Shown here in pieces: positions 1-64,000 of a DNA stretch of 64,000 nt. Every line of letters begins with the position of its first letter. Position 1 is the stretch's first letter. A program made the position numbers and the translations under genes. The notes under the pieces were generated by a model. The model worked only from the letters and a program-made list of their open reading frames with translations. It had not been told where the DNA came from and ran no database searches. Origin of the DNA: Thioalkalivibrio sp. ALJ21 (GTDB lineage: Bacteria > Pseudomonadota > Gammaproteobacteria > Ectothiorhodospirales > Ectothiorhodospiraceae); assembly GCF_000378605.1 (NCBI RefSeq), contig NZ_KB905156.1, positions 663,209 to 727,208 of the forward strand. The letters are read 5' to 3'.

Positions 1-2
1 AG

Positions 3-389
3 CACCTGGATGACCTGGCCGAGAGCTTCATGATGAGCGCCTTCCACGGTGGCCAGCTGCGCACAATGAAGGCCCACTACGCGATCGACGCCGGCGACCT
101 GCGAGTGATCCGCCCGCTGGTGTACGTGCGCGAACGCCAGACGCGGGATTTTGCCGAGGCCGCCGGGCTGCCGGTAATCCTGGACAACTGCCCGGCCTGC
201 TTCGCGATGCCCACCCAGCGCGAACACATGAAGAAGTTGCTCGCACAGGAGGAGGCACAGCACCCGCGGCTGTTCCGCAACCTGCGAACGACCCTGAAGC
301 CGTTGATGACCGAGGGCGGGATCCCGCCGCGGATCCCGGCCGACCCACCCGAATCCCGCGATCATGGCCGAACGCCGGCATCTGCGTGA
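3..389 (+). CDS. TtcA-like PP-loop tRNA thiolation protein, C-terminal part
   Basis: Only the last 128 residues are in the window; the reading frame is open from base 3 and the true start lies upstream. The visible part begins HLDDLAES, the usual conserved metal/substrate segment of TtcA-family ATP-pyrophosphatases, followed by the IRPL-YVRER block and a CPAC motif near residue 68 that matches the C-terminal cysteine pair of the family, which ligates an Fe-S cluster. TtcA forms 2-thiocytidine in tRNA; this subgroup (NCPAC then a charged helix) differs from E. coli TtcA, so the exact tRNA target is uncertain. The 3' end overlaps the next gene by 26 bases, suggesting co-translation. Confidence 0.8.
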   Translation, partial: HLDDLAESFMMSAFHGGQLRTMKAHYAIDAGDLRVIRPLVYVRERQTRDFAEAAGLPVILDNCPACFAMPTQREHMKKLLAQEEAQHPRLFRNLRTTLKPLMTEGGIPPRIPADPPESRDHGRTPASA

Positions 390-1269
390 CCGGCTGATCG
401 CCGGCGGTCTGCGCCTGCTCGCCCGCCTCCCGCTGCGCGTTAATCATGCGCTGGGCGGGTTACTTGGCGCGCTGGCCTGGTACTGGCCGACGCGCTCCGC
501 CCGCATCACCCGCCGCAACCTCGAACTCTGTTTCCCGGACAAGGACGCCGCCTGGCGCCGCCGGGTCGGGCGTCGATCGCTGATGGCGATGGGTCGGGCG
601 CTGACCGAGTCCCCCTGGCTCTGGCAGGCCTCACCGCAGACCCTCGCACGACTGGCGGTCGATCCGCCCTGCTACGCCCGCCTGCGTGAACGCGAGGGCG
701 GGCGGGCGCTGTTCCTCTGCGCCCCGCATCTGGGTTCCTGGGAGTTCGCCGGGCTGCAGGCCGCCTGCCACGGGCCGATGGCCACCCTGTACAGCCCGTT
801 CAAGACCCCCGAGATCGACCGCTGGGTGCGCGAGGCCCGCGCCTCGACCGGCGCGACCCTGGCCCCGGCCGACCGCTCCGGGCTGCGCGTGCTGCAGCAG
901 GCACGCGATCGCGGCGAGATCATCGGCATCCTGCCGGATCAAAGCCCGAAGGGCGCCTCCGGTACGCATGCGCCGTTCTTCGGCCACCCGGCGCTGACCA
1001 TGACCCTGCTGCCGCGCCTGCTGCGCGGGCGCGAGGATCATGTGGTGTTCCTGTTCGCCGAGCGCCTGCCGAAGGGGCGCGGGTTTCGCTATCACGAGAT
1101 CGAGGCCGGGCCGGAGGTTGCCGACCGAGACTTCGCCCGCGCTGCCACCGCGATCAATGCCCATGTGGAGACCCTGGTTCGGCGCTGCCCGGAGCAGTAC
1201 AACTGGGCCTACAAGCGCTTCCATCCAGCCCCCGAGGGCCAGCCCAGCCCTTATAGAAGCGCTGAATAA
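364..1269 (+). CDS. LpxL/HtrB-type lipid A acyltransferase
   Basis: A 301-residue protein of the LpxL/LpxM/HtrB family, which adds a secondary acyl chain to lipid A at the inner membrane. The acyltransferase motif HLGSWE (H-x4-E) lies near residue 121, with LPDQ and YNWAYKRF blocks typical of the family further on. There is a basic, partly hydrophobic N-terminus but no clear long membrane anchor. The ATG at 364 sits inside the end of the TtcA-like gene. A small hairpin overlaps the stop codon (arms 1268-1274 and 1278-1284). Which acyl position or chain is used cannot be told from sequence. Confidence 0.88.
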   Translation: MAERRHLRDRLIAGGLRLLARLPLRVNHALGGLLGALAWYWPTRSARITRRNLELCFPDKDAAWRRRVGRRSLMAMGRALTESPWLWQASPQTLARLAVDPPCYARLREREGGRALFLCAPHLGSWEFAGLQAACHGPMATLYSPFKTPEIDRWVREARASTGATLAPADRSGLRVLQQARDRGEIIGILPDQSPKGASGTHAPFFGHPALTMTLLPRLLRGREDHVVFLFAERLPKGRGFRYHEIEAGPEVADRDFARAATAINAHVETLVRRCPEQYNWAYKRFHPAPEGQPSPYRSAE

Positions 1270-1352
1270 AGCCATCTTGGCTTTCGGAGCCGCACGCGGC
1301 GCTGCAACGTTCTGTATGTCTTTGCACGGGCAAAGGGGTTTGCAGCTTGCTT

Positions 1353-1433
1353 CGGAACCAACCACTACGGTGGTCGGTTCCGGCGGCACGTCCCTGTGCC
1401 GCCGGGAAACGCCGATAAATCAGCGTTTCCCGG
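1353..1433. repeat. Cluster of three abutting palindromes between convergent genes
   Basis: Three inverted repeats follow one another: arms 1353-1365 and 1370-1382 (one mismatch), arms 1381-1389 and 1396-1404 (perfect, 9 bp), and arms 1402-1412 and 1423-1433 (perfect, CCGGGAAACGC / GCGTTTCCCGG). The last resembles two head-to-head termini of the GGGAAAC... repeat family seen elsewhere in the window. Apart from these and the glnA terminator, I see nothing coding in 1270-1532. Confidence 0.65.
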
Positions 1434-1462
1434 TCGCTGACAACCGGTCGGGTTCCGAGCAC

Positions 1463-1495
1463 AAAAAAGCCGCCGGACCCGGAGGTCGCGGCGGC
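1463..1495 (-). terminator. Rho-independent terminator of glnA
   Basis: Read on the minus strand, the stem GCCGCC...GGCGGC (1490-1495 pairing with 1469-1474) is followed by six T residues (1463-1468). It lies 37 bases past the glnA stop codon, the expected place for its terminator. Confidence 0.85.
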
Positions 1496-1532
1496 CGGTG
1501 CCTCTGGCCCCTAGGGGCCGGAAGCGGGTGCC

Positions 1533-2942
1533 TTAGAGGCTGTAGTACATGTCGAACTCGACCGGATGGGTGGTCATGCGCATGCGCGTGACTTCTTCCA
1601 TCTTCAGGTCGATGTAGGCATCGATCATGTCGTCGGTGAACACGCCACCCTGGGTCAGGTATTCGCGGTCCTGGTTCAGGGCTTCCAGCGCCTGGTCCAG
1701 CGAATGGCAGACCTGCGGGATGCCCTTTTCCTCTTCCGGCGGCAGGTCGTAGAGGTTCTTGTCCATCGCATCGCCCGGGTGGATCTTGTTCTGGATACCG
1801 TCCAGGCCGGCCATCAGCATCGCGGCAAACGCCAGATACGGGTTGGCGGTGGAGTCCGGGAAGCGCAGCTCGATGCGGCGGGCCTTCGGGCTCATCACGA
1901 ACGGGATGCGCAGCGACGCGGAGCGGTTGCGCGCGGAGTAGGCCAGCATGACCGGCGCCTCGAAGCCCGGCACCAGACGCTTGTAGCTGTTGGTGGACGG
2001 GTTGGTGAAGGCGTTCAGCGAGCGGGCGTGCTTGATGATACCGCCGATGTAGTACAGCGCGGTCTCGGACAGGCCGCCGTACAGGTCACCGGAGAACAGG
2101 TTCTTGCCGTCCTTGGACAGCGACTGGTGCACGTGCATGCCGGAGCCGTTGTCGCCGACGATCGGCTTGGGCATGAAGGTCGCGGTCTTGCCGTGCATGT
2201 GGGCCACGTTCTGCACCACATACTTCAGGATCTGCACCTCGTCAGCCTTCTGGGTCAGCGTCGCGGGGCCGACACCGATCTCGCACTGGCCGGCGGTGGC
2301 CACCTCGTGGTGGTGCACCTCGGTGGTCAGGCCCATCTCGGTCATCACTTCGCACATGGTCGAGCGGATGTCGTGCAGGCTGTCGACCGGCGGCACCGGG
2401 AAGTAGCCACCCTTCACGCCCGGGCGGTGCCCGATGTTGCCGTCTTCGTAGACGCGCTCGGAATTCCAGGAGGCCTCGGAGGAGTCCACGCGGCAGTAGG
2501 AGCCGGAGAGGTCCGAGCCCCATTTCACGTCGTCGAACACGAAGAATTCGTTTTCCGGCCCGAACAGCGCGGTGTCGGCGATGCCGGTGCTCTGCAGATA
2601 GGCCTCGGCACGACGCGCCAGGGAGCGCGGGCAGCGGTCGTAGCCCTGCATGGTGGCCGGCTCGACCACATCGCAGCGGATGTTCATGGTCATGTCTTCG
2701 AAGAACGGATCGATGACCGCGGATTCCGCGTCCGGCATCAGGATCATGTCGGACTCGTTGATGCCCTTCCAGCCGGAGATCGACGACCCGTCGAACATCT
2801 TGCCTTCCTCGAAAGACTCTTCGTCGAGGTCATGGGCCGGAACGGTTACATGCTGTTCCTTGCCCTTGGAGTCGGTGAAGCGGAAGTCGACAAAACGGAC
2901 TTCCTTTTCCTGGATCTGCTTCAGCACGTCGGCTGCGGACAT
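1533..2942 (-). CDS. glnA: Glutamine synthetase, type I
   Basis: A 469-residue GSI that condenses glutamate and ammonia to glutamine using ATP. The beta-grasp N-domain (about 15-97) with MFDGSSI and the catalytic C-domain ([29 protein letters not shown]-like and [12 protein letters not shown]-like blocks) are intact. Tyr398 in NLYDLPPEE corresponds to the adenylylation site of GSI-beta enzymes, so GlnE control is likely. ATG at 2942 is preceded by AGGAGACTCCC. The gene is monocistronic by layout, with its own terminator and a sigma-54 promoter plus NtrC sites upstream; no glnL/glnG follows within the window. Confidence 0.98.
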
Positions 2943-3020
2943 GGGAGTCTCCTTAGGTTTGCTCTTGGTCTTTGGGATCGCCGCGCCGATTCGAGCCCGG
3001 CCGGCGTTGAGTCGGTTCTA

Positions 3021-3036
3021 TGCAGGCATCATGCCA
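3021..3036 (-). promoter_or_regulatory. Sigma-54 (-24/-12) promoter of glnA
   Basis: Reverse-strand sequence TGGCATGATGCCTGCA matches the RpoN consensus TGGCACG-N4-TTGCA with correct GG-to-GC spacing. It would start transcription near 3010, about 68 bases before the glnA ATG. Three upstream NtrC-like dyads support it. Confidence 0.8.
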
Positions 3037-3099
3037 GCTCGTTCGATTGGCCCTGTGACGGTCGTTCAGGACTCATCAGGTCAGTACCACGCGGCGGTC

Positions 3100-3168
3100 T
3101 GCACAATATCAGTGCGCCATCGGCACCACAGTAGTGCATCAACTCTTTTGTTGCACGCCAGTGGTGCA
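3100..3168 (-). promoter_or_regulatory. Three NtrC-like enhancer sites for glnA
   Basis: Three 17-bp dyads resemble the NtrC consensus TGCACC-N5-GGTGCA: 3152-3168 (TGCACGCCAGTGGTGCA), 3122-3138 (GGCACCACAGTAGTGCA) and a weaker one at 3100-3116 (TGCACAATATCAGTGCG). The two best are centred 30 bp apart, about three helical turns, and lie roughly 120 and 150 bases upstream of the predicted start, the classical enhancer geometry. The distal site is inside the 3' end of the neighbouring CDF transporter gene. Confidence 0.78.
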
Positions 3169-4413
3169 TGGGCGATAGAGGATCTTCACCTCACCCAGCC
3201 GGTCCTTCAGTCGCGGATGGCCCTGCAGCGACTGTGACAGGCCCTCGCCCCGCGCGTTCAGGTCCTCGGGCGTGCATGCCCCGTCAAGGCGCAGCGTCAG
3301 GGTCAGGTGGATGCGCCCGTTCAGATAGTGCATGGAGAGCTGCTCCAGGCGATCCAGTTCCGGGGTGTCCGCCCAGGCCTCGCGCACCGCCTCGGCGACC
3401 TCCGGGCGCAGGGGCAGGTTCGAGCTTCGGGCCTGATCTTCATCGTTTTCCGGATCCACATGAACCGTAAAATCTCGCAGCCGCTCATGGCGCTGGGTGA
3501 CGGCCCAGTACACCGCATCGGCAATCCGGTGTCCCTCGGACACCGAAATCATCGGGGCCACCTGGATATGCACATCGGCGACCACGTCGTTGCCGTGCCG
3601 CCGCGTACGCAGCATGTGCGCGTCCTTTACCCCGGGCACTTCCATGATCGTGCGGTGGATGTGCGCGACATCCTCCGGATCCAGTGCCGTGTCAATCAGT
3701 TCGGCGGCGCTGCGCACGATCAGGCGCCCGGCGATATGCAGGATGAACAGGGCAACGATCAGCGCCGCCAGGGCATCCGCCCATGGGAAGCCCGCAACCG
3801 CCGCCCCGACTCCGACCAGCACGAACAGCGAGGAGATCGCATCCGTGCGGTGGTGCCAGGCATTCGCATCCAGCATACGCGAGCCGATCCGTTTCGCGAC
3901 CCGATGGGTGTACTGATAAAGCCCTTCCTTGGCCACCAGCGTCAGCACCGCAAAGGCGAGCGCGGCCGGCGCCGGTCCTGCGGTCGCGGAGTCGGTATCC
4001 ACCAGCCGCTGTCCGGCGGCCCAGGCGATCCCGAGCCCGGCCAGCGCCAGGAACACGCCAACGACCACGGTAGCCAGGGTCTCGATGCGCCCGTGTCCGT
4101 ACGGGTGGTCGTGGTCGGGCGAGGCGGCGGCTTTGCGCGCTGCGAACAGCACCACACCATCGGTGATCAGGTCGGACAGGGTGTGCACGCCGTCGGCGAT
4201 CAGAGCCTGCGAGTTCAGCAGCCATCCGCTCAGCAGTTGCGCCAGGGCGAGAAAGGCATTCACCACCGCACCCACGACCGTTACCCGGCGCGTGGCGCGG
4301 TAGCGCCGGCCGTTTTCGGGCGAGATCGTGGACTCGGGGTTGGCGCGGGGGTCGCTCAGGGCGTCTCTCCCGGACAGGGGCAGACCCTCAGTATGGCCGC
4401 GCGCCCGTGGCAC
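3139..4413 (-). CDS. CDF-family cation efflux transporter
   Basis: A cation diffusion facilitator that exports divalent metal (Zn, Co, Fe or Mn) in exchange for protons. After a short hydrophilic N-terminus come the TM helices, with HTLSDLITD (TM2 site) and the HDHPYGHGR loop, then [12 protein letters not shown] (TM5 site), giving the HxxxD pairs that form the metal site. Two cytoplasmic ferredoxin-like domains follow (about residues 235-410), one more than in minimal family members. The start is uncertain: GTG at 4413 (424 aa) is used here; GTG at 4446 falls inside a repeat terminus, and no ATG precedes TM1. Metal specificity cannot be assigned. Confidence 0.85.
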
Positions 4414-4422
4414 GCAACACCC

Positions 4423-4455
4423 AGGGAAACACGGATCAACGTACACACTCGCTGG
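4423..4455 (+). repeat. Solo left terminus of the GGGAAAC element family
   Basis: About 33 bp reading AGGGAAACACGGATCAACGT followed by ACACACTCGCTGG, closely matching the left end of the full element at 17310. No matching right end or interior is present nearby. It sits upstream of glyQ and overlaps the ambiguous 5' end of the CDF gene on the other strand. Confidence 0.7.
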
Positions 4456-4517
4456 CGGTGGCCGCGGCCGGAGCCCGGCCGATATACTGTTCGCTTTGCC
4501 CTGACCCGGGATTCCGC

Positions 4518-5462
4518 ATGGCGCACGAACGCACCCCGTCCAGCAGCAGCCCCACCTTCCAGGACCTGATCCGTCGCTTGCAGGACTACTGGAACGACCA
4601 CGGCTGCGTGGTCCTGCAGCCCTACGACATGGAAATGGGGGCCGGCACCTTCCATCCGGCGACCTTCCTGCGCTCCATCGGGCCGGAGCCGTGGCGCGCG
4701 GCCTACGTGCAGCCCAGCCGCCGTCCCACCGACGGGCGCTATGGCGACAACCCCAACCGCCTGCAGCACTACTACCAGTTCCAGGTGCTGCTGAAGCCGT
4801 CGCCGCCGGACATCCAGGAGCTCTACCTCGGCTCCCTGGAGGCGCTGGGCTTCGACACGCTCACCCACGATGTGCGCTTCGTCGAGGACAACTGGGAATC
4901 CCCGACCCTCGGCGCCTGGGGCCTCGGCTGGGAGGTCTGGCTGAACGGCATGGAGGTCACCCAGTTCACCTACTTCCAGCAGGTCGGCGGGCTGGACTGC
5001 CACCCGGTGTCCGGCGAGATCACCTACGGCCTGGAGCGCCTGGCGATGTACCTGCAGGGCGTGGAGAGCGTGTTCGACCTGGTGTGGACCGTTGGTCCCG
5101 ACGGCCGCCCGGTGACCTACGGCGACGTCTACCACCAGAACGAGGTGGAGCAGTCCACCTACAACTTCGAGCATGCCGACCGCGACGCCCTGTTCGCCGC
5201 CTTCGACCAGCATGCGAACGAGAGCGACCGCATGATCGAGCTGGGCCTGCCGCTGCCGGCCTACGAACAGATGCTGCGCGCCTCGCACAGCTTCAACCTG
5301 CTGGATGCCCGCGGCGCGATCTCGGTCACCGAGCGCCAGCGCTACATCCTGCGCGTACGCGAGCTGTCGCGAAACGTCGCCCAGAAGTACTACGAGTCGC
5401 GCGAGGCCCTGGGCTTCCCGCTGTGCGCCGACGACGATGCGAACAAGCCCGACGCCGCCTGA
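4518..5462 (+). CDS. glyQ: Glycyl-tRNA synthetase alpha subunit
   Basis: A 314-residue alpha subunit of the alpha2-beta2 bacterial glycyl-tRNA synthetase, holding the class II catalytic core for glycine activation. [44 protein letters not shown] and [19 protein letters not shown] are hallmark blocks. ATG at 4518 is chosen because homology begins there; the longer open frame from 4407 crosses a repeat terminus and a TATACT -10-like box (4483-4488). glyS follows after 61 bases, so the two subunits are probably co-transcribed. Confidence 0.97.
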
Positions 5463-5523
5463 ACCTATTTTCCGGACCGCGTGCCCTTGCGCGCGGTCGT
5501 GATGGACCCGAACTGGACCCGAC

Positions 5524-7605
5524 ATGGCTGAAGCCCGTGAACTGCTGATCGAACTGGGCACCGAGGAGCTGCCCCCCACCGCCCTGTCCCGGCTGCGTGA
5601 CGCCCTGGCCGACGGCCTGGCCACCCGCCTGCGCGAGGCCGGGCTGGAGCCGGGCGTGCCCGAGACCTTCGCCACCCCGCGCCGGCTGGCGGTGCTGTTC
5701 CCGGACGTTCCGGGGCAGCAGCCGGACCAGTTGCAGGAGCGTCGCGGCCCGGCTGTGGCCGCCGCCTTCGATGACGCCGGCGAGCCGACCAAGGCGGTGC
5801 TGGGCTTTGCCCGCTCCTGCGGCGTGGAGGTCGAGCGCCTGGAGCGCGAGACCACCGACAAGGGCGAATACCTCGTGTTCCGCCAGATGCAGCCGGGCCG
5901 CGCCCTCGGCGAGCTGCTGCCGGAGATGCTGGAGGCCGCGCTCGAAGCCCTGCCCACGCCCAAGCGCATGCGCTGGGGCAGCAGCCGCACCGAATTCGTG
6001 CGCCCCGCGCACTGGCTGGTGGTCCTGCACGGGACCGAGGTTCTGGAGATGACGGTGCTGGAACAGACTGCAGGCCGGGCCACGCATGGCCACCGCTTCC
6101 ACCAGCCCGGCGCGCTGGAACTGAAGCGCGGGAACGACTACGCCGAGCGGCTGCGCAGCCCCGGCTTTGTCGAGCCGTCGTTCGAGGCGCGGCGCGAGAA
6201 CATCCTCGCGCAGGTGCACGAACAGGCCAAGGCCCTGGGCGGGCGCGCACTGGTGGATGCCGACCTGCTGGACGAGGTCACCGCACTGGTGGAGTGGCCG
6301 GTGGCCCTGACCGGCGGCTTCGACCCGCGTTTCCTGGATGTCCCGCAGGAGGCGTTGATCTCCACCATGCAGGACAACCAGAAATACTTTCCGGTGGTCG
6401 ACGAGGCCGGGCGCATGCAACCGCACTTCATCGTGATCAGCAATATCGAGTCGCGCGACCCGCACGCGGTGCGCGACGGCAACGAGCGCGTGCTGCGCCC
6501 GCGCTTCGCCGATGCCGAGTTCTTCTGGCAGCAGGACCGCAAGAAGCGCCTGGAGGAACGACTGGATGCGCTGGACTCCGTGGTGTTCGAGAAGCGCCTG
6601 GGCACGTTGCGCGACAAGTCCGTGCGGCTGGAGGCCCTGATGCAGTGCCTGGCCGGCCTGATGGGTCTGGATGCCGGGCTGGCCGCGCGCGCCGCGCGCC
6701 TGGCCAAGTGCGATCTGGTGACCCAGATGGTGTTCGAGTTCACCGAGCTGCAGGGCACGATGGGCCGCTACTACGCCCTGCACGACCGCGAGCACGAAGC
6801 GGTTGCGGCCGCGATCGAACAGCACTACTGGCCACGTCAGTCCGGCTCCGAACTGCCGGATGTCCCGCTGGCCCAGGCCCTGGCGCTGGCGGACCGACTG
6901 GACACGCTGGTCGGGATCTTCGCGATCGGCAAGCAGCCCACGGGCACCAAAGACCCGTTCGCCCTGCGCCGCGCCGCGCTGGGACTGGTGCGCATCCTGG
7001 TCGAGCGCGAACTGCCGCTGGCGCTGACCCCGCTGTTGCAGGCCGCGGCCGAGCCGATCCGCGAACGGGTGCCGGAGGCCGACCAGGCGGTGGAACCGGT
7101 CCGCGAATACATCCTGGAGCGCCTGCGCGGCTACCTGCTGGAGCAGGGTCAGGCACACGAGACCATCGAGGCGGTGGCCGCGGTCGCGCCCGATACCCCG
7201 CTGGACTTCGTCCGCCGTGTACGCGCGGTCAGCCTGTTCCGCGAGCGTCCCGAGGCCGAGGCCCTGGCCGCTGCGAACAAGCGCATCCACAACCTGCTGC
7301 GCAAGGCCGGCGAGGAGGCCGAGGCCGACCTTGATCCCGAGGCCCTGGCGCTGGACGAGGAACGCCAGCTCTACCAGGGCTTGCAGGCGGTGCGTCCCGG
7401 CGTCGAGCAGGCGGTGGCCGATGGCGATTACCTGCACGCCCTGGGCGAGCTGGCGGGCCTGCGGGATCGCGTCGATACCTTTTTCGACCAGGTGATGGTG
7501 ATGGCCGAGGATGCCGCCGAGCGGCGCAACCGCCTGGCGCTGCTGCGCGAGCTGCGCCGCGCGTTCGAGACCGTGGCCGACATCGGCCGCCTGGCCACGG
7601 GATAG
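5524..7605 (+). CDS. glyS: Glycyl-tRNA synthetase beta subunit
   Basis: A 693-residue beta subunit, the usual length, beginning LLIELGTEELPP as in other GlyS proteins. It supplies tRNA recognition and HD-like and anticodon-binding domains; the C-terminal half ends with the KRIHNLLRKA and FFDQVMVMAED blocks (about 582-660). It lies downstream of glyQ and nine bases upstream of plsC, forming one operon. Many gammaproteobacteria have gmhB between glyS and plsC; it is absent here. Confidence 0.97.
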   Translation: MAEARELLIELGTEELPPTALSRLRDALADGLATRLREAGLEPGVPETFATPRRLAVLFPDVPGQQPDQLQERRGPAVAAAFDDAGEPTKAVLGFARSCGVEVERLERETTDKGEYLVFRQMQPGRALGELLPEMLEAALEALPTPKRMRWGSSRTEFVRPAHWLVVLHGTEVLEMTVLEQTAGRATHGHRFHQPGALELKRGNDYAERLRSPGFVEPSFEARRENILAQVHEQAKALGGRALVDADLLDEVTALVEWPVALTGGFDPRFLDVPQEALISTMQDNQKYFPVVDEAGRMQPHFIVISNIESRDPHAVRDGNERVLRPRFADAEFFWQQDRKKRLEERLDALDSVVFEKRLGTLRDKSVRLEALMQCLAGLMGLDAGLAARAARLAKCDLVTQMVFEFTELQGTMGRYYALHDREHEAVAAAIEQHYWPRQSGSELPDVPLAQALALADRLDTLVGIFAIGKQPTGTKDPFALRRAALGLVRILVERELPLALTPLLQAAAEPIRERVPEADQAVEPVREYILERLRGYLLEQGQAHETIEAVAAVAPDTPLDFVRRVRAVSLFRERPEAEALAAANKRIHNLLRKAGEEAEADLDPEALALDEERQLYQGLQAVRPGVEQAVADGDYLHALGELAGLRDRVDTFFDQVMVMAEDAAERRNRLALLRELRRAFETVADIGRLATG

Positions 7606-7614
7606 CACCGCCGC

Positions 7615-8370
7615 ATGCTCCCCCTGATCCGTGGCCTGCTGTTCCAGGTGGGGTTCATCGGCTCCACGCTGGTGTTCGGCCTGCTGGTCCCGCCGCTGAT
7701 CTGGCCACTTTCGCGCCCGGCGCGCTACCGCGTCCTGACCCAGTGGGGGCGCTTCAACGTCTGGTGGCTGCGCATCACCTGCGGCGTGGACTACCGGGTG
7801 CGCGGCGCCGAGCACATCGACCCCTCGCGGCCGCATGTGGTGCTGTCCAAGCACCAGTCCGCCTGGGAGACGGTCGCTTTTGTGGCGATCTTTCCGATGC
7901 AGACCTGGGTGCTCAAGCGCGAGCTGATGCGCATCCCCCTGTTCGGCTGGACGCTGTCCATGCTGGACCCGGTCCCGATCGACCGCGAGGCCGGGCGCCA
8001 GGCCCTGGAGAACCTGGTCGCGGAGGGCCAGCAGCGCCTGGACCAGGGCCGCTGGGTGATCGTCTTCCCAGAGGGGACGCGCGTGGCCCCGGGCGAGCAC
8101 GGGCGTTACCGCCAGGGCGGCGCGATACTGGCCGCGCGTACCGGCTATCCGGTGCTGCCGGTGGCGCTGAACAGCGGCAGTTTCTGGCCGAAAAAGGGCC
8201 TCCGGCGCTACCCCGGCACCATCGAGGTGGTGGTCGGCCCACCGATCGAGACCGCCGGGCGCAAGCCGGTCGAGGTGCTAAGCGAAGCCGAGGAATGGAT
8301 CGAGACCGCCATGGCCGGGATCGAGCCGCGTCCCGCCAAACCGTCATCGGAGGAGTCGCATGGCCAGTGA
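7615..8370 (+). CDS. plsC: 1-acyl-sn-glycerol-3-phosphate acyltransferase
   Basis: A 251-residue membrane acyltransferase of the PlsC family that converts lysophosphatidic acid to phosphatidic acid. A hydrophobic N-terminal helix (about 6-32) anchors it. Motif I is KHQSAWET (an H-x4-E variant of H-x4-D, seen in this gammaproteobacterial subgroup) and motif III is FPEGTR. PVALNSG and GPPIET blocks follow. It starts nine bases after glyS and its end overlaps the next gene by 11 bases. Confidence 0.92.
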   Translation: MLPLIRGLLFQVGFIGSTLVFGLLVPPLIWPLSRPARYRVLTQWGRFNVWWLRITCGVDYRVRGAEHIDPSRPHVVLSKHQSAWETVAFVAIFPMQTWVLKRELMRIPLFGWTLSMLDPVPIDREAGRQALENLVAEGQQRLDQGRWVIVFPEGTRVAPGEHGRYRQGGAILAARTGYPVLPVALNSGSFWPKKGLRRYPGTIEVVVGPPIETAGRKPVEVLSEAEEWIETAMAGIEPRPAKPSSEESHGQ

Positions 8371-9001
8371 ACCGCTGATTGGCGCCGCGCTGGTCGAGTT
8401 GCGCGATCGCAGCATCTACCGCGTGGGCGACTCGGACCCGGCCGTCTGGCTGATCGACGACCGCGAGCTGGGGGGTGTGCTGGTCAACGCCCCGGCCTAC
8501 TCCGAAGCCTTGCTGGCGGCGATTCGGGCGATCACCAAGCCCGCCTACCTGTTCCTGCCCAGCCGCCATGGGGCGCAGGATCTGGAGGCCTGGCGTCAGG
8601 CCGGCCTCGAGACCCTGGCGTTCGAGGCCGAGGCACCGGCGATCCGGGCCGGCGGTGGCGAGATCGACATCGCCTTCAACCGTAAGCAGCGCCTGTCGCG
8701 CACCATCGATTTCCTGCCGATGGCCGGGGTGACCGAGGGCACCTGTGCCCTGCGGCTGAAGAACCTGCCGGGGGTCGTGTTCTTCGGGCCCGCGCTGGCA
8801 CCGGGGGCGGATGGCTGGCCCACGCTGATCCAGACGCCGGAGGATCACTCCTTCGAGGCGCGCCTGTTCGGCGCCCTGGGTGTGAAGGACCTGAAGTTCG
8901 CCTATGCCTTCTGCGACCGCTTCGACCCGGCCAGCACGCAGTACGGCCCGGACGCCGACCAGCACATCCAGGCCCGCATCGAGGCCGTGTTCGACGAATA
9001 G
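8360..9001 (+). CDS. Conserved hypothetical protein, possibly degenerate MBL fold
   Basis: A 213-residue soluble protein whose function I do not recognise. The order of elements (a strand ending LIDD, a helix after NAP, a strand FLPSRHG followed by D, then FFGPAL) is loosely reminiscent of a metallo-beta-lactamase fold, but the HxHxDH metal motif is missing; SRHGAQD stands in its place. No signal peptide or membrane segment is seen. ATG at 8360 overlaps plsC by 11 bases and has GGAGGAG upstream, so it is translated with the glyQ-glyS-plsC operon. Confidence 0.75.
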   Translation: MASEPLIGAALVELRDRSIYRVGDSDPAVWLIDDRELGGVLVNAPAYSEALLAAIRAITKPAYLFLPSRHGAQDLEAWRQAGLETLAFEAEAPAIRAGGGEIDIAFNRKQRLSRTIDFLPMAGVTEGTCALRLKNLPGVVFFGPALAPGADGWPTLIQTPEDHSFEARLFGALGVKDLKFAYAFCDRFDPASTQYGPDADQHIQARIEAVFDE

Positions 9002-9027
9002 CAGTACCGCTGGGGGAGCCCCTCGGT

Positions 9028-9060
9028 GATTGCCGCGGCGCTTTGCGCCTCGCAATGACG
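9028..9060. repeat. Dispersed GATTGCCGC...GCAATGAC palindromic repeat
   Basis: The sequence starts GATTGCCGCGGCG and ends CGCAATGACG. It matches the common short palindromic repeat CGTCATTGCGAGG...GCGGCAATC found between genes in many proteobacteria. It fills the gap between the convergent hypothetical gene and tcdA and could act as a bidirectional transcription stop. Confidence 0.7.
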
Positions 9061-9072
9061 GGGCTGGGCGAG

Positions 9073-9804
9073 TCAGGCGCGGGCGATCAGGGTCTGGATT
9101 ACGTGGCCGGCGGCGGTCAGGCCGAAGATCGCGGGCAGGTAGGAGATCGTGCCGTTGACCGAGCGCGGACGACCGCCCTCGACCGGGCGGTGTTCGGTGC
9201 CCTTGCGCGGCTGCTCGATCGAGAACACCACGGGGTAGTCGAGCCGCGCGTCCATGCGGCGCAGGTTCTTGCGCATCTGCCGCGCCAGTGGGCATACGCG
9301 GGTGGACTCCAGCGGGCCGACCCGCACGGCCGTGGGATCGATGCGCCCGCCGGCCCCCATGCTGGAGATCACCGCCTGGCCGCGGCGCTGGGCCCCGGCG
9401 ACCAGGGCGGCCTTGCAGGCGATGGAGTCGATCGCGTCGAGGACGAAGTCGGCGTCTGCCGGCACCAGGTCGGCGATGCTGTCCGGGCGTAGGAACTCGC
9501 GCTGGATGTTCAGCTCGATCTCCGGGTCGATGTCGCGGATGCGCGCCTCCATCACCGCGGTCTTGGGCTGGTCCAGGGTGGAACGCAGGGCGACCAGCTG
9601 GCGGTTCAGGTTGGAGGCGGCGACGACGTCGTGATCCACCAGGGTCATGCGCCCCACCCCGGCGCGGGCGATGGCCTCGGCGGCATAGCTCCCGACGCCG
9701 CCGAGGCCGGCGATGAATACATGCCGGTCGCGCAGGCCGGCGGTGACATCGGGACCCAGCAGGAGGTCCGTGCGTTCGCTGTAGGGATTGTGGGGCGTGC
9801 TCAT
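9073..9804 (-). CDS. tcdA: tRNA threonylcarbamoyladenosine dehydratase
   Basis: A 243-residue E1/ThiF-like enzyme (TcdA/CsdL) that cyclises t6A37 of tRNA to ct6A using ATP. The nucleotide-binding GLGGVGSYAAEAIARAG (about 32-48), DHDVVAASNLNRQ and DAIDS blocks are present. The start ATG at 9804 overlaps the tatD stop codon as ATGA, implying translational coupling; a longer frame upstream is only the tatD shadow. It is the last gene of a five-gene leftward operon. Confidence 0.93.
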   Translation of the reverse strand: MSTPHNPYSERTDLLLGPDVTAGLRDRHVFIAGLGGVGSYAAEAIARAGVGRMTLVDHDVVAASNLNRQLVALRSTLDQPKTAVMEARIRDIDPEIELNIQREFLRPDSIADLVPADADFVLDAIDSIACKAALVAGAQRRGQAVISSMGAGGRIDPTAVRVGPLESTRVCPLARQMRKNLRRMDARLDYPVVFSIEQPRKGTEHRPVEGGRPRSVNGTISYLPAIFGLTAAGHVIQTLIARA

Positions 9805-10583
9805 GAATCCGGGTCGCTCGGGAGCCGGAGGACCCGGCGTGCATTTTGTGACGTGATTATAGCCATCTCGGCCGGGTCGATGTCCCGCAGCCGGGCCAGG
9901 TGGCGGTTCACCTCGGCGGTCATCATCGGTTCGTTGCGCTCGCCCTGGTGCCCGGCCAGCGGCTGATCCGGGGCGTCGGTCTCCACGACCAGGGCCTCCA
10001 GCGGAGCCTCGCGCACCACGCGGTGCAGTCGTTTCGCACGTTCGTAGGTTACCGGCCCGCCGATGCCCAGGCAGCAGCCGAGGTCGGCCGCCTGCCGGGC
10101 CTGCTGCGGCGAGCCGACAAAGGCATGCAGGATGCCGTTCACGCCAGGGTGCTCGCGCAGGCCCTTCAGCACCGCGTCCAGCGCCCGGCGGCTGTGGATG
10201 ATCACCGGCAGGTCGCGTTCGCGGGCGATGGCCAGTTGCCGCGTGTAGAACCGCCACTGGCGGTCCCAGTCCAGTCCGTCCTGGTAGCCATCGAGCCCGA
10301 TCTCGCCGACCGCGATGGTCTCCGGGTGCGTATCCAGCCAGGCCTCCAGGGCGTCGAGGTCCGCGTCCGCATGTGCTTGCAGGAAGATCGGGTGCAGGCC
10401 GTAGGCGACATGCAGGCCCGCGTGCTGGCGGTGCAGGGCCTCCAGGTCCGGCCAGCGTGCCCGCGTAACGCCGGGCAGGACCAGCTCCTTGACCCCGGCG
10501 GCTTGGGCGCGATCCAGCACGGCCGGGCGATCCGGATCGAACGCGTCCAGATCGAGATGGACGTGGGTGTCGATCAGGTGCAC
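9801..10583 (-). CDS. tatD: TatD-family metal-dependent hydrolase
   Basis: A 260-residue TIM-barrel amidohydrolase-like nuclease. DTHVHLD at the N-terminus gives the first metal ligands, followed by GEIGLD, PVIIHSRRA, HAFVGS and VVETDAP, the set expected of TatD/YcfH DNases. The stop codon overlaps the tcdA start, and the upstream aldo/keto reductase ends 15 bases before. Substrate in the cell is not evident; the family removes nucleotides from DNA ends. Confidence 0.9.
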   Translation of the reverse strand: MHLIDTHVHLDLDAFDPDRPAVLDRAQAAGVKELVLPGVTRARWPDLEALHRQHAGLHVAYGLHPIFLQAHADADLDALEAWLDTHPETIAVGEIGLDGYQDGLDWDRQWRFYTRQLAIARERDLPVIIHSRRALDAVLKGLREHPGVNGILHAFVGSPQQARQAADLGCCLGIGGPVTYERAKRLHRVVREAPLEALVVETDAPDQPLAGHQGERNEPMMTAEVNRHLARLRDIDPAEMAIITSQNARRVLRLPSDPDS

Positions 10584-10598
10584 CGGGCCCTCCCGGAT

Positions 10599-11633
10599 CT
10601 ATGGGCAGGGGTAGGTATAGCGGGCGTGGATGGCCTCGATGGCCTCCAGCGCGGCGTCGGGCAGGGTGATGTCGATGGTCGCGATGTTCTCGCGCAGCTG
10701 CTCCATCGTGGTTGCCCCGATCAGGTTGCTGGTCACGAAAGGCTGCTGGTTGATGAAGGCCAGCGCCAGCTGCGACGGGGTCAGGCCGTGTTCGCGCGCC
10801 AGACGCGCGTACTCTGCGGTGGCGGCCAGGCCGGATTCGTTGCTGTAGCGCTGGAAGCGCTCGAACAGCGTCAGGCGCGCCCCCGCGGGCTTCGCCCCGT
10901 CGAGGTACTTGCCGGAGAGCATGCCGAAGGCCAGCGGCGAATAGGCCAGCAGGCCGGCATCCTCGCGGATGGCCATCTCCGCCAGCCCCGCCTCGAAGCT
11001 GCGGTTGAGCAGATTGTAGGGGTTCTGGATGGAGACGATGCGCTCGGACAGGCCGCGGTCATGGGCGCGGATCCACTCCATGAACCCCCACGGGGTCTCG
11101 TTGGAGATGCCGATGGTGCGCACGCGGCCGCTCTCAACCAGTGCCTTCAGCGCCGCCGCGGTCTCCTCGATCGGGGTTGCGCTTGCGTCCGGTTTGTGGA
11201 CGTAGCCGAGCTGGCCGAAGAAGTTGGTGGCGCGCGCCGGCCAGTGGACCTGGTACAGGTCCAGGTAGTCGGTCTGCAGGCGCTGAAGGCTGTCGTTCAG
11301 GGCCTGCTCGATGTGTTCGCGGTTCAGCTGCGGGCCGCCGCGCAGGTAGTCGATCATGCCGGGGCCGGCGACCTTGCTGGCCAGCACCACGCGGTCGCGG
11401 TTGCCGCGCTTCGCCAGCCAGCTGCCGATATAGGTCTCGGTCAGGCCCTGGGTCTCCGCGCGCGGCGGGACCGGGTACATCTCGGCGGCATCGATCAGGT
11501 TCACGCCCTGGTCGAGTGCGTAGTCCAGCTGTTCGTGGGCCTCGGCCTCGGTGTTCTGCTCGCCCCAGGTCATCGTGCCCAGGCCGATCAGGCTGACCTC
11601 GATATCGGTACGTCCCAGTTTGCGGTATTGCAT
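10599..11633 (-). CDS. Aldo/keto reductase, Tas family
   Basis: A 344-residue NADP-dependent aldo/keto reductase resembling E. coli Tas (MQYRKLGRTDIEVS start, GTMTWGEQN). Catalytic residues of the family are visible: Asp and Tyr in NLIDAAEMYPVPPR, Lys in VLASKVAG and His in YQVHWP. ATG at 11633 is chosen because homology starts there; the upstream open frame is a shadow of the FIST gene. It lies 25 bases after the FIST gene and 15 before tatD. Confidence 0.92.
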   Translation of the reverse strand: MQYRKLGRTDIEVSLIGLGTMTWGEQNTEAEAHEQLDYALDQGVNLIDAAEMYPVPPRAETQGLTETYIGSWLAKRGNRDRVVLASKVAGPGMIDYLRGGPQLNREHIEQALNDSLQRLQTDYLDLYQVHWPARATNFFGQLGYVHKPDASATPIEETAAALKALVESGRVRTIGISNETPWGFMEWIRAHDRGLSERIVSIQNPYNLLNRSFEAGLAEMAIREDAGLLAYSPLAFGMLSGKYLDGAKPAGARLTLFERFQRYSNESGLAATAEYARLAREHGLTPSQLALAFINQQPFVTSNLIGATTMEQLRENIATIDITLPDAALEAIEAIHARYTYPCP

Positions 11634-11658
11634 GCCAGTCCCTTGCCTCGTGGGCGGT

Positions 11659-12786
11659 TCAGGTGAACAGAGTGAGGACCCCGGTGTAGCCGTACAGGCG
11701 GTTGGCGAAGATCTCGCCATTGGCGAAAAAGCCGACCAGGGGCACATCTCCCAGACCCTGCTGCACGATCGCCAGTTCCGTGCCCTCCTGGCCGAACTGG
11801 TGGCGCCCGCGCCCGATGCAGGAGACATAGATCGCCCCGCGAATCCCGTTCGGGGCCTGGGCGCGAATCTGCTCCAGCATGCGCTCGAGGTCCTCGCGGG
11901 CGGCCTGGCCGTCGCGGCGCACGAACAGGATCTTCTGCCCGGGCTCCAGCAGTTCGCCGACCGCGAGCACCTCCTGATCGAGGTCCACGCCGATGATGTT
12001 GCGGACCCGGTAGTCGCCGGTGTCCGAGCCGGGGATCGGGAAGCCGACCAGGATGTAGCCCAGCGCCCGCTCCAGGTCGCGCGACAGGACGTCGCCGATG
12101 ATGCCCTTGAACGCCGGCAGCGCCCGCTGACCATCCAGCTGCACGATGATGTTGCGCCAGGTTTCGGTCAGCTCGTGCTGGCCGGGCAGCGGGGTACAGC
12201 CCTGGCTGTGGCGGGCGGCGATCGCGACATCGTCGCGCAGCGCGAGTCCGGTGATGCCCGAGGCGACCACGCCGTCGGCGATCTGCACCGCCCCCTCCTC
12301 GCCGGAGTGGATGCCGCCGGTGGCGAACCAGGCAGTCCGGTCGCCGATCTCGGTCAGCACGGCCTCCACACCCTCCGTGCGCGGATCGGCATTGAGCAGC
12401 AGGCGGCCCGGGGTGGCGGGGTCGAGAAAGCCGTCCAGGGCCTGCTTCAGCTCGTCCAGGCTGTGGACCGGACGCTGGATCACGCGCGCGGAACCGGCCG
12501 GGAAGTCGCCGATCATCAGGGTAATCGCCACGTCTTCGTAGAATTCCTGGTCCGGCCCGATCACGGCCATGCCCATGCCGCCGACGAAATGGTCCACCCC
12601 GAGTTCCTTGCGCAGCGTGTCCATGACCAGGCGGGCATTGCGGCTCAGCGCGTCGGAGACGTAGATAAAGCCCACGCGCACGGTCTCCGGATCCCGGGGC
12701 GGCAACGGGCCTAGCCCCTGGATCAGTTCCGTGGCGAGGGTGCGCGGGTCCTTGCCGCTGGCGGCGGTACTGACAAAGCGTTCCAT
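11659..12786 (-). CDS. FIST N/FIST C domain sensory protein
   Basis: A 375-residue protein with the FIST N and FIST C domains, thought from neighbourhood studies to bind small ligands such as amino acids. FIST N (about 30-220) carries GGMG and TGGIHSGEEGAVQIADGVV; FIST C (about 225-355) carries CIGRG and GFFANGEI. There is no output domain, signal peptide or membrane segment, so it would act with separate partners. ATG at 12786 follows an in-frame TTG by one codon. It is second in the leftward operon ending in tcdA. Confidence 0.85.
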   Translation of the reverse strand: MERFVSTAASGKDPRTLATELIQGLGPLPPRDPETVRVGFIYVSDALSRNARLVMDTLRKELGVDHFVGGMGMAVIGPDQEFYEDVAITLMIGDFPAGSARVIQRPVHSLDELKQALDGFLDPATPGRLLLNADPRTEGVEAVLTEIGDRTAWFATGGIHSGEEGAVQIADGVVASGITGLALRDDVAIAARHSQGCTPLPGQHELTETWRNIIVQLDGQRALPAFKGIIGDVLSRDLERALGYILVGFPIPGSDTGDYRVRNIIGVDLDQEVLAVGELLEPGQKILFVRRDGQAAREDLERMLEQIRAQAPNGIRGAIYVSCIGRGRHQFGQEGTELAIVQQGLGDVPLVGFFANGEIFANRLYGYTGVLTLFT

Positions 12787-12803
12787 CAACGTTCAGGACT
12801 CCA

Positions 12804-13262
12804 TCAAAGCCCGAGCTGCTCCAGCATGCTAAGGGCCTCGTTGTCGGTTTCGGGGATGCCGCGCTGGACCGTCATCCGGTCGTTCTCCGCGAACTCCAGG
12901 CGGGCATGGTGGCGGGTGTCCAGTTCCTCCAGGAACCAGGCGATCTCGGAGGGGTGGACCGCCCGTTCACCCCGCATCAGGTGGCGCGCGAGGATCGCGT
13001 CCTCGCGGACGTCCAGATACAGCGGCTGGGGCAGCGCCAGTGGCAGCACATGGGTCTGTACCAGCCACTCGATGGGCGTTGGACGCCGCGCCGGCAGGCG
13101 GCGGCTGTCGATGCGGAAGTGCCCGCCGCCGCCAGGCTGCTTCAGCAGCTCCTCCAGCCAGTCGCCCTCGAAGCCCTGGTGCACGATCAGCGAACGGCCG
13201 GTATAGCGGCTGCGAAAGCGTTCCATCTGTTGCGCGGGGCGTGGCCCGAACAGTCCGAACAC
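12804..13262 (-). CDS. Hypothetical protein, first gene of FIST-tatD-tcdA operon
   Basis: A 152-residue soluble protein I do not recognise. It starts with GTG (GGAG seven bases upstream) and reads MFGLFGPRPAQQMERF. It is rich in Arg and Glu, with predicted alternating strands and helices and no membrane segments, cysteines or metal motifs. Only 17 bases separate it from the FIST gene, so it is probably the promoter-proximal gene of the operon. Confidence 0.7.
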   Translation of the reverse strand: MFGLFGPRPAQQMERFRSRYTGRSLIVHQGFEGDWLEELLKQPGGGGHFRIDSRRLPARRPTPIEWLVQTHVLPLALPQPLYLDVREDAILARHLMRGERAVHPSEIAWFLEELDTRHHARLEFAENDRMTVQRGIPETDNEALSMLEQLGL

Positions 13263-13318
13263 GGCAACTCCATGGGTCCAGGTGGATCGTCGGAATGCTA
13301 GCCCAAACGCCTGTCACC

Positions 13319-13345
13319 ACAAAAAAGCCCCGCCGGAGCGGGGCT
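13319..13345 (-). terminator. Rho-independent terminator of prk
   Basis: On the minus strand the stem AGCCCCGC / GCGGGGCT (13338-13345 with 13326-13333) is followed by a run of T residues (13321-13326). It begins 25 bases past the prk stop codon. Confidence 0.88.
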
Positions 13346-13370
13346 AGGGGAACTTCCGGAACGCTTGTGC

Positions 13371-14261
13371 TCAGCCGCGACGCGACAGCATGTCGTGGAT
13401 GATCGGCGCGAGGATGACCTCCATCGCGAAGCTCATCTTGCCGCCGGGCACGACGATGGTGTTCGGCCGGGACATGAAGGAGTCGGGCAGCATGTTCAGC
13501 AGGTAGGGGAAGTCCACCCCGAATTTCTTCGGCTCCCTGAAGCGGATCACCACCATGCTTTCGTCCGGGGTGGGGATGTCGCGGGCGATGAACGGGTTGG
13601 AGGTGTCCACCGTCGGCACGCGCTGGAAGTTGATGTCGGTGTGGCCGAACTGCGGGGTGATGTAGTTCACGTAGTCCGGCATGCGGCGCAGGATCGTGTC
13701 CACAATCGCCTCGGCGGAGTAGCCGCGCTCGGCATTGTCGCGGAAGATCTTCTGGATCCACTCGAGGTTCACGATCGGCACCACGCCGATGCCCAGGTCC
13801 ACGTGCTGCGCGGCATTTACTTCACCGTTCACGACCAGGCCGTGCAGGCCTTCGTAGAACATCAGGTCGGTACCCGGCTGGATCTCTTCCCAGGGGGTGA
13901 ACTCGCCCGGGCCGAGGTTGGTGCCGAGACGCTCGTTGTGGGCGGCGGCTTCCTCGTCGGAGTGCAGGTAGTAGCGCTTCTGGCCCTGGCCGGTCTCGCC
14001 GTAGGTCTTGAACAGATCCTCGATGCGATCGAACAGGTTGGCCTCGGGGCCGAAATGCGAGAAGTGCTGATTGCCTTCGTCGGCGGCCTTCTTCATGGCC
14101 TCCTTCATCGCCTTGCGGTCATAGCGATGGAAGCTGTCGCCCTCGATGACGACCGGGTTGATTTGTTCGCGACGGAAGATCGACTCGAACGAGCGCTTGA
14201 CGGTGGAGGTGCCGGCCCCCGAGGAGCCGGTCACCGCGATCACGGGATGTTTTTGCGACAT
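13371..14261 (-). CDS. prk: Phosphoribulokinase
   Basis: A 296-residue class I (proteobacterial) phosphoribulokinase, phosphorylating ribulose 5-phosphate to ribulose 1,5-bisphosphate for Rubisco. The P-loop GSSGAGTS is at residues 12-19; EGDSFHRYDR, FSHFGPEANLFD and FYEGLHG follow as in other PrkA enzymes. Its presence implies a Calvin-Benson cycle. ATG at 14261 has AAGGAG upstream. It lies 36 bases after the SLC13 transporter gene on the same strand and ends in its own terminator. Confidence 0.97.
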   Translation of the reverse strand: MSQKHPVIAVTGSSGAGTSTVKRSFESIFRREQINPVVIEGDSFHRYDRKAMKEAMKKAADEGNQHFSHFGPEANLFDRIEDLFKTYGETGQGQKRYYLHSDEEAAAHNERLGTNLGPGEFTPWEEIQPGTDLMFYEGLHGLVVNGEVNAAQHVDLGIGVVPIVNLEWIQKIFRDNAERGYSAEAIVDTILRRMPDYVNYITPQFGHTDINFQRVPTVDTSNPFIARDIPTPDESMVVIRFREPKKFGVDFPYLLNMLPDSFMSRPNTIVVPGGKMSFAMEVILAPIIHDMLSRRG

Positions 14262-14297
14262 GGGGTTTCTCCTTGCAAACGAAGCTGCGACAAGTTG

Positions 14298-16136
14298 TCA
14301 GAAAATGAGATTGAGCATCAACATGGCCACGATACCGAACAGCAGCGTCATGATGCCGCCGGCCTTCATGTAGTCCTTCACCCGGTAGCCGCCGGGGCCC
14401 ATGATCAGGGCGTTCACCTGATGGGTCGGGATCAGGAAGGAATTCGAGGTGGCGATCGCCACGGTCAGTGCGAACACGCGCGGGTCGGCGTCCATGCCCG
14501 CGGCTTGGGCGGCGACCGCGAAGTTGATCGCCAGCGGGACCAGCAGCACGGTCGCGCCGACATTGGACATGACCAGTGTAAAGAACGTGGCCAGCGCGAA
14601 GATCGTCGCCTGCAGCACCCAGGGCGGGACGGTCCCCAGCAGCTCCAGCGTGTTCTGCGCAATCCAGGCGGCGGTGCCGGTGTTCTCCACCGCCATCCCC
14701 AGCGGTATCAGCGAGGCCAGCAGGAACACCGTCTTCCAGCTGACCGAGCGGTAGGCGTCGTCGAGGCTGATCACGCCGGTCAGGATCATGCCCAGCGCGC
14801 CGGTCAGCAGCGCTACCGACAGCATCAGGTCGGTGAACAGGATCAGGCCCACCGTCAGCGCCAGGAAGAACAGCGCATGTGGGACCTTGGAAGGACGCAG
14901 TTCCTCGCGCGGGTAGTCGGAAGTGATCACGACAAAATCGCGATCCTTGTCCAGGCGCGCCAGTGACTCCCAGGTGCAGTGCACGACCAGGATGTCGCCG
15001 ATCTCGAGCGGGATGTCACGCAGGCCCTCGCCGAAGGTTTCGCTGCCCCGCTGGATGCGCATCACCGACAGGCCGTAGGTCTGGCGCATGGCCAGTTCGG
15101 TCACGGTCTTGCCCGCGAGGTTGGAGCCGGGGGCGATCGCGACCTCGGCGACCCCGGAACGGCTGGTGTCCAGCGCGTTCGCGAACACGTCCAGCCGGGT
15201 GGTCGGGCGCTTGCGCGTGCCTTCGCACAGCTTTTCCATGCGCGCGGGACTGGCGAGCACGGCCAGGTGCGAGTTGGCCTGGATCTCGTAGCCGGTCCAG
15301 GGCGCCATGCGCAGTTCGTCGCGCACATAGGTGCCGACGATCGCGATCCCGGTCTCGCGCTCGATCTCGGCCACGGTGCGGCCCACCAGTGGATCCTTCT
15401 CGGGCACGAACACCTCGTGGATCTCGTAGGACAGGCCGTACACGCGCTGGAAATATTCTTGTGCGCTCTCGCGCTGCGCGGACTTGGACTTGACCGACGG
15501 CAGTACGAAACGGCCCAGCACCACGAAGTAGACGATGGTGGTGGCCAGCAGCGCGAGGCCGATCGGGGTTACGTCGAACAGCTGGAAGGGCTCCATGTTC
15601 GACGGCAGCAGGTCATTCAGCAGGATCAGCGGGCTGGAACCGACCAGGGTGATGGTGCCGCCGACGATCGCGGCGAAGCCCATTGGCATCAGCAGGCGCG
15701 ACAGCGGGATCCCGAGGCGGCTGGAGATCCGGCTCATCACCGGCATGAACAGCGCGGCGGCGCCGATGTTCTGCATGAAGCTCGAGATGACGCCGACGGT
15801 GCCGGAGACCGTCGGGATGATGCTCTTCTCGGTGGTGCCGCCCACGCGCATGATGAAGGCGGCCACCTTGTGCATCACGCCGGTCTTGTCGAGACCGGCG
15901 CCGATGATCATCACCGCGATGATCGCGATCACCGCATTGGAGGCAAAACCGCTGAACAGTTCGTCCTGCGCGACCAGCAGCCCGAGCCCGGGCACCAGGG
16001 TCAGCAGGCCGAGCAGCACCATCACCGAGATGGCAGCCAGGTCCACACGGATGACCTCCGTCACAAACAGGAAGATGGTGAACGCCAGCAGCGCGAGCAC
16101 CACGATCATCTCGGTGGTCAGCGTAAGGTTTTCCAT
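14298..16136 (-). CDS. SLC13-family permease with two RCK_C domains
   Basis: A 612-residue membrane protein of the SLC13/DASS ion transporter superfamily (sodium-coupled sulfate, dicarboxylate or similar anions). About five to six N-terminal TM helices are followed by a soluble insert (about 200-420) with two TrkA-C (RCK_C) domains, then further helices ending TSNSFLIPTHQVNALIMGPGGY, a family signature. ATG at 16136 (MENLTLTTEM) is used; the longer frame adds an improbable Pro-rich leader. It precedes prk by 36 bases, so its substrate may matter to autotrophic growth. Confidence 0.88.
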   Translation of the reverse strand: MENLTLTTEMIVVLALLAFTIFLFVTEVIRVDLAAISVMVLLGLLTLVPGLGLLVAQDELFSGFASNAVIAIIAVMIIGAGLDKTGVMHKVAAFIMRVGGTTEKSIIPTVSGTVGVISSFMQNIGAAALFMPVMSRISSRLGIPLSRLLMPMGFAAIVGGTITLVGSSPLILLNDLLPSNMEPFQLFDVTPIGLALLATTIVYFVVLGRFVLPSVKSKSAQRESAQEYFQRVYGLSYEIHEVFVPEKDPLVGRTVAEIERETGIAIVGTYVRDELRMAPWTGYEIQANSHLAVLASPARMEKLCEGTRKRPTTRLDVFANALDTSRSGVAEVAIAPGSNLAGKTVTELAMRQTYGLSVMRIQRGSETFGEGLRDIPLEIGDILVVHCTWESLARLDKDRDFVVITSDYPREELRPSKVPHALFFLALTVGLILFTDLMLSVALLTGALGMILTGVISLDDAYRSVSWKTVFLLASLIPLGMAVENTGTAAWIAQNTLELLGTVPPWVLQATIFALATFFTLVMSNVGATVLLVPLAINFAVAAQAAGMDADPRVFALTVAIATSNSFLIPTHQVNALIMGPGGYRVKDYMKAGGIMTLLFGIVAMLMLNLIF

Positions 16137-16386
16137 GTATCGATTTCGTGTCCTGAAGACCCGCACCGGACGGTGCAGGGCCGGGGCTGAGGGGGCTGGC
16201 GAGTGGCCCTGGCCGGTAGCCAGTGGCGTGGGAGGCGTCGCCGGTGCTCCCCCTTGGAAGCGCGCGATTATTTCATCCCGGGCGGTTGGACGCAAAAACC
16301 GGGCCGTTTGGACCTTTCGCCAGACGCTGGCTGTCGTACGCCGGCCGGTCGGTTATGCTGGACGAAAACCGTCAGGGAGACGCCTC

Positions 16387-17235
16387 ATGTCCGATGCCCC
16401 GCTTTGCCGTTTCGAGACCATCGTGCTGGCGACCGACGGGTCCGAGTTCAGCGAGTCGGCCGAGGCCGTTGGCCTGGATCTGGCTCAGCGTTGCGGGGCC
16501 CGGCTCATCCTCGCCCGTATCATTCCGACCGATACGCAACACGACGCGCTGTCGCCCCGGCGCAGCCACGATGCGAGCGTGACCGCGCAGGGTGACCTGG
16601 ACGTGCTCGAGAAAAAGGCGCGTGAACAGGGCCTCGATGCCCTGCCCATCCTGCGCCACGGGGTGGACCGGCACCAGGAGATCGTCAAGATCGCCGAGGA
16701 GTACAAGGCCGGTCTGATCGTGATCGGACGCCGCGACCGCAACGATCTCGCGCGTCTGATGGTCGGCGACGCGACGCGCAAGGTGGTGGGCACGGCGCCG
16801 TGTAACGTCATGGTCGTTCCGCGTGGCGCGCAGGCGCCGCACCGGGGGCTGCTGGTCGGGACCGATGGCTCCGAACTGGGCGATCAGGCGGCGCGCGCGG
16901 CGATCGAGCTCGCCGGCTATTGCCAGTTGCCGATCACCATCGCCTCGGTTGCCGTGCCCGGCCAGAGTGACGAACGCCGCCAGGAGGGTGTGGATGCGAT
17001 CCAGCGCCTGCAGGGCGAGGCCCGGGAGCAGGGCCTTCAGGCGGACGCGACCTTCGAGGAAGGCCGCGCCGAGGTCACCCTGATTGACGTGGCGCGGCGT
17101 GACAACCGTGACCTGATCGTCGTGGGCAGCCACGGGCGCACCGGCCTCAAGCGTCTGCTGATGGGCTCGGTATCCGAGCGCGTGATCGGCGGCGCCGACT
17201 GCCCGGTGCTGGTGGTCAAGGACCTCCAAGTCTAA
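16387..17235 (+). CDS. Tandem universal stress protein
   Basis: A 282-residue protein of two UspA domains (about 7-150 and 155-280). Each has an ATDGSE or GTDGSE first strand and the second ends in the ATP-binding GSHGRTGLKRLLMGSVSERV motif; the first has the weaker GRRDRNDLARLMVGD. Such tandem proteins are cytoplasmic stress factors and often bind ATP. ATG at 16387 follows a GGGAGACGCCTC leader. It is divergent from the SLC13-prk operon. Confidence 0.93.
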   Translation: MSDAPLCRFETIVLATDGSEFSESAEAVGLDLAQRCGARLILARIIPTDTQHDALSPRRSHDASVTAQGDLDVLEKKAREQGLDALPILRHGVDRHQEIVKIAEEYKAGLIVIGRRDRNDLARLMVGDATRKVVGTAPCNVMVVPRGAQAPHRGLLVGTDGSELGDQAARAAIELAGYCQLPITIASVAVPGQSDERRQEGVDAIQRLQGEAREQGLQADATFEEGRAEVTLIDVARRDNRDLIVVGSHGRTGLKRLLMGSVSERVIGGADCPVLVVKDLQV

Positions 17236-17274
17236 TTGCACCCCCTGGTTCTCGATTCCCCCTGAACCCTTTTT

Positions 17275-17296
17275 GCCCGGCTTTTGCCGGGTTCTT
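17275..17296 (+). terminator. Probable terminator of the universal stress gene
   Basis: The stem CCCGGC-TTTT-GCCGGG (17276-17281 with 17286-17291) is followed by TTCTTC. It lies 40 bases past the stop codon. The T-run is short, so termination may be partial. Confidence 0.6.
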
Positions 17297-17309
17297 CAAC
17301 TGGATTCCT

Positions 17310-17597
17310 CTAGGGAAACACTGATTCATGTACACACTCGCGTTGGTACCCCAGGTTTTCCGAGACAAGGCGCGTCGTGCAGTGGGTAGTGGTTCTACCC
17401 GCAAGCGGCGCAACGCAGGATCGGGGAACCTGGGGTGCCAACCCCACAACTTAATGAACGAAGGGGCTCGGCCGCTTTTGCGTGCGCACTGCGTTGCGGC
17501 TCCCTTGTGCAGAATGACTGCACGGCGGTCACCGCGCCTTGTTCGCACGCAAAAGCGACTCGAGCGCGAGCGTGTACATGAATCAGTGTTTCCCTAG
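17310..17597. mobile_element. MITE-like inverted-repeat element, copy 1 (288 bp)
   Basis: The ends form a 33-bp inverted repeat with one mismatch: left CTAGGGAAACACTGATTCAT..., right ...ATGAATCAGTGTTTCCCTAG. The boundary reads C-TA-element-TA-G, as expected for an IS630/mariner-type insertion into CTAG with TA duplication. Inside are nested inverted repeats (17343-17363 with 17421-17441; 17365-17374 with 17533-17542; a perfect 13-bp pair GCTTTTGCGTGCG / CGCACGCAAAAGC). No credible transposase or protein is encoded. It ends six bases before the uup start codon. Confidence 0.85.
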
Positions 17598-17603
17598 ATC
17601 CCG

Positions 17604-19520
17604 ATGGCTCTGCTGACCCTGCGCGATATCCACCTGGCCTACGGTATGGCCCCCCTGCTGGACGGCCTCAATCTGAGTCTGGAGCCCGGCGAACGCGTGG
17701 CCGTCGCCGGGCGTAACGGCGAGGGCAAGTCGACCTTGCTCAAGGTGATCGCGGGTGCAATCCAGCCGGACTCGGGCGAGGTGGTCCGCCAGGACGGCCT
17801 GACGACCGCATACCTGACCCAGGAGTTGCCGCCCGGGGTCGAGGGCACGGTGTTTGATGTGGTCGCCGAGGGGCTGGGCGAGGCCGGGCAACTACTGGAG
17901 CGTTTTCATCACCTGAGCCAGGCCGCCGCCAGTGGTGACGCCGAGGCCCTGGAGAAGATGGGCCCGGTCCAGGCCCGGCTGGAGGCGATCGACGGCTGGA
18001 GCCTGCAGAACCGGGTCGAAACGACGCTTTCGCGCCTGGAGCTCGACCCCGAGGCCGGATTCGCCGCGCTCTCCGGCGGGCTCAAGCGCCGCGTCTGGCT
18101 GGCGCGCGAGCTGGTGCGCGAACCGCAGCTGTTGCTGCTGGACGAGCCGACCAACCACCTGGACGTGGCCGCGATCCGCTGGCTGGAGGAGTTCCTGCGC
18201 GGGAGCGGGCTCACGGTGGTGTTCATCAGCCATGATCGCCAGTTCATGGAGCAGGTGGCCACCCGCATCCTGGAGCTGGACCGCGGCCAGGTGTACGAAC
18301 ACCCACCCTCGATCGAGGCCTTCCGCACGCGCCAGGCCGAGCGCCTGGAGGTCGAGGCGCGTCAGCGCGCCGAGTTCGACCGCAAGCTGGCGCAGGAGGA
18401 GACCTGGATCCGCCAGGGCATCAAGGCCCGGCGTACGCGCAACGAGGGCCGGGTGCGAGCCCTGCAGGCCCTGCGCAAGAAGCGCGCCGAGCGCCGCGAG
18501 CTGGGGGGGCAGGTGCGCATGCAGCTGTCGCCCGAGCAGCGTTCCGGCCGTCTGGTGATCGAGGCGGAGCATGCGGACTTCGGCTATGACGACACGCCCG
18601 TCGTGCGCGACGTGAACCTGCTGCTCCAGCGCGGCGATGCCCTGGGTATTGTTGGCCCGAATGGCGCCGGCAAGACCACGTTGCTGCGCGGTCTGCTGGG
18701 CCAGGTGACACCACTGGCCGGCACGGTGAAGCTGGGTACCCAGCTCGAGATCGCCTATTTCGACCAGGCACGGGCGCGTCTCGACGAGACGACCACCGTG
18801 CAGGATGCGGTCGGCGAGGGCCGCGACCGCGTCACCGTGAATGGCGAGACCCGGCATGTGCTGAGCTATCTCGGGGACTTCCTGTTCCCGCCGGAGCGCG
18901 CGCGCCAGCCCGTATCGGCCCTGTCCGGTGGCGAGCGCAACCGGTTGCTGCTGGCCAAGCTGTTCCTGCGCCCGGTCAATCTGCTGGTACTCGACGAGCC
19001 CACCAACGACCTGGACGTTGAGACTCTCGAGCTGCTGGAACAGCTGCTGATCGAGTACACCGGGACGGTGATCGTGGTCAGCCACGATCGTGCCTTCCTC
19101 GACAACGTCGCCACCAGCACGCTGGTGCTGCCCGGCGATGGCACGGTCGAGGAATTCGTCGGCGGCTGGTCGGACCTGCCCGCGCGCGTCACGCAGCGCC
19201 TGCTCACGCGCGAAGCGGATACCGGGGCCCAGGAGGCACCCGCCGCACCCGAGGCCCGCTCCGAGTCGACGCCCGCAACGCCGGAACCACCGCCACCCCG
19301 TGCCCGCAAACTCTCCTACAAGGAGGCTCGCGAGCTGGAGGCCCTGCCAGGCCAGATCGAGGCGCTGGAAAACGAGCACCAGTCGCTGGCCGAGGCCCTG
19401 TCGGACCCGGAGGTGCTGCGCGATGGCGAGCGGGTGCGCGAGCTGCAGGCCCGGCTCGAACAGGTCGAACGTGATCTGGCGGTGGCCTTCGAGCGCTGGG
19501 AGGCGCTGGAATCACCCTGA
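17604..19520 (+). CDS. uup: ABC-F ATPase Uup
   Basis: A 638-residue ABC-F protein with two nucleotide-binding domains and no membrane segments. Walker A motifs are GRNGEGKST (about 37-45) and GPNGAGKTT (about 353-361); signatures LSGG and Walker [12 protein letters not shown] / [11 protein letters not shown] are intact, with the inter-domain linker (about 240-320) typical of ABC-F. A Pro/Ala-rich tether leads to a C-terminal coiled coil (about 565-635), the Uup mark. Family members act on ribosomes or branched DNA. The start is immediately preceded by a MITE-like element, leaving no evident Shine-Dalgarno sequence. Confidence 0.93.
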
Positions 19521-19568
19521 CTCTTTCCGCGTCATCCGGTGTGATGTGACTCTCAAAACGGCCGGGGC

Positions 19569-19595
19569 TCAACTTCAGGGGAATGCGGCCGTAAC
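19569..19595 (+). promoter_or_regulatory. FliA (sigma-28)-like promoter of the chemoreceptor gene
   Basis: TCAA (19569-19572), a 15-bp spacer and GCCGTAAC (19588-19595) fit the flagellar sigma-28 consensus TAAA-N15-GCCGATAA. It lies about 90 bases upstream of the chemoreceptor start, consistent with control by the motility regulon. Confidence 0.6.
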
Positions 19596-19686
19596 AGGGG
19601 ATGAATCGTCTCTACAGGCAGCGGAAGACCCGCTTGCACGTGATGGCATGCGCCCGGCAGAAGGCGCTGAGGAAGGAGTCAACACC

Positions 19687-21702
19687 ATGCTGGACAAACT
19701 CTCCATTCGGGGACTGCTGATCGCCGGCTTTGGGCTGGTCGTCGCGATCCTGATCATCAATTCGCTGCTGGCGCTGCGTGCCCTGAATGTGGGCGGACAG
19801 GGCGTGGCCGAACTGACCCAGTCCGACTATCCGGCTGTGGCGCGCGTCAATGAGGTGGAGCAGCTGTTGCAGGAGAGTGCCGCCTTCCTTGGCTTCTACC
19901 TGATGAGCGAGGAAGAGGACCACCGCGACGCCTGGCTGAACGCGATGGACGAGCTGGACGTCGCCATGGATGCCCTGGTCAACGATCCGGTCGTGCAGGG
20001 CTCGGATGAGCTGAGTGCCTCTGCGGAACAGGTGCGCGCGAACATTGATGGCTTTGCCGCGCACCGTGACCGTCTGATTGAAGTGGCCGAGGACGTGGCC
20101 CAGAACATGCCGGCCCAGGGTGTCGCCAACTCGCGTGCCAATCCGGCAACCATGCAGATGACCCAGCTGACCAGCACCATGATCGACGAGGAGATGGCGC
20201 GGGCACGCTTCCAGCGCTCGTTCGAGCGTCTCGGCGATTTCTACAGCCTGCGCACCAACCTTTTGCAGATCACCTCGAACCTGCGCGGTTTCATCGCGTT
20301 TCGTGATGACTCCTTCGAGCAGAATCTGCGACTGTATCTCGGCCAGACCCACGACGTGCTGGCGCGGTTGCTGGAACAGTACGACGAGCTCGACTTCGAG
20401 CAGCAGATCGCGGTCGAGGACTTCGAAGGGCTCCTGAATGATCTGGATAGCGCGATCCAGGACATCGTTCGTATCCACGGCAGCGAGGAGGCCCTGCAGG
20501 ACGCATTCCTGATCCGTACCGAGGTCGGCCCGGTGATCTTCGAGGCACGTAATGAACTGCAGCAGCTGTCCGAGCGCATCACCGGCCGTGCTGAAGTGTC
20601 CGCCGCCGAGCTGACCGCGACCATGCGCAATACCCAGGTGACGCAGGGCGTGCTGGCGCTGATCGGCGTGATCCTGGGTGTGGCCGGCGCAGTCTTCATC
20701 ATCCTGGTGGTGCGCCGTGCGCTCGCCCACTCGACCGAGGCGCTGGAAGAGATCGCCGACGGTGATGGCGACCTCAGCCGCCGCCTGGACGAAAACGGCC
20801 TGTTGGAGACCGCCCAGCTGGGGCGTGCGTTCAACCGCTTCACTGACAAGATTGCGCAGGCGATCGGTAACGCCCGTAGCGGTACCGAGACCCTCAACCG
20901 CGCGACCGAGAACCTGAATCAGGAGGCCTATCAGGCCCGCGAGGTGGTCTCGCGTCAGCGCGACGAGACCGAGCGTGTCGCGACCGCGATCAACGAGCTG
21001 CAAAGCAGTGCCGAGGAGATCGCACGCAACACCGACGCTACCTCCCAGGCCGGACAGGAGGCCAGTGGGGCGGTGAACAACGGCGCCGAGGTGATGGAGA
21101 AGAACATCGAGTCCATGTCTTCCCTGCTGGGCACGGTCGAGCAGGCTGCCGGCACCGTTGCCAAGCTGGGTGAAGACTCCAAGCAGATCGGCACTATCCT
21201 TGAGGTCATCCGCGGCGTGGCGGAGCAGACCAACCTGCTGGCCCTGAATGCGGCGATCGAGGCCGCCCGTGCCGGGGAACATGGCCGCGGGTTTGCCGTG
21301 GTGGCCGACGAGGTGCGCAAGCTGGCGACCCGCACGCAGGAGTCCACCGACGAGATCGAGAGCATGATCTCGCGTCTGCAGACCGCCACTGGCTCTGCGG
21401 TGAAGGCGATGGAGCACGGCCAGGAAGAGGCCGAGACCACCATGGAGCACACCGCCGAAGTGAACGGGGCCCTGCAGCAGATCCGCCAGTCGGTGACCAC
21501 GATCGTGGAGATGACTGACCAGATCGCGGTTGCCGCGCGTCAGCAGAGCACCGTGGTCGAGGATATCAACCGCAACATCGTGCAGATCTCCGACGGGGCC
21601 GATCAGTCGGCCAATACGGCTGACCGGGTCAGCGCGGCCTCCGACGAGCTCAAGCAGGTCGAGCGCGAGATCCAGCAGGCGCTGGCCCAGTTCCGCCTGT
21701 AG
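19687..21702 (+). CDS. Methyl-accepting chemotaxis protein
   Basis: A 671-residue transmembrane chemoreceptor. TM1 (about 9-30) and TM2 (about 321-343) flank a large helical periplasmic domain rich in Asp, Glu and Gln; no known ligand motif is recognised. A HAMP domain follows (about 344-398), then the cytoplasmic signalling domain with the conserved tip [35 protein letters not shown] (read in two parts). No CheR-binding pentapeptide is present at the C-terminus (ends LAQFRL). ATG at 19687 has GAAGGAG upstream; a FliA-like promoter precedes it. Confidence 0.95.
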
Positions 21703-21723
21703 AGTCGCTCGTGTGCCCCGGGG

Positions 21724-23679
21724 TCACGCCTCGGGGTGCGCCAGCCAGTTCTGCGCGGCCTGGCGCAGGCGCCGAATGGCCTCCCGCCGCCCGGAAAGCC
21801 CCAGTTCGCGGGCCAGCGCCTTGCCATCCTGGGACTCGATGGCGGATTGCAGGAGGTTTCCTTCCGGCCCTTGCGGCGGGTGCGCAACAAGGGTGCGTCG
21901 CAGGGCAGCCCGCGTCCATTCGAGCGGCCGTTGCCGCAGCGCAAAGGCCCGAATCTCTTCGATGTCCCTGGCATGATCCCGCTCGGGTGCCGTGGCAGCG
22001 GACGGCTGGATGGCTCCTAGGGCCCGACGTCGCCGGCCCGTCCGATCGCGCAGCAGCACTGCGCCGTCCTCTTGCCAGTCGCGCGCGAAAGACGCTGCGG
22101 CCGCATCGACGAGGGCGGCGGTATCTTGTGTCATCGCCCGGGTCAGCACGATCGATACCTCGCCGCTGGCGGGATCGGGCCGTTCCCCGATCCGCACCGG
22201 CTGCCAGCCCGCCCGCCCCCAGAACCGTACCAAGGCCGGTTGCAGCCCGAAGCTCGTGCCGAGCAGGGCGATGTCGTGATGTGCCGCACATTCCTCGACT
22301 GCGCGCAGCAGGCGGCCCCCAAGCCCTTTCCCTTGCCAGGCGGGATGTACGGCGAGCCTTTGGATTCGCCACCAGGCCTGGCTGGTCAGCGCGAACTCGC
22401 CGCGAGCCGCCAGTGTGCAGGGCAGGAAGTGTCCCTGGGGGCGCCGCTCCCCGGCCCAGACCGCTTCCGCGAGTTTGGGCGCCAGGCCCCCCTCTTTCTG
22501 GACCAGGGCAACCCCGAACAGCGCCCGGTCCTGCGCACCGACGAGCAGCATCAGGTATGCGTCAGGATCATCCATCCAGCGGGCCAGGTCCGACGGGCGG
22601 GTGCGATAGTGGGCGTCGGCGAGCAGGCCGGCCACGTCCTTGAGCCGACCCGCGTCACGGGCGAGGTCCTTGCCGCGCAGCCATTGAAATTTCACGGCCT
22701 GAGGGGCGGGGGCATGACTCCTGGCCCGCATCAGGAACAGGTCATCCAGCCAGGCCTCCAGCGGGTCGCCTCTCTCCCAGCGCACGGGCCGGTCAAGCTC
22801 GATTTGCCGGATTCGGAAGCCCATGCGCTGCAGGGCGGGAAGCGCGCGCAGGCGAAAGCCCTGTCCGCTGCCCTCGAAGCCGCCGGTGGTCGTCGACAGC
22901 ACCAGTCGCCGGGCACGTCCCGCCAGCTGCGCAAGGCGGTCGACCGGAAGCGCCGCCGCCTCGTCGATCACCAGGGTGTCGGGTGCGATGGTGAGGGCTT
23001 CGACCTGGTCGGGAGCGCAGAAGGGCGCCGACGGCCCCGGGTGGCGTTCCAGCTGACGAAAGAGTGCCCGTACGGCGGTCGTGCCGGGTGCCGTCACGAC
23101 GACCGGTGTGCCGGCGCTGCGCTGGCCGGCGATCCACTCCCCCAGCAAGGTCGACTTGCCACGACCACGATCGGCGATCAGTGCACCACACTCCCCGGGG
23201 ACGAGTTCATCCAGGGTCGCGAGCCCGCGCCGCTGATCTTCCGTCCAGGCCCAGGGGGCCTGGCCGCCCGTGGCAGGGGTTGGCCATTGCTCAACATCGT
23301 CGTCCACCCAGTGAACGGACGTGTTCTGCAAGGCATTCACCCAACGCCGCCCAAACGCCCCGTCGCCCGGTGGGTCGACCAGCAGCAGGAGCACGCCGCC
23401 CCCGCGCAGCAGTCCCCCGGCGATGGCGAGGGCGTCCGCCGGGAGGGGCCAGGAGGCCTCGAACACGATCGCGTCGGTCTCGCGCCCCAGCCAGTGACCC
23501 GCCTGTGCGGGGTTCACGCGCGCCACGCCCGCTGGCGCCTCGCGGCCGACCCAGAGCGAACTTGTCCCGCTGGGCATCCGTCCGAGCCAGGTGGCGGCAC
23601 GCTCGCGGGCCGCCTGCGACATCGGGTGGGCCAGCAGCCGCCGCCAGCCAAGGGTAGGTCCGTCCTCCGCCTGTCTCAT
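21724..23679 (-). CDS. tmcA: tRNA(Met) cytidine acetyltransferase
   Basis: A 651-residue TmcA that acetylates the wobble cytidine of elongator tRNA-Met using acetyl-CoA and ATP. An N-terminal DUF1726-like domain is followed by a helicase-like ATPase (P-loop ADRGRGKSTLLGEW, Walker B VIDEAAALP), a GNAT domain (QRLAVHPAWQGKGLGGRLL) and a C-terminal tRNA-binding tail. ATG at 23679 has AAGGA at proper spacing; the longer frame from 23751 is less likely. It converges on the chemoreceptor gene with only 21 bases between stops. Confidence 0.93.
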   Translation of the reverse strand: MRQAEDGPTLGWRRLLAHPMSQAARERAATWLGRMPSGTSSLWVGREAPAGVARVNPAQAGHWLGRETDAIVFEASWPLPADALAIAGGLLRGGGVLLLLVDPPGDGAFGRRWVNALQNTSVHWVDDDVEQWPTPATGGQAPWAWTEDQRRGLATLDELVPGECGALIADRGRGKSTLLGEWIAGQRSAGTPVVVTAPGTTAVRALFRQLERHPGPSAPFCAPDQVEALTIAPDTLVIDEAAALPVDRLAQLAGRARRLVLSTTTGGFEGSGQGFRLRALPALQRMGFRIRQIELDRPVRWERGDPLEAWLDDLFLMRARSHAPAPQAVKFQWLRGKDLARDAGRLKDVAGLLADAHYRTRPSDLARWMDDPDAYLMLLVGAQDRALFGVALVQKEGGLAPKLAEAVWAGERRPQGHFLPCTLAARGEFALTSQAWWRIQRLAVHPAWQGKGLGGRLLRAVEECAAHHDIALLGTSFGLQPALVRFWGRAGWQPVRIGERPDPASGEVSIVLTRAMTQDTAALVDAAAASFARDWQEDGAVLLRDRTGRRRRALGAIQPSAATAPERDHARDIEEIRAFALRQRPLEWTRAALRRTLVAHPPQGPEGNLLQSAIESQDGKALARELGLSGRREAIRRLRQAAQNWLAHPEA

Positions 23680-23741
23680 TGGGGTCCTTGTCGCATATCC
23701 GCATGGCGCCAGAGATGAATCGGCGCACCGCTTCTGAGGGT

Positions 23742-23779
23742 ACCAGCGCAAGTGTCTGCATTGATCCGTGTTTCCTTGG
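23742..23779 (-). repeat. Solo terminus of the GGGAAAC element family
   Basis: Reading CCAGCGCAAGTGTCTGCATT then GATCCGTGTTTCCTTGG, this is the reverse complement of a diverged left terminus (compare 4423-4455). There is no partner end nearby. It lies between the divergent tmcA and SDR genes. Confidence 0.6.
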
Positions 23780-23889
23780 GCGGCCGCGCCGGTTCCGTTT
23801 CGGCACGATCCCCGCAGGGGAGCCAGTATGGCGAGCGAAAGGGGTTCCGGTTAGCCTGCACGCTGTTCTATCCCGGCAGGAGAAATTGC

Positions 23890-24612
23890 ATGAGCAAAGG
23901 TGTCATTGGCGCCGCACTGGTGACGGGCAATTCCAGTGGTTTTGGCCTTGGACTGACGCGTGTCCTGATGCAGCGCGGAGCGAGCGTGCGCGGGATGAGT
24001 CGCAGGGGGTGCCCGGAACCGGGTGTCGCGGGTGACGAGCGCGTGGATCTTTCCGACTTCGACGCCACCGCCGCTGCGATGGAGCGTCTGCTCGAAGGGG
24101 TCGACGAGCTGGATCTGGTGATCCTGAACGCCGGGCTGCTGGGTCACATGCAGCGTATGCAGGACGCCTCGATGGACGAGCTGCGCCTGCTGATGGATGT
24201 GAACACGTTCGCAAACAAGATCATTCTGGACGCCCTGCTGCGTCACAACGTGCGCGTGGGGCAGATCGTGGCGATCTCGTCCGGGGCCTCGGTGTCGGGA
24301 CACGCGGGCTGGAGCGGCTACTCGCTGTCCAAGGCCGCACTGAACATGATGATGCAGCTTTACGCCCACGAGTTTCCCGAGGACACCGCGATCAACGCCC
24401 TGGCCCCCGGGCTGATCGATACCGCGATGCAGGACTACCTGTGCGATGAGGCCGACCGCGAGGCCTTCCCCGTGCTGCAGCGGCTGAAGGCCGCGCGCGG
24501 CACCGAGACCATGCCGACGCCGGAGAAGGCCGCCGAGGCCGTGCTGGCGGTGCTGCCGCGCCTGCGCCAGACGACGCGCGGGAGTTTTGTGGACATCCGG
24601 CAGCTGGACTGA
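23890..24612 (+). CDS. Short-chain dehydrogenase/reductase
   Basis: A 240-residue classical SDR with a Rossmann fold. The cofactor motif TGNSSGFGLG (about 12-21), NAGLLG (about 80-85), the catalytic Ser in AISSGAS and YSLSK (Tyr and Lys) are all present. ATG at 23890 follows CAGGAG; upstream in-frame codons run through a repeat terminus and are not counted. Substrate is unknown. It is probably monocistronic; an inverted repeat CAGGAGGT / ACCTCCTG beginning at 24658 lies downstream. Confidence 0.88.
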   Translation: MSKGVIGAALVTGNSSGFGLGLTRVLMQRGASVRGMSRRGCPEPGVAGDERVDLSDFDATAAAMERLLEGVDELDLVILNAGLLGHMQRMQDASMDELRLLMDVNTFANKIILDALLRHNVRVGQIVAISSGASVSGHAGWSGYSLSKAALNMMMQLYAHEFPEDTAINALAPGLIDTAMQDYLCDEADREAFPVLQRLKAARGTETMPTPEKAAEAVLAVLPRLRQTTRGSFVDIRQLD

Positions 24613-24712
24613 GGAAGACGCAACGCCGTGCGCGCGATTCAGGCAGTGTCTCCATAGCAGGAGGTATTCCAGCCGAACCTCCTGAATGTCACGTAAATTT
24701 CTCGGAAGGTGG

Positions 24713-24742
24713 TTGGCTTTTGCCGGAATGCAGGCGTATAGT
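24713..24742 (+). promoter_or_regulatory. Probable sigma-70 promoter of the cold-shock gene
   Basis: TTGGCT (24713-24718) and TATAGT (24737-24742) are separated by 18 bases. They precede the cold-shock start by about 125 bases, giving the long 5' untranslated leader typical of cspA-type genes. Confidence 0.5.
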
Positions 24743-24869
24743 CGTGATCGTGGTCTGCGGATGAACGGCAACACTAGGAAGTTTCTAGTTTCTGAACCAG
24801 TGCTCCCGTTGATCTGTTGGCAGCATCCCGCGACCACATTTGTTAGTTACATTGAAGAGGTTACAAGTT

Positions 24870-25073
24870 GTGAATACTGGTGTTGTTAAGTGGTTCAACG
24901 AGAGCAAGGGTTTCGGTTTCATCACCCCCGATGATGGCGGCAAGGACGTGTTTGTGCACTTCTCCGCGATCAGCGGCTCGGGTTTCAAGACCCTGGCCGA
25001 AGGCCAGAAGGTCTCCTTCGAAATCCAGGAAACCGCCAAGGGCCTGGCCGCCGGTGAAGTGACCGCCCTCTAA
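24870..25073 (+). CDS. Cold-shock domain protein (CspA family)
   Basis: A 67-residue single CSD protein that binds single-stranded RNA/DNA and melts RNA structure. The RNP1 motif KGFGFITP and RNP2 motif VFVHFSAI are intact. GTG at 24870 is the likely start (reads [14 protein letters not shown]) because family homology begins there and AGAGG lies about nine bases upstream; a longer frame from 24840 is possible. The leader is long and relatively AT-rich. A terminator follows at 25120. Confidence 0.95.
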
Positions 25074-25119
25074 GGCGCACTTCCCAAGGCTGACGACCCC
25101 TCGCGGGTCGTCCAGGAAA

Positions 25120-25143
25120 GGTCGCCTCCGGGCGGCCTTTTTT
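25120..25143 (+). terminator. Rho-independent terminator of the cold-shock gene
   Basis: The stem GGTCGCC-TCCG-GGCGGCC (25120-25126 with 25131-25137) is followed by six T residues. A second hairpin GACGACCC / GGGTCGTC lies just upstream at about 25092-25112. Confidence 0.85.
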
Positions 25144-25284
25144 GTGTCTGCGTTTCCGCCACTGCGGGGTGCCGAATAACGGGCAAACAGGGCCGCTCCG
25201 CCCCCTTTTGAACGCTGCGCACGGCCGGACGTATTCGATTGCAGTACACTGCCGGCCTTTGTGCATGGACCCGCGCTGCCCGCG

Positions 25285-26853
25285 ATGAATCGCCTGTTCC
25301 GCTCCACCGCCGTTGTCAGTGGCATGACCATGATCTCGCGGATCATGGGTTATCTGCGCGACATGGTGCTGGCGGTGACCTTCGGCGCTGGGGCCGCCAC
25401 CGACGCCTTCTTCGTCGCCTTCCGCATCCCCAATTTCCTGCGCCGGCTGTTCGCCGAGGGCGCGTTCAACCAGGCCTTCGTGCCGGTGTTCGCGGAGTTT
25501 CGCGAAAAACGCGGGCGCGAGGCCCTGCGCGACCTGCTGGATCACACCGCCGGCGCGCTGATGGCGGTGGTTTCGGTGGTCACGCTGATCGGGATCCTGG
25601 CCGCACCGCTGCTGATCTGGGTGTTCGCCCCGGGCCTCGCCACGCAGGAAGAGGGACGCCAGGATCTTGCGGGGCAGATGCTGCGCATCACCTTCCCGTA
25701 TCTGCTGTTCATCTCGCTGACCGCGATGGCCGCGGGGATCCTGAACAGCATCGGGCGCTTCGCGGTCCCCGCCTTTACCCCCGTGTTTCTGAACCTGGCG
25801 CTGATCGTCGCGGCACTGTGGCTCGCCCCGATGTTCGCGGAGCCGATCGTCGCGCTGGCCTGGGGCGTGTTCATCGCCGGTGCCTTGCAGCTCGCCTTCC
25901 AGATCCCGTTCCTGCTGCGCGCCGGGCTGTTGCCGCGGCCGCGTTTCCGTCGTGCACACGAGGGGGTGCGGCGCATCGTCAAGTTGATGCTGCCGGCCAT
26001 CCTCGGGACCTCGGTTGTGCAGATCAACCTGCTGGTGGACACCCTGGTGGCCTCGTTCCTGGTGGCCGGGTCGATCTCCTGGCTCTATTTCGGCGACCGC
26101 TTCGTGGAGCTGCCGCTGGCGCTGTTCGGCATCGCGATCGGTACCGTGATCCTTCCGCGCCTGGCGCGGCAGTACAACCAGGCCGATCCGGCCGCGTTCG
26201 GGCGCACGCTGGACTGGGCGCTGCGCCTGGCCATGCTGGTGGCCCTGCCCTCGATGGTCGGCCTGATCGTGCTCGCCGTCCCGATCCTGGCCACCTTGAT
26301 CCAGTATCAGGCCTTTACCCAGTGGGACACCTACATGGCCGCGATGGCGCTGGCCGCGTATGCGCTGGGTCTGCCGGGCTTCATCCTGATCAAGGTGCTC
26401 GCCCCGGGGTTCTTCGCCCGCCAGGACACCAAGACCCCGGTGAAGATCGCGATCATCGCGATGCTGGCCAACATCGTGCTGAACGCCGTGTTCGTGTTGC
26501 CCTGGTATCTGTCCGGCATCCCGGGCGCGCATGCCGGGCTGGCGCTGGCCACCTCGGCCTCCGCCTACATCAATGCGGGTCTGCTCTATCGCGGGTTGAT
26601 CCGCGAGGGGATCTATCAGCCGGGGCCCGCGCTGAGGCGTCTGCGCGCGGGGCTGCCGGTCGCGCTCGGGGTGATGGTCCTGGTGCTGGCCGTGCTGTCG
26701 CCGTCATTCGGGCAGTGGACCGACTGGACGGTGAGCACGCGCCTGTTCGCACTGACCGGCCTGATCACGGCCGGGGCCGGTGCGCTGATCCTGACGCTGC
26801 TGGCCGCAGGGCTTCGGCCCCGACACTTCCTGCTGCGCGAGGCCAGCGAATGA
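25285..26853 (+). CDS. murJ: Lipid II flippase MurJ
   Basis: A 522-residue MOP-superfamily membrane protein with about 14 TM helices that moves lipid II across the inner membrane for peptidoglycan synthesis. The start MNRLFRSTAVVSGMTMISRIMGYLRD and the GAGAATDAFFVAFRIPNFLRRLFAEGAFNQAFVP block (two adjoining motifs) are diagnostic. ATG at 25285 is chosen; an in-frame GTG lies eight codons upstream. It is separated from ribF by a MITE-like element that may break or modify the usual murJ-ribF linkage. Confidence 0.96.
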   Translation: MNRLFRSTAVVSGMTMISRIMGYLRDMVLAVTFGAGAATDAFFVAFRIPNFLRRLFAEGAFNQAFVPVFAEFREKRGREALRDLLDHTAGALMAVVSVVTLIGILAAPLLIWVFAPGLATQEEGRQDLAGQMLRITFPYLLFISLTAMAAGILNSIGRFAVPAFTPVFLNLALIVAALWLAPMFAEPIVALAWGVFIAGALQLAFQIPFLLRAGLLPRPRFRRAHEGVRRIVKLMLPAILGTSVVQINLLVDTLVASFLVAGSISWLYFGDRFVELPLALFGIAIGTVILPRLARQYNQADPAAFGRTLDWALRLAMLVALPSMVGLIVLAVPILATLIQYQAFTQWDTYMAAMALAAYALGLPGFILIKVLAPGFFARQDTKTPVKIAIIAMLANIVLNAVFVLPWYLSGIPGAHAGLALATSASAYINAGLLYRGLIREGIYQPGPALRRLRAGLPVALGVMVLVLAVLSPSFGQWTDWTVSTRLFALTGLITAGAGALILTLLAAGLRPRHFLLREASE

Positions 26854-26866
26854 TGTCGGGGCGCTT

Positions 26867-27166
26867 AGGGAAACAATGGTTAAGGTACACGCTCGCGTTG
26901 GTACCCCAGGTTTCCCGAGACAAGGCGCGGTGCGCAGCCGGTAGTGGTTCTACCGGCCCGTTATTGACGGATTCGGGCCGCAACGCAAGATCGGGGAACC
27001 TGGGGTGCCAACCCCGAAGGGGCTCGGCCTCCCGTTGTTATCAAAAACGGGCGTGCGGACGGCGTTGCGGTTCCCTTGTGCAGAATGACTGCACGGCAGT
27101 CGCCGCGCCTTGTTCGCACGCAAAAGCGACTCGAGCGCGAGTGTGTACCTTAATCATTGTTTCCCT
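26867..27166. mobile_element. MITE-like inverted-repeat element, copy 2 (300 bp)
   Basis: Terminal inverted repeats of about 31 bp (left AGGGAAACAATGGTTAAGGT..., right ...CCTTAATCATTGTTTCCCT) with two mismatches. The interior is clearly homologous to copy 1: TTGGTACCCCAGGTTTCCCG, GGTAGTGGTTCTACC, TCGGGGAACCTGGGGTGCCA and GTGCAGAATGACTGCAC are shared, while two internal segments differ. A TA flanks the left end only. It encodes nothing recognisable and fills most of the 351-base gap between murJ and ribF. Confidence 0.83.
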
Positions 27167-27204
27167 GACGGGTTATACTTGCCGTTTTGCTCGGGATCGG
27201 GGCG

Positions 27205-28167
27205 ATGCGGCTGATTCGCGGCCTGGGGCCGTCCGACAGCAGGGCTTCCACGGCTGCGGCCGTGCATGGCGCGGTGGTGACCATTGGCAACTTTGATGGT
27301 TTCCATCGTGGCCATCAGGCTGTTCTGGGGCGCCTGCTCGAGGCGGCGCAGGATCGCCAGGCGCCGTCGGTCCTGATGACCTTCGAGCCGCTGCCGCGCG
27401 AGTACTTCGGCAGCCGGCCCGAGGCCCCGGACCCGCCCGGGCGCCTGCAGCGCCTGCGCGACCGCCTGATCACGCTGGGGGACACCGCGCTCGAGGCCGT
27501 CTGGATCCTGCGCTTCGATGCGCAACTGGCCGGCCTGTCGGCGACCGCCTTCATCGAGGAGGTGCTGCACCAGCGCCTCGGCGCGCAGCATGTACTGGTC
27601 GGGGACGACTTTCGCTTTGGCCGTGGCCGCGAGGGGGACCAGGCCCTGATGCGCCGCGAGGGCGAACGCCTCGGCTTCAGTGTCGAGGGCACCCCGACGG
27701 TCGCGGATGCCGAGGGCCGGATCAGCAGCACGCGGGTACGCGCGGCGGCGCTGGCCGGCGACTTCACGCGCATGGAAGAACTGCTGGGGCGGCCCTACCG
27801 ACTGCATGGACGGGTCGCGCACGGCGACAAGCGCGGCCGCACGATCGGCTTCCCTACCGCGAACCTGCGCATGGGGCCCTGGCCACTGGCGCTGCGCGGG
27901 GTCTACTCCGGCTGGCTGCGTCGCGCCTCGGGTGAGGCCCTGCCGGCGGTTGCCAATATTGGCTGGCGGCCGACGGTGGCGGGTACCGAACAGCGTCTGG
28001 AGGCGCATGTGCTCGAAGGCAGCCCCGATCTCTATGGCGAGGCCGTGTGCTTCGAGCCGATCGCACAGGTGCGCGGCGAGCAGCGCTTCGAGGGGCTGGA
28101 CGCCCTGCGCGCGCAGATCGCCCGCGATGTCGAAACCGCCCGCCAACAGATCAGGCAACCCGGGTGA
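27205..28167 (+). CDS. ribF: Bifunctional riboflavin kinase/FAD synthetase
   Basis: A 320-residue enzyme making FMN from riboflavin and FAD from FMN. The N-terminal adenylyltransferase (GNFDGFHRGHQAVL, SSTRVRAA) spans about 20-185 and the C-terminal kinase domain (GRVAHGDKRGRTIGFPTANL, NIGWRPTV) about 190-315. ATG at 27205 is used; a TTG lies six codons earlier. A TATACT box (27174-27179) lies just outside the right end of the MITE, so the element probably provides the -35 region or isolates ribF from murJ transcription. Confidence 0.96.
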   Translation: MRLIRGLGPSDSRASTAAAVHGAVVTIGNFDGFHRGHQAVLGRLLEAAQDRQAPSVLMTFEPLPREYFGSRPEAPDPPGRLQRLRDRLITLGDTALEAVWILRFDAQLAGLSATAFIEEVLHQRLGAQHVLVGDDFRFGRGREGDQALMRREGERLGFSVEGTPTVADAEGRISSTRVRAAALAGDFTRMEELLGRPYRLHGRVAHGDKRGRTIGFPTANLRMGPWPLALRGVYSGWLRRASGEALPAVANIGWRPTVAGTEQRLEAHVLEGSPDLYGEAVCFEPIAQVRGEQRFEGLDALRAQIARDVETARQQIRQPG

Positions 28168-28195
28168 GTGTGTGCGCTCATCCGTGTTGCCTTAA
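28161..28195 (-). repeat. Solo terminus of the GGGAAAC element family overlapping the ribF stop
   Basis: CGGGTGAGTGTGTGCGCTCA followed by TCCGTGTTGCCTTAA aligns with the reverse complement of the terminus at 4423-4455, with several changes. The ribF stop codon (28165-28167) lies inside it, so the element end contributes the last bases of the gene. Confidence 0.5.
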
Positions 28196-28240
28196 AGAAT
28201 TCAGCTGAAACGCGGCCCCGAGGGCCGATCCGGAAAAGAC

Positions 28241-31087
28241 ATGGCACGCAAACCGGCACCGCCGAACCCCTACAAGGACACCCTGAACCTGCCCGAGACG
28301 GCCTTTCCGATGCGCGCCGGCCTCGCCCAGCGCGAGCCGGAGTGGCTGGAGGCGTGGAAGGCGGAGGATCGCTACCACCGCCTGCGCGAGCATTGCGCCG
28401 GGCGCCCCCGCTTCGTGCTGGCCGATGGCCCGCCCTACGCGAACGGTTCGATCCATGTCGGTCACGCGGTCAACAAGATCCTCAAGGACATCATCATCAA
28501 GAGCCGTACCCTGTCGGGCTTCGACGCCCCCTACGTGCCGGGCTGGGACTGCCACGGCCTGCCGATCGAGCTGAAGGTCGAGCAGAACCTGGGCAAGGCC
28601 GGCCGCGACGTAGACGCCGCGACCTTCCGCAAGGCCTGCCGCGAATACGCGCAGGAGCAGGTCGACGGCCAGAGCGCGGACTTCCAGCGCCTCGGGGTGC
28701 TGGGCGACTGGGACCATCCCTACCTGACGATGAACTACCAGGTCGAGGCGGACACCGTCCGCGCGCTGGGTCGCATCTTCAAGCGCGGCCATGTGCAGGT
28801 GGGCGAGAAGCCGGTGCACTGGTGCGTGGACTGCGGTTCGGCCCTGGCCGAGGCCGAGGTGGAGTACGAGGACAAGATCTCGCAGGCGATCGACGTGCGC
28901 TTCCGCGTGGTCGACGACATCGACTTTCTGCGCCGCTTCGAGGGGGCCAAGGACTCGCGCGGCCCGATCAGCGTGGTCATCTGGACCACCACGCCCTGGA
29001 CGCTGCCGGCCAACCAGGCCGTGGCCCTGCACCCGGAGCTGGATTACGCCCTGGTGCAGCTGGACAACGAGCGCCTGTTGCTGGCCGAGGCCCTGGTCGA
29101 GGACTGCCTGGCGCGCTACTCGCTGGGCGGGGGGGCCGTGGTCGCGCGGGTCAAGGGCCAGGCCCTGGAGGGCCTGACCCTGCAGCATCCGTTCCTCGAG
29201 CGCGAGGTGCCGCTGATCCTGGGCGACCACGTGACCACCGAGACGGGTACGGGCGCGGTACACACCGCCCCCGGACACGGCCAGGAGGATTACGCGGTCG
29301 GCCTGAAATACAGCCTGCCCGTGCACAACCCGGTCGGCCCGGATGGCCGCTTCCTGCCGGACACGCCGCTGTTTGCCGGCGAGAACGTGCACCAGGCGAA
29401 CGGTCATGTGATCGACGTGCTGAAGGAGCGCGGCGCTCTGGTCGTGGCGGTGAAATTCGAGCACAGCTATCCGCACTGCTGGCGGCACAAGACGCCGATC
29501 ATCTTTCGCGCCACCCCGCAGTGGTTCATCAGTATGGAGCGCGCCGAACTGCGTGCGGACGCACTGAAGGCGATCGCCGAGACCCGCTGGATGCCGAACT
29601 GGGGCGAGGCGCGCATCCACGGCATGGTGGTCAACCGCCCGGACTGGTGCATCTCGCGCCAGCGCAACTGGGGCGTGCCGATCCCGTTTTTCGTCCACCG
29701 CGAGACCGGACGGCTCCATCCGCATACCCCGGAGCTGATCGAGATGGTGGCGCAGCGCATCGAGCAGGCGGGCATCGAGGCCTGGTTCCAGCTCGATCCC
29801 AAGGAGCTGCTGGGTGACAAGGCCGACGACTACATCAAGCTGAACGATACCCTGGATGTCTGGTTCGACTCCGGTGTGCTGCACAGCACGGTGGTGGAGA
29901 AGCGCCCGGAACTGGGCGGGCTGCCGGTGGACCTGTTCCTGGAGGGCTCGGATCAGCACCGCGGCTGGTTCCAGTCGAGCCTGCTGACCAGTGTCGCGAT
30001 GCGTGGCGAGGCCCCGTACCGGGCAGTGCTCACCCACGGCTTCACTGTGGACGAGAAGGGCGAGAAGATGTCCAAGTCGCGCGGCAATGTGGTCGCGCCG
30101 CAGGAGGTCGTCTCCACCCTGGGCGCGGACATCCTGCGCTTGTGGGTCGCCGCGACCGATTTCTCCGGCGAGATGGCGATCTCCAAGGACATCCTTGACC
30201 GAACGGCCGATGCCTACCGCCGCATCCGCAACACCACGCGCTTCCTGCTGGGCAACCTGAACGGCTTCGATCCGGCCGAGCATGCGCTGGAACTGGACGA
30301 GCTGCTGCCGCTGGATCGCTGGATTGTGGCGCGGGCCCTGCAGGTACAGGAGCAGGTGACGAAGGCCTACGACGACTACCTGTTCCACCAGATCTACCAG
30401 CGGGTGCACAACTTCTGCTCGGTGGAGCTGGGATCGTTCTACCTCGACGTGATCAAGGATCGCCAGTACACCACGCAGGCTGACTCGCGCGCGCGGCGCT
30501 CCGCACAGACCGCGCTGTATCACGTGGCCGAGGCCCTGACCCGCTGGGTGGCCCCGATCCTCACCTTCACCGCCGAGGAGATCTGGCAGCTGCTGCCGGG
30601 CGAGCGCCAGGACAGCGTGCTGTTCGCCACCTGGTACGAGGGCCTCGCCCCGTTGCCGAAGGATGCCGAGTTCTCCAGCGCGGACTGGGACGGCATCCTC
30701 GAGGTGCGCACGCATGTCGCCCGTGCGCTGGAGATTGCGCGCAACGAGCACGGCATCGGGGCCTCGCTGAATGCCGAGATCGAGGTCTACCTGCCGGCGG
30801 GTTCCGCCGCCCATGGGCGCCTTGCGCGCCTGGAGGACGAACTGCGCTTTGTGCTGATCACCTCCGAGGCCCGGCTGGTGGACGGGGCGGCCCCCGAGGG
30901 GGCGCATACCGCCGAGCTGGAGGATGGCACCGCGATCGGCGTGGTCGTCCACAAGAGCGAATACGCCAAGTGCGTGCGTTGCTGGCACCGCCGGCCGGAT
31001 GTCGGCCAGCATGATGCCCACCCCGAGCTGTGCGGGCGCTGTGTGACGAACGTGGAGGGCCCGGGCGAGACCCGGCGCTTCGCCTGA
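28241..31087 (+). CDS. ileS: Isoleucyl-tRNA synthetase
   Basis: A 948-residue class I aminoacyl-tRNA synthetase. HVGH (72-75) in the HIGH motif and KMSKS (609-613) define the catalytic site; the editing domain with [16 protein letters not shown] lies between. The C-terminus has a zinc finger [14 protein letters not shown]...CGRC, as in bacterial-type IleRS, so it is the chromosomal housekeeping form rather than a mupirocin-resistant type. The stop overlaps the lspA start by one base (TGATG). Confidence 0.98.
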
Positions 31088-31596
31088 TGCGGCTGGCGCA
31101 ATCAGGCCTGCGCCCGGGGCTGCTGATTGCGGTCGCGGTTGCGCTGCTGGACCAGGTCACCAAGTGGTGGGCGGAGAATGCCCTGACCCTGTACGCGCCG
31201 GTCGAGGTGACCTCGTTTTTCAATCTCTCCCTGGTCTATAACCCGGGGGCCGCGTTCAGTTTCCTGGCCGGTGCCGGGGACTGGGGGCGCTGGTTCCTGT
31301 CCGGCGTGGCGGTCGTGATCGGGTTGCTGATCCTCTGGTGGCTGGCACGCCTGCCGCGCCAGGCGCGCTGGTCGGTCACCGCCCTGGGGCTGGTGCTGGG
31401 CGGCGCGGTCGGCAACCTGATCGATCGCATCGCCCATGGCCGGGTGATCGATTTTCTCGATTTCCACTGGGCCGGCTATCACTGGCCGGCGTTCAATGTG
31501 GCCGATATGGCCATCGTCGTCGGCGCGATCACCCTGATCGTGGCAACTTTTATTGAAGGCGACCACAGCGGCTCGCCGACGGATTCGCGGGAGTAA
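31087..31596 (+). CDS. lspA: Lipoprotein signal peptidase
   Basis: A 169-residue inner-membrane aspartyl protease (signal peptidase II) with four TM helices that cleaves prolipoproteins. Conserved aspartates are in GNLIDR (D113), IDFLDF (D122) and FNVADM (D140). ATG at 31087 overlaps the ileS stop; an upstream in-frame start at 31030 lies inside ileS and is unlikely. fkpB follows after three bases. Confidence 0.96.
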   Translation: MRLAQSGLRPGLLIAVAVALLDQVTKWWAENALTLYAPVEVTSFFNLSLVYNPGAAFSFLAGAGDWGRWFLSGVAVVIGLLILWWLARLPRQARWSVTALGLVLGGAVGNLIDRIAHGRVIDFLDFHWAGYHWPAFNVADMAIVVGAITLIVATFIEGDHSGSPTDSRE

Positions 31597-31599
31597 GGC

Positions 31600-32031
31600 A
31601 TGACAACGGTAACCAAGGGCGCGACGGTGGAGATGCACTACCGCCTGATCCTGGACAACGGCTTTGTCGTGGATGGCACCGACGAGGAGACCATCCGCCT
31701 CGAGGTCGGGGCGGGCGAGATCCTGCCGGGGCTGGAGGACCTGCTGGTGGGGCTGGAGCCCGGCGATCACCGGGAATTTGCGATCGAGGCCGGTGCCATG
31801 TTCCCGTTGCGGGACAATGCGGCGGTGCAGACGATGCCTCGTTCACAGTTTCCGGCGGACATGCCGCTGCAGAAAGACTACATTTACGAATTCACCAGCC
31901 CGTCGGGTGATGCAGTCCCGGGCCGCATCGAAGAGGTCGGCGACGAGAGCGTCACCGTGGACTTCAACCACCCCCTGGCCGGGCAGTCGTTCACCTTCGA
32001 GGTGGATGTGGTATCGGTTAGCGAACCATAG
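31600..32031 (+). CDS. fkpB: FKBP-type peptidyl-prolyl isomerase (SlpA)
   Basis: A 143-residue cytoplasmic SlpA/SlyD-like FKBP isomerase and chaperone. It has an FKBP domain ([28 protein letters not shown]) with an inserted flap domain (about 68-120). No His-rich SlyD tail is present. Position between lspA and ispH matches the conserved gammaproteobacterial order. The stop codon TAG (32029-32031) merges with a small GGGAAAC palindrome. Confidence 0.93.
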
Positions 32032-32050
32032 GGAAACCTATTGTTTCCCT
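32030..32050. repeat. Collapsed head-to-head GGGAAAC palindrome
   Basis: AGGGAAAC-CTATT-GTTTCCCT, a perfect 8-bp-arm inverted repeat identical in its arms to the ends of the MITE-like elements but lacking any interior. It occupies the gap between fkpB and ispH, with the fkpB stop codon at its left edge and the ispH ribosome site (CAGGAG) just to the right. Confidence 0.65.
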
Positions 32051-32063
32051 GGCAGGAGCCAAC

Positions 32064-33014
32064 ATGAGTATGCAGGTCCAGCTCGCCAATCCGCGCGGTT
32101 TCTGCGCCGGGGTCGAGCGCGCCATCGAGATCGTCGAACGCGCGCTGGAGATCTACGGCGCCCCGCTCTATGTCCGTCACGAGGTGGTCCACAACCGCCA
32201 TGTGGTCGGGCGCCTGGAAGGGGCGGGTGTGAAGTTCGTCGAGGAGCTGGACGAGGTCCCCGATGGCCAGGTGGTGATCTTCTCCGCCCACGGTGTGCCC
32301 AAACGCGTCCAGCAGGAGGCGGAGAACCGCGGCCTGACCGTGTTCGATGCGACCTGCCCGCTGGTGACCAAGGTCCACCTCGAGGTGGCGCGCTATGCCC
32401 GCGAGGGCCGCGAGGTGGTGCTGATCGGCCACGCCGGCCACCCCGAGGTCGAGGGGACGCTCGGCCAGTTCGATGACTCCCAGGGCGGGCGCATGATGCT
32501 GGTCGAGACCGTCAAGGATGTCGCCAGCCTCGAGGTCGCCAACCCCGACCGCCTGGCCTTCGTCAGCCAGACCACGCTGTCGATGGACGACACTGCCGAA
32601 ATCATCGACGCCCTGACCGCGCGCTTCCCGAAGATCGAGGGCCCGCGCAAGATGGACATCTGCTATGCCACCCAGAACCGCCAGGACGCCGTGAAGGACC
32701 TGGCGAAACAGTGCGATCTGCTGCTGGTTGTCGGCTCGAAGAACAGCTCCAATTCCAATCGCCTGGCCGAAATCGGCGCCCGCCTCGGCATCGAATCCTA
32801 TCTGGTCGACGGCGCGTCGGACATCGACACCGACTGGCTTGATGGCAAGCAGCGTATCGGCGTGACCGCCGGCGCCTCTGCCCCCGAGGTCCTGGTGAAC
32901 GAGGTGCTGGACTTCCTGCGCGCGCAGGGCGTCGAGGCGGTCTCCGAACTCTCCGGGCGCGAGGAGACCATCACCTTCTCCATCCCCTCCGCCCTGCGCC
33001 GCGAATCCGCCTGA
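32064..33014 (+). CDS. ispH: 4-hydroxy-3-methylbut-2-enyl diphosphate reductase
   Basis: A 316-residue [4Fe-4S] enzyme, last step of the MEP isoprenoid pathway, producing IPP and DMAPP. Cluster cysteines are Cys14 (NPRGFCAGV), the Cys of [10 protein letters not shown] and the Cys of [17 protein letters not shown] and [14 protein letters not shown] are also family marks. CAGGAGCC precedes the ATG at good spacing. It closes the ileS-lspA-fkpB-ispH cluster. Confidence 0.97.
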
Positions 33015-33128
33015 CCCGGGCCGTCCGCGCGGCGCGCCGCGCCGTGGCGATTTCCGCATGGGGTCCCAGTGCCGGATCGGCTATGCTCGGCGCTGCACGC
33101 CACCCCTCTTCGTGACCCCGAGACACAG

Positions 33129-33983
33129 ATGATTGAACGGCCCCGCTTTCGCCTCAGTATTCGCTGCCCTGACCAGCACGGGATCGTTTCGCGCATCGCG
33201 GCGGCCATTGCCGATACCGATGGCTGGATCACCGAGGCCGCCCAGCACACTGACGAAGAGGCGGGTTGGTTCTTTATGCGCTGGGTGTTCTCGCTGCCGG
33301 CTGAAGGCGAGGCCCTGCTCGAACAGCGGCTGGCCTCCCTGGCACCCGAGCTGCGCATGGACTGGTGGCTGAACAACGCCGACACTCGTCCACGCGTCGT
33401 GCTGCTGGCCTCGCGCGAGCCGCACTGCCTGAGCGACCTGCTGGCCCGCTGGAGCGCCGGCGAACTGGCGATGGAGATCCCCGCGATCCTCTCCAATCAT
33501 CGTGACCTGGAGCCGCTGGCCGCCTGTCACGGCATCCCGTTCGAGCATATCCCGGTGCCGAAGGTCGATCGCGAGGCCGCCTTTGCCACGCTCCAGGAAC
33601 GCCTGGCGGCTCTGGAGCCGGAGACCATCGTGCTCGCCCGCTACATGCAGATCCTTCCGCCGGGGCTGTGCGCGGAGTATCCCGAGCGCATCCTCAATAT
33701 CCACCACAGCTTCCTGCCCTCGTTCGTCGGTGCCCGTCCCTATCACCAGGCCTTTGCCCGCGGGGTCAAGCTGATCGGCGCGACCTGCCACTACGTGACC
33801 GACGAGCTGGACGCCGGCCCCATCATCGAGCAGGACGTGACCCGCATCCGCCACGACGACGGCGTGCAGGACCTGATCCGCAAGGGCCGCGACGTCGAGC
33901 GCTGGGTCCTCGCCCGCGGCCTGCGTTATCACCTCGAGGGTCGCGTCCTCACCCACGGCAACAAGACCATCGTCTTCGACTGA
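33129..33983 (+). CDS. purU: Formyltetrahydrofolate deformylase
   Basis: A 284-residue enzyme hydrolysing 10-formyl-THF to formate and THF. An N-terminal ACT domain (LSIRCPDQHGIVSRIAAAIAD, about 8-75) precedes a formyl transferase fold with ILNIHHSFLPSFVGA and HYVTDELDAGPIIEQ, containing the catalytic Asn, His and Asp. ATG at 33129 is preferred over a GTG 20 codons upstream, as homology begins MIERPRFRLSI. It balances one-carbon pools and can supply formate. Confidence 0.95.
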   Translation: MIERPRFRLSIRCPDQHGIVSRIAAAIADTDGWITEAAQHTDEEAGWFFMRWVFSLPAEGEALLEQRLASLAPELRMDWWLNNADTRPRVVLLASREPHCLSDLLARWSAGELAMEIPAILSNHRDLEPLAACHGIPFEHIPVPKVDREAAFATLQERLAALEPETIVLARYMQILPPGLCAEYPERILNIHHSFLPSFVGARPYHQAFARGVKLIGATCHYVTDELDAGPIIEQDVTRIRHDDGVQDLIRKGRDVERWVLARGLRYHLEGRVLTHGNKTIVFD

Positions 33984-34118
33984 CGGCCTTGCGGGGGCTG
34001 AGTCCGGCCCTTCTTCTTGCCGCCGCACGGCTGAGTTATTGCATGCCCGGAAGGCCCGTCAGGCCGCGCGCTGCGCGCTATTCTCTAGAAGATTGGCAAC
34101 GGGGCTGGAGGGCGCGGC

Positions 34119-34964
34119 ATGTGGGGATGGGGAGACGTTTTTGGGGGCCTGCGGCGGCCCGTTTGTTACCAGCTCCCGCGGGCCCTGTTCTGGATGGCGA
34201 TACCGCTTGCGCTGCTCGCCCTGCTGATTGCACCGGGCCAGGCGGTCGCCGATCCGTTGCCCGATACGGCCGAGCGGGTAAAGGCCTCGGTGGTGAGTAT
34301 CGCGACCTATCAGCCGACCCGCAGCCCACGCGCCCAGTACCTCGGGACCGGCTTTGTGATCGACGATGGCCGTCTGGTGGTCACCAACGATCATGTCCTG
34401 CCCGGGAGTCTGGACCAAGGCAACCGCGAACGGCTGGTGGTGGTCAGTGGCCAGGGTCGGGACAACACCATCCATCATGCCGAGGTCGTGGCGCGCGCTG
34501 CGGGCGATGACCTGGTCCTGTTGCGCATCGCCGCTCCCTCCCTTCCCGCGCTGCAACTCGGCAACTCCAGCCGGGTGCGGGTCGGAGAAGAGGTCGCGTT
34601 CACCGGCTACCCCATCGGCATGATCCTGGGGCTGTACCCGGCCACGCATCGCGCGGGCATCTCGGCGATGACCCCGATGGCGATCCCGGCGCGCCGTGCC
34701 GCGGAGCTGGATGACAGCCGCATACGCGCCCTGCGCAATGCCCCGCCAATGGTCTTCCAACTGGATGCCACGGCCTACCCGGGCAACAGCGGCAGTCCCC
34801 TGTACCGCAAGGACACCGGCGAGGTGATCGGAGTAATCAACCAGGTCTATGTCCAGGGCGGGCGGGAAGCGGCCGTGCGCAATCCGAGCGGGATCACCTA
34901 CGCCATCCCATCGGACCGTATTCGCCCCCTGCTGGAACAGTACCGCTCGCGGGCGGGCGATTGA
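34119..34964 (+). CDS. Secreted trypsin-like serine protease
   Basis: A 281-residue S1-fold protease with an N-terminal signal sequence or anchor (hydrophobic core about 24-43, ending GQAVADPL). The catalytic triad is His92 (TNDHVL), Asp131 (GDDLVLL) and Ser224 (GNSGSPL). No PDZ domain follows, unlike DegP. It would act in the periplasm or at the surface. The ATG at 34119 lacks a clear ribosome site; the start could lie slightly downstream. Its stop codon overlaps a GGGAAAC-family terminus. Confidence 0.87.
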   Translation: MWGWGDVFGGLRRPVCYQLPRALFWMAIPLALLALLIAPGQAVADPLPDTAERVKASVVSIATYQPTRSPRAQYLGTGFVIDDGRLVVTNDHVLPGSLDQGNRERLVVVSGQGRDNTIHHAEVVARAAGDDLVLLRIAAPSLPALQLGNSSRVRVGEEVAFTGYPIGMILGLYPATHRAGISAMTPMAIPARRAAELDDSRIRALRNAPPMVFQLDATAYPGNSGSPLYRKDTGEVIGVINQVYVQGGREAAVRNPSGITYAIPSDRIRPLLEQYRSRAGD

Positions 34965-34979
34965 TCAGTGTTTCCCTAA
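34961..34979 (-). repeat. Solo terminus of the GGGAAAC element family
   Basis: TTGATCAGTGTTTCCCTAA matches the right end of the element at 17597 over ATCAGTGTTTCCCTA. It overlaps the protease stop codon (34962-34964) and abuts the end of the convergent nucleotidyltransferase gene. Confidence 0.65.
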
Positions 34980-36094
34980 CCGTGCTGTTCCGGCTGCGGC
35001 TGGGCTGTGGCCGTCTCCGGTTTCTCGGCGAGAAAGGCCTTGTGGAACAGGTGTCGCGCCAAAAGGCCGGCCGGCATCTTGAGCCAGTGCCCACGCAGAA
35101 ACAGCATGCCCCGTGCGACCGCATCGCGGCGTGGGGTGACCGAGCCGGCGCGCGTGTGCAGCCCGTGCACGAACGCCCAGCGGCCAAGTCCCCGCAGGGC
35201 AATGCCCGCGCGTGCCCGGGCCAGCCGTTTCACGGGCTCGGGCGGGATATCGGTCAGCAGTAGTCGGTTCGTGGCCCACAGCGCGCGTTCCGCCATCCAG
35301 GCGATGTTCAGGGCCTCGGCTTCCGCGACGAAGTGTTCCCAGAAGGCGTCGCCGTCACGTGCGCCGAAATAGCCAAGCAGCACATGGATGTCGTAGAGGT
35401 CGCGCAGGCCCCGATCCCATTCCGTCTCCGAAAACAGGTGCACGATTGCGTGGAGTACCAGGTGCGCCGGGCACAGGATGCGGAAGCGGAAGGGTTCCGG
35501 GAGCGCCTGGCTTTGCTGCCGCAGGCGTGCGGGATCGGGGTGGCCGCGGAAGGTCTCCGGCAGGATGTTGTGGTGCAGGTCCAGCGTGGTGCCGCGGTTC
35601 TGGTGCACCAGTGGCGGCAGTTCGTGCATCCACTCGCGGTAGTAGCGCTGGTCGTAGACATTGTGGTGCGTGCCCGACCAGCCCTCGAAGAACAGGAGCT
35701 TCTCGGCCCGTTCCACCTCGCTGCGGGGAAAGAGCAGGTCGATGTCGTTGGCCAGCCGTCCACGCGCATTCGGCAGCCCGGCGGCGAGGTAGGCCGCCCC
35801 TTTCAGCGCGACACCCGGACTCATCCGCGAGAGCAGCCCGTTGTCCAGGCGGCGCAGTTCCCAGGCCAGGGCCTGCGACCGATGCTCGGCGATCAGGGCG
35901 GCGCCCCAGAGGTGGCGGGCCACCGGTTCCGGCAGGCCGTCCGCCAGGCCCGCGTCGTCCGCGAGGTGCCAGAGCGTACCCAGCAGTGCGCTCTCGCGCG
36001 CGGCCGCCAGTAGCGGGGCCCACTCGGCCGCCGTGCGCTCGGCCATGCTCTCCGGCCGTGCCAGGGCCAGGCGCAGTGCGGTGTCAGCGTCCAT
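34976..36094 (-). CDS. Nucleotidyltransferase-family protein of the HprK/PqqD operon
   Basis: A 372-residue protein of the uncharacterised NTP_transf_5 type. The nucleotidyltransferase core shows VALKGAAYL (about 95-103) and NDIDLLF with Asp117 and Asp119 as probable metal ligands; a helical C-terminal half follows. In some lasso-peptide clusters a homologue acts after an HprK-like kinase and further modifies the phosphorylated peptide. Here it is the last gene of a leftward operon and overlaps the HprK-like gene by 11 bases. No signal peptide, so it acts in the cytoplasm. Substrate is unknown. Confidence 0.82.
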   Translation of the reverse strand: MDADTALRLALARPESMAERTAAEWAPLLAAARESALLGTLWHLADDAGLADGLPEPVARHLWGAALIAEHRSQALAWELRRLDNGLLSRMSPGVALKGAAYLAAGLPNARGRLANDIDLLFPRSEVERAEKLLFFEGWSGTHHNVYDQRYYREWMHELPPLVHQNRGTTLDLHHNILPETFRGHPDPARLRQQSQALPEPFRFRILCPAHLVLHAIVHLFSETEWDRGLRDLYDIHVLLGYFGARDGDAFWEHFVAEAEALNIAWMAERALWATNRLLLTDIPPEPVKRLARARAGIALRGLGRWAFVHGLHTRAGSVTPRRDAVARGMLFLRGHWLKMPAGLLARHLFHKAFLAEKPETATAQPQPEQHG

Positions 36095-36995
36095 CGGCCA
36101 GCCTGTTGAACTGCTCTATAGCCTCGTCCAGACGGCTGTAGGAAAAGTCGAAGCATGCGGACTGTTCGACCAGTCGTCCGGCGCTGTGAAAGCCTCGTGC
36201 ACCGAGGGCGGCGTAATTGAAGGCATTGGCGATCAGCTGCATGAACCCGGAACCCGCCGTGCGCGGTTTCAGCTGGGTAGAGGCTCCTGGCTGGTAGTGC
36301 GGGAACACGATCCACCCGGGCCGGGCGGTCTCGTGACTGCGGCGCACGGCATCCGTCGGCGGGCGCATGTGTGCCACGGCGCCCTTCAGCGTGTCCGCGA
36401 TCGGTGTGCTGAGAACCGCCGAGGGGCAGGCATCGCGGATTACGCGGATCGAGTCGTTTTTCAGGCTGACCGGCCGCGCGGGCCCGGAGACCTCGCTGGA
36501 GGCCAGGTCCACCAGTACGGACTCGTCCGTCAGCAGGCGCCATCCGTGATGGGCCAGGGCTGCGCAGAGGGTGCTTTTCCCGGAGCCCGGCGGCGCGGGC
36601 AGGATCAGGGCCTTCCCGTCGCGTTCCAGGGCGGCCGCGTGCAGCACCAGTCGATGCGGCACCTGGTTGGCGATGCACCAGTTCAGTCCCCATTCGAGCA
36701 TCGGATAGGCCTGGTGGTAGGCCAGGGGCTTGAAGACGCTGCGACGGTCGGCGAGAAACAGGACCTGGGGCCGATAGAAGCGGCGGTGGGAACGCGGTGC
36801 GCGCAGTTCGCAGTGGAAGTCGTAGAAACTCGAGTGGTCGGCTACTTCGAAGTCCCGGTACAGCGATTCGATACCCCGGGCCACGCTGGCGATCGGGCTC
36901 TGGATGCGGCTGGTGAAGGGGCCAGTGCGCAGATAAAGGCCACGGCCCGTCAGGCTGCGCTGGAGCCGGGCCTGTCCCAGATCCGCGATCCGCAT
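36084..36995 (-). CDS. HprK-related kinase A
   Basis: A 303-residue protein of the HprK-related (HPr-rel-A) family. The P-loop APPGSGKST is at 134-142, followed by LLTDESVLVDL, like the HprK/P nucleotide core, but the N-terminal half is unlike true HPr kinase and no PTS gene is nearby. Family relatives in lasso-peptide clusters phosphorylate a Ser of the precursor. ATG at 36995 overlaps the PqqD-like stop (TGATG) and its end overlaps the nucleotidyltransferase start, so the three are translationally coupled. Starts further upstream belong to shadow frames. Confidence 0.87.
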   Translation of the reverse strand: MRIADLGQARLQRSLTGRGLYLRTGPFTSRIQSPIASVARGIESLYRDFEVADHSSFYDFHCELRAPRSHRRFYRPQVLFLADRRSVFKPLAYHQAYPMLEWGLNWCIANQVPHRLVLHAAALERDGKALILPAPPGSGKSTLCAALAHHGWRLLTDESVLVDLASSEVSGPARPVSLKNDSIRVIRDACPSAVLSTPIADTLKGAVAHMRPPTDAVRRSHETARPGWIVFPHYQPGASTQLKPRTAGSGFMQLIANAFNYAALGARGFHSAGRLVEQSACFDFSYSRLDEAIEQFNRLADGR

Positions 36996-37261
36996 CAGGG
37001 GTGTTCCCGGATCAGATCGGCCGTGTGCAGGCTGGACAGCCAGCGCCCCAGTTCGGCCTCCGCGTCCTTCTCCGACAGGCCCAGGTGCCGGGCCAGGGCG
37101 GCCTCGTCCATCGCCGCGCCCTCGGCCAGACCGTCCATCAGTGCGGCGGCCGCGGGTGTCAGCAGGTGGGTGGTACCGGCCCCGGGGTGAAACACCACGC
37201 ACTCCTGCCCCAGGGTGCGCTGTTGCAGCCCGTCAGTCCGTTGCCACCTGCGGCGCGACAT
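36995..37261 (-). CDS. PqqD-like protein (HPr-rel-A system)
   Basis: An 88-residue winged-helix PqqD-family protein: CVVFHPGAGTTHLLTPAAAALMDGL then DEAALARHLGLS and a helix WLSSLHTADLI. PqqD-fold domains are the RiPP recognition elements that hold a substrate peptide for modifying enzymes. It lies between the secreted protein gene (52 bases upstream) and the HprK-like kinase (one-base overlap), making it the likely adaptor between them. No pqq or radical SAM gene is present. Confidence 0.88.
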   Translation of the reverse strand: MSRRRWQRTDGLQQRTLGQECVVFHPGAGTTHLLTPAAAALMDGLAEGAAMDEAALARHLGLSEKDAEAELGRWLSSLHTADLIREHP

Positions 37262-37313
37262 ATCGTTCCCCCTGGCTTCCGGCCATCACGGCGGCCATTA
37301 CGGAATGAATGGC

Positions 37314-38024
37314 TCAGGCGGACCCCCAGCTCGGGAGGCCCATCGTGTTCTCCAGGAACCGATACACCTGCTCGGGGTACAGGCGGTCGCCGCCATCGGT
37401 CTCGTAGTGGCCATGCTCCAGGGTGTCGGTGACGATGTCCCGGACCAGGCGTTCGGAGAGCGGGTACCCGTTGGTGTACTTGGCATTCAACAGTGCGGCG
37501 GTGCCGTGGCGGATCACTTCGCGTTCGGCTGCCCCCTGCACATCCAGCACGAACACTGAGGCAGAGACGGCCCCGATCATGGTGAGATCTCCTTCCTCTT
37601 CCTGGAAGCCCCGGCTCACGCCCGGGAAGCCGTAGTTCGAATCGAACAGGACGCCGGACTCCACCGCCAGCCGCCATTCCGGATGGCTGTGGAAGGAGGC
37701 GCTGTTGAACAGTTGACCGCCGCCGCCACGGCCCTGGCCACTTACATTCTGCGAAAGACTGGCATGCGTCGGGTCATAGCCCCCGCTCCAGTAGTCGGGG
37801 GAGTGGCCGCCGCAGTCCTGGGGCCCGTCGTGGCGCGACACATTGCCGGACGCCCAGCCCGAGGGCATGCAGTTCGCACCGGCCGCCTTCAATGGCGAGG
37901 CATGCAGGGTCATCAGTAGAGGGGTGGCCCCGAGCATCGCCCGGCTCAGACGCCGCCGATTGTGGCCGTGTGTACCCAGCCCCTCCTGGCGCCGGCTTGA
38001 GTCCTGGTTGTCGTTTTGTTCCAT
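37314..38024 (-). CDS. Secreted protein, candidate substrate of the HprK/PqqD operon
   Basis: A 236-residue protein of unknown function, first gene of the operon, with CTGGAGGG as ribosome site. The N-terminus is long, ends in RRRLSRAML (Arg23-25) and a hydrophobic stretch (about 29-43), then PLKAAGA: a Tat-like signal. The mature part has DCGGHSPDYW (70-79), a Gly-rich patch (about 96-103), RHGTAALLNAKY (172-183) and a C-terminal helix ending GLPSWGSA with Ser232 and Ser235. Similar secreted proteins accompany HPr-rel-A genes elsewhere, from memory. It is not a PEP-CTERM protein and has no enzyme motif I know. Confidence 0.78.
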   Translation of the reverse strand: MEQNDNQDSSRRQEGLGTHGHNRRRLSRAMLGATPLLMTLHASPLKAAGANCMPSGWASGNVSRHDGPQDCGGHSPDYWSGGYDPTHASLSQNVSGQGRGGGGQLFNSASFHSHPEWRLAVESGVLFDSNYGFPGVSRGFQEEEGDLTMIGAVSASVFVLDVQGAAEREVIRHGTAALLNAKYTNGYPLSERLVRDIVTDTLEHGHYETDGGDRLYPEQVYRFLENTMGLPSWGSA

Positions 38025-38376
38025 CGTGTCCCTCCAGAATTTTCGGGACCGGGCCTTGGTTGGAGCGGTATCGCGTCCAGGGAGACGCGGACAATCCAGA
38101 TTCCTGGTTTGATACTAGTCCGGGTTACCCGGGTCTTCGCATTCCGTCGCGATATTTGTGTTGCCACCCGCATTCGCTGCGACAACCAAAACACAGAGCA
38201 ATATCTATACCCCAAATCAACAACGATGTAATCGGCTGTTTGGAAGGCTTTTTCTCATACCAAGGGTCCGCCGTGGGCTTTTCTGAGAAGTGATTTGTAA
38301 AAGGCGCTGACAGTTGTCGTCGTTCGCCAATACCGGCACACCCGGGGACACGTAGAAGTGTCACCCCCTTTTACAT
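38025..38376. other. Lower-GC intergenic region upstream of the secreted-protein operon
   Basis: This 352-base region has no convincing gene. It must carry the promoter of the leftward operon starting at 38024 and the end of the methyltransferase transcript. A perfect 13-bp palindrome CCGGGTTACCCGG lies at 38120-38132 and an imperfect hairpin GGGGACAC / GTGTCACCCC near 38345-38367. No sigma-54 promoter was found in it. Confidence 0.6.
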
Positions 38377-39111
38377 TCAGCCTTTGCGTGCACGCAGGAT
38401 GAACGAGTGACACAACCGCTGCGCGATCCACGGCGATGCCTGCCAAAGGGCCCTGGCCCAGCGGCTTTCGGCCGGGCCCTGGAGCTTATGCAGCCGGCCC
38501 GGGACCAGGGGCAGCCAGTAACACGCCAGCGGCCGCAGGCCGGCCGCCCTCGCTGCCGCCTGCAGCGAGTCGGGCGCCTCGTAGCGCAGATGGGGCGCCT
38601 TTCCGGCCCGAACCCGTCGGCGTTCCTGCAGCACGGTGGGCCATGTTCTGGCGTTCAGCGCATCCACCCAGATCTCGCCGCCGGGGCGCAGCACGCGATG
38701 CATCTCCGCGAGTGCCGGGCGCGAGTCGGCCAGCGCCTGCATCACCCCGAAACAGAGCACGCCATCGAACTCGCCATCGGCGAACGGCAGCCGGTGGACA
38801 TCCGCCGCCAGCCAGTCGATCGCAGCGGGGCTGCGCTGTCGCGCCTTGTGCAGCGACGGGGCGGAGTAGTCCAGCCCGATCGGGCTGCGCCCTTCGGCCT
38901 GGAGCAGCCGGGTATAGGTGCCGGCCCCGCAGCCGATATCGAGCCATCGCGCCCCTTCGGGACGAGCCTGCTGCCAGAGCGACTGGAACTGGCGTACCCG
39001 GCTGGCCAGCCCGGTGGGCGTCCAGCCCGCGATTGCCGCATCGTCGTCGCACTGGCTGCCGCGCTGGGTAAAGCGCTGGCGCCAGCGCTGCTCAAAACTG
39101 GAGTTCGTCAC
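38377..39111 (-). CDS. SAM-dependent methyltransferase
   Basis: A 244-residue class I methyltransferase. Motif I is WLDIGCGAGTYTRLL and motif II/III features are IGLDYS, VHRLPFADGEFDGVLCFGVMQAL and LRPGGEIWVD, matching the UbiE/Methyltransf_11 group. GTG at 39111 is chosen, with homology beginning after it; the frame extending to 39225 runs through the preceding gene. It overlaps that VanZ-like gene by 20 bases. Substrate unknown; the locus suggests a sugar or lipid carrier. Confidence 0.8.
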   Translation of the reverse strand: MTNSSFEQRWRQRFTQRGSQCDDDAAIAGWTPTGLASRVRQFQSLWQQARPEGARWLDIGCGAGTYTRLLQAEGRSPIGLDYSAPSLHKARQRSPAAIDWLAADVHRLPFADGEFDGVLCFGVMQALADSRPALAEMHRVLRPGGEIWVDALNARTWPTVLQERRRVRAGKAPHLRYEAPDSLQAAARAAGLRPLACYWLPLVPGRLHKLQGPAESRWARALWQASPWIAQRLCHSFILRARKG

Positions 39112-40552
39112 GTTCGTGTTCCCGCCTGGCTGGCTCGTTGATGACTGTAGACCGCCCAGCCGTGACTGGCGCCGAACCGAATGGCCGGGCCCGGGTGCGG
39201 CTCGTGGTACTGGCTTCGGTAGCAAGGCGCGTCAGGAAGTGCAGCGCGGTCGCCATGCCCCAGGCGGCCGCCGTGGCCAGGACCAGGCTGGCCGGGTCGG
39301 GCCGCAGCCCCACGACCAGCAGCTTGCCGCCTTCCATCAGCAGCGCCACGAGCAGCCCGCCGAGGGCGGCCAGCCACTGCAACTGGCGCGGATGCAGCGG
39401 GCGTCGGATCTGCGCCAGCCATATCAGCACACCCAGCGGCAGATACATGGCCACATGCAGCGCCGCACTGCGCAGGGCCACGGTTTCGCCGACGAAGTAG
39501 TGGTAATAGAACGGCCAGAGATTGAGCTGGGCCCATTGCGCCGAGATGGCCGCCCGGTCCCAGTGGTAGGGGCCCAGGTCATGGTTCAGGACCAGCAGTG
39601 CTGCCCCGTACAGTGGCGCTGCAACGACCAGGAGCGGGATCGCGGCACGCCGCAGGGCTTGCATCACCTGCGGCGGCGAGAGGTACTCGTACAGGAGCAT
39701 TCCTGTGACAAATCCGGCGCCCCGCAGCACGGCCGAACGGCCCTCTGCGATCCCCGAGAGCGTGGCAAGATTCAGGGCCTCCAGCAGGATGGCCAGGAGC
39801 GCTGCCAGGGTCACCAGGACGGCCCAGTTCGCGGACGGGCGCCCCCTGAGCCCGTACGCGAGCAGGATCCCGACGGGCACGCTGGCCACCAGTGTCAGGC
39901 CCAGCTCCGAGATACAGCGAAGACCGGACGTACAGGCCCCGGTGGCTACCCACAGACCCCAGGCACTGGGGCCGAGACGCTGGCTCCACTCGGCGCTGGA
40001 CAGGACCAGGTCGAACGGCGCCAGGCCGATCGCGACGTACAGGAGCGCATAGGCGATCAGGACGGCAGGCACGATGACACGGTTTGGGCCTGCGAGCTGG
40101 CCTCGCCAGTGCAGTAGCGGTCGGCGCAGTCCCCACCACATCAGGGCCCCGACCACCGCACCGAGAAAATTGCCCGCGATGTCCGCCCCGGCCGGATAGC
40201 GATAGGGCAGCCAGATCTGCAGGAACTCCACCGTTGCCGTGGTCGCCAGCCCCAGAAGGGCGACCAGGGCGAGGGCCCCCAGATGCCATACAAGGTGACT
40301 GCGGCCATAGGTGAGCCAGGCCATCCAGAAAAAGCCCAGTGGCATGAACATCATGACATTCGCCATGAACTGGGCGCGCCCGCTGGTGCCGGGTCCCTGC
40401 AGACTCATGTCGCGGTAGAGTGACCACGCCTCCTCCAGACCCATCTCGCCGAACTCGAACGGCAGCAGCGTCAGGTAGAGGGCAAACCCCAGGGATAGCC
40501 ACGCCCCGATGACACAGGTCCACAGGGCCAGTGGTTCGCGTCTGCGTGTCAT
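39092..40552 (-). CDS. Double VanZ-like membrane protein
   Basis: A 486-residue integral membrane protein with about 11-12 TM helices. Two VanZ-like repeats are seen: an N-terminal one (LYLTLLPFEF ... FMANVMMFMPLGFF ... VEFLQIWLPYRYPAGADIAGN split motifs, about 15-140) and a C-terminal one (LHVAMYLPLGVLIWL, about 380-455). VanZ-like proteins with exosortase-locus association are known, function unproved. ATG at 40552 has no strong ribosome site. It is divergent from the beta-helix gene and co-transcribed with the methyltransferase. Confidence 0.8.
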   Translation of the reverse strand: MTRRREPLALWTCVIGAWLSLGFALYLTLLPFEFGEMGLEEAWSLYRDMSLQGPGTSGRAQFMANVMMFMPLGFFWMAWLTYGRSHLVWHLGALALVALLGLATTATVEFLQIWLPYRYPAGADIAGNFLGAVVGALMWWGLRRPLLHWRGQLAGPNRVIVPAVLIAYALLYVAIGLAPFDLVLSSAEWSQRLGPSAWGLWVATGACTSGLRCISELGLTLVASVPVGILLAYGLRGRPSANWAVLVTLAALLAILLEALNLATLSGIAEGRSAVLRGAGFVTGMLLYEYLSPPQVMQALRRAAIPLLVVAAPLYGAALLVLNHDLGPYHWDRAAISAQWAQLNLWPFYYHYFVGETVALRSAALHVAMYLPLGVLIWLAQIRRPLHPRQLQWLAALGGLLVALLMEGGKLLVVGLRPDPASLVLATAAAWGMATALHFLTRLATEASTTSRTRARPFGSAPVTAGRSTVINEPARREHERDELQF

Positions 40553-40667
40553 GGGTTGCCGCGCTCGCACATGGTCTAACCTGACAAGGGGGCATACACC
40601 GGAGTATGACCCCTCCAATCGCCACAGCGCGGGCTGGTTTCGCAGGCCCCGGGCAGGGAGTGCGGTG

Positions 40668-42065
40668 ATGACGGCAGGGCGGTCAATGTTCCACTCGCTT
40701 GCATCCCGGGCATGGGTGCTGGCGAGCATGATGCTGCTGGCCGTGATGACGGCGAGCGCCGACACGCCACGACCGGGCGGGGCGTCCGAGGCCCCCGCGG
40801 CCGCGACCCGCGTGCTGCAGACCGACCCGGAGGGGTTGCGCCGCGCCGTGCGCCAGCTGCGCCCGGGCGATCATCTTCAGCTCGCCCCGGGCGAATACCC
40901 GGAGCCGCTGGTGTTGAGGGGCATTAGCGGGACGGCCGAGCGGCCGATCGTGATCACCGGCCCGGATTCGGGAGACCCGGCCATCCTCCGCGGACGTTCG
41001 GGCAGCAATACCATTCGCCTGATCAATGCCGCGCACCTGGTGATCCGGCACCTGACCCTGGAGGGGGGCGGGCACAATATCGCCGGGGTCGTAGTCGAGC
41101 ACGACAGTGAATATGCCCAAGACATCACTCTGGAGCACCTGACCATCCGCGGCTACGACCGTTCGCAGGGCAACAGCGGCATCACCACCCGAGCCGCCGC
41201 CTGGAACTGGACCATCCGCCACAACGACATTCGCGATGTCGGTACTGGCATGTACCTCGGGCGGCCCGATGGTACGGGGCCGTTTGTCGCGGGCCTGATC
41301 GAGCACAACTTTATTGGTCGTACCCTGGGCTACAGCATGCAGATCAAGCACCAGCGTCCGCGAACCCCGCGCGCGGGGATGCCGACCGAACCCCATGCCA
41401 CCATTATCCGCCACAACGTGTTCAGCAAGGCGGAGCGCGCGAGCAGCGGCCATCGCGCGCGGCCCAATCTGCTGGTGGGACACTTCCCGCCCGAGGGGCC
41501 CGGGCAGCACGACTGGTACTGGATCTACGGCAACCTGTTCTACCAGAACCCCCACCAGCGCCTCTTTCAGGGCGAAGGCCGCCTGGCTCTGTACAACAAC
41601 CTGTTCTTCAACGATGCCGGCAGTGCCCTGATCGTGCAGCCGCACAACCATATCCCGAAGGATGTCCTGATCGTCCACAACACCGTGGTCGCACGAGGGT
41701 TCGGGATACGACTGGCTCCCGGCGATCGGCGCTATGAACAGGTCATTGCCGGGAATGCGGTCTTCGCCGACCCCGCGATTGATGCCGCGCGCACGGTCCA
41801 TGCCGAACCCAACCACGAGGCGGCGTTTGGCCGGGCTCCGGCCTACCTGGTGCGCCCGCGTGGGCCGCTGGCGGAACTCGATCTGTTCCCGCTGGAAGGG
41901 ATGCTGGAGTATGAGGGTCTGCCCGAGTTCCAAAGCCCTCCACCTCCCGGTCTGGAACGCGACTACAACGACCGCGGGCGCAGTCAGCCCCGATTCGGGG
42001 CTTACGCGGGCGGCCACCAGGCCAGTCCGGGGCGGCGCGAAGCCGTCGGACCTGCAGGCCGGTAG
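40668..42065 (+). CDS. Secreted right-handed beta-helix protein
   Basis: A 465-residue protein with a signal peptide (hydrophobic core about 14-30, ending MTASADTP). The body consists of beta-helix rungs: LRRAVRQLRPGDHLQLAPGEY, PIVITGPDSGDPAIL, NTIRLINAAHLVIRHLTLEG, ITLEHLTIRG and WTIRHNDIRDV, resembling PL6/chondroitinase-B-like and C5-epimerase-like folds. It probably binds, cleaves or epimerises the locus polysaccharide in the periplasm. Catalytic residues cannot be assigned. ATG at 40668 is used because a signal peptide follows; a longer frame from 40509 is antisense to the VanZ gene. Confidence 0.82.
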   Translation: MTAGRSMFHSLASRAWVLASMMLLAVMTASADTPRPGGASEAPAAATRVLQTDPEGLRRAVRQLRPGDHLQLAPGEYPEPLVLRGISGTAERPIVITGPDSGDPAILRGRSGSNTIRLINAAHLVIRHLTLEGGGHNIAGVVVEHDSEYAQDITLEHLTIRGYDRSQGNSGITTRAAAWNWTIRHNDIRDVGTGMYLGRPDGTGPFVAGLIEHNFIGRTLGYSMQIKHQRPRTPRAGMPTEPHATIIRHNVFSKAERASSGHRARPNLLVGHFPPEGPGQHDWYWIYGNLFYQNPHQRLFQGEGRLALYNNLFFNDAGSALIVQPHNHIPKDVLIVHNTVVARGFGIRLAPGDRRYEQVIAGNAVFADPAIDAARTVHAEPNHEAAFGRAPAYLVRPRGPLAELDLFPLEGMLEYEGLPEFQSPPPPGLERDYNDRGRSQPRFGAYAGGHQASPGRREAVGPAGR

Positions 42066-42079
42066 CGGTCCGCGCGCGG

Positions 42080-43369
42080 TCACAGGCGCAGGTCGCTGGC
42101 CTCGCGCGGGAAGACCGATTTCACATCGAACAGGACCGCTTGCGGATGCGCGAGAGCACGGATCGCTTCCACCCCCATGTCCAGGAACGTCTGGTGGGGC
42201 ACCGCCACGATGATGGCGTCGAACGAATCCGCCTCGGGGGCCGAGGTGATCGGGGTGATGCCGTATTCGTGCTCGGCCTCCTCCGGGTCGACCCAGGGAT
42301 CAAACACCACGATCTCGGTGTTGTATCCGTGCAGCGTATGGTAGATGTCCATCACGCGCGTATTGCGCAGGTCCGGGCAGTTCTCCTTGAAGGTCAGGCC
42401 CATCAACAGGATGCGCGCCCCCACCGGATTGATCCCCTTGCGCACCAGTGCGCGGATGGTCGCGTCCGCGATGTGCGCCCCCATCGCGTCGTTCACGCGG
42501 CGCCCGGCCAGGATCATCTCCGGGTGGTGTCCGACGGCCTGGGCCTTGTGCGTCAGGTAGTACGGGTCCACCCCGATGCAGTGCCCGCCCACCAGGCCGG
42601 GCCGGAACGGCAGGAAATTCCACTTGGTCCCGGCGGCCTGCAGGACCGCCTCGGTATCGAGTCCCAGGCGCTCGAACAGCAGCGCCAGTTCGTTGATCAG
42701 GGCGATGTTCACGTCGCGCTGGGTGTTCTCGATCACCTTGGCGGCCTCGGCCACGCGGATGCTCTCGGCCTTGTGCGTACCGGCCGTGATGACGCGCGCA
42801 TACAGGGCATCGACGAAGTCCGCCACCTCCGGCAGCGAGCCCGAGGTGACCTTCTTGATGGAGGTGACCCGGTGTGCCTTGTCCCCGGGGTTGATCCGCT
42901 CGGGGCTGTAGCCGGTGAAGAAGTCCTCGTTGTGGGTCAGCCCGGACTCCCGTTCCAGGATCGGAACGCAGTCTTCCTCCGTCGCCCCCGGATAGACCGT
43001 CGACTCGTAGATCACCACGTCGCCCCGCTTGAGCACCTGCCCCACGGTATGGGTGGCCCCGAGCAGGGGGCGCAGGTCCGGTCGGCGGTGGGCATCGATC
43101 GGCGTCGGCACGGTCACCACGAACACATTGCACGCGCGCAGCGCCTCGAGGTCCGTGGTGTAGTCCAGGTGCGTCGCGGCAGCGAGATCTTCCGGCTCGA
43201 CCTCCAGCGTGCGGTCGATGCCGTTTTTCAGGTCCTGGATGCGGCCGGGCTGGATATCGAATCCCAGGGTCGGCCATACCCGGCCGAATTCGACCGCCAG
43301 GGGCAGGCCAACGTAGCCCAGCCCAATAACCGCGAGACGAATCTCTTCCGATGAGGGGAGTGCATGCAT
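42080..43369 (-). CDS. UDP-N-acetylhexosamine 6-dehydrogenase (TviB/WbpA type)
   Basis: A 429-residue NAD-dependent UDP-sugar dehydrogenase converting UDP-GlcNAc or UDP-GalNAc to the uronic acid. The Rossmann motif [10 protein letters not shown] is at about 17-26, [11 protein letters not shown] and the catalytic Cys in [12 protein letters not shown] are intact. The sequence is nearer to TviB/WbpA than to UDP-glucose dehydrogenases. It is divergent from the UDP-GlcNAc 2-epimerase gene, and together they would make a HexNAc uronic acid (ManNAcA, GlcNAcA or GalNAcA). Convergent with the beta-helix gene. Confidence 0.93.
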
Positions 43370-43607
43370 GAGTGAAGGCTCTTCCGTGCAGCGGGTTGAG
43401 TAACGGGCACCTTGCCGGGTCGGTTTCCTTTACACCCGGGCAGCCAGCGTAGTGCGAGCTTAGGCACAACATGGATGGCGGGACAATGATGAAAAATCTG
43501 CACAAATTTCGTCCTTTCGTCCTATGCCCATTTCCCTCAATTCGAACTACATTGGGCGCTAATGCCCTGACCGAACTGGCGTGTCGGGGTCGCGACGGGA
43601 TCACTAT

Positions 43608-44750
43608 ATGTCTACAGATTCGCAATGCGACATCCTGTGCGTCGTCGGCGCGCGCCCCAACTTCATGAAGATCGGTCCGGTGATGCGGGCCTTGCAGCAA
43701 GCCGATATACCGGCACAACTCGTGCACACCGGGCAGCACTACGACCCGGCGATGAACGAGCGGTTTTTCACCGATCTGCAGATCCCCCGACCGGACATCA
43801 ACCTCGAGGTGGGCTCCAGCTCGCATGCCGTGCAAACGGCCGAAGTGATGATGCGTTTCGAGGGCGTGCTGGACCGTGTGCAGCCGCGGGCCATCCTCGT
43901 GGTGGGCGATGTGAACTCCACGATCGCCTGTGCCCTGGTGGCGGCCAAGAAGGGGGTCGGGGTGATCCACGTGGAGGCGGGATTGCGCAGCTTCGATCGC
44001 AGCATGCCGGAGGAGGTGAACCGGGTGCTGACCGACCAGATCTCCGATCTGCTGTTCATCACCGAGCGCCATGCCCGTGACAACCTGGCGCGCGAGGGTA
44101 TCGCCCCCGATCGGGTGCACTTTGTCGGCAACGTGATGATCGACACCCAGCTCTACAACCTGGGGCGTGCCGTGCCGTGGCAGGAGACGTTGCGGGCGGC
44201 CGGGATGGAGGCCGGTACGTTTTCCGACAGCGGGGCCTACGGCGTGCTGACCCTGCACCGCCCCTCCAACGTCGATCATGCACCGGTGATGGAGCGCCTG
44301 GTCGACAGCCTGGTGACCATCGCCCGGGAGCTCCCGCTGGTATTCCCGTTGCACCCCCGCACCCAGGCCCGTTTGCAGGGCTTCGGGCTGGAGTCTGCGC
44401 TGCGCGAGGCACCAATCGCCGTGCTGCCGCCGGCCGGCTATCTGGAGATGCTGGGGCTGATGAAAGATGCCCGTGTCGTGCTTACCGACTCCGGGGGCAT
44501 GCAGGAGGAAACCACGGCCCTCGGGGTGCCCTGCATCACCTTGCGCGAGAACACGGAACGCCCGATCACGATCGATGAAGGTACCAATATTTTAGTAGGC
44601 AATGATCCGCAACGACTGATGGAGTCTTTCCGCGAGGTCATGGACCATGGGGGAAAACAGGGGCGCATCCCGGAGTACTGGGACGGCAATGCCGCAGAAC
44701 GCATCGTGGCCGTCGTGGCTGACTGGCTGAATCACGCAAGAAAATCCTGA
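43608..44750 (+). CDS. wecB: UDP-N-acetylglucosamine 2-epimerase
   Basis: A 380-residue non-hydrolysing UDP-GlcNAc 2-epimerase making UDP-ManNAc, or a WbpI-like epimerase acting on a uronic derivative. Marker blocks are VVGARPNFMKIGPV, HVEAGLRSFDRSMPEEVNR, TLHRPSNVD, and TDSGGMQEETTALGVPCITLRENTERP read in parts. ATG at 43608 (MSTDSQCDI) is preferred over one at 43581. It heads a rightward cluster with two deacetylases and an acetyltransferase. Confidence 0.93.
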   Translation: MSTDSQCDILCVVGARPNFMKIGPVMRALQQADIPAQLVHTGQHYDPAMNERFFTDLQIPRPDINLEVGSSSHAVQTAEVMMRFEGVLDRVQPRAILVVGDVNSTIACALVAAKKGVGVIHVEAGLRSFDRSMPEEVNRVLTDQISDLLFITERHARDNLAREGIAPDRVHFVGNVMIDTQLYNLGRAVPWQETLRAAGMEAGTFSDSGAYGVLTLHRPSNVDHAPVMERLVDSLVTIARELPLVFPLHPRTQARLQGFGLESALREAPIAVLPPAGYLEMLGLMKDARVVLTDSGGMQEETTALGVPCITLRENTERPITIDEGTNILVGNDPQRLMESFREVMDHGGKQGRIPEYWDGNAAERIVAVVADWLNHARKS

Positions 44751-44805
44751 CCGGTTTGTTCTCGCGCCCTCCGATCACGCCCCAAGCGGGTTCAGGAGAT
44801 CGCGC

Positions 44806-45753
44806 ATGCTGCGAGTACCGTTGTCCATGCTGTCGCCGCAAGGCCGGCGCGCGCGCCTGACGATCCTCGCCTATCACCGCGTGCTGGCGGACCCCGACCC
44901 GCTGCGACCGGAAGACCCGGTGGCCGAGACCTTTCGCTGGCAGATGCGCCTGCTGGCGCGGGAGATGAACCCGCTGCCGCTGGACGAGGCTATCGAGCGC
45001 CTGCAGGAAGGCCGGCTCCCGGCTCGGGCCGTTGCGGTTACTTTCGACGACGGGTATGCCGACAACGCGGAGATCGCGCTGCCGATCCTGCGCGAGGAGG
45101 GGGTGCCGGCAACGTTCTTTGTCGCCACCGGCTATCTGAATGGCGGCTGCATGTTCAACGACATGCTGATCGAAACGGTTCGCCAGATTCCCTCCATGGC
45201 AGTGGACCTGACTCCGGAGGGGCTGGGCACCCGTTCACTAGAGTCCGTGGCGCAGCGCCGCGCCACGATCCACGCCCTGATCGGGGCCCTCAAGTATCGG
45301 CCGCTGGCCGAACGCAGCCGCCACGCCGAGGCGCTGGGTGCCCGTTTCGGTATAACGCCCCCCGGCGATCTGATGATGACCGATGCCCAGGTTCGCGAGC
45401 TGGCCGATGCCGGCATGGGGATCGGCGGGCACACCGTCCTGCACCCGATTCTGGCCGAGACCGATGCCGAGACCGCACAGCACGAGATTGCGGAGGGCAA
45501 GGTCGAACTCGAGGCCCTGGTGGGACGTCCCGTACGGCTGTTTGCCTACCCCAACGGGCGCCCCGGCAAGGACTATGCGCCGGAGCATGTCGAGATGGTG
45601 CGTGCCTGTGGGTTCGACGCCGCCGTATCCACCATGGCCGGTGCCGCCGGCCGCGACACGGATCCGCTGCAACTTCCGCGTTTTACCCCCTGGGACCGAA
45701 CGCCTCTGCGCTTTGGCCTGCGGCTGGCGCGCAATCTGACCTCAGCCCACTGA
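44806..45753 (+). CDS. Polysaccharide deacetylase (NodB homology)
   Basis: A 315-residue carbohydrate esterase 4 protein. TFDDGYADN (about 84-92) and the metal pair GGHTVLHPIL (H-x4-H) are present, with FAYPNGRPGKDY later. There is no signal peptide, so it may act on a lipid-linked or nucleotide sugar in the cytoplasm or be exported otherwise. It lies 55 bases after wecB and 13 before the next deacetylase-like gene. Confidence 0.9.
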   Translation: MLRVPLSMLSPQGRRARLTILAYHRVLADPDPLRPEDPVAETFRWQMRLLAREMNPLPLDEAIERLQEGRLPARAVAVTFDDGYADNAEIALPILREEGVPATFFVATGYLNGGCMFNDMLIETVRQIPSMAVDLTPEGLGTRSLESVAQRRATIHALIGALKYRPLAERSRHAEALGARFGITPPGDLMMTDAQVRELADAGMGIGGHTVLHPILAETDAETAQHEIAEGKVELEALVGRPVRLFAYPNGRPGKDYAPEHVEMVRACGFDAAVSTMAGAAGRDTDPLQLPRFTPWDRTPLRFGLRLARNLTSAH

Positions 45754-45766
45754 AGGTGCGAACACG

Positions 45767-46762
45767 ATGACGACCCGCGTCCATTTGACCGTTGATACCG
45801 AGTTCAGCATCGCGGGGGCCTTTCGCGAGCCGCAAACCCACCAACCGGTCGGGCCGCCGTCGGTCTACTGCCATCGCAACGGGCGCTCCGAAGGTCTTGG
45901 CTATCTGCTGGACACCCTCGACCGGTATGCGATTCGCGCCACCTTCTTTGTCGAGACGCTGAACACGACTTACTTCGGCGACGAGCCGATGGGCGAGATC
46001 GCCCACGAGATCGCCGGCCGCGGGCACGATATCCAGCTCCATCTGCACCCCTGCTGGACGTATTTCGGGCACCCGGACTGGGCCCAGCGGCTGCAAAGCG
46101 ACCCGCCGAACGACAATGTCACCCGGCGCAGCGTCGAGGAACTGGCCGACCTGATCGAACAGGGAAGGGCGACGTTCCGCCGCTGGGGGCTGGATGCCCC
46201 CAGCGTGCTGCGTACCGGCGGGCTCAAGGTCGACCTGAAGGTCTACGCTGCCATGCGCCAGGCCGGGCTCCCCCGGGCCTCCAACATCGGGCTCGCGATC
46301 TATCCGCCGGCCGAACCGGAGCTGCAGCTGCGGGGCGGCTGCCACGTGATCGACGGGGTCCTGGAGTTCCCGGTGACCACCTATACCGATTTCCAGTGGG
46401 GGCCCCGGACCCATCTGAAGTCGCTCACCATTACCGGCACCTCCTGGCCGGAGATGCGCAGGTTGCTGTTTCAGGCCAGGCGCCAGGGGCTCAGCGATGT
46501 GGTCGTGCTGACGCACCCGTTCGAGTTCGTGCGCTATCGGGACGATCAGCCGACACCCGGCATCAATCTGCTGACCCGCCGCCGCCTGGAGCGACTGTGC
46601 CGGTTCCTGCGGTCGGAACCCGGATTCACCCCGGCCTGCATGGCCGACGTGCTGGCCACGCCCGCGCCTCGGGAGGCGACCCCCATGCTCACCGTTCCCG
46701 CAGCCCAGGCGGCATTGCGCGCCCTGGAGAACTGGACCAGTCAGCGGGTGTTCTGGGGATGA
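45767..46762 (+). CDS. Divergent polysaccharide deacetylase-like protein
   Basis: A 331-residue protein with the NodB-like barrel: LTVDTEFS at the start supplies the Asp-Glu pair and GHDIQLHLHPCW (about 86-97) the His metal ligands; LTHPFEF lies near residue 250. The sequence differs from the first deacetylase and belongs to the larger glycoside hydrolase/deacetylase superfamily. The final ATGA overlaps the next gene, so both are coupled. Substrate is probably a precursor of the same polysaccharide. Confidence 0.85.
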   Translation: MTTRVHLTVDTEFSIAGAFREPQTHQPVGPPSVYCHRNGRSEGLGYLLDTLDRYAIRATFFVETLNTTYFGDEPMGEIAHEIAGRGHDIQLHLHPCWTYFGHPDWAQRLQSDPPNDNVTRRSVEELADLIEQGRATFRRWGLDAPSVLRTGGLKVDLKVYAAMRQAGLPRASNIGLAIYPPAEPELQLRGGCHVIDGVLEFPVTTYTDFQWGPRTHLKSLTITGTSWPEMRRLLFQARRQGLSDVVVLTHPFEFVRYRDDQPTPGINLLTRRRLERLCRFLRSEPGFTPACMADVLATPAPREATPMLTVPAAQAALRALENWTSQRVFWG

Positions 46763-47757
46763 AAGCCGACCATCCAATGGCCGGACATTCGGTGGCCCGC
46801 TATCCGGTCGAGCGGGTCCGTCTCGCCCTGCGCATCGGCGAGATCACGCTGGGCGACGTCTCGCTGCGCATGTCGGTCGACAGCCGCCATTTCCTGCAGC
46901 GCCCGGCGGCCCAGGCCCCGTACGCCGGGGATGCGGTCGCCGATGGCCACCTGGCCCGCTCGCAGCCCGTCGAGGCGCCCTTGCCACGGCTGTCGTGGGT
47001 GGCGGGCTATCTGCGCTACGTCCCCAGCCAGTACATGCGCCACTACATCGATCTCGACCTGGGCTGGGCGGGTTATCAGGCGAAGTTCTCCTCCAAGTCC
47101 CGCCAGACGATGCGGCGCAAGGTGCGCAAGTTCGCCGATGCCTCCGGGGGCACGATCGACTGGCGCACCTATCGCACACCGGAGGAGCTCGAGACCTTTC
47201 GCAGCCTGGCGCGCGAGGTCTCGCGGCTGACCTACCAGGAGCGCCTGCTGAACGCCGGCCTCCCGGACGATGACGAGTTCGCCGACCGCAGCGCGCGGCT
47301 GGCCGCTGCCGACCAGGTGCGGGCCTACCTCCTGTTCCTGGATGGCGAGCCGGTGGCGTATCTGTATTGCCCGGCCCGGGACTCGGCCCTGCTCTATGCC
47401 TACCTGGGCTACCACCCGAAGGTAGCCGCTCTGTCGCCGGGCACGGTACTGCAATGGCTGGTGCTGGAATCCCTGTTCCAGGAGGGCCGGTTTCGCTATT
47501 TCGATTTCGCCCCGGGCGACAGTCCGCACAAGGCTCTGTTTGGTTCGGACCACCAGCTCTGTTCGGATATCTATTACCTGCGGCGCCGCCCGCGCCCGCT
47601 CGCCCTGGGTCTTGCCCATGCCGCCACCACGCTGGCTTCGGATGTCGTCTCCGCGGTCCTGTCCCGGATCGGTCTCAAACAATCGCTGAAGCGTTTCCTG
47701 CGCCGCGGTGGGGCCAGCAGCCCCGTCGGCCATGATCGGGAGGTGATCAAGAAATGA
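46759..47757 (+). CDS. BcsL/CelD-type GNAT acetyltransferase
   Basis: A 332-residue protein of the Acetyltransf_6 (CelD/BcsL, FemAB-related) group: FSSKSRQTMRRKVRKFADASGG, a central GNAT fold with VRAYLLFLDGEPVAYLYC, and GTVLQWLVLESLFQEGRFRYFDFAPGDSPHKALFG read in parts, the usual C-terminal motif. Such proteins transfer acyl or aminoacyl groups in polysaccharide loci. ATG at 46759 overlaps the deacetylase stop; the earlier in-frame start at 46396 is within that gene. It is the last gene of the rightward wecB cluster. Confidence 0.85.
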   Translation: MKADHPMAGHSVARYPVERVRLALRIGEITLGDVSLRMSVDSRHFLQRPAAQAPYAGDAVADGHLARSQPVEAPLPRLSWVAGYLRYVPSQYMRHYIDLDLGWAGYQAKFSSKSRQTMRRKVRKFADASGGTIDWRTYRTPEELETFRSLAREVSRLTYQERLLNAGLPDDDEFADRSARLAAADQVRAYLLFLDGEPVAYLYCPARDSALLYAYLGYHPKVAALSPGTVLQWLVLESLFQEGRFRYFDFAPGDSPHKALFGSDHQLCSDIYYLRRRPRPLALGLAHAATTLASDVVSAVLSRIGLKQSLKRFLRRGGASSPVGHDREVIKK

Positions 47758-47934
47758 TCCTGAAACGCCATTTCCGCAAGGCTTACACGCCTGTGCCAGG
47801 GGGGTGGTAACAAGTACCGCCTTACATGTACTTTGTGGGCGGGCCGCAAGCGGCCTCGGTTCTTACGACTGATAACGGTGCCACCCTTGCTGAACGTGGG
47901 CAGTGAGAGGATGGGTAGGCACTAGTAAATTCGT

Positions 47935-49176
47935 TCAAGATCTCCCGCTCCCGCGTGAGATGCTGCGGCGCAGAGACGAAAGGAGGCGTGGCCCTCGGGA
48001 ACGCCCCCATCGTCTGCGTACCAGGTGTAGCACTGCCAGCGGAAGGGGTCTCAACCTCGTGGGGAAGGCAGCCCCATAGGCCTTCAGTTGGTCGCGGATT
48101 GCGTCGGAGAGATACCCATCTCCGTGAACCTGGACGGAAGGGAGCCCCCAGTCGGCATTAGCCTCCACAATGACCGGTCCGTCGACGGTCAGAGCGATAT
48201 CCCAGCCAATAGAACGTGCCCCGGAGAATATCCGTGCCGCGTGTTCACATAGTTCCAGGGTGGCATTCCAGTCGGGAATCCGAAGGCCTTCGAACGGAGC
48301 ACCTGTTTCTGGATGGGACGCGCTCCATTCGCCCCCGAACTCGGCCTTCCGAACACCCTTGCCAAGCTGCCCCGTGCTGGGGTCAACTCGGATCGACAGA
48401 CCACCTTTGTCCCAGTTATCGGTCGCGTTGTCGCCGCAACCGACTCGTAGAATGGAATGGTGTATGTGGACGTTACCTTCGGTATCCATGAAGGTCACGA
48501 TCCGGAAGGTATTGACACTGCTGGGGTTGAGTGCAGCCAGAAACGGGTGTTGGCGCAAGACCTCTTGAATAATCCAGCCGGGATAGCGGTTCGTATGGAC
48601 ATCGAACACATCTTCGGCGAGACAGGCGGGAAACTCCGTAACCGGTACGGTTCGACCATCATATTGAACATCATCCGTGCCATCCGACCTCCTCTGGATC
48701 GTCGCTTTAGTAATGCTGTCCCCGCGCGATCCGCCGCGCGGCTTGAAGATCAGTTCTGCTACATCGCTAGCGCGCAGCAGCGCACACAGGTCCTGCGGAT
48801 TCCGTAATGGGTCACCGCTGGCAGTTAGGCCTACAACCGGATGGTAGAGCCCCAAGGTGCGCGGTACGGGTACCGCCAGCGCGGAAAGGACCTGATGCGT
48901 CATCCACTTGTCGTCAAGGAGGTGCTTCTCGTAGCCAATATTTATGCAGGGATGGTAACGGCGGTGATTCTCCTCAAACGACAGGTAGCGCATGGCAAGC
49001 TGGGGATTGCCAAGGTTCTCAAACCCGTACAAGGAGTATTCCCGGCGGGTGAATCCGCTACCCAATATCCGTGTTTTATCTGTGTTCACAGAACTATCTC
49101 CATTGACCGTCCGAGCAGCGTGCGATGGGCCCAGTGAGAATGCTCCCGACTTGTCGGGCCGCTCAGTCTTTCCCAT
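47935..49176 (-). CDS. Sugar-transfer-associated ATP-grasp protein
   Basis: A 413-residue ATP-grasp protein of the group often beside capsular glycosyltransferases. LIFKPRGGSRGDSI (about 145-158), WIIQEVL, FRIVTFMD and VDGPVIVEANADWGLPSVQ outline the ATP- and metal-binding core. Such enzymes ligate a carboxylate to an amine or alcohol; the group is functionally unproved. ATG at 49176 has no strong ribosome site. Base composition is lower in GC than neighbours, suggesting transfer. It follows another ATP-grasp gene by five bases. Confidence 0.82.
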   Translation of the reverse strand: MGKTERPDKSGAFSLGPSHAARTVNGDSSVNTDKTRILGSGFTRREYSLYGFENLGNPQLAMRYLSFEENHRRYHPCINIGYEKHLLDDKWMTHQVLSALAVPVPRTLGLYHPVVGLTASGDPLRNPQDLCALLRASDVAELIFKPRGGSRGDSITKATIQRRSDGTDDVQYDGRTVPVTEFPACLAEDVFDVHTNRYPGWIIQEVLRQHPFLAALNPSSVNTFRIVTFMDTEGNVHIHHSILRVGCGDNATDNWDKGGLSIRVDPSTGQLGKGVRKAEFGGEWSASHPETGAPFEGLRIPDWNATLELCEHAARIFSGARSIGWDIALTVDGPVIVEANADWGLPSVQVHGDGYLSDAIRDQLKAYGAAFPTRLRPLPLAVLHLVRRRWGRSRGPRLLSSLRRSISRGSGRS

Positions 49177-49181
49177 TTTAA

Positions 49182-50411
49182 TTATTTCGTTACTTTCAGG
49201 GCGTCCCGCAAGGCATTTCTGGTGTCTTTAATGAATGGTATTGGATCCATCATGTTGAAGACGAAGTAATGGTTTCCAGGCCGAAGTGGATAAGTCAGAA
49301 AACCTACAGCCTGCCAAAGTGGACTTCCGCTCTCCGGTGCTGGGCCTGCGTTGCTCCTGTTTTTTCTCAGAATTTCCCATAGGTATTTCGCCTCGTGGAC
49401 GAATGACAAGCACCTTATTCCTGGGATGCATTTCTTCCGAGCGACCGTTCCACGCTGCTTGCAATGGACGCTGTCCGATACGAATCGGACGCCGGAGTGA
49501 TAGGCCAATGGCAAACTGCCCCAGAAACGTCCGTTTACTTCGATCAGATACAACTCCCCATCATGAGGGCTCCTTCGGTACTCCAGCATCGCAACGCCTT
49601 CCCACTCCAATGACTTAAGGAAGCCGACCGTCTTCTCAAAAGCCTCCCCTTCCTCATCGGGATCTAGCGACTCACATAACGCCGATATTCCCCCGCTAGG
49701 AGGCCACTCATGTAGCCTTTTGTGCGCACACCGCACGACGGCTTCCCCATCATGCATCAACACGGTGTGGCCCACGCCCTCGCCCGGGCAATAGGCCTGA
49801 ACCATCGGTACAACACCCGCATTCAGCATGCACTCTATCCGGGCGCGCAAGGCATCAATGTCGTAGTAATACTCACACTTCTCTATCTGGATTCCTGACC
49901 TTTGCAGTCTGAGCGGGTCTTCGTTCACGTCGTTTGCCTTCACGATAATTGGGAACTGCCCCGACTCGAACCTGTTTGGATGGGACAGTACTTCGTGCGG
50001 ATCGTACATAGGCGGGACCCGTAGTCCATACTTCGATGCCTCCTGGTTAAGTAGTCGTTTGTCCAGAACTTTGGAAAGTTGGCTTTGATCCGGGAACATC
50101 ATCTCCACGCCTTGGAACTCGTGCCTGTGGTAGTTGAGGCGAATGATGTCGGCCTCCCACACTGCAAATACATGGGTCACTGCATCGGAACGGATGATCT
50201 CGGATACAAAAGGCACCAGATCGTCCACGCCCGGAGGGATCAGATACTTCTTGGTGACATAGCGTGAAGAAAACCCCAATGCATCGCGGCCACGTGATGC
50301 TGCGATCACATCGAATCCTGCCTCTCCAAGTTCTCTGACAATGGCGAGTCCAATCCTGCCACCAACTCCGATGACGAGAGCTCGAATATCGTCTTGATTC
50401 CACTCAGGCAT
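49182..50411 (-). CDS. ATP-grasp carboxylate-amine ligase-like protein
   Basis: A 409-residue protein. A Rossmann-like preATP-grasp domain (ALVIGVGGRIGLAIVRELGEAGF, about 11-33) is followed by ATP-grasp elements: FPIIVKANDVN, GVAMLEYRR and LYLIEVNGRFWGSLPLA. The build matches carbamoyl-phosphate-synthetase-like ligases in O-antigen loci. ATG at 50411 is used; GTG at 50420 is an alternative. Its GC content is clearly low (28 of 60 bases G or C at 49261-49320). It lies between two other ATP-grasp genes on the same strand. Confidence 0.82.
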   Translation of the reverse strand: MPEWNQDDIRALVIGVGGRIGLAIVRELGEAGFDVIAASRGRDALGFSSRYVTKKYLIPPGVDDLVPFVSEIIRSDAVTHVFAVWEADIIRLNYHRHEFQGVEMMFPDQSQLSKVLDKRLLNQEASKYGLRVPPMYDPHEVLSHPNRFESGQFPIIVKANDVNEDPLRLQRSGIQIEKCEYYYDIDALRARIECMLNAGVVPMVQAYCPGEGVGHTVLMHDGEAVVRCAHKRLHEWPPSGGISALCESLDPDEEGEAFEKTVGFLKSLEWEGVAMLEYRRSPHDGELYLIEVNGRFWGSLPLAYHSGVRFVSDSVHCKQRGTVARKKCIPGIRCLSFVHEAKYLWEILRKNRSNAGPAPESGSPLWQAVGFLTYPLRPGNHYFVFNMMDPIPFIKDTRNALRDALKVTK

Positions 50412-50426
50412 GTTCAGCACGCGGCG

Positions 50427-51509
50427 TCAACGCATTAGGAAAGGTCGGGGGTCGCTCATCGCCTGCCAGAGACCGCGCAGGTTGTACGGGGCGATCCCGC
50501 GCCACTGGCGGGGCTGCCAGAGCAGGTGTTTCAGCAGGTGGCTGTGCAGGTGGTAGGCACCGGCCGCGGGGGAGGCGCGTACAGCCGGGCTCCCCGCGGC
50601 CAGCGCAAAACCCGCCTCGACGAAATTGATCCCGGCCCACAGCGAGGCCTGCAGGGTGTACCAAAAGCGCGGATTGCACTCGAGTACGCGCACGTCCCCG
50701 GTCGATTCATCCACGCGCAGGTCGATATTCGCCACGCCGGTATAGTTCGCCGCCCGGACGATCCGGCGACCGATCTCCAGCAGCCGCTCGTCGGTGAAAA
50801 ATTCCAGCGAACAGGGATTCCGGCGCGATTGCAGGAGATGGCAGACCACTTCCCCATCCCGGGCCAGCAGGCTCAGGTCCGCGTCGAATCCGGGCACATA
50901 TTCCTGCACCACCAGCGGGAATTGGGCATGGCGGCCACCTCTCTCCAGGTGGGCCTCGATGTCCTCGAGCCGCTTCGCCTGAAGGATTCCATGGCTGGAT
51001 TCGCCGTACAGTGGTTTGACCACGACTGGGAACGCCATCCCGGCATCCTGCAGGTGCTCCAGGTCTTCGGGGCTTTCCAGGTGCAGTGCCCTTGGACACG
51101 GGATTCCATGGGTCTCCATGAAACGTTGAAAGGTCCATTTGTCGTCCAGCATGCCCAGCACCTCCAGGCTGCTGGAGGGAAAGGCCGTCACGCCCGGCAG
51201 GCGCGGTGCAAGCGCGTGGACTACGCCGGCCCCCAGGATGTCGGCCCCGATAATCCCGTCGATACGGTGTCGTGTGCAGTAGTCGCGCAGGTGGTCGCCA
51301 AAGGCTTCCAGGGTTTCCGGCTGGGTGTCCGGCAGGGGCATGCGCTGGTAGCGATCGCGGTACCGGGAGTGACGGGCGGCCCCCGGGGATTTGAGCTCCA
51401 GCAGGTGGATCTCGGCGCCGAGGCGCTGCAGGCAGTACAGCACCTTCAGGGCAAGCGGCGAACCGTCGGAGAGCACCGCGACGCGCTGCGGCATGGGGAT
51501 TTCGGTCAT
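50427..51509 (-). CDS. ATP-grasp protein, third of the cluster
   Basis: A 360-residue ATP-grasp ligase of normal high GC. VAVLSDGSPLALKVLYCLQRLG (about 9-30) starts the preATP-grasp domain; FPVVVKPLYGESSHGI, PLVVQEYVPGFDADLSLL and LRVDESTGDVRVLECNPRFWYTL form the ATP and metal sites. ATG at 51509 overlaps the stop of the acetyltransferase upstream (ATGA), so the pair is coupled. It probably activates a carboxylate for amide formation; the acceptor is unknown. Confidence 0.83.
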   Translation of the reverse strand: MTEIPMPQRVAVLSDGSPLALKVLYCLQRLGAEIHLLELKSPGAARHSRYRDRYQRMPLPDTQPETLEAFGDHLRDYCTRHRIDGIIGADILGAGVVHALAPRLPGVTAFPSSSLEVLGMLDDKWTFQRFMETHGIPCPRALHLESPEDLEHLQDAGMAFPVVVKPLYGESSHGILQAKRLEDIEAHLERGGRHAQFPLVVQEYVPGFDADLSLLARDGEVVCHLLQSRRNPCSLEFFTDERLLEIGRRIVRAANYTGVANIDLRVDESTGDVRVLECNPRFWYTLQASLWAGINFVEAGFALAAGSPAVRASPAAGAYHLHSHLLKHLLWQPRQWRGIAPYNLRGLWQAMSDPRPFLMR

Positions 51510-52081
51510 ACCGGCAGGCGAAGTTGAATGCGCCGGGAGAACGGGCAGATCTCGATATAGGAGCCGGCGACCCGCCAGCCGGTTTTTTCGCTGACCCGGA
51601 TCGAGCTCTTGTGGCTGTGCCAGATGCGGCTGTACAGGCGGGTGAAGCCCCGTTGCGACATCAGGTAGGCCGTCTGCCTTTTCAGCAGGGCCGCATACCC
51701 CTGCCCGCGATGCTGGGGCAGGGTGTACAGCCCGGTCGATTTCGCCGCCCCCTCGGGCAGTCTCCAACTGCGCCCCTGGCGCTCTTCCTCGTACCGCGCG
51801 CCCCACCAGTACCATTGCACCGCCACGAGCTCATCGTCGCGAAAAAGGCCGAAGCCCTGTGCTCCTTCGCCTCCGAACTCCCGACGCTGGAGCATCCCTT
51901 CGTCCACCACGCCGTCCAGGTCCTCGGGGGTGATCGGCTCGACCCGGATGCCCTCGGGCAGTTCGGCCGCGGGCTGCGGGAGGTCGATATAAAAGACCTT
52001 CCAGTACTGGTAATCGCCCAGCCCCAGGTGCAGGGCCTCCTTTAAAAGGCTGCGCGGACTGTAAACATTGACGGTGGCCAC
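51506..52081 (-). CDS. GNAT-family N-acetyltransferase
   Basis: A 191-residue GNAT-fold protein, start GTG at 52081 (MATVNVYSPRSLLKEALHLG). The fold is marked by IRVEPITPEDLDGVV, VQWYWW, TGLYTLPQHRGQGYAALLKRQTAYL with the acyl-CoA loop RGQGYA, and SSIRVSEKTGWRVAGSY. It is the first gene of a leftward cluster with three ATP-grasp ligases and is coupled to the third by an ATGA overlap. The substrate may be an amino sugar or amino acid substituent. Confidence 0.82.
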   Translation of the reverse strand: MATVNVYSPRSLLKEALHLGLGDYQYWKVFYIDLPQPAAELPEGIRVEPITPEDLDGVVDEGMLQRREFGGEGAQGFGLFRDDELVAVQWYWWGARYEEERQGRSWRLPEGAAKSTGLYTLPQHRGQGYAALLKRQTAYLMSQRGFTRLYSRIWHSHKSSIRVSEKTGWRVAGSYIEICPFSRRIQLRLPV

Positions 52082-52474
52082 ACGCTTCCCCTATTACGCC
52101 CTTCGCGACCCAGGCAGTCGCCGGATATGGCCGCCCTGGCTTTCGACGCACGCCATGACGCGAGTGCAGTTTGACGATGCGGTTTTGGTAAATCGATCCT
52201 GGAGGCCGGTTCTGGCTGTGCTTTCATATTTCGACAGGAAGCGATCATTAATCAGTGTCTCCCTAGCATATATCGCCACGTTGCGACTGTCGGTACGGTT
52301 TTTTTGGTACGCGAAAGCCCTTTCAGCGCCGTTTCAAGCTGCTAGGCTGAAATGTCCGGATCAGGTTTGTTAAGGGACAAATGAGATCGCCCAATCAGGC
52401 GGGGCAAACAGGGCATTCTTGCAACGAAGAGGCCGGGTGCGGTCGCGCATTGGTTTTTAGTTGGGGAGGGTATC
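52082..52474. other. 393-base divergent intergenic region with a solo repeat terminus
   Basis: No gene is supported here. It holds promoters for the leftward GNAT/ATP-grasp cluster and the rightward Asn-synthetase cluster. A GGGAAAC-family terminus lies at 52248-52266 (TTAATCAGTGTCTCCCTAG). Composition is lower in GC than the coding neighbours, with a T7 run near 52300. No clear -35/-10 pair stands out. Confidence 0.6.
52248..52266 (-). repeat. Solo terminus of the GGGAAAC element family
   Basis: TTAATCAGTGTCTCCCTAG matches the right end of the element at 17597 except for GTCTCC in place of GTTTCC, and ends in TAG as that element does. Confidence 0.6.
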
Positions 52475-52858
52475 GTGGGTAAAGTGTTGGGGTTACTGGT
52501 ATCCGCGCTCTATCGTTTCAATTATATCGTTGGGCACTTTTTCCGTCCCGATGTGTGGGGGAAGTTTCAGGCGGCCGCCGACCACTATGGTCCGTCGGCC
52601 CCGGTCATCGCCCGGAGGGCGCTGCGGTTGTACGGGGTCGCCCGCTTTCTGTCTGGTGAGGTGCTGTTTCGAGGGCTGCGGAACACGCGCGTTCCGATGC
52701 GCGAGCGCTTGGCCAATGTTGGCGATGAGCGCCTGCAAGGGGTCCAGTTCGCTGTTAACTCGTCGCATGCGCCGCTATGTCGCAACAAGCTTGTGAACCA
52801 GCGAGACCGCATTCAGGACCACCAGTGGCCCTGGCGGGGGAAGCGATGGCGTTCGTAG
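52475..52858 (+). CDS. Small hypothetical protein before the Asn-synthetase homologue
   Basis: A 127-residue frame starting GTG at 52475 with GGGGAGGG upstream. The first 80 residues look protein-like (MGKVLGLLVSALYRFNYIVG, then a basic segment); the end is Arg/Trp-rich and overlaps the next gene by 13 bases, so the true stop context is odd. A weak hydrophobic N-terminal stretch may associate with the membrane. I do not recognise a family. It could instead be a leader region with no product. Confidence 0.45.
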   Translation: MGKVLGLLVSALYRFNYIVGHFFRPDVWGKFQAAADHYGPSAPVIARRALRLYGVARFLSGEVLFRGLRNTRVPMRERLANVGDERLQGVQFAVNSSHAPLCRNKLVNQRDRIQDHQWPWRGKRWRS

Positions 52859-54306
52859 AAGTCAGTGGTCGCCAGTGCGTGGGCCAGGCGTCCCATCGCC
52901 TGGCGTTCGATTGGGTCGCCGATGGCCCGACCCTCGCCGCCGGTTGGTCGTTCGATGGGACGAGTCTGTCGGTCTCGGCCGATCGGCTCGGATTCATCCC
53001 GCTGTTCTATGCCCGTGAGGGCCGTCGCCTGATCGTGGCCGACTCCCTGCGGGAGGCCGCGGCGCGCTTGTCGGCCCCAGCCTTTGACGACGAGGCCATC
53101 GCGGTCTTCATGGCGCTGGGTTATCTCGTGGGTGACCAGACTCCGCTGGCGGGCGTGAAGGTTCTGATGCCCGGGGAGACCCTGCTGTGGCGTGAGGGTG
53201 TGCTCTCCGGCGAGCGCCCCGCCATCCCCCTGATGGCCGCTTTCCCTGGAGACCCGCACGAGGCGCGGACACGGTTCGCGGAACTCTTTGCGCGGGCGAT
53301 CGAGCGGCGCGCCGCTGGCGGTGTGGGGCGCCTGCCGCTGTCCGGGGGCCGCGACTCGCGCCATATCTGTCTGGAGCTGGCGCAACAGGACACCCCACCA
53401 CCCCGAACCCTGGTCCTGCGGGCGAAGAGGGGGGACGAGAGTGGCGTGGCGTGTGCGCTGTCCCAGCACCTGGGGATCGAATGTCAGGTGATCGACAATC
53501 CCCAGGATCGTATCGCCGCGGAGCGACAGAAAAACCGCCTGAACCACTACTCCACCGACGAGAACAGCTGGTACCTCGCGTTGATGCCGCATCTGGACGG
53601 CCCGGTATTCGATGGCCTGGCCGGTGACGCCTTGAGCAACGGCAACTATTTCGACCCGCGAACGGCCGAGTGCCTGGATGCCGGTGATCTCGAAGGGGCG
53701 GCGAATCGTGTGCTGATGGCGGGCAGTTACACGTCGTTTCTGAAGCGGCCGTTTCAGGACCGCTGGCGCCTGCAGGTCGCTCATGATGCGATCATCCGCG
53801 AGTTGGCCATGCACGCCGGCGCGCCCGACCCGGTCAAGTCGTTCCTGTTCTGGAACCGGATCCGCCGCGAGATCGCCCTGCTGCCGATCGCCATGGCCGG
53901 ACAGCAGCAGGCCGTCTGCCTGCCCTATCCAGACCCGGACGTGCTGGCGTTTCTGCTGAGCCTGCCGTGGCAGTCGTTTGCGATGCGCGCGTTCCATGAC
54001 GAGGTGATCAAGAGTCACTATCCCCACGCCGCGCACATCCCGTACAGCCAGAAGCCCACGGAGCCGCGCCCACGCGCGGAGTGGACGCGTATCAGCCGCA
54101 GTGCGGCCCACCTGGCGCGGCCATTGTTCAATGTGTTCACTCGTCCCGAGCGTGTGGTCGGCTACACCCTCGAGGCCCTGCGCACAGGGCGTACCCGTCC
54201 GCTCTCGCCGACCTTCGTCAAGGTGATGCCGCTACTCCAGGCGGTGCAGGAACTGGGCGTCGACCCTCACCGTAACCAGGCGGCCCCGGCCGTCAAGGTC
54301 GCCTGA
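52846..54306 (+). CDS. Asparagine-synthetase-like protein lacking the glutaminase Cys
   Basis: A 486-residue protein. The N-terminal part folds like a class II glutamine amidotransferase (DRLGFIPLFYAREGRRLIVADSL) but begins MAFVEV, with no Cys at position 2, so it should not hydrolyse glutamine. The synthetase domain has the PP-loop LSGGRDSRH, RAKRGDESGVA and DGLAGDAL. Relatives include O-antigen uronamide-forming enzymes and beta-lactam/lasso cyclases. ATG at 52846 is preferred to one at 52777. Its stop overlaps the next start by one base. Confidence 0.82.
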   Translation: MAFVEVSGRQCVGQASHRLAFDWVADGPTLAAGWSFDGTSLSVSADRLGFIPLFYAREGRRLIVADSLREAAARLSAPAFDDEAIAVFMALGYLVGDQTPLAGVKVLMPGETLLWREGVLSGERPAIPLMAAFPGDPHEARTRFAELFARAIERRAAGGVGRLPLSGGRDSRHICLELAQQDTPPPRTLVLRAKRGDESGVACALSQHLGIECQVIDNPQDRIAAERQKNRLNHYSTDENSWYLALMPHLDGPVFDGLAGDALSNGNYFDPRTAECLDAGDLEGAANRVLMAGSYTSFLKRPFQDRWRLQVAHDAIIRELAMHAGAPDPVKSFLFWNRIRREIALLPIAMAGQQQAVCLPYPDPDVLAFLLSLPWQSFAMRAFHDEVIKSHYPHAAHIPYSQKPTEPRPRAEWTRISRSAAHLARPLFNVFTRPERVVGYTLEALRTGRTRPLSPTFVKVMPLLQAVQELGVDPHRNQAAPAVKVA

Positions 54307-56534
54307 TGCACCGGCTCGGATTCCTTAGCACCGTCTGGCTGCTGGTCGCCCTGGCGCTGGGATCCGTGGCTGGCCAGGCCGCGGCGAATGACAGCGCACT
54401 GGCCCGGCTGGCGGCCGGCCTGCAACCCGGGGAGCTGGCGCCGCTCGACGCCGGTCTGCCCGAGGGGTTCCAGCGCTATCACGACTTTCTGCGTGCCTAC
54501 TCGATCGATCCGGACACCTGGAACGACAGCGCTCACTGGCACCCCGAGCGACGCCAGGCCTTCATGTTTGGTGACCGAGGATCCACGCCGGTGTTCATTA
54601 CCTATAGCGAGGATCAACATGAGTGGCGGTATCTGTCTGCCGAGGGCCCGCCCCCCTTCGCGCATGTCTATGGTGGTGTGGCGCTCGACCCCGAGCGGGG
54701 CCATTACTACAAGATCAGTGCCGGCCGCTCGCAGCGCACTCTGCATCGCTATTCCATTGCGGAGGATCGCTGGGAACTCGCGACGCGCAGTCTGCCCGGG
54801 CCCGGCGGGGGGTGGGAGCACACCGATCCGATCGAGTGGCACGACGCACTGGACCAGCTGATCTACATCCGCGAGAACCAGGTTTACGGCCTCCGCGATG
54901 GTCGCTGGACTGAACACGGCAAGGTCGCGGTCGATGGCTATCACTCTTCGGCCCAGTACAACCGCGTGCGCGACGAGATGCTGTTCATCGGCGGCAACAA
55001 GTCGCGCAACAAGGTCTCCCTGCTCGATGCGAATGGCGCAGTGCGCGATCTTGGCGATGCGCCGTTCGTGTTCGGCATCATGAACGGAAGCCTGACCTAC
55101 GACCCGCAAACGGGGAACTACCTGGTGCTGCGGGCCGGGCGGACGCGGGAGTTGTGGGAGCTCGACCCGGACAAGGACGAATGGCGCAAGGCCGCCGACT
55201 GGGGGGGGCAGCGCTGGCCCTTTGATCGTTATGGCGGGATCGTGCCGGTGCCGATCGACGACTTCGGGGTGATCCTCTGGCTCAACCAGGCCGGCCCGCT
55301 GCTGCACCGCCATCAGTCCGCGTTCGGGCAGGAGCGCACGGGGGTCACGTTGCCACCACCGGCCGATGGGCGAGCGGAGTTCCTCTGGATCTCGGCGAGC
55401 GAACCCGAACCCGCTCCGGAACGGCGCTCACAGCTTTACGACATCGCCGAGACCCTGGAGCCGGGCGAGTTCCGCCGCGTGGAGACCCGGCTGCCGGAGG
55501 GCGTGCCGGACATGGCGCGCATGAACAACACCCAGTGGCACGACCCGGACAAGCGGGGCACGTTCGGGGTGGGGTGGACGGACCGTCATATCTTCGATCC
55601 GGAGACCGGGCGGCTGTTCAATATCCTGATGCGGGACAGTTCCGTTCGCTCGGTAACCTGGCTGGAGCCGGATCTGACCTGGGCCGGCGTCGTGGCCCCG
55701 CCGGGGCTCGACTATGACGGGGGCGAACGGCGCCCGTACAACCGCCTGATGGATGGCGGTGATGGCTACCTGTACTTCTCGCCGAGCGAGCCGCGGCGTT
55801 CCGATATCGGCCGCCTGGTGCGCGCCCCGTACACCGACCCCACCGCCTGGGAAGAGATCGGCCTGGGCGCCGGCCAGAGCAATGCCCACATCGTGGGTGA
55901 CCACTCCACCGTGTGGCATCCCGACATCGAGAAATTCGTCCTCTACACCCTGGGCCCCGCGAGTTACGACCACCTGCCGGGCGACGGCATCGAGGCCCAC
56001 ACCATGGGGCAGGTCCGCGTCTGGGGGCATGGCGATCGGGCGTGGACCTATCCCCGGAATCACCCGGATTACCGGGGCCCCGAGGGCCGTACCCAGTCCT
56101 CCGGGTATGGCGGGACCACGCTCTATAACCCGGTCCGCCGCGAGGTGCTGATCTACGGGGGCATGACCCAGTACGGCGGCAACCACCGCCGCGGCGCCGA
56201 GGCCACGGCCACCATCGATCGCGAGGGCCGGTTCCAGCGACACGGGCCTTCCGGGCAGCGTTACGTTGCTGGCGGCAGCCGACTCACGTATCACCCCGGG
56301 ACTGGCGACTACATCCTGCTCCAGAACAACGCCCGTCAGATGTTCATCGGCGACCCGCCGCGCGGGAAGCCCTGGCGGCTGATGCACAACTGGGAGCACG
56401 TTCCGTATGCCGACCGCCCGTTTGACCGCTACGAGAACTGGCATCGCGTCACCCCGCTGCCCGGGACGGATGTGCTGATCTGGTCCGACCTGCGCCGCGG
56501 GATCATCCTGCAGCGCCTGCCCGAGGGCGGCTAG
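54306..56534 (+). CDS. Secreted propeller-like protein with internal duplication
   Basis: A 742-residue protein with a signal peptide (about 1-27, ending GQAAAND). The body is rich in Trp, Asp and Gly with kelch-like strands (YGGVALDPERGHYYKIS, EMLFIGGNK, REVLIYGGMTQYGG) and repeats itself: residues from about 34 (LAAGLQPGELAPLDAGLPEG) resemble those from about 383 (IAETLEPGEFRRVETRLPEG). Two beta-propellers are likely. It is coupled to the Asn-synthetase-like gene by a one-base overlap (TGATG), suggesting joint work on the surface polymer. Function unknown. Confidence 0.78.
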   Translation: MHRLGFLSTVWLLVALALGSVAGQAAANDSALARLAAGLQPGELAPLDAGLPEGFQRYHDFLRAYSIDPDTWNDSAHWHPERRQAFMFGDRGSTPVFITYSEDQHEWRYLSAEGPPPFAHVYGGVALDPERGHYYKISAGRSQRTLHRYSIAEDRWELATRSLPGPGGGWEHTDPIEWHDALDQLIYIRENQVYGLRDGRWTEHGKVAVDGYHSSAQYNRVRDEMLFIGGNKSRNKVSLLDANGAVRDLGDAPFVFGIMNGSLTYDPQTGNYLVLRAGRTRELWELDPDKDEWRKAADWGGQRWPFDRYGGIVPVPIDDFGVILWLNQAGPLLHRHQSAFGQERTGVTLPPPADGRAEFLWISASEPEPAPERRSQLYDIAETLEPGEFRRVETRLPEGVPDMARMNNTQWHDPDKRGTFGVGWTDRHIFDPETGRLFNILMRDSSVRSVTWLEPDLTWAGVVAPPGLDYDGGERRPYNRLMDGGDGYLYFSPSEPRRSDIGRLVRAPYTDPTAWEEIGLGAGQSNAHIVGDHSTVWHPDIEKFVLYTLGPASYDHLPGDGIEAHTMGQVRVWGHGDRAWTYPRNHPDYRGPEGRTQSSGYGGTTLYNPVRREVLIYGGMTQYGGNHRRGAEATATIDREGRFQRHGPSGQRYVAGGSRLTYHPGTGDYILLQNNARQMFIGDPPRGKPWRLMHNWEHVPYADRPFDRYENWHRVTPLPGTDVLIWSDLRRGIILQRLPEGG

Positions 56535-56564
56535 GAGACGCGAATTGAATCTCGCGTCTCCCTA
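56532..56564. repeat. Collapsed palindrome flanked by TA
   Basis: GGAGACGCGA...TCGCGTCTCC with a short AT-rich loop, flanked by TA on both sides (C-TA...TA-A). It lies at the 3' end of the propeller gene, overlapping its stop codon, and faces the convergent toroid gene. It resembles the other interior-less GGGAAAC palindromes in size and placement and may serve as a transcription stop. Confidence 0.55.
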
Positions 56565-56585
56565 ACGCGTTCCGGGGGCGGGTAT

Positions 56586-58439
56586 TCAGTCGTCCCAGGC
56601 AAGCGTCAGTCGGTGGGCATAGGGGCCCGGGGGCAGGGGCTTTGGCGGCAGTGCGCAGCCCAGGCCCGGGATGGTCGAGGGCAGGGGGACCTGGACGATC
56701 GAGCGTCCGGAGGCCGGAAAGAGCACTTCGGTCCACTGACCGGTCACCGGATCCTGCTGCTGAAACCGCCGCACAGCCGGGCCGTTGTCGACCACCAGTG
56801 CATGGCCTCCCGGATTCAGGTAGTGGACCGGGACCTCGCCTCGGCATTCCAGCGCGACCTCCTGGCGCAGTGTGGGTCCGGCAGGGTCCAGCCAGAACGT
56901 GATGTTGCCGAACAGGGCGGACGAGCGCGGGCGCCGCAAGGCCTCCCCGCGCCCGATCGCCCCGCCGAACCAGCGCCAGTCCAGTGCGGCCAGGCCGCGC
57001 CTCCAGAGGGTGCGGGCCGCTGCCCGCAGCACGGGAACCGCGTGGCCATCTTCCAGGCGTACCCGTACGGCGGCCCCCGGCGTATCCATTGTCACCGAGC
57101 GAAAATCGCCCAGGGTCCAGAGCTGGTCGCCGATCCGAAACAAAGGTATCCAGCCGGCCAGGGCCGGGTGGCGCAGTAGCGCTTCGGCCTCGACCCGTAC
57201 CGCCGGCGGGCACAGGACCCGGTCGCGGTGGCGAATGTGAAAGGGCTGGCCACCGGCATAGCGCAGCTCGGCCGCGTCGCGGCTGAACGCCTGTGGCGCT
57301 TGCCCGCGGGTGCTGATCAGGGCACACAGGTCCGGTCCGGCCCGGGCGCACAGCACGCCCGCCTGGAGGTCCTGCTGGCAGGCCTCGGTCCGCCCCCCCG
57401 CCCACTGAAGATCCTCGACGATCTCCGGCGTGCCCTCGCGGCGCCGTCGGTCGCTGGCCCATGCCAGGATCGCGGCGGCCCAGGCGTTGTAGACCGACAG
57501 GTGCATGTAGTCGTCCCACCCTGCGGGGCGGGCCCCGGGGGCCGGCTTCGACACACGATCCGCGGGCGTCAGACCCAGTAAACCGTCGCCCCTGCGTTGC
57601 CGCTCCCATCGCGCCAGCACGCCACGCAGCATCTGCCCGGCCGGGGCGTGCGTCTGCTGCGCCCCGGCCAGCCCGAGCAGATCCAGGCTGCCCACCAGGC
57701 AGGCGTCGCCGAACAGGGAGTGGGTGCTGCGGCCAAGCCCCCCCGCGTACTCCCCGCCGTCCCAGGTGAGCGCGACCCAGCCGTAGAGGCGCTGCGTGAG
57801 CGTTGCCAGCGCGGGTGTCGGCGAGTAACACAGCGCGATCGAGGCGATCAGCAAGGCCTTGTGGTGGTACGCCATCGGGGTGGCCACACCGCGTGGTCCC
57901 GGGCGAGCCGGATAGTCGATAAAACCGCCGCTGGCGGTCGTCCAGCGCTCCAGCAATGCGGCCAGCCGGGCCGCCGCATGGTCGCGTGGGCGGCCGGGCC
58001 GGGCCTCGATCAGACGGCAGAGCTGGGCCAGCAGGGTCCAGTTGTTCGACGGATAGCGTCGACTCGGATGGCACCGTTGCAGCGCCTCGTCGAGCATCGT
58101 TTCCAGTGCGGGCGTGACAGGTTGTACCCCCGCGATCACCCGTTCCCGCAACAACAGCAGCAACAGGCGGTTGAACGGTGCGTGCCCGGCACGGCTGCCA
58201 CAGCGCGCGAGCCAGGCCCGCAACGGCCAGCCCCACTGTTCCACCTCGGGGCCACCCTGCAGGTACAGCGCCAGCGTCGCGCTGGTCTGGCCGTAATGGT
58301 CGGCGGGGCTCGGCGCCTGCTCGATGGGGTCCCAGAGTCCGGTGTCCGGTCGCACATGGGCTGCGACCGCCTGTGCAAGACGCTCGGCCCACGGCTGGAG
58401 CGTGGAGGCGCCCAAGGTGACGACCTTACCCATGAGCAT
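56586..58439 (-). CDS. Toroid polysaccharide lyase-like protein
   Basis: A 617-residue protein with an alpha/alpha-toroid N-terminal part (about 1-360: GLWDPIEQAPSPADHYGQTS, YPSNNWTLLAQLCRLIEA, GGFIDYPARP, MAYHHKALLIASIAL) and a beta-sandwich C-terminal part (about 370-617: FGNITFWLDPAG, LNPGGHALVVDNG). This is the layout of heparinase II/III-like and alginate lyases. No signal peptide is seen, so export or a cytoplasmic role is unclear. ATG at 58439 or 58433 may be used. It follows the O-ligase-like gene by 23 bases. Confidence 0.72.
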   Translation of the reverse strand: MLMGKVVTLGASTLQPWAERLAQAVAAHVRPDTGLWDPIEQAPSPADHYGQTSATLALYLQGGPEVEQWGWPLRAWLARCGSRAGHAPFNRLLLLLLRERVIAGVQPVTPALETMLDEALQRCHPSRRYPSNNWTLLAQLCRLIEARPGRPRDHAAARLAALLERWTTASGGFIDYPARPGPRGVATPMAYHHKALLIASIALCYSPTPALATLTQRLYGWVALTWDGGEYAGGLGRSTHSLFGDACLVGSLDLLGLAGAQQTHAPAGQMLRGVLARWERQRRGDGLLGLTPADRVSKPAPGARPAGWDDYMHLSVYNAWAAAILAWASDRRRREGTPEIVEDLQWAGGRTEACQQDLQAGVLCARAGPDLCALISTRGQAPQAFSRDAAELRYAGGQPFHIRHRDRVLCPPAVRVEAEALLRHPALAGWIPLFRIGDQLWTLGDFRSVTMDTPGAAVRVRLEDGHAVPVLRAAARTLWRRGLAALDWRWFGGAIGRGEALRRPRSSALFGNITFWLDPAGPTLRQEVALECRGEVPVHYLNPGGHALVVDNGPAVRRFQQQDPVTGQWTEVLFPASGRSIVQVPLPSTIPGLGCALPPKPLPPGPYAHRLTLAWDD

Positions 58440-58462
58440 GCGCGCGCATTGACCAGCGCTGC

Positions 58463-59854
58463 CTAGCGCGAGACGCCGGGCGCCCCGGTGGCGCTGTCGG
58501 GCTCGGCGCGCGTCGGGAACGCATTTGCCTGGACCGGTGCGGGCACGGGTGCCTCGGCCGCGCGGGGTGCTTCTTCCAGTTCGCGGCGCATGATGACGGC
58601 CAGGGCGATGAACGCGAACAGCAGGTTGAAGTAGATCACGTCGAGGAATGCCCCGGCGGCCAGGTAGCCGAGCAACCCCACCTGGATGGCCCAGGCGTAT
58701 TCCGCTAGCCAGATCTGCCCCGTCTCGAGTCGGGCTCGCTTGCGGATCCGGTTCAGCGAAAAAAACGTGAAGCCGACCAGCAGCAGGAACGTGGCGAGCC
58801 CGCCAAAGCCATGCTCGCCCATCAGGCCGAAATAGATGCTGTGCGGCGACAGCACGTGGCGCCAGTCCCCTTCGAAATTCGCATAGCCGACCCACCAGTC
58901 ATAGCCGAGGTGGTGGTTGCGAAAGCCCATCCCGGTCAGCGGCCGCTCGGTGGCCATGTTCCAGTTCACGCCCCACGCCTGGATGCGCTGCATGGCGGAA
59001 CGGTCTTCCTCGTAGGTCTCGATCGTGCTCCAGCGGTCCAGCAGGCGATCCGGCGCGGTAACCCCGATGACCCCGAAGGCCAGCACGCCAACCATCACCA
59101 TCGCCAGCTTGTGGCGCATGTGCCAGAAGAGGAACGGCGCCACCACCAGGAATCCCAGCAGGGCTCCCCGGGAATAGGTCGCGAGGATCGCGATGGCGGT
59201 CAGCCAGAACACGCCGTAGACGGCCCAGCTGATCGGCCGGTAGAAGCGCTCCAGGCCCGGGATCTCGAGATCCACCCAGCGCTCGCGGAACAGCCGCGCG
59301 CTGACCAGGATCAGCGGCAGCACCATCACCATTGCCAGTCCGATGTACGTGTTCCCGGCCAGATAGGAGCCCGGCGGGCCCAGCACCATGTACTGCCCGC
59401 CCGTGGACAGTGTGAACAGGCCGCCCTTGAACCCGTAAAAGGCGATGGAGAATGTAATAACTAATAACAGCCAGACGATACGAAGCTGACCGAATATCAG
59501 CATGGGTGTGATAAATGTAATCAGCAGGATCTTAAAAACGTGCTGCCAGAAGTCCCATGCGCCGCTGGAATTTACCGCAAAATACGAAGTCATGGTGATG
59601 TAGCCGAGAAAGACCCATAACATCACCATCTCGCGCGTCATTGGCATTGGCCGGCGATCCTTGGCCAGAAACAGCGCGGCCAGCGTCGTCATGCCGATGA
59701 CGGCGGCCACGGGGAAGGTGCGCATGAAAGACCAGGTGAGGCCGTGCGGGGCCATCAGGCCGACCCAGAACCAGGCCGGGATGCCGACCCAGGGCCTTGC
59801 CAGGATCACCGGGATCAACACCATGATTATAAAAAAAAGCAGGTAGTCGCGCAT
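58463..59854 (-). CDS. Exosortase-A-associated O-glycosylation ligase-like protein
   Basis: A 463-residue membrane protein with about 10-12 TM helices and the Wzy_C/O-antigen ligase region. It matches the family of probable O-glycosylation ligases found with exosortase A: LLFFIIMVLIPVILARPWVGIPAWFWVGLMAPH (read in parts), the long loop NMATERPLTGMGFRNHHLGYD, and SPHSIYFGLMGEHGFGGL. The C-terminal tail is Ala/Pro-rich and cytoplasmic. It would polymerise or transfer glycan at the periplasmic face. Divergent from the acyl ligase gene across an intergenic palindrome. Confidence 0.9.
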   Translation of the reverse strand: MRDYLLFFIIMVLIPVILARPWVGIPAWFWVGLMAPHGLTWSFMRTFPVAAVIGMTTLAALFLAKDRRPMPMTREMVMLWVFLGYITMTSYFAVNSSGAWDFWQHVFKILLITFITPMLIFGQLRIVWLLLVITFSIAFYGFKGGLFTLSTGGQYMVLGPPGSYLAGNTYIGLAMVMVLPLILVSARLFRERWVDLEIPGLERFYRPISWAVYGVFWLTAIAILATYSRGALLGFLVVAPFLFWHMRHKLAMVMVGVLAFGVIGVTAPDRLLDRWSTIETYEEDRSAMQRIQAWGVNWNMATERPLTGMGFRNHHLGYDWWVGYANFEGDWRHVLSPHSIYFGLMGEHGFGGLATFLLLVGFTFFSLNRIRKRARLETGQIWLAEYAWAIQVGLLGYLAAGAFLDVIYFNLLFAFIALAVIMRRELEEAPRAAEAPVPAPVQANAFPTRAEPDSATGAPGVSR

Positions 59855-59885
59855 CGCAGAGAGTTCCGCTATACAGCAGTACGTG

Positions 59886-59909
59886 TGTGTCGATTAGCAT
59901 ATCGACACA
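59886..59909. promoter_or_regulatory. Operator-like palindrome between O-ligase and acyl-ligase genes
   Basis: TGTGTCGAT-N6-ATCGACACA, perfect 9-bp arms, in the 181-base divergent gap. It lies 32 bases from the O-ligase start and about 127 from the acyl-ligase start. Its form suits a dimeric regulator controlling both exosortase-associated units. Confidence 0.55.
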
Positions 59910-60035
59910 TGAAAACGGCGATAGTATTCAGCCCATTCGAAGAGTAGCCTATTTACCGAACGAGTGGGTATGGGGTTGTAAAAGATTCGTACTCGGCTGC
60001 GTGCCGAATCCACATTGACGGAGTCCATTCTGATC

Positions 60036-61634
60036 ATGCGTCACACCACCCTGCTGCACGAAGGCGTTCTGCACAGCGCCGAGCGAAACCCAATGGCCTC
60101 GGCCATCACCCATCGGGGGGTCACGCAGTCATACGAGGCGGCCGCCAGCGACATCGAGAACGCGGCGCGACGGCTACTCGCCACCGGGCTCCAGCGACAG
60201 GACCGGGTTGCGGTGTATCTGGACAAATGTCCGAAGGCGGTCCATGCGATGTTCGGGGCCTCGCGGGCGGGAGGGGTGATGGTCCCCGTCAACCCGCTGC
60301 TGAAGGCCTCGCAGGTCGCGCACATCCTTCGGGACTGCGGGGTGCGTGTCCTGGTCACGTCCGCCGTGCGCCATGCCGCGCTGCGCGATGTCCTGGCGCA
60401 ATGTCCGGAGCTGGACACCATCCTGTTCGTGGACACACCGCCCGACGCCGACACATCGAGCGGGCCGCGGCTCGAGGCCTGGCAATCGGCGGCGGATTTC
60501 GGGCTGGGCCGGACGGCCCATCGGGTCATCGACACGGACATGGCGGCGATCCTTTATACCTCCGGCAGCACTGGACGGCCCAAGGGCGTGGTGCTGTCGC
60601 ACCGCAACCTGGTGGCCGGTGCGCAAAGCGTCGCGCACTATCTGCACAATCGCGCGGAGGACCGCATCCTCTGCGTGCTGCCGTTCAGCTTCGATTACGG
60701 CTTCAGTCAGTTGACCACCGCGTTCCTGACCGGCGCCCATGCCACCCTGCTTAACTACCTCCTGCCCCGCGACGTGCTGAAGGCGGTGAGTCAGGGCGGG
60801 ATCACCGGGCTGGCGGCAGTGCCACCGCTGTGGATCCAGCTGGCCGAGATGGAATGGCCGGAGGCCGCGCGGCGATCCCTGCGCTACATCACGAACTCGG
60901 GCGGCGCGATGCCCCTGAAGACCCTGAAGCGTCTGCGGGCGCATCTGCCGCGCACTCAGGTCTATCTGATGTACGGCCTCACGGAGGCCTTCCGTTCGAC
61001 CTATCTGCCGCCCGAGGAGGTCGATCGTCGACCCGACTCCATGGGGCGGGCGATACCCAATGCCGAGGTCATGGTCGTGCGCGAGGACGGCAGCCGTTGC
61101 GCGCCCGGAGAGCCCGGCGAGCTGGTCCATCGCGGGGCCCTGGTCGCGATGGGCTACTGGAACGATGCCGCGCGTACGGCCCAGCGCTTTCGCCCCGCGC
61201 CGGGGCAACCCGAAGGCCTTCCAGGCCAGGAGATGGCCGTGTGGTCCGGGGACACGGTGCGGATGGACGAGGACGGATATCTGTACTTCGTCGGCCGGCG
61301 CGACGAGATGATCAAGACCTCGGGGTATCGGGTGAGCCCGGTGGAGATCGAGGAGGTTGCCTATGCAACGGGGCTGGTGACCGAAGGGGCGGCGCTGGGT
61401 ATCGCGCATCCGCAGCTGGGTCAGGCCGTCGTCCTGGTCGCGCTGCCCGCCGAACCCTCGGTGACCCATGACCAGTTGATGGCACTGCTGCGCGAACGCT
61501 TGCCGGCCTTCATGGTGCCCAGCCACCTGGAGCTGCGGTCGCAATCCCTGCCTCGCAATGGCAATGGCAAGATTGACCGCAAGGCGCTGGCGGCCGAGTT
61601 CGAGGGCCTGTTCCAGGAGGTCGCCCTGTCATGA
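60036..61634 (+). CDS. Exosortase-A-associated AMP-forming acyl-CoA ligase
   Basis: A 532-residue ANL-superfamily adenylating enzyme. P-loop YTSGSTGRPKG, YGLTEAFRSTYL, and C-terminal GRRDEMIKTSGYRVSPVEIEE with NGNGKIDRK (catalytic Lys) are intact. It belongs to the exosortase-A-associated ligase family, always near the PLP decarboxylase and acyl carrier genes; the acid substrate is unproved. ATG at 60036 is used, with TTG at 60015 as alternative. The stop overlaps the decarboxylase start as ATGA. A regulator palindrome lies upstream. Confidence 0.93.
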   Translation: MRHTTLLHEGVLHSAERNPMASAITHRGVTQSYEAAASDIENAARRLLATGLQRQDRVAVYLDKCPKAVHAMFGASRAGGVMVPVNPLLKASQVAHILRDCGVRVLVTSAVRHAALRDVLAQCPELDTILFVDTPPDADTSSGPRLEAWQSAADFGLGRTAHRVIDTDMAAILYTSGSTGRPKGVVLSHRNLVAGAQSVAHYLHNRAEDRILCVLPFSFDYGFSQLTTAFLTGAHATLLNYLLPRDVLKAVSQGGITGLAAVPPLWIQLAEMEWPEAARRSLRYITNSGGAMPLKTLKRLRAHLPRTQVYLMYGLTEAFRSTYLPPEEVDRRPDSMGRAIPNAEVMVVREDGSRCAPGEPGELVHRGALVAMGYWNDAARTAQRFRPAPGQPEGLPGQEMAVWSGDTVRMDEDGYLYFVGRRDEMIKTSGYRVSPVEIEEVAYATGLVTEGAALGIAHPQLGQAVVLVALPAEPSVTHDQLMALLRERLPAFMVPSHLELRSQSLPRNGNGKIDRKALAAEFEGLFQEVALS

Positions 61635-62881
61635 ACCGGGCGGTATCCATGACCTCCGCTCCCCGGCATGCGGCGATGGCGGCCTTCGAGGTGCGCGACC
61701 ACTCGCTGCTGATCGGCGGTATCCCCCTGGCCGAGATCGCCCGCCGTGCGGGCCGGACCCCGTTCTATGCCTATGATCGACAGGTCATGACGCGCCGCGT
61801 CCAGGCCCTGCGCCAGGCCTTGCCCCGGGACCTGTCGATCCACTACGCGATCAAGGCGAACCCGATGCCGGCGGTCGTGGGTCATATGGCCTCGCTGGTC
61901 GATGGCCTGGATGTCGCCTCCGGGCGCGAACTGCAGATTGCCCTGGACGCCGGGGTGTCCGCGGCCGATATCAGCTTCGCCGGGCCGGGCAAGTCCCCGG
62001 CCGAGCTGGAGATGGCGGTGGCCGCGGGGATCACGATCCACCTCGAGTCCGATACCGAACTGACGCGGGTCGCGGCGATCGCCGAACGTACCGGCAGGAC
62101 GCCCTGCGTCGCGGTGCGCGTGAACCCCGACTTCGAGCTGAAGACCTCGGGCATGAAGATGAGTGGCGGGCCCAAGGTATTCGGCGTGGATGCCGAGTGC
62201 GTGCCCGCGATGCTGGGGCGCATTGGCGAGCTGGGGCTGCACTTTCGCGGTTTTCACATCTTTTCCGGTTCGCAGAACCTGCGCGCCGAGTCGCTGGTGG
62301 AGGCCCAGGGCCTGACCCTCGACCTGGCATTGCGCCTCGCCGACCATGCCCCGGGGCCGGTGGAGACACTGAACATCGGGGGCGGTTTCGGCATCCCCTA
62401 TTTCCCGGGCGATCAACCGCTGACCCTGGGCCCCATCGCCGAGCAGCTCGAGCAACGCCTGCCGGAGGTGCGCGCGCGGATGCCGCGGGCCGAGATCATC
62501 CTCGAGCTGGGCCGTTACCTGGTGGGGGAGGCGGGCGTGTACGTCGCCGAGGTGCTGGACCGCAAGGTCTCGCGCGGCCGGGTATTCCTCGTCACCAATG
62601 GGGGGCTCCATCACCACCTGGCGGCCTCGGGCAACTTTGGCCAGGTGATCCGCAAGAACTACCCGGTCGCCATCGGCAACCGCATGGGGAAAACGGAAAC
62701 CGAAGTCGTGGACGTTGTCGGGCCGCTGTGCACCCCACTGGACGTCCTGGGTCAGCAGATGGAACTGCCTCGCGCGGAGATTGGCGATCTGGTGGTGGTC
62801 TTCCAGTCCGGGGCCTATGGCTACACGGCCAGCCCCAGGGGGTTCCTCAGCCACCCGGAGCCGGCGGAGATCCTCGTCTGA
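61631..62881 (+). CDS. Exosortase-A-associated PLP-dependent decarboxylase
   Basis: A 416-residue fold-III PLP enzyme related to LysA/ornithine-type decarboxylases. The PLP lysine is in YAIKANP (about 74-80); GGGFGIPYF, ELGRYLVGEAGVY and FQSGAYGYTASP mark the PLP and substrate sites, with GPLCTPLDV containing the cross-subunit Cys. It belongs to the exosortase-A-associated subgroup whose amino-acid substrate is unknown. Coupled to the acyl ligase by ATGA. The ABC gene beyond is convergent. Confidence 0.93.
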   Translation: MNRAVSMTSAPRHAAMAAFEVRDHSLLIGGIPLAEIARRAGRTPFYAYDRQVMTRRVQALRQALPRDLSIHYAIKANPMPAVVGHMASLVDGLDVASGRELQIALDAGVSAADISFAGPGKSPAELEMAVAAGITIHLESDTELTRVAAIAERTGRTPCVAVRVNPDFELKTSGMKMSGGPKVFGVDAECVPAMLGRIGELGLHFRGFHIFSGSQNLRAESLVEAQGLTLDLALRLADHAPGPVETLNIGGGFGIPYFPGDQPLTLGPIAEQLEQRLPEVRARMPRAEIILELGRYLVGEAGVYVAEVLDRKVSRGRVFLVTNGGLHHHLAASGNFGQVIRKNYPVAIGNRMGKTETEVVDVVGPLCTPLDVLGQQMELPRAEIGDLVVVFQSGAYGYTASPRGFLSHPEPAEILV

Positions 62882-62897
62882 CGCGAGGAGTCCGGTG

Positions 62898-64000
62898 TCA
62901 GGCGTGGCCGGCGGCCAGCTGCTGGAAGTGCGTGCTGCCGTCAACCAGCATCTCCCAGCGGCCCTGGTCGACCAGACGCCCGCCATCGAGCACGTAGATC
63001 TGATCGCAGGGTTTGACAGTGCTCAGCCGGTGCGCGACCAGGATGATCGTCTTGTCGCCGCTCAGGTTGTGAATGGCGTCCATCACGGCGCGTTCGGTGG
63101 CGTTGTCCAGGGCGCTGGTGGCCTCGTCGAAGAAGAGCACCGCCGGGTCGCGGTAGAGGGCCCGGGCAATGCCGATGCGTTGACGCTGTCCGCCGGACAG
63201 GCGGGTCCCGCGTTCCCCGATCAGGGTGTCGTAGCCGTGCGGGAGGTCGTTCATCACGAAGTCGTGCAGGTTGGCCAGGCGCGCGGCCCGTTCCACCGCG
63301 GCATGGTCGACCTCGGCCTCCGGTACGCCCAGGGCGATATTGGCGGCGACACTTTGGTCGGCCAGGAAGATGTGCTGCGGGACATACCCGAGTGCCGCCT
63401 GCCATTGCCGCACGTTCGCCGCCGTGAGTGGCTGCCCGTCGACGACAATCGCCCCCTCGTCGGGTTCCAGCAGCCCGAGCAGGACATCCACCAGCGTGCT
63501 CTTGCCGGCCCCGGACGAACCCACCAGCCCGATGGTCGTGCGGGCCGGGATCTCCAGCGAGAGGTGGTCCAGTGCAACGCGGTCATGCTGGGGGTAGCGA
63601 TAGGTCACGCCCTCGACCCGAATGGCCTGCTGTGGTGACAGGGCAGCCGAGGCCTCGCCGCGCGGGGGCAGGATGTCGCCGCCCCGATCACCCAGATCCT
63701 TCAAGATGTTGTCGACCGCCGCAAAATTGAAGCGAAGTGCCGCCACGTTCTGGAAGATCTTCTGGAAGGCGGGAATCAGTTGCTTGCCCGCCAGCGCATA
63801 CAGGCCGAGCAGGGGAAGGGCCTGCGCCAGTCCCCCGTCGCCGGCCATCAGATACAGCACGAGCAGCAGTACGCCACCAAAGGCGATCGCCTCGATCGCG
63901 TATTGCGGGGTGTCCTGCAGGAGTACCGCATTCGCCTGGTGCCGGGCATAGCGCCTGGACGGGTGGCGGTAGCGCTCCAGGTAGTCGCGTTCGCGCCCCA
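62898..64000 (-). CDS. ABC exporter, permease-ATPase fusion, C-terminal part
   Basis: The frame is open from 64000 to the stop at 62898, so the N-terminal membrane part lies outside the window. The visible segment has the last TM helices (AIAFGGVLLLVLYLM) and a full ATPase domain: Walker A GSSGAGKST, signature LSGGQRQRIGIARAL, Walker B AVLFFDEATSALD, and H-loop LVAHRL. It resembles MsbA/PglK-type lipid-linked oligosaccharide flippases in EPS loci. Convergent with the decarboxylase. Confidence 0.93.
   Translation of the reverse strand, partial: GRERDYLERYRHPSRRYARHQANAVLLQDTPQYAIEAIAFGGVLLLVLYLMAGDGGLAQALPLLGLYALAGKQLIPAFQKIFQNVAALRFNFAAVDNILKDLGDRGGDILPPRGEASAALSPQQAIRVEGVTYRYPQHDRVALDHLSLEIPARTTIGLVGSSGAGKSTLVDVLLGLLEPDEGAIVVDGQPLTAANVRQWQAALGYVPQHIFLADQSVAANIALGVPEAEVDHAAVERAARLANLHDFVMNDLPHGYDTLIGERGTRLSGGQRQRIGIARALYRDPAVLFFDEATSALDNATERAVMDAIHNLSGDKTIILVAHRLSTVKPCDQIYVLDGGRLVDQGRWEMLVDGSTHFQQLAAGHA

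Follow-up and report, generated by a model that had tools for sequence, protein, structure and literature searches.

The DNA analysed here, a 64,000-nt stretch from Thioalkalivibrio sp. ALJ21 (the window), carries four co-oriented minus-strand genes, denoted S, D, K and N (Table 1). S and D are spaced by 52 nt, D and K share a single base, common to the TGA stop codon of the former and the ATG start codon of the latter, and K and N overlap by 11 nt. The initial annotation had described four co-oriented genes with overlapping tail genes, and this arrangement was confirmed. Its gene list was correct for these four and lacked the protease gene P, which lies 11 nt past N in convergent orientation, as well as the exosortase A link and the short-peptide versions of the cassette described below. 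The start of K was placed at the conserved ATG at 36995; the GTG at 37202, which gives the longest open reading frame, is too early and was rejected in its favour. The promoter scan returned no candidate (0.4 expected) and the terminator scan four (2.5 expected).

Table 1. Features of the cassette and its surroundings in the window.
Feature	Position	Strand	Description	Basis
S	37314..38024	-	236-aa protein outside the named families, candidate exported substrate or precursor	ORF and alignment of relatives
S residues 23-47	37884..37958	-	Twin-arginine leader with TLxSxP-type box (here TLHASP)	Alignment of 53 S
S residues 52-63	37836..37871	-	C-x2-SG-x2-SGN-x-S, proposed modified region	Alignment of 53 S
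S residues about 72-228	37341..37811	-	PGYW...LNA module, boundaries approximate	
D	36995..37261	-	Predicted PqqD-like (RRE-type) peptide-binding protein, 88 aa	TIGR04353 over cut-off
K	36084..36995	-	HprK-related kinase A, predicted PEPCK/HprK fold	TIGR04352 over cut-off
N	34976..36094	-	NTP_transf_5 nucleotidyltransferase, KG...DxD...D site	PF14907 over cut-off
P	34119..34964	+	Trypsin-like secreted serine protease proposed to act in maturation; gene convergent with N	
Context	58463..61634	.	Exosortase A-associated genes	
PEP_O_lig_1	58463-59854	-		
ligase_PEP_1	60015-61634	+		

Judged by its family matches, the cassette is a member of the HPr-rel-A system (NCBIfam: TIGR04352, TIGR04353), since both K (413 bits, TIGR04352) and D (64.9 bits, TIGR04353) exceed the curated cut-offs of 200 and 35 bits, respectively. 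The Pfam PqqD model, unlike TIGR04353, scored D under its cut-off (20.1 bits against 23.4), and a search of the ALJ21 genome with it returned nothing at E ≤ 0.001. N was assigned to PF14907 with 176.6 bits (cut-off 31.2), and its profile gave no match among PDB sequences. The P-loop APPGSGKST of K and the DID site of N, both reported in the initial annotation, are present, and none of the aligned relatives departs from GxGKST or DxD. Aligned with HprK, K has the active-site His, GxGKST and Asp, N has retained KG, DxD and one more Asp, and both enzymes preserve the residues expected for catalysis. A PEPCK/HprK fold is predicted for K from a structural model with a pLDDT of 95.7, which matched PEPCK (4e-7) and HprK (1.6e-4) in Foldseek. 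K resembles canonical HPr kinase/phosphorylase in predicted fold, active-site His, P-loop and Asp, but differs from it in scoring 14.8 bits against TIGR00679, where the cut-off is 240. The match of K to the SynChlorMet cassette protein ScmC (TIGR04249), part of a peptide-modifying cassette, was weak (30.9 bits, far under the cut-off of 125).

The pairing of S with D, K and N is widespread, and the gene linkage is strong. In 77 of the 80 named loci, S is found upstream of K at a distance of up to 2.5 kb and in the same orientation; 51 of these 77 matches are training sequences of the S profile. N follows K in 77 loci and D precedes it in 78, as counted with a clean profile, the first iterated D profile having drawn in kinase ORFs. 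Outside the positions upstream of K, a single further S match (20 bits) was found among 8274 ORFs. In a survey of 229 genomes of the class, with the ALJ21 genome as a training row of the S profile used, S was present in 21 of the 22 genomes encoding K over cut-off, each time beside K, and matched in 8 of the 207 genomes without K over cut-off. The genus itself shows a patchy distribution of the cassette, S being found in 8 of 30 genomes by single-sequence search. Other carriers of the cassette include Dechloromonas agitata and a Zoogloea. An absence of co-conservation between the secreted gene and the kinase and PqqD genes had been named beforehand as an outcome that would overturn the proposal; since S is conserved together with D, K and N, this refutation did not occur.

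More distant relatives carry shorter versions. The same leader heads a peptide of 56-149 aa at 6 of 16 distant kinase loci scoring under the cut-off, and in some distant cassettes the same-leader peptides measure only 56-60 aa; at L132, L136 and L144 the gene for such a short leader peptide separates D from K. No leader protein was seen in the other 10 of the 16 loci (four of them inspected to 1.5 kb only), nor in 13 of 30 loci of another set of distant kinase loci. ThiF-like, UDP-sugar enzyme and NtrC-like genes also recur as neighbours; inspection by eye suggested that they are exopolysaccharide genes or reflect local synteny, and they were rejected as cassette parts.

S matched no Pfam or NCBIfam family at E ≤ 1, and is accordingly not recognised as a PEP-CTERM protein in NCBIfam. 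Its twin-arginine motif, RRx[FL]x[KR], stands ahead of a short hydrophobic stretch, as expected of a Tat substrate, and the arginine pair is nearly invariant: among 53 aligned S sequences R24 is present in 53, R23 in 52, P35 in 41, T39 in 38, S42 in 43 (Ala in the window protein) and P44 in 38. A basic residue is found between the motif and Cys52 in 42 of the 53, and TatC is encoded in 28/28 genomes. The Pfam TAT_signal model (PF10518) matched three of the 53 at E ≤ 0.1, and the window protein was not among them. Directly behind the leader, Ser55 and Ser59 are invariant (53/53), with Cys52 in 51 and Ser63 in 46 sequences; the stricter SG-x2-SGN-like pattern holds in only 38. The PGYW...LNA module that follows also forms the C-terminal part of other proteins, which have no such leader, and the SG-x2-SGN stretch is missing ahead of all five leaderless copies inspected. 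The initial annotation had suggested that the kinase and nucleotidyltransferase may act on an exported 236-aa protein, and had expected a conserved C-terminal Ser. The first part gains from the co-conservation of S and the catalytic residues of K and N; the C-terminal Ser is absent among the S relatives, and the invariant Ser residues are instead those just behind the leader. These could have a structural or export-related role instead. AlphaFold modelled S poorly (mean pLDDT 63.7), the model gave no PDB match in Foldseek at E ≤ 0.001, and the S profile matched three PDB sequences at E 0.37-0.98 only.

The P gene was found in 18 of 22 K genomes and in 1 of 22 controls, lies within 6 kb of K in 11 genomes, and its product keeps the residues expected for catalysis; four of the 22 K genomes lack the gene, and one genome has it without K. 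Similarly, exosortase A (XrtA) over cut-off was detected in 18 of 22 K genomes versus 3 of 22 controls. In ALJ21 the XrtA gene is 45 kb away from K, beyond the limits of the window. At seven loci the protease and S genes flank a gene for exopolysaccharide export, an assignment checked by model match for two of them. The cassette is tied to the XrtA/PEP-CTERM exopolysaccharide system by co-occurrence and neighbourhood, but departs from it in the four K genomes that have no XrtA over cut-off.

The association of one exported protein with a kinase, a nucleotidyltransferase, a secreted protease and a helper that binds peptides suggests intracellular modification before export. We consider the chances slightly better than even that the locus encodes a leader-guided protein-tailoring cassette. 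In the scheme that we infer for its chemistry, leader binding, second group, Tat dependence, cleavage and surface role, D would bind the twin-arginine leader while S is cytoplasmic, and K, as a P-loop kinase of predicted PEPCK/HprK fold, would phosphorylate Ser55 and/or Ser59. N would then use a nucleotide donor to attach a further group; judged by the analogy with pseudomycoidin, a lasso peptide, this would most likely be a sugar or a nucleotidyl unit, joined to the phosphate. Tat would export S, the linked secreted protease would trim it, and the modified protein would work at the surface of cells making exopolysaccharide of the exosortase A type.

According to PMC8498205, in lasso peptides an HprK-like kinase and a nucleotidyltransferase act on a Ser of the ribosomal product (paeninodin, pseudomycoidin), and the B1 protein (RRE) binds the leader. 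The present cassette also encodes an HprK-like kinase, a nucleotidyltransferase and a predicted RRE-type protein. It differs in that the substrate would be a 236-aa protein with a twin-arginine leader, and in that the candidate Ser follows the leader, whereas the lasso Ser is at the C terminus. As the initial annotation held, the lasso B2 protease is lacking (PF13471, no match in the ALJ21 genome at E ≤ 0.001).

The exosortase A association also fits a scheme in which the targets of K and N are building blocks of the exopolysaccharide, such as a sugar or a lipid, S being a surface protein in the same process and not the substrate; the XrtA counts and the export gene between protease and S favour this. 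The PqqD-like D in 78/80 loci, however, points to a peptide substrate, and the K genomes without XrtA and the short leader peptides between D and K at three loci speak against it as well, making it unlikely overall. Dinucleotide cofactors are classically made by a kinase and then a nucleotidyltransferase, and cofactors are frequent in Tat substrates. Hence K might phosphorylate a small molecule and N adenylylate it, as in FAD and CoA synthesis, with D as a signal-peptide chaperone holding S until loaded and Tat exporting the folded holoprotein. The linkage of D, K, N and S is compatible with such loading, but same-leader peptides of 56-60 aa leave little room for an ordinary cofactor-binding domain, conservation in S is highest in a short Ser/Gly/Asn stretch, and the low-confidence S model has no PDB match at the above threshold; we regard this explanation as rather improbable. 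Finally, a regulatory HPr kinase/phosphorylase-like switch, phosphorylating HPr or D to control expression of the exopolysaccharide locus, would accord with the distant HprK similarity of K, an HPr encoded in the genome and NtrC-like regulator genes flanking 17/80 loci, but is very improbable given the low TIGR00679 score, the 443 kb between HPr (PF00381) and K and the scattered offsets of the NtrC-like genes outside the cassette.

Among the papers searched, none contained the HPr-rel-A family names or accessions, and none joined HprK, PqqD and nucleotidyltransferase or exosortase with HprK or PqqD. No substrate is given in the HPr-rel-A family descriptions; the present analysis links S, N and the protease to the system. 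On the tailoring reading, the likely substrate family of the system is now named, the candidate modified site is narrowed to two Ser residues and a likely maturation protease is added, and a defined experiment therefore becomes possible. A bolder and doubtful extension would make this cassette the type of a RiPP-like class not recognised so far, in which one N-terminal sequence would serve as both Tat signal and recognition leader, with the modified Ser directly behind it and products ranging from about 56 to 300 aa. K and N of exosortase A bacteria might then build on S a phospho-sugar that covalently anchors the secreted exopolysaccharide or primes it. The tailoring reading itself would link protein phospho-tailoring to exosortase A exopolysaccharide systems.

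The exported protein S (candidate substrate), the PqqD-like protein D, the HprK-related kinase A (K) and the NTP_transf_5 nucleotidyltransferase N are encoded by four co-oriented genes on the minus strand, in line with the initial annotation. The overlap ascribed to the last three was borne out, amounting to one base for D/K and 11 bases for K/N, while S and D are separated by 52 nt. Likewise, the description of D as an 88-aa PqqD-type protein and of K as an HprK-like kinase agrees with scores above the respective cut-offs, which places the cassette within the named HPr-rel-A system. D is variable in sequence among relatives, the window D being a clear family member, and the K of T. thiocyanoxidans ARh2, the nearest named relative, is 95% identical to the window K.

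Positions and family assignments of the cassette genes and the linked protease in the window
Gene	Position	Strand or orientation	Length or feature	Family match
S	38024-37314	-	236 aa	none in Pfam or NCBIfam (E ≤ 1)
D	37261-36995	-	88 aa	TIGR04353, 64.9 bits (cut-off 35)
K	36995-36084	-		TIGR04352, 413 bits (cut-off 200)
N	36094-34976	-		PF14907, 176.6 bits (cut-off 31.2)
Trypsin-like protease	34119-34964	convergent with N, 11 bases beyond	signal-like N-terminus	PF13365, 88.2 bits

Searching with K yielded 214 confirmed relatives, the best 80 of which were taken as loci (going by titles, for the most part from beta- and gammaproteobacteria) and scored with profiles of all four proteins, S being counted if on the same strand and ≤ 2.5 kb upstream of K. 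S was found upstream of K in 77/80 loci, although 51 of these 77 belonged to the training set of the S profile and 26 were independent of it. D was upstream in 78/80 (exceptions L051 and L057) and N downstream in 77/80 (exceptions L082, L095 and L117). In L068 and L082, which have no upstream S, the contig ends < 600 bases from K, and in L123 S sits downstream on the opposite strand; a single additional S match (20 bits) was seen among the 8274 ORFs of the 80 loci. In a survey of 229 genomes of the class, S adjoined K in 21 of the 22 genomes with K above cut-off, including our own genome, which also served as a training row, and S matches were observed in 8 of the 207 others (Fisher p = 3e-22, genomes treated as independent of phylogeny). 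In G134, the sole K genome missed, an S-like ORF is present but divergent (33 bits). Four of the eight matches (G080, G084, G099, G215) are limited to the C-terminal module, and the other four (G036, G101, G167, G184) cover the leader region in genomes with sub-cut-off kinases, that of G036 on a different contig. The secreted gene is thus co-conserved with the kinase and PqqD genes, as had been anticipated. A single S sequence as query matched in 8/30 genus genomes and 11/58 relatives, and the distribution of the cassette is patchy. Two loci showed variant architectures: a single 700-aa ORF matching K and N, apparently a natural fusion (L095:2560-4662), and a second leader-like ORF with a D-like gene upstream of the main S gene, possibly a tandem duplication (L106:7387-8284).

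The conserved C-terminal Ser expected of S was absent from its relatives, both in an alignment of 53 sequences and in a 99-row count. Rather, the invariant residues of the 53-sequence alignment are R24, S55 and S59 (S55 93/98 and S59 94/99 in the longer rows), and the two Ser stand directly behind the leader; R23, C52, C71, P76, W79, L179 and N180 are almost invariant. From the N-terminus, an RRx[FL]x[KR] twin arginine is followed by a brief hydrophobic segment containing P35, T39, L40, S42 and P44, then A/G47, C-x2-S-G-x2-S-G-N-x-S, C71 and the C-terminal PGYW...LNA module. The Gly and Asn of the Ser stretch vary, the stricter SG-x2-SGN-like pattern occurring in 38/53 S. The module, which received no Pfam name in four proteins scanned, is also C-terminal in other proteins without RR among the first 50 residues, exported as judged by eye. 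It was seen in L151-L155 (e.g. L151:1026-2453), from genomes with K above cut-off (G015) and without (G080, G084, G099, G215). The SG-x2-SGN pattern was missing from the 60 residues ahead of the module in all five leaderless proteins examined (L155 possibly clipped at the contig start), and consequently the Ser stretch belongs with the leader, not the module.

The kinase P-loop and the DxD site of N reported initially are retained throughout: among the 39 columns invariant across 31 K are His118, the GxGKST loop and Asp156-Glu157 (alignment numbering), and KG, Arg113, Asp117-x-Asp119 and Asp172 are invariant across 29 N, whose nucleotidyltransferase site looks complete. The His, P-loop and Asp of K have aligned counterparts in HprK of Lactobacillus casei (E 0.0013), and the predicted model of K (mean pLDDT 95.7) gave PEPCK as top Foldseek hit (4e-7), then HprK (1.6e-4). 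In the lasso precedent (PMC8498205), a Ser receives its phosphate from an HprK-like kinase, after which a nucleotidyltransferase puts a hexose on that phosphate, and the B1 protein binds the leader. Carried over to the cassette, the twin-arginine sequence of S would be the leader and a Ser directly behind it the modification site; all of this chemistry we infer by analogy. The cassette is itself not a lasso cluster: in contrast to those, a search of its genome gave no B2, in line with the absence of B2 here stated by the initial annotation, and S lacks the conserved C-terminal Ser. Tat exports proteins after folding and modification in the cytoplasm, and TatC was found in 28/28 genomes tested. 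As Tat carries already folded, modified proteins, it fits the proposed tailoring.

One main alternative is that K and N act on exopolysaccharide itself. Exosortase A-associated genes lie within the window and exosortase A (XrtA) itself outside it, 45 kb from K; XrtA scored above cut-off in 18/22 K genomes vs 3/22 controls (20/22 vs 6/22 at E ≤ 0.001), 29-57 kb from K in the five genomes having both on one contig. In seven loci from Massilia and relatives (L046, L055, L059, L062, L064, L069, L087) an exopolysaccharide export gene lies between protease and S; TIGR03027 was above cut-off in the two checked, L046 and L062, and likewise in L072. The D gene, however, counts against this reading. Also in the exopolysaccharide region, three consecutive genes (47935-51815, minus strand) weakly match RimK-like/carbamoyl-phosphate-synthase-like ligase models.

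The convergent secreted protease scored far under cut-off for every NCBIfam model listed. Its invariant columns include His92, Asp131 and Ser224, the predicted catalytic triad by position. A profile trained on 15 loci of one neighbour cluster and the window matched (E ≤ 1e-10) in 22/80 loci, always ≤ 2.8 kb from the start of K and either upstream on the same strand or downstream on the opposite one; these loci had no match elsewhere. One copy per genome (E ≤ 1e-25) was present in 18/22 K genomes vs 1/22 controls (Fisher 2e-7), the latter being G010, which has XrtA. Protease and K shared a contig in 12 genomes, ≤ 6 kb apart in 11. In two genomes of one genus (G021:C45, G169:C3) the linked protease lies ~2 kb from tatC, not beside K.

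The literature searched, with thin coverage of subscription journals, contained no HPr-rel-A family names or accessions, no joint mention of HprK, PqqD and nucleotidyltransferase or of twin-arginine, PqqD and precursor peptide, and no pairing among exosortase, HprK and PqqD. 'RiPP recognition element' and 'HPr kinase' co-occur in two papers on lasso peptides; the single paper combining PEP-CTERM and PqqD was not on point.

Matches to the leader portion of the S profile were also found in small ORFs adjoining sub-cut-off kinases. Leader peptides of 56-149 aa were present at 6/16 distinct such loci (L132, L133 twice, L134, L136, L144 and L145, the last recognised through pattern alone) and absent at ten (L139-L143, L150 and, viewed to 1.5 kb, L023, L025, L026 and L027); L135 and L137 have the peptide and no kinase match in the fetched stretch. 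The peptide gene directly follows D in L134, L136 and L144, and Gly-Ser occurs no more than a few residues past the leader in 8/9 peptides by eye (exception L145). These tiny peptides count against the other main alternative, that K and N produce a cofactor borne by S. In L133 two peptides flank one kinase (4576-4749 and 6212-6391), and the repeated Gly-Ser motifs in both would suit several modification sites.

With distant kinases as queries, 42 of 398 phylum genomes matched at E ≤ 1e-20, and 30 loci were retrieved for inspection, two of them in already known genomes. An S or leader match (E ≤ 0.01) was found in 17/30. Of the remaining 13, nine belong to family f196 (L162, L164, L165, L167, L169, L172, L174, L176, L182), with D and K and neither N nor leader peptide within 1.5 kb, possibly a two-gene version with a different substrate; three, of family f202, have N and no S, and one has K alone. 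The system therefore reaches beyond S; in some branches the modified protein, if there is one, must be another.
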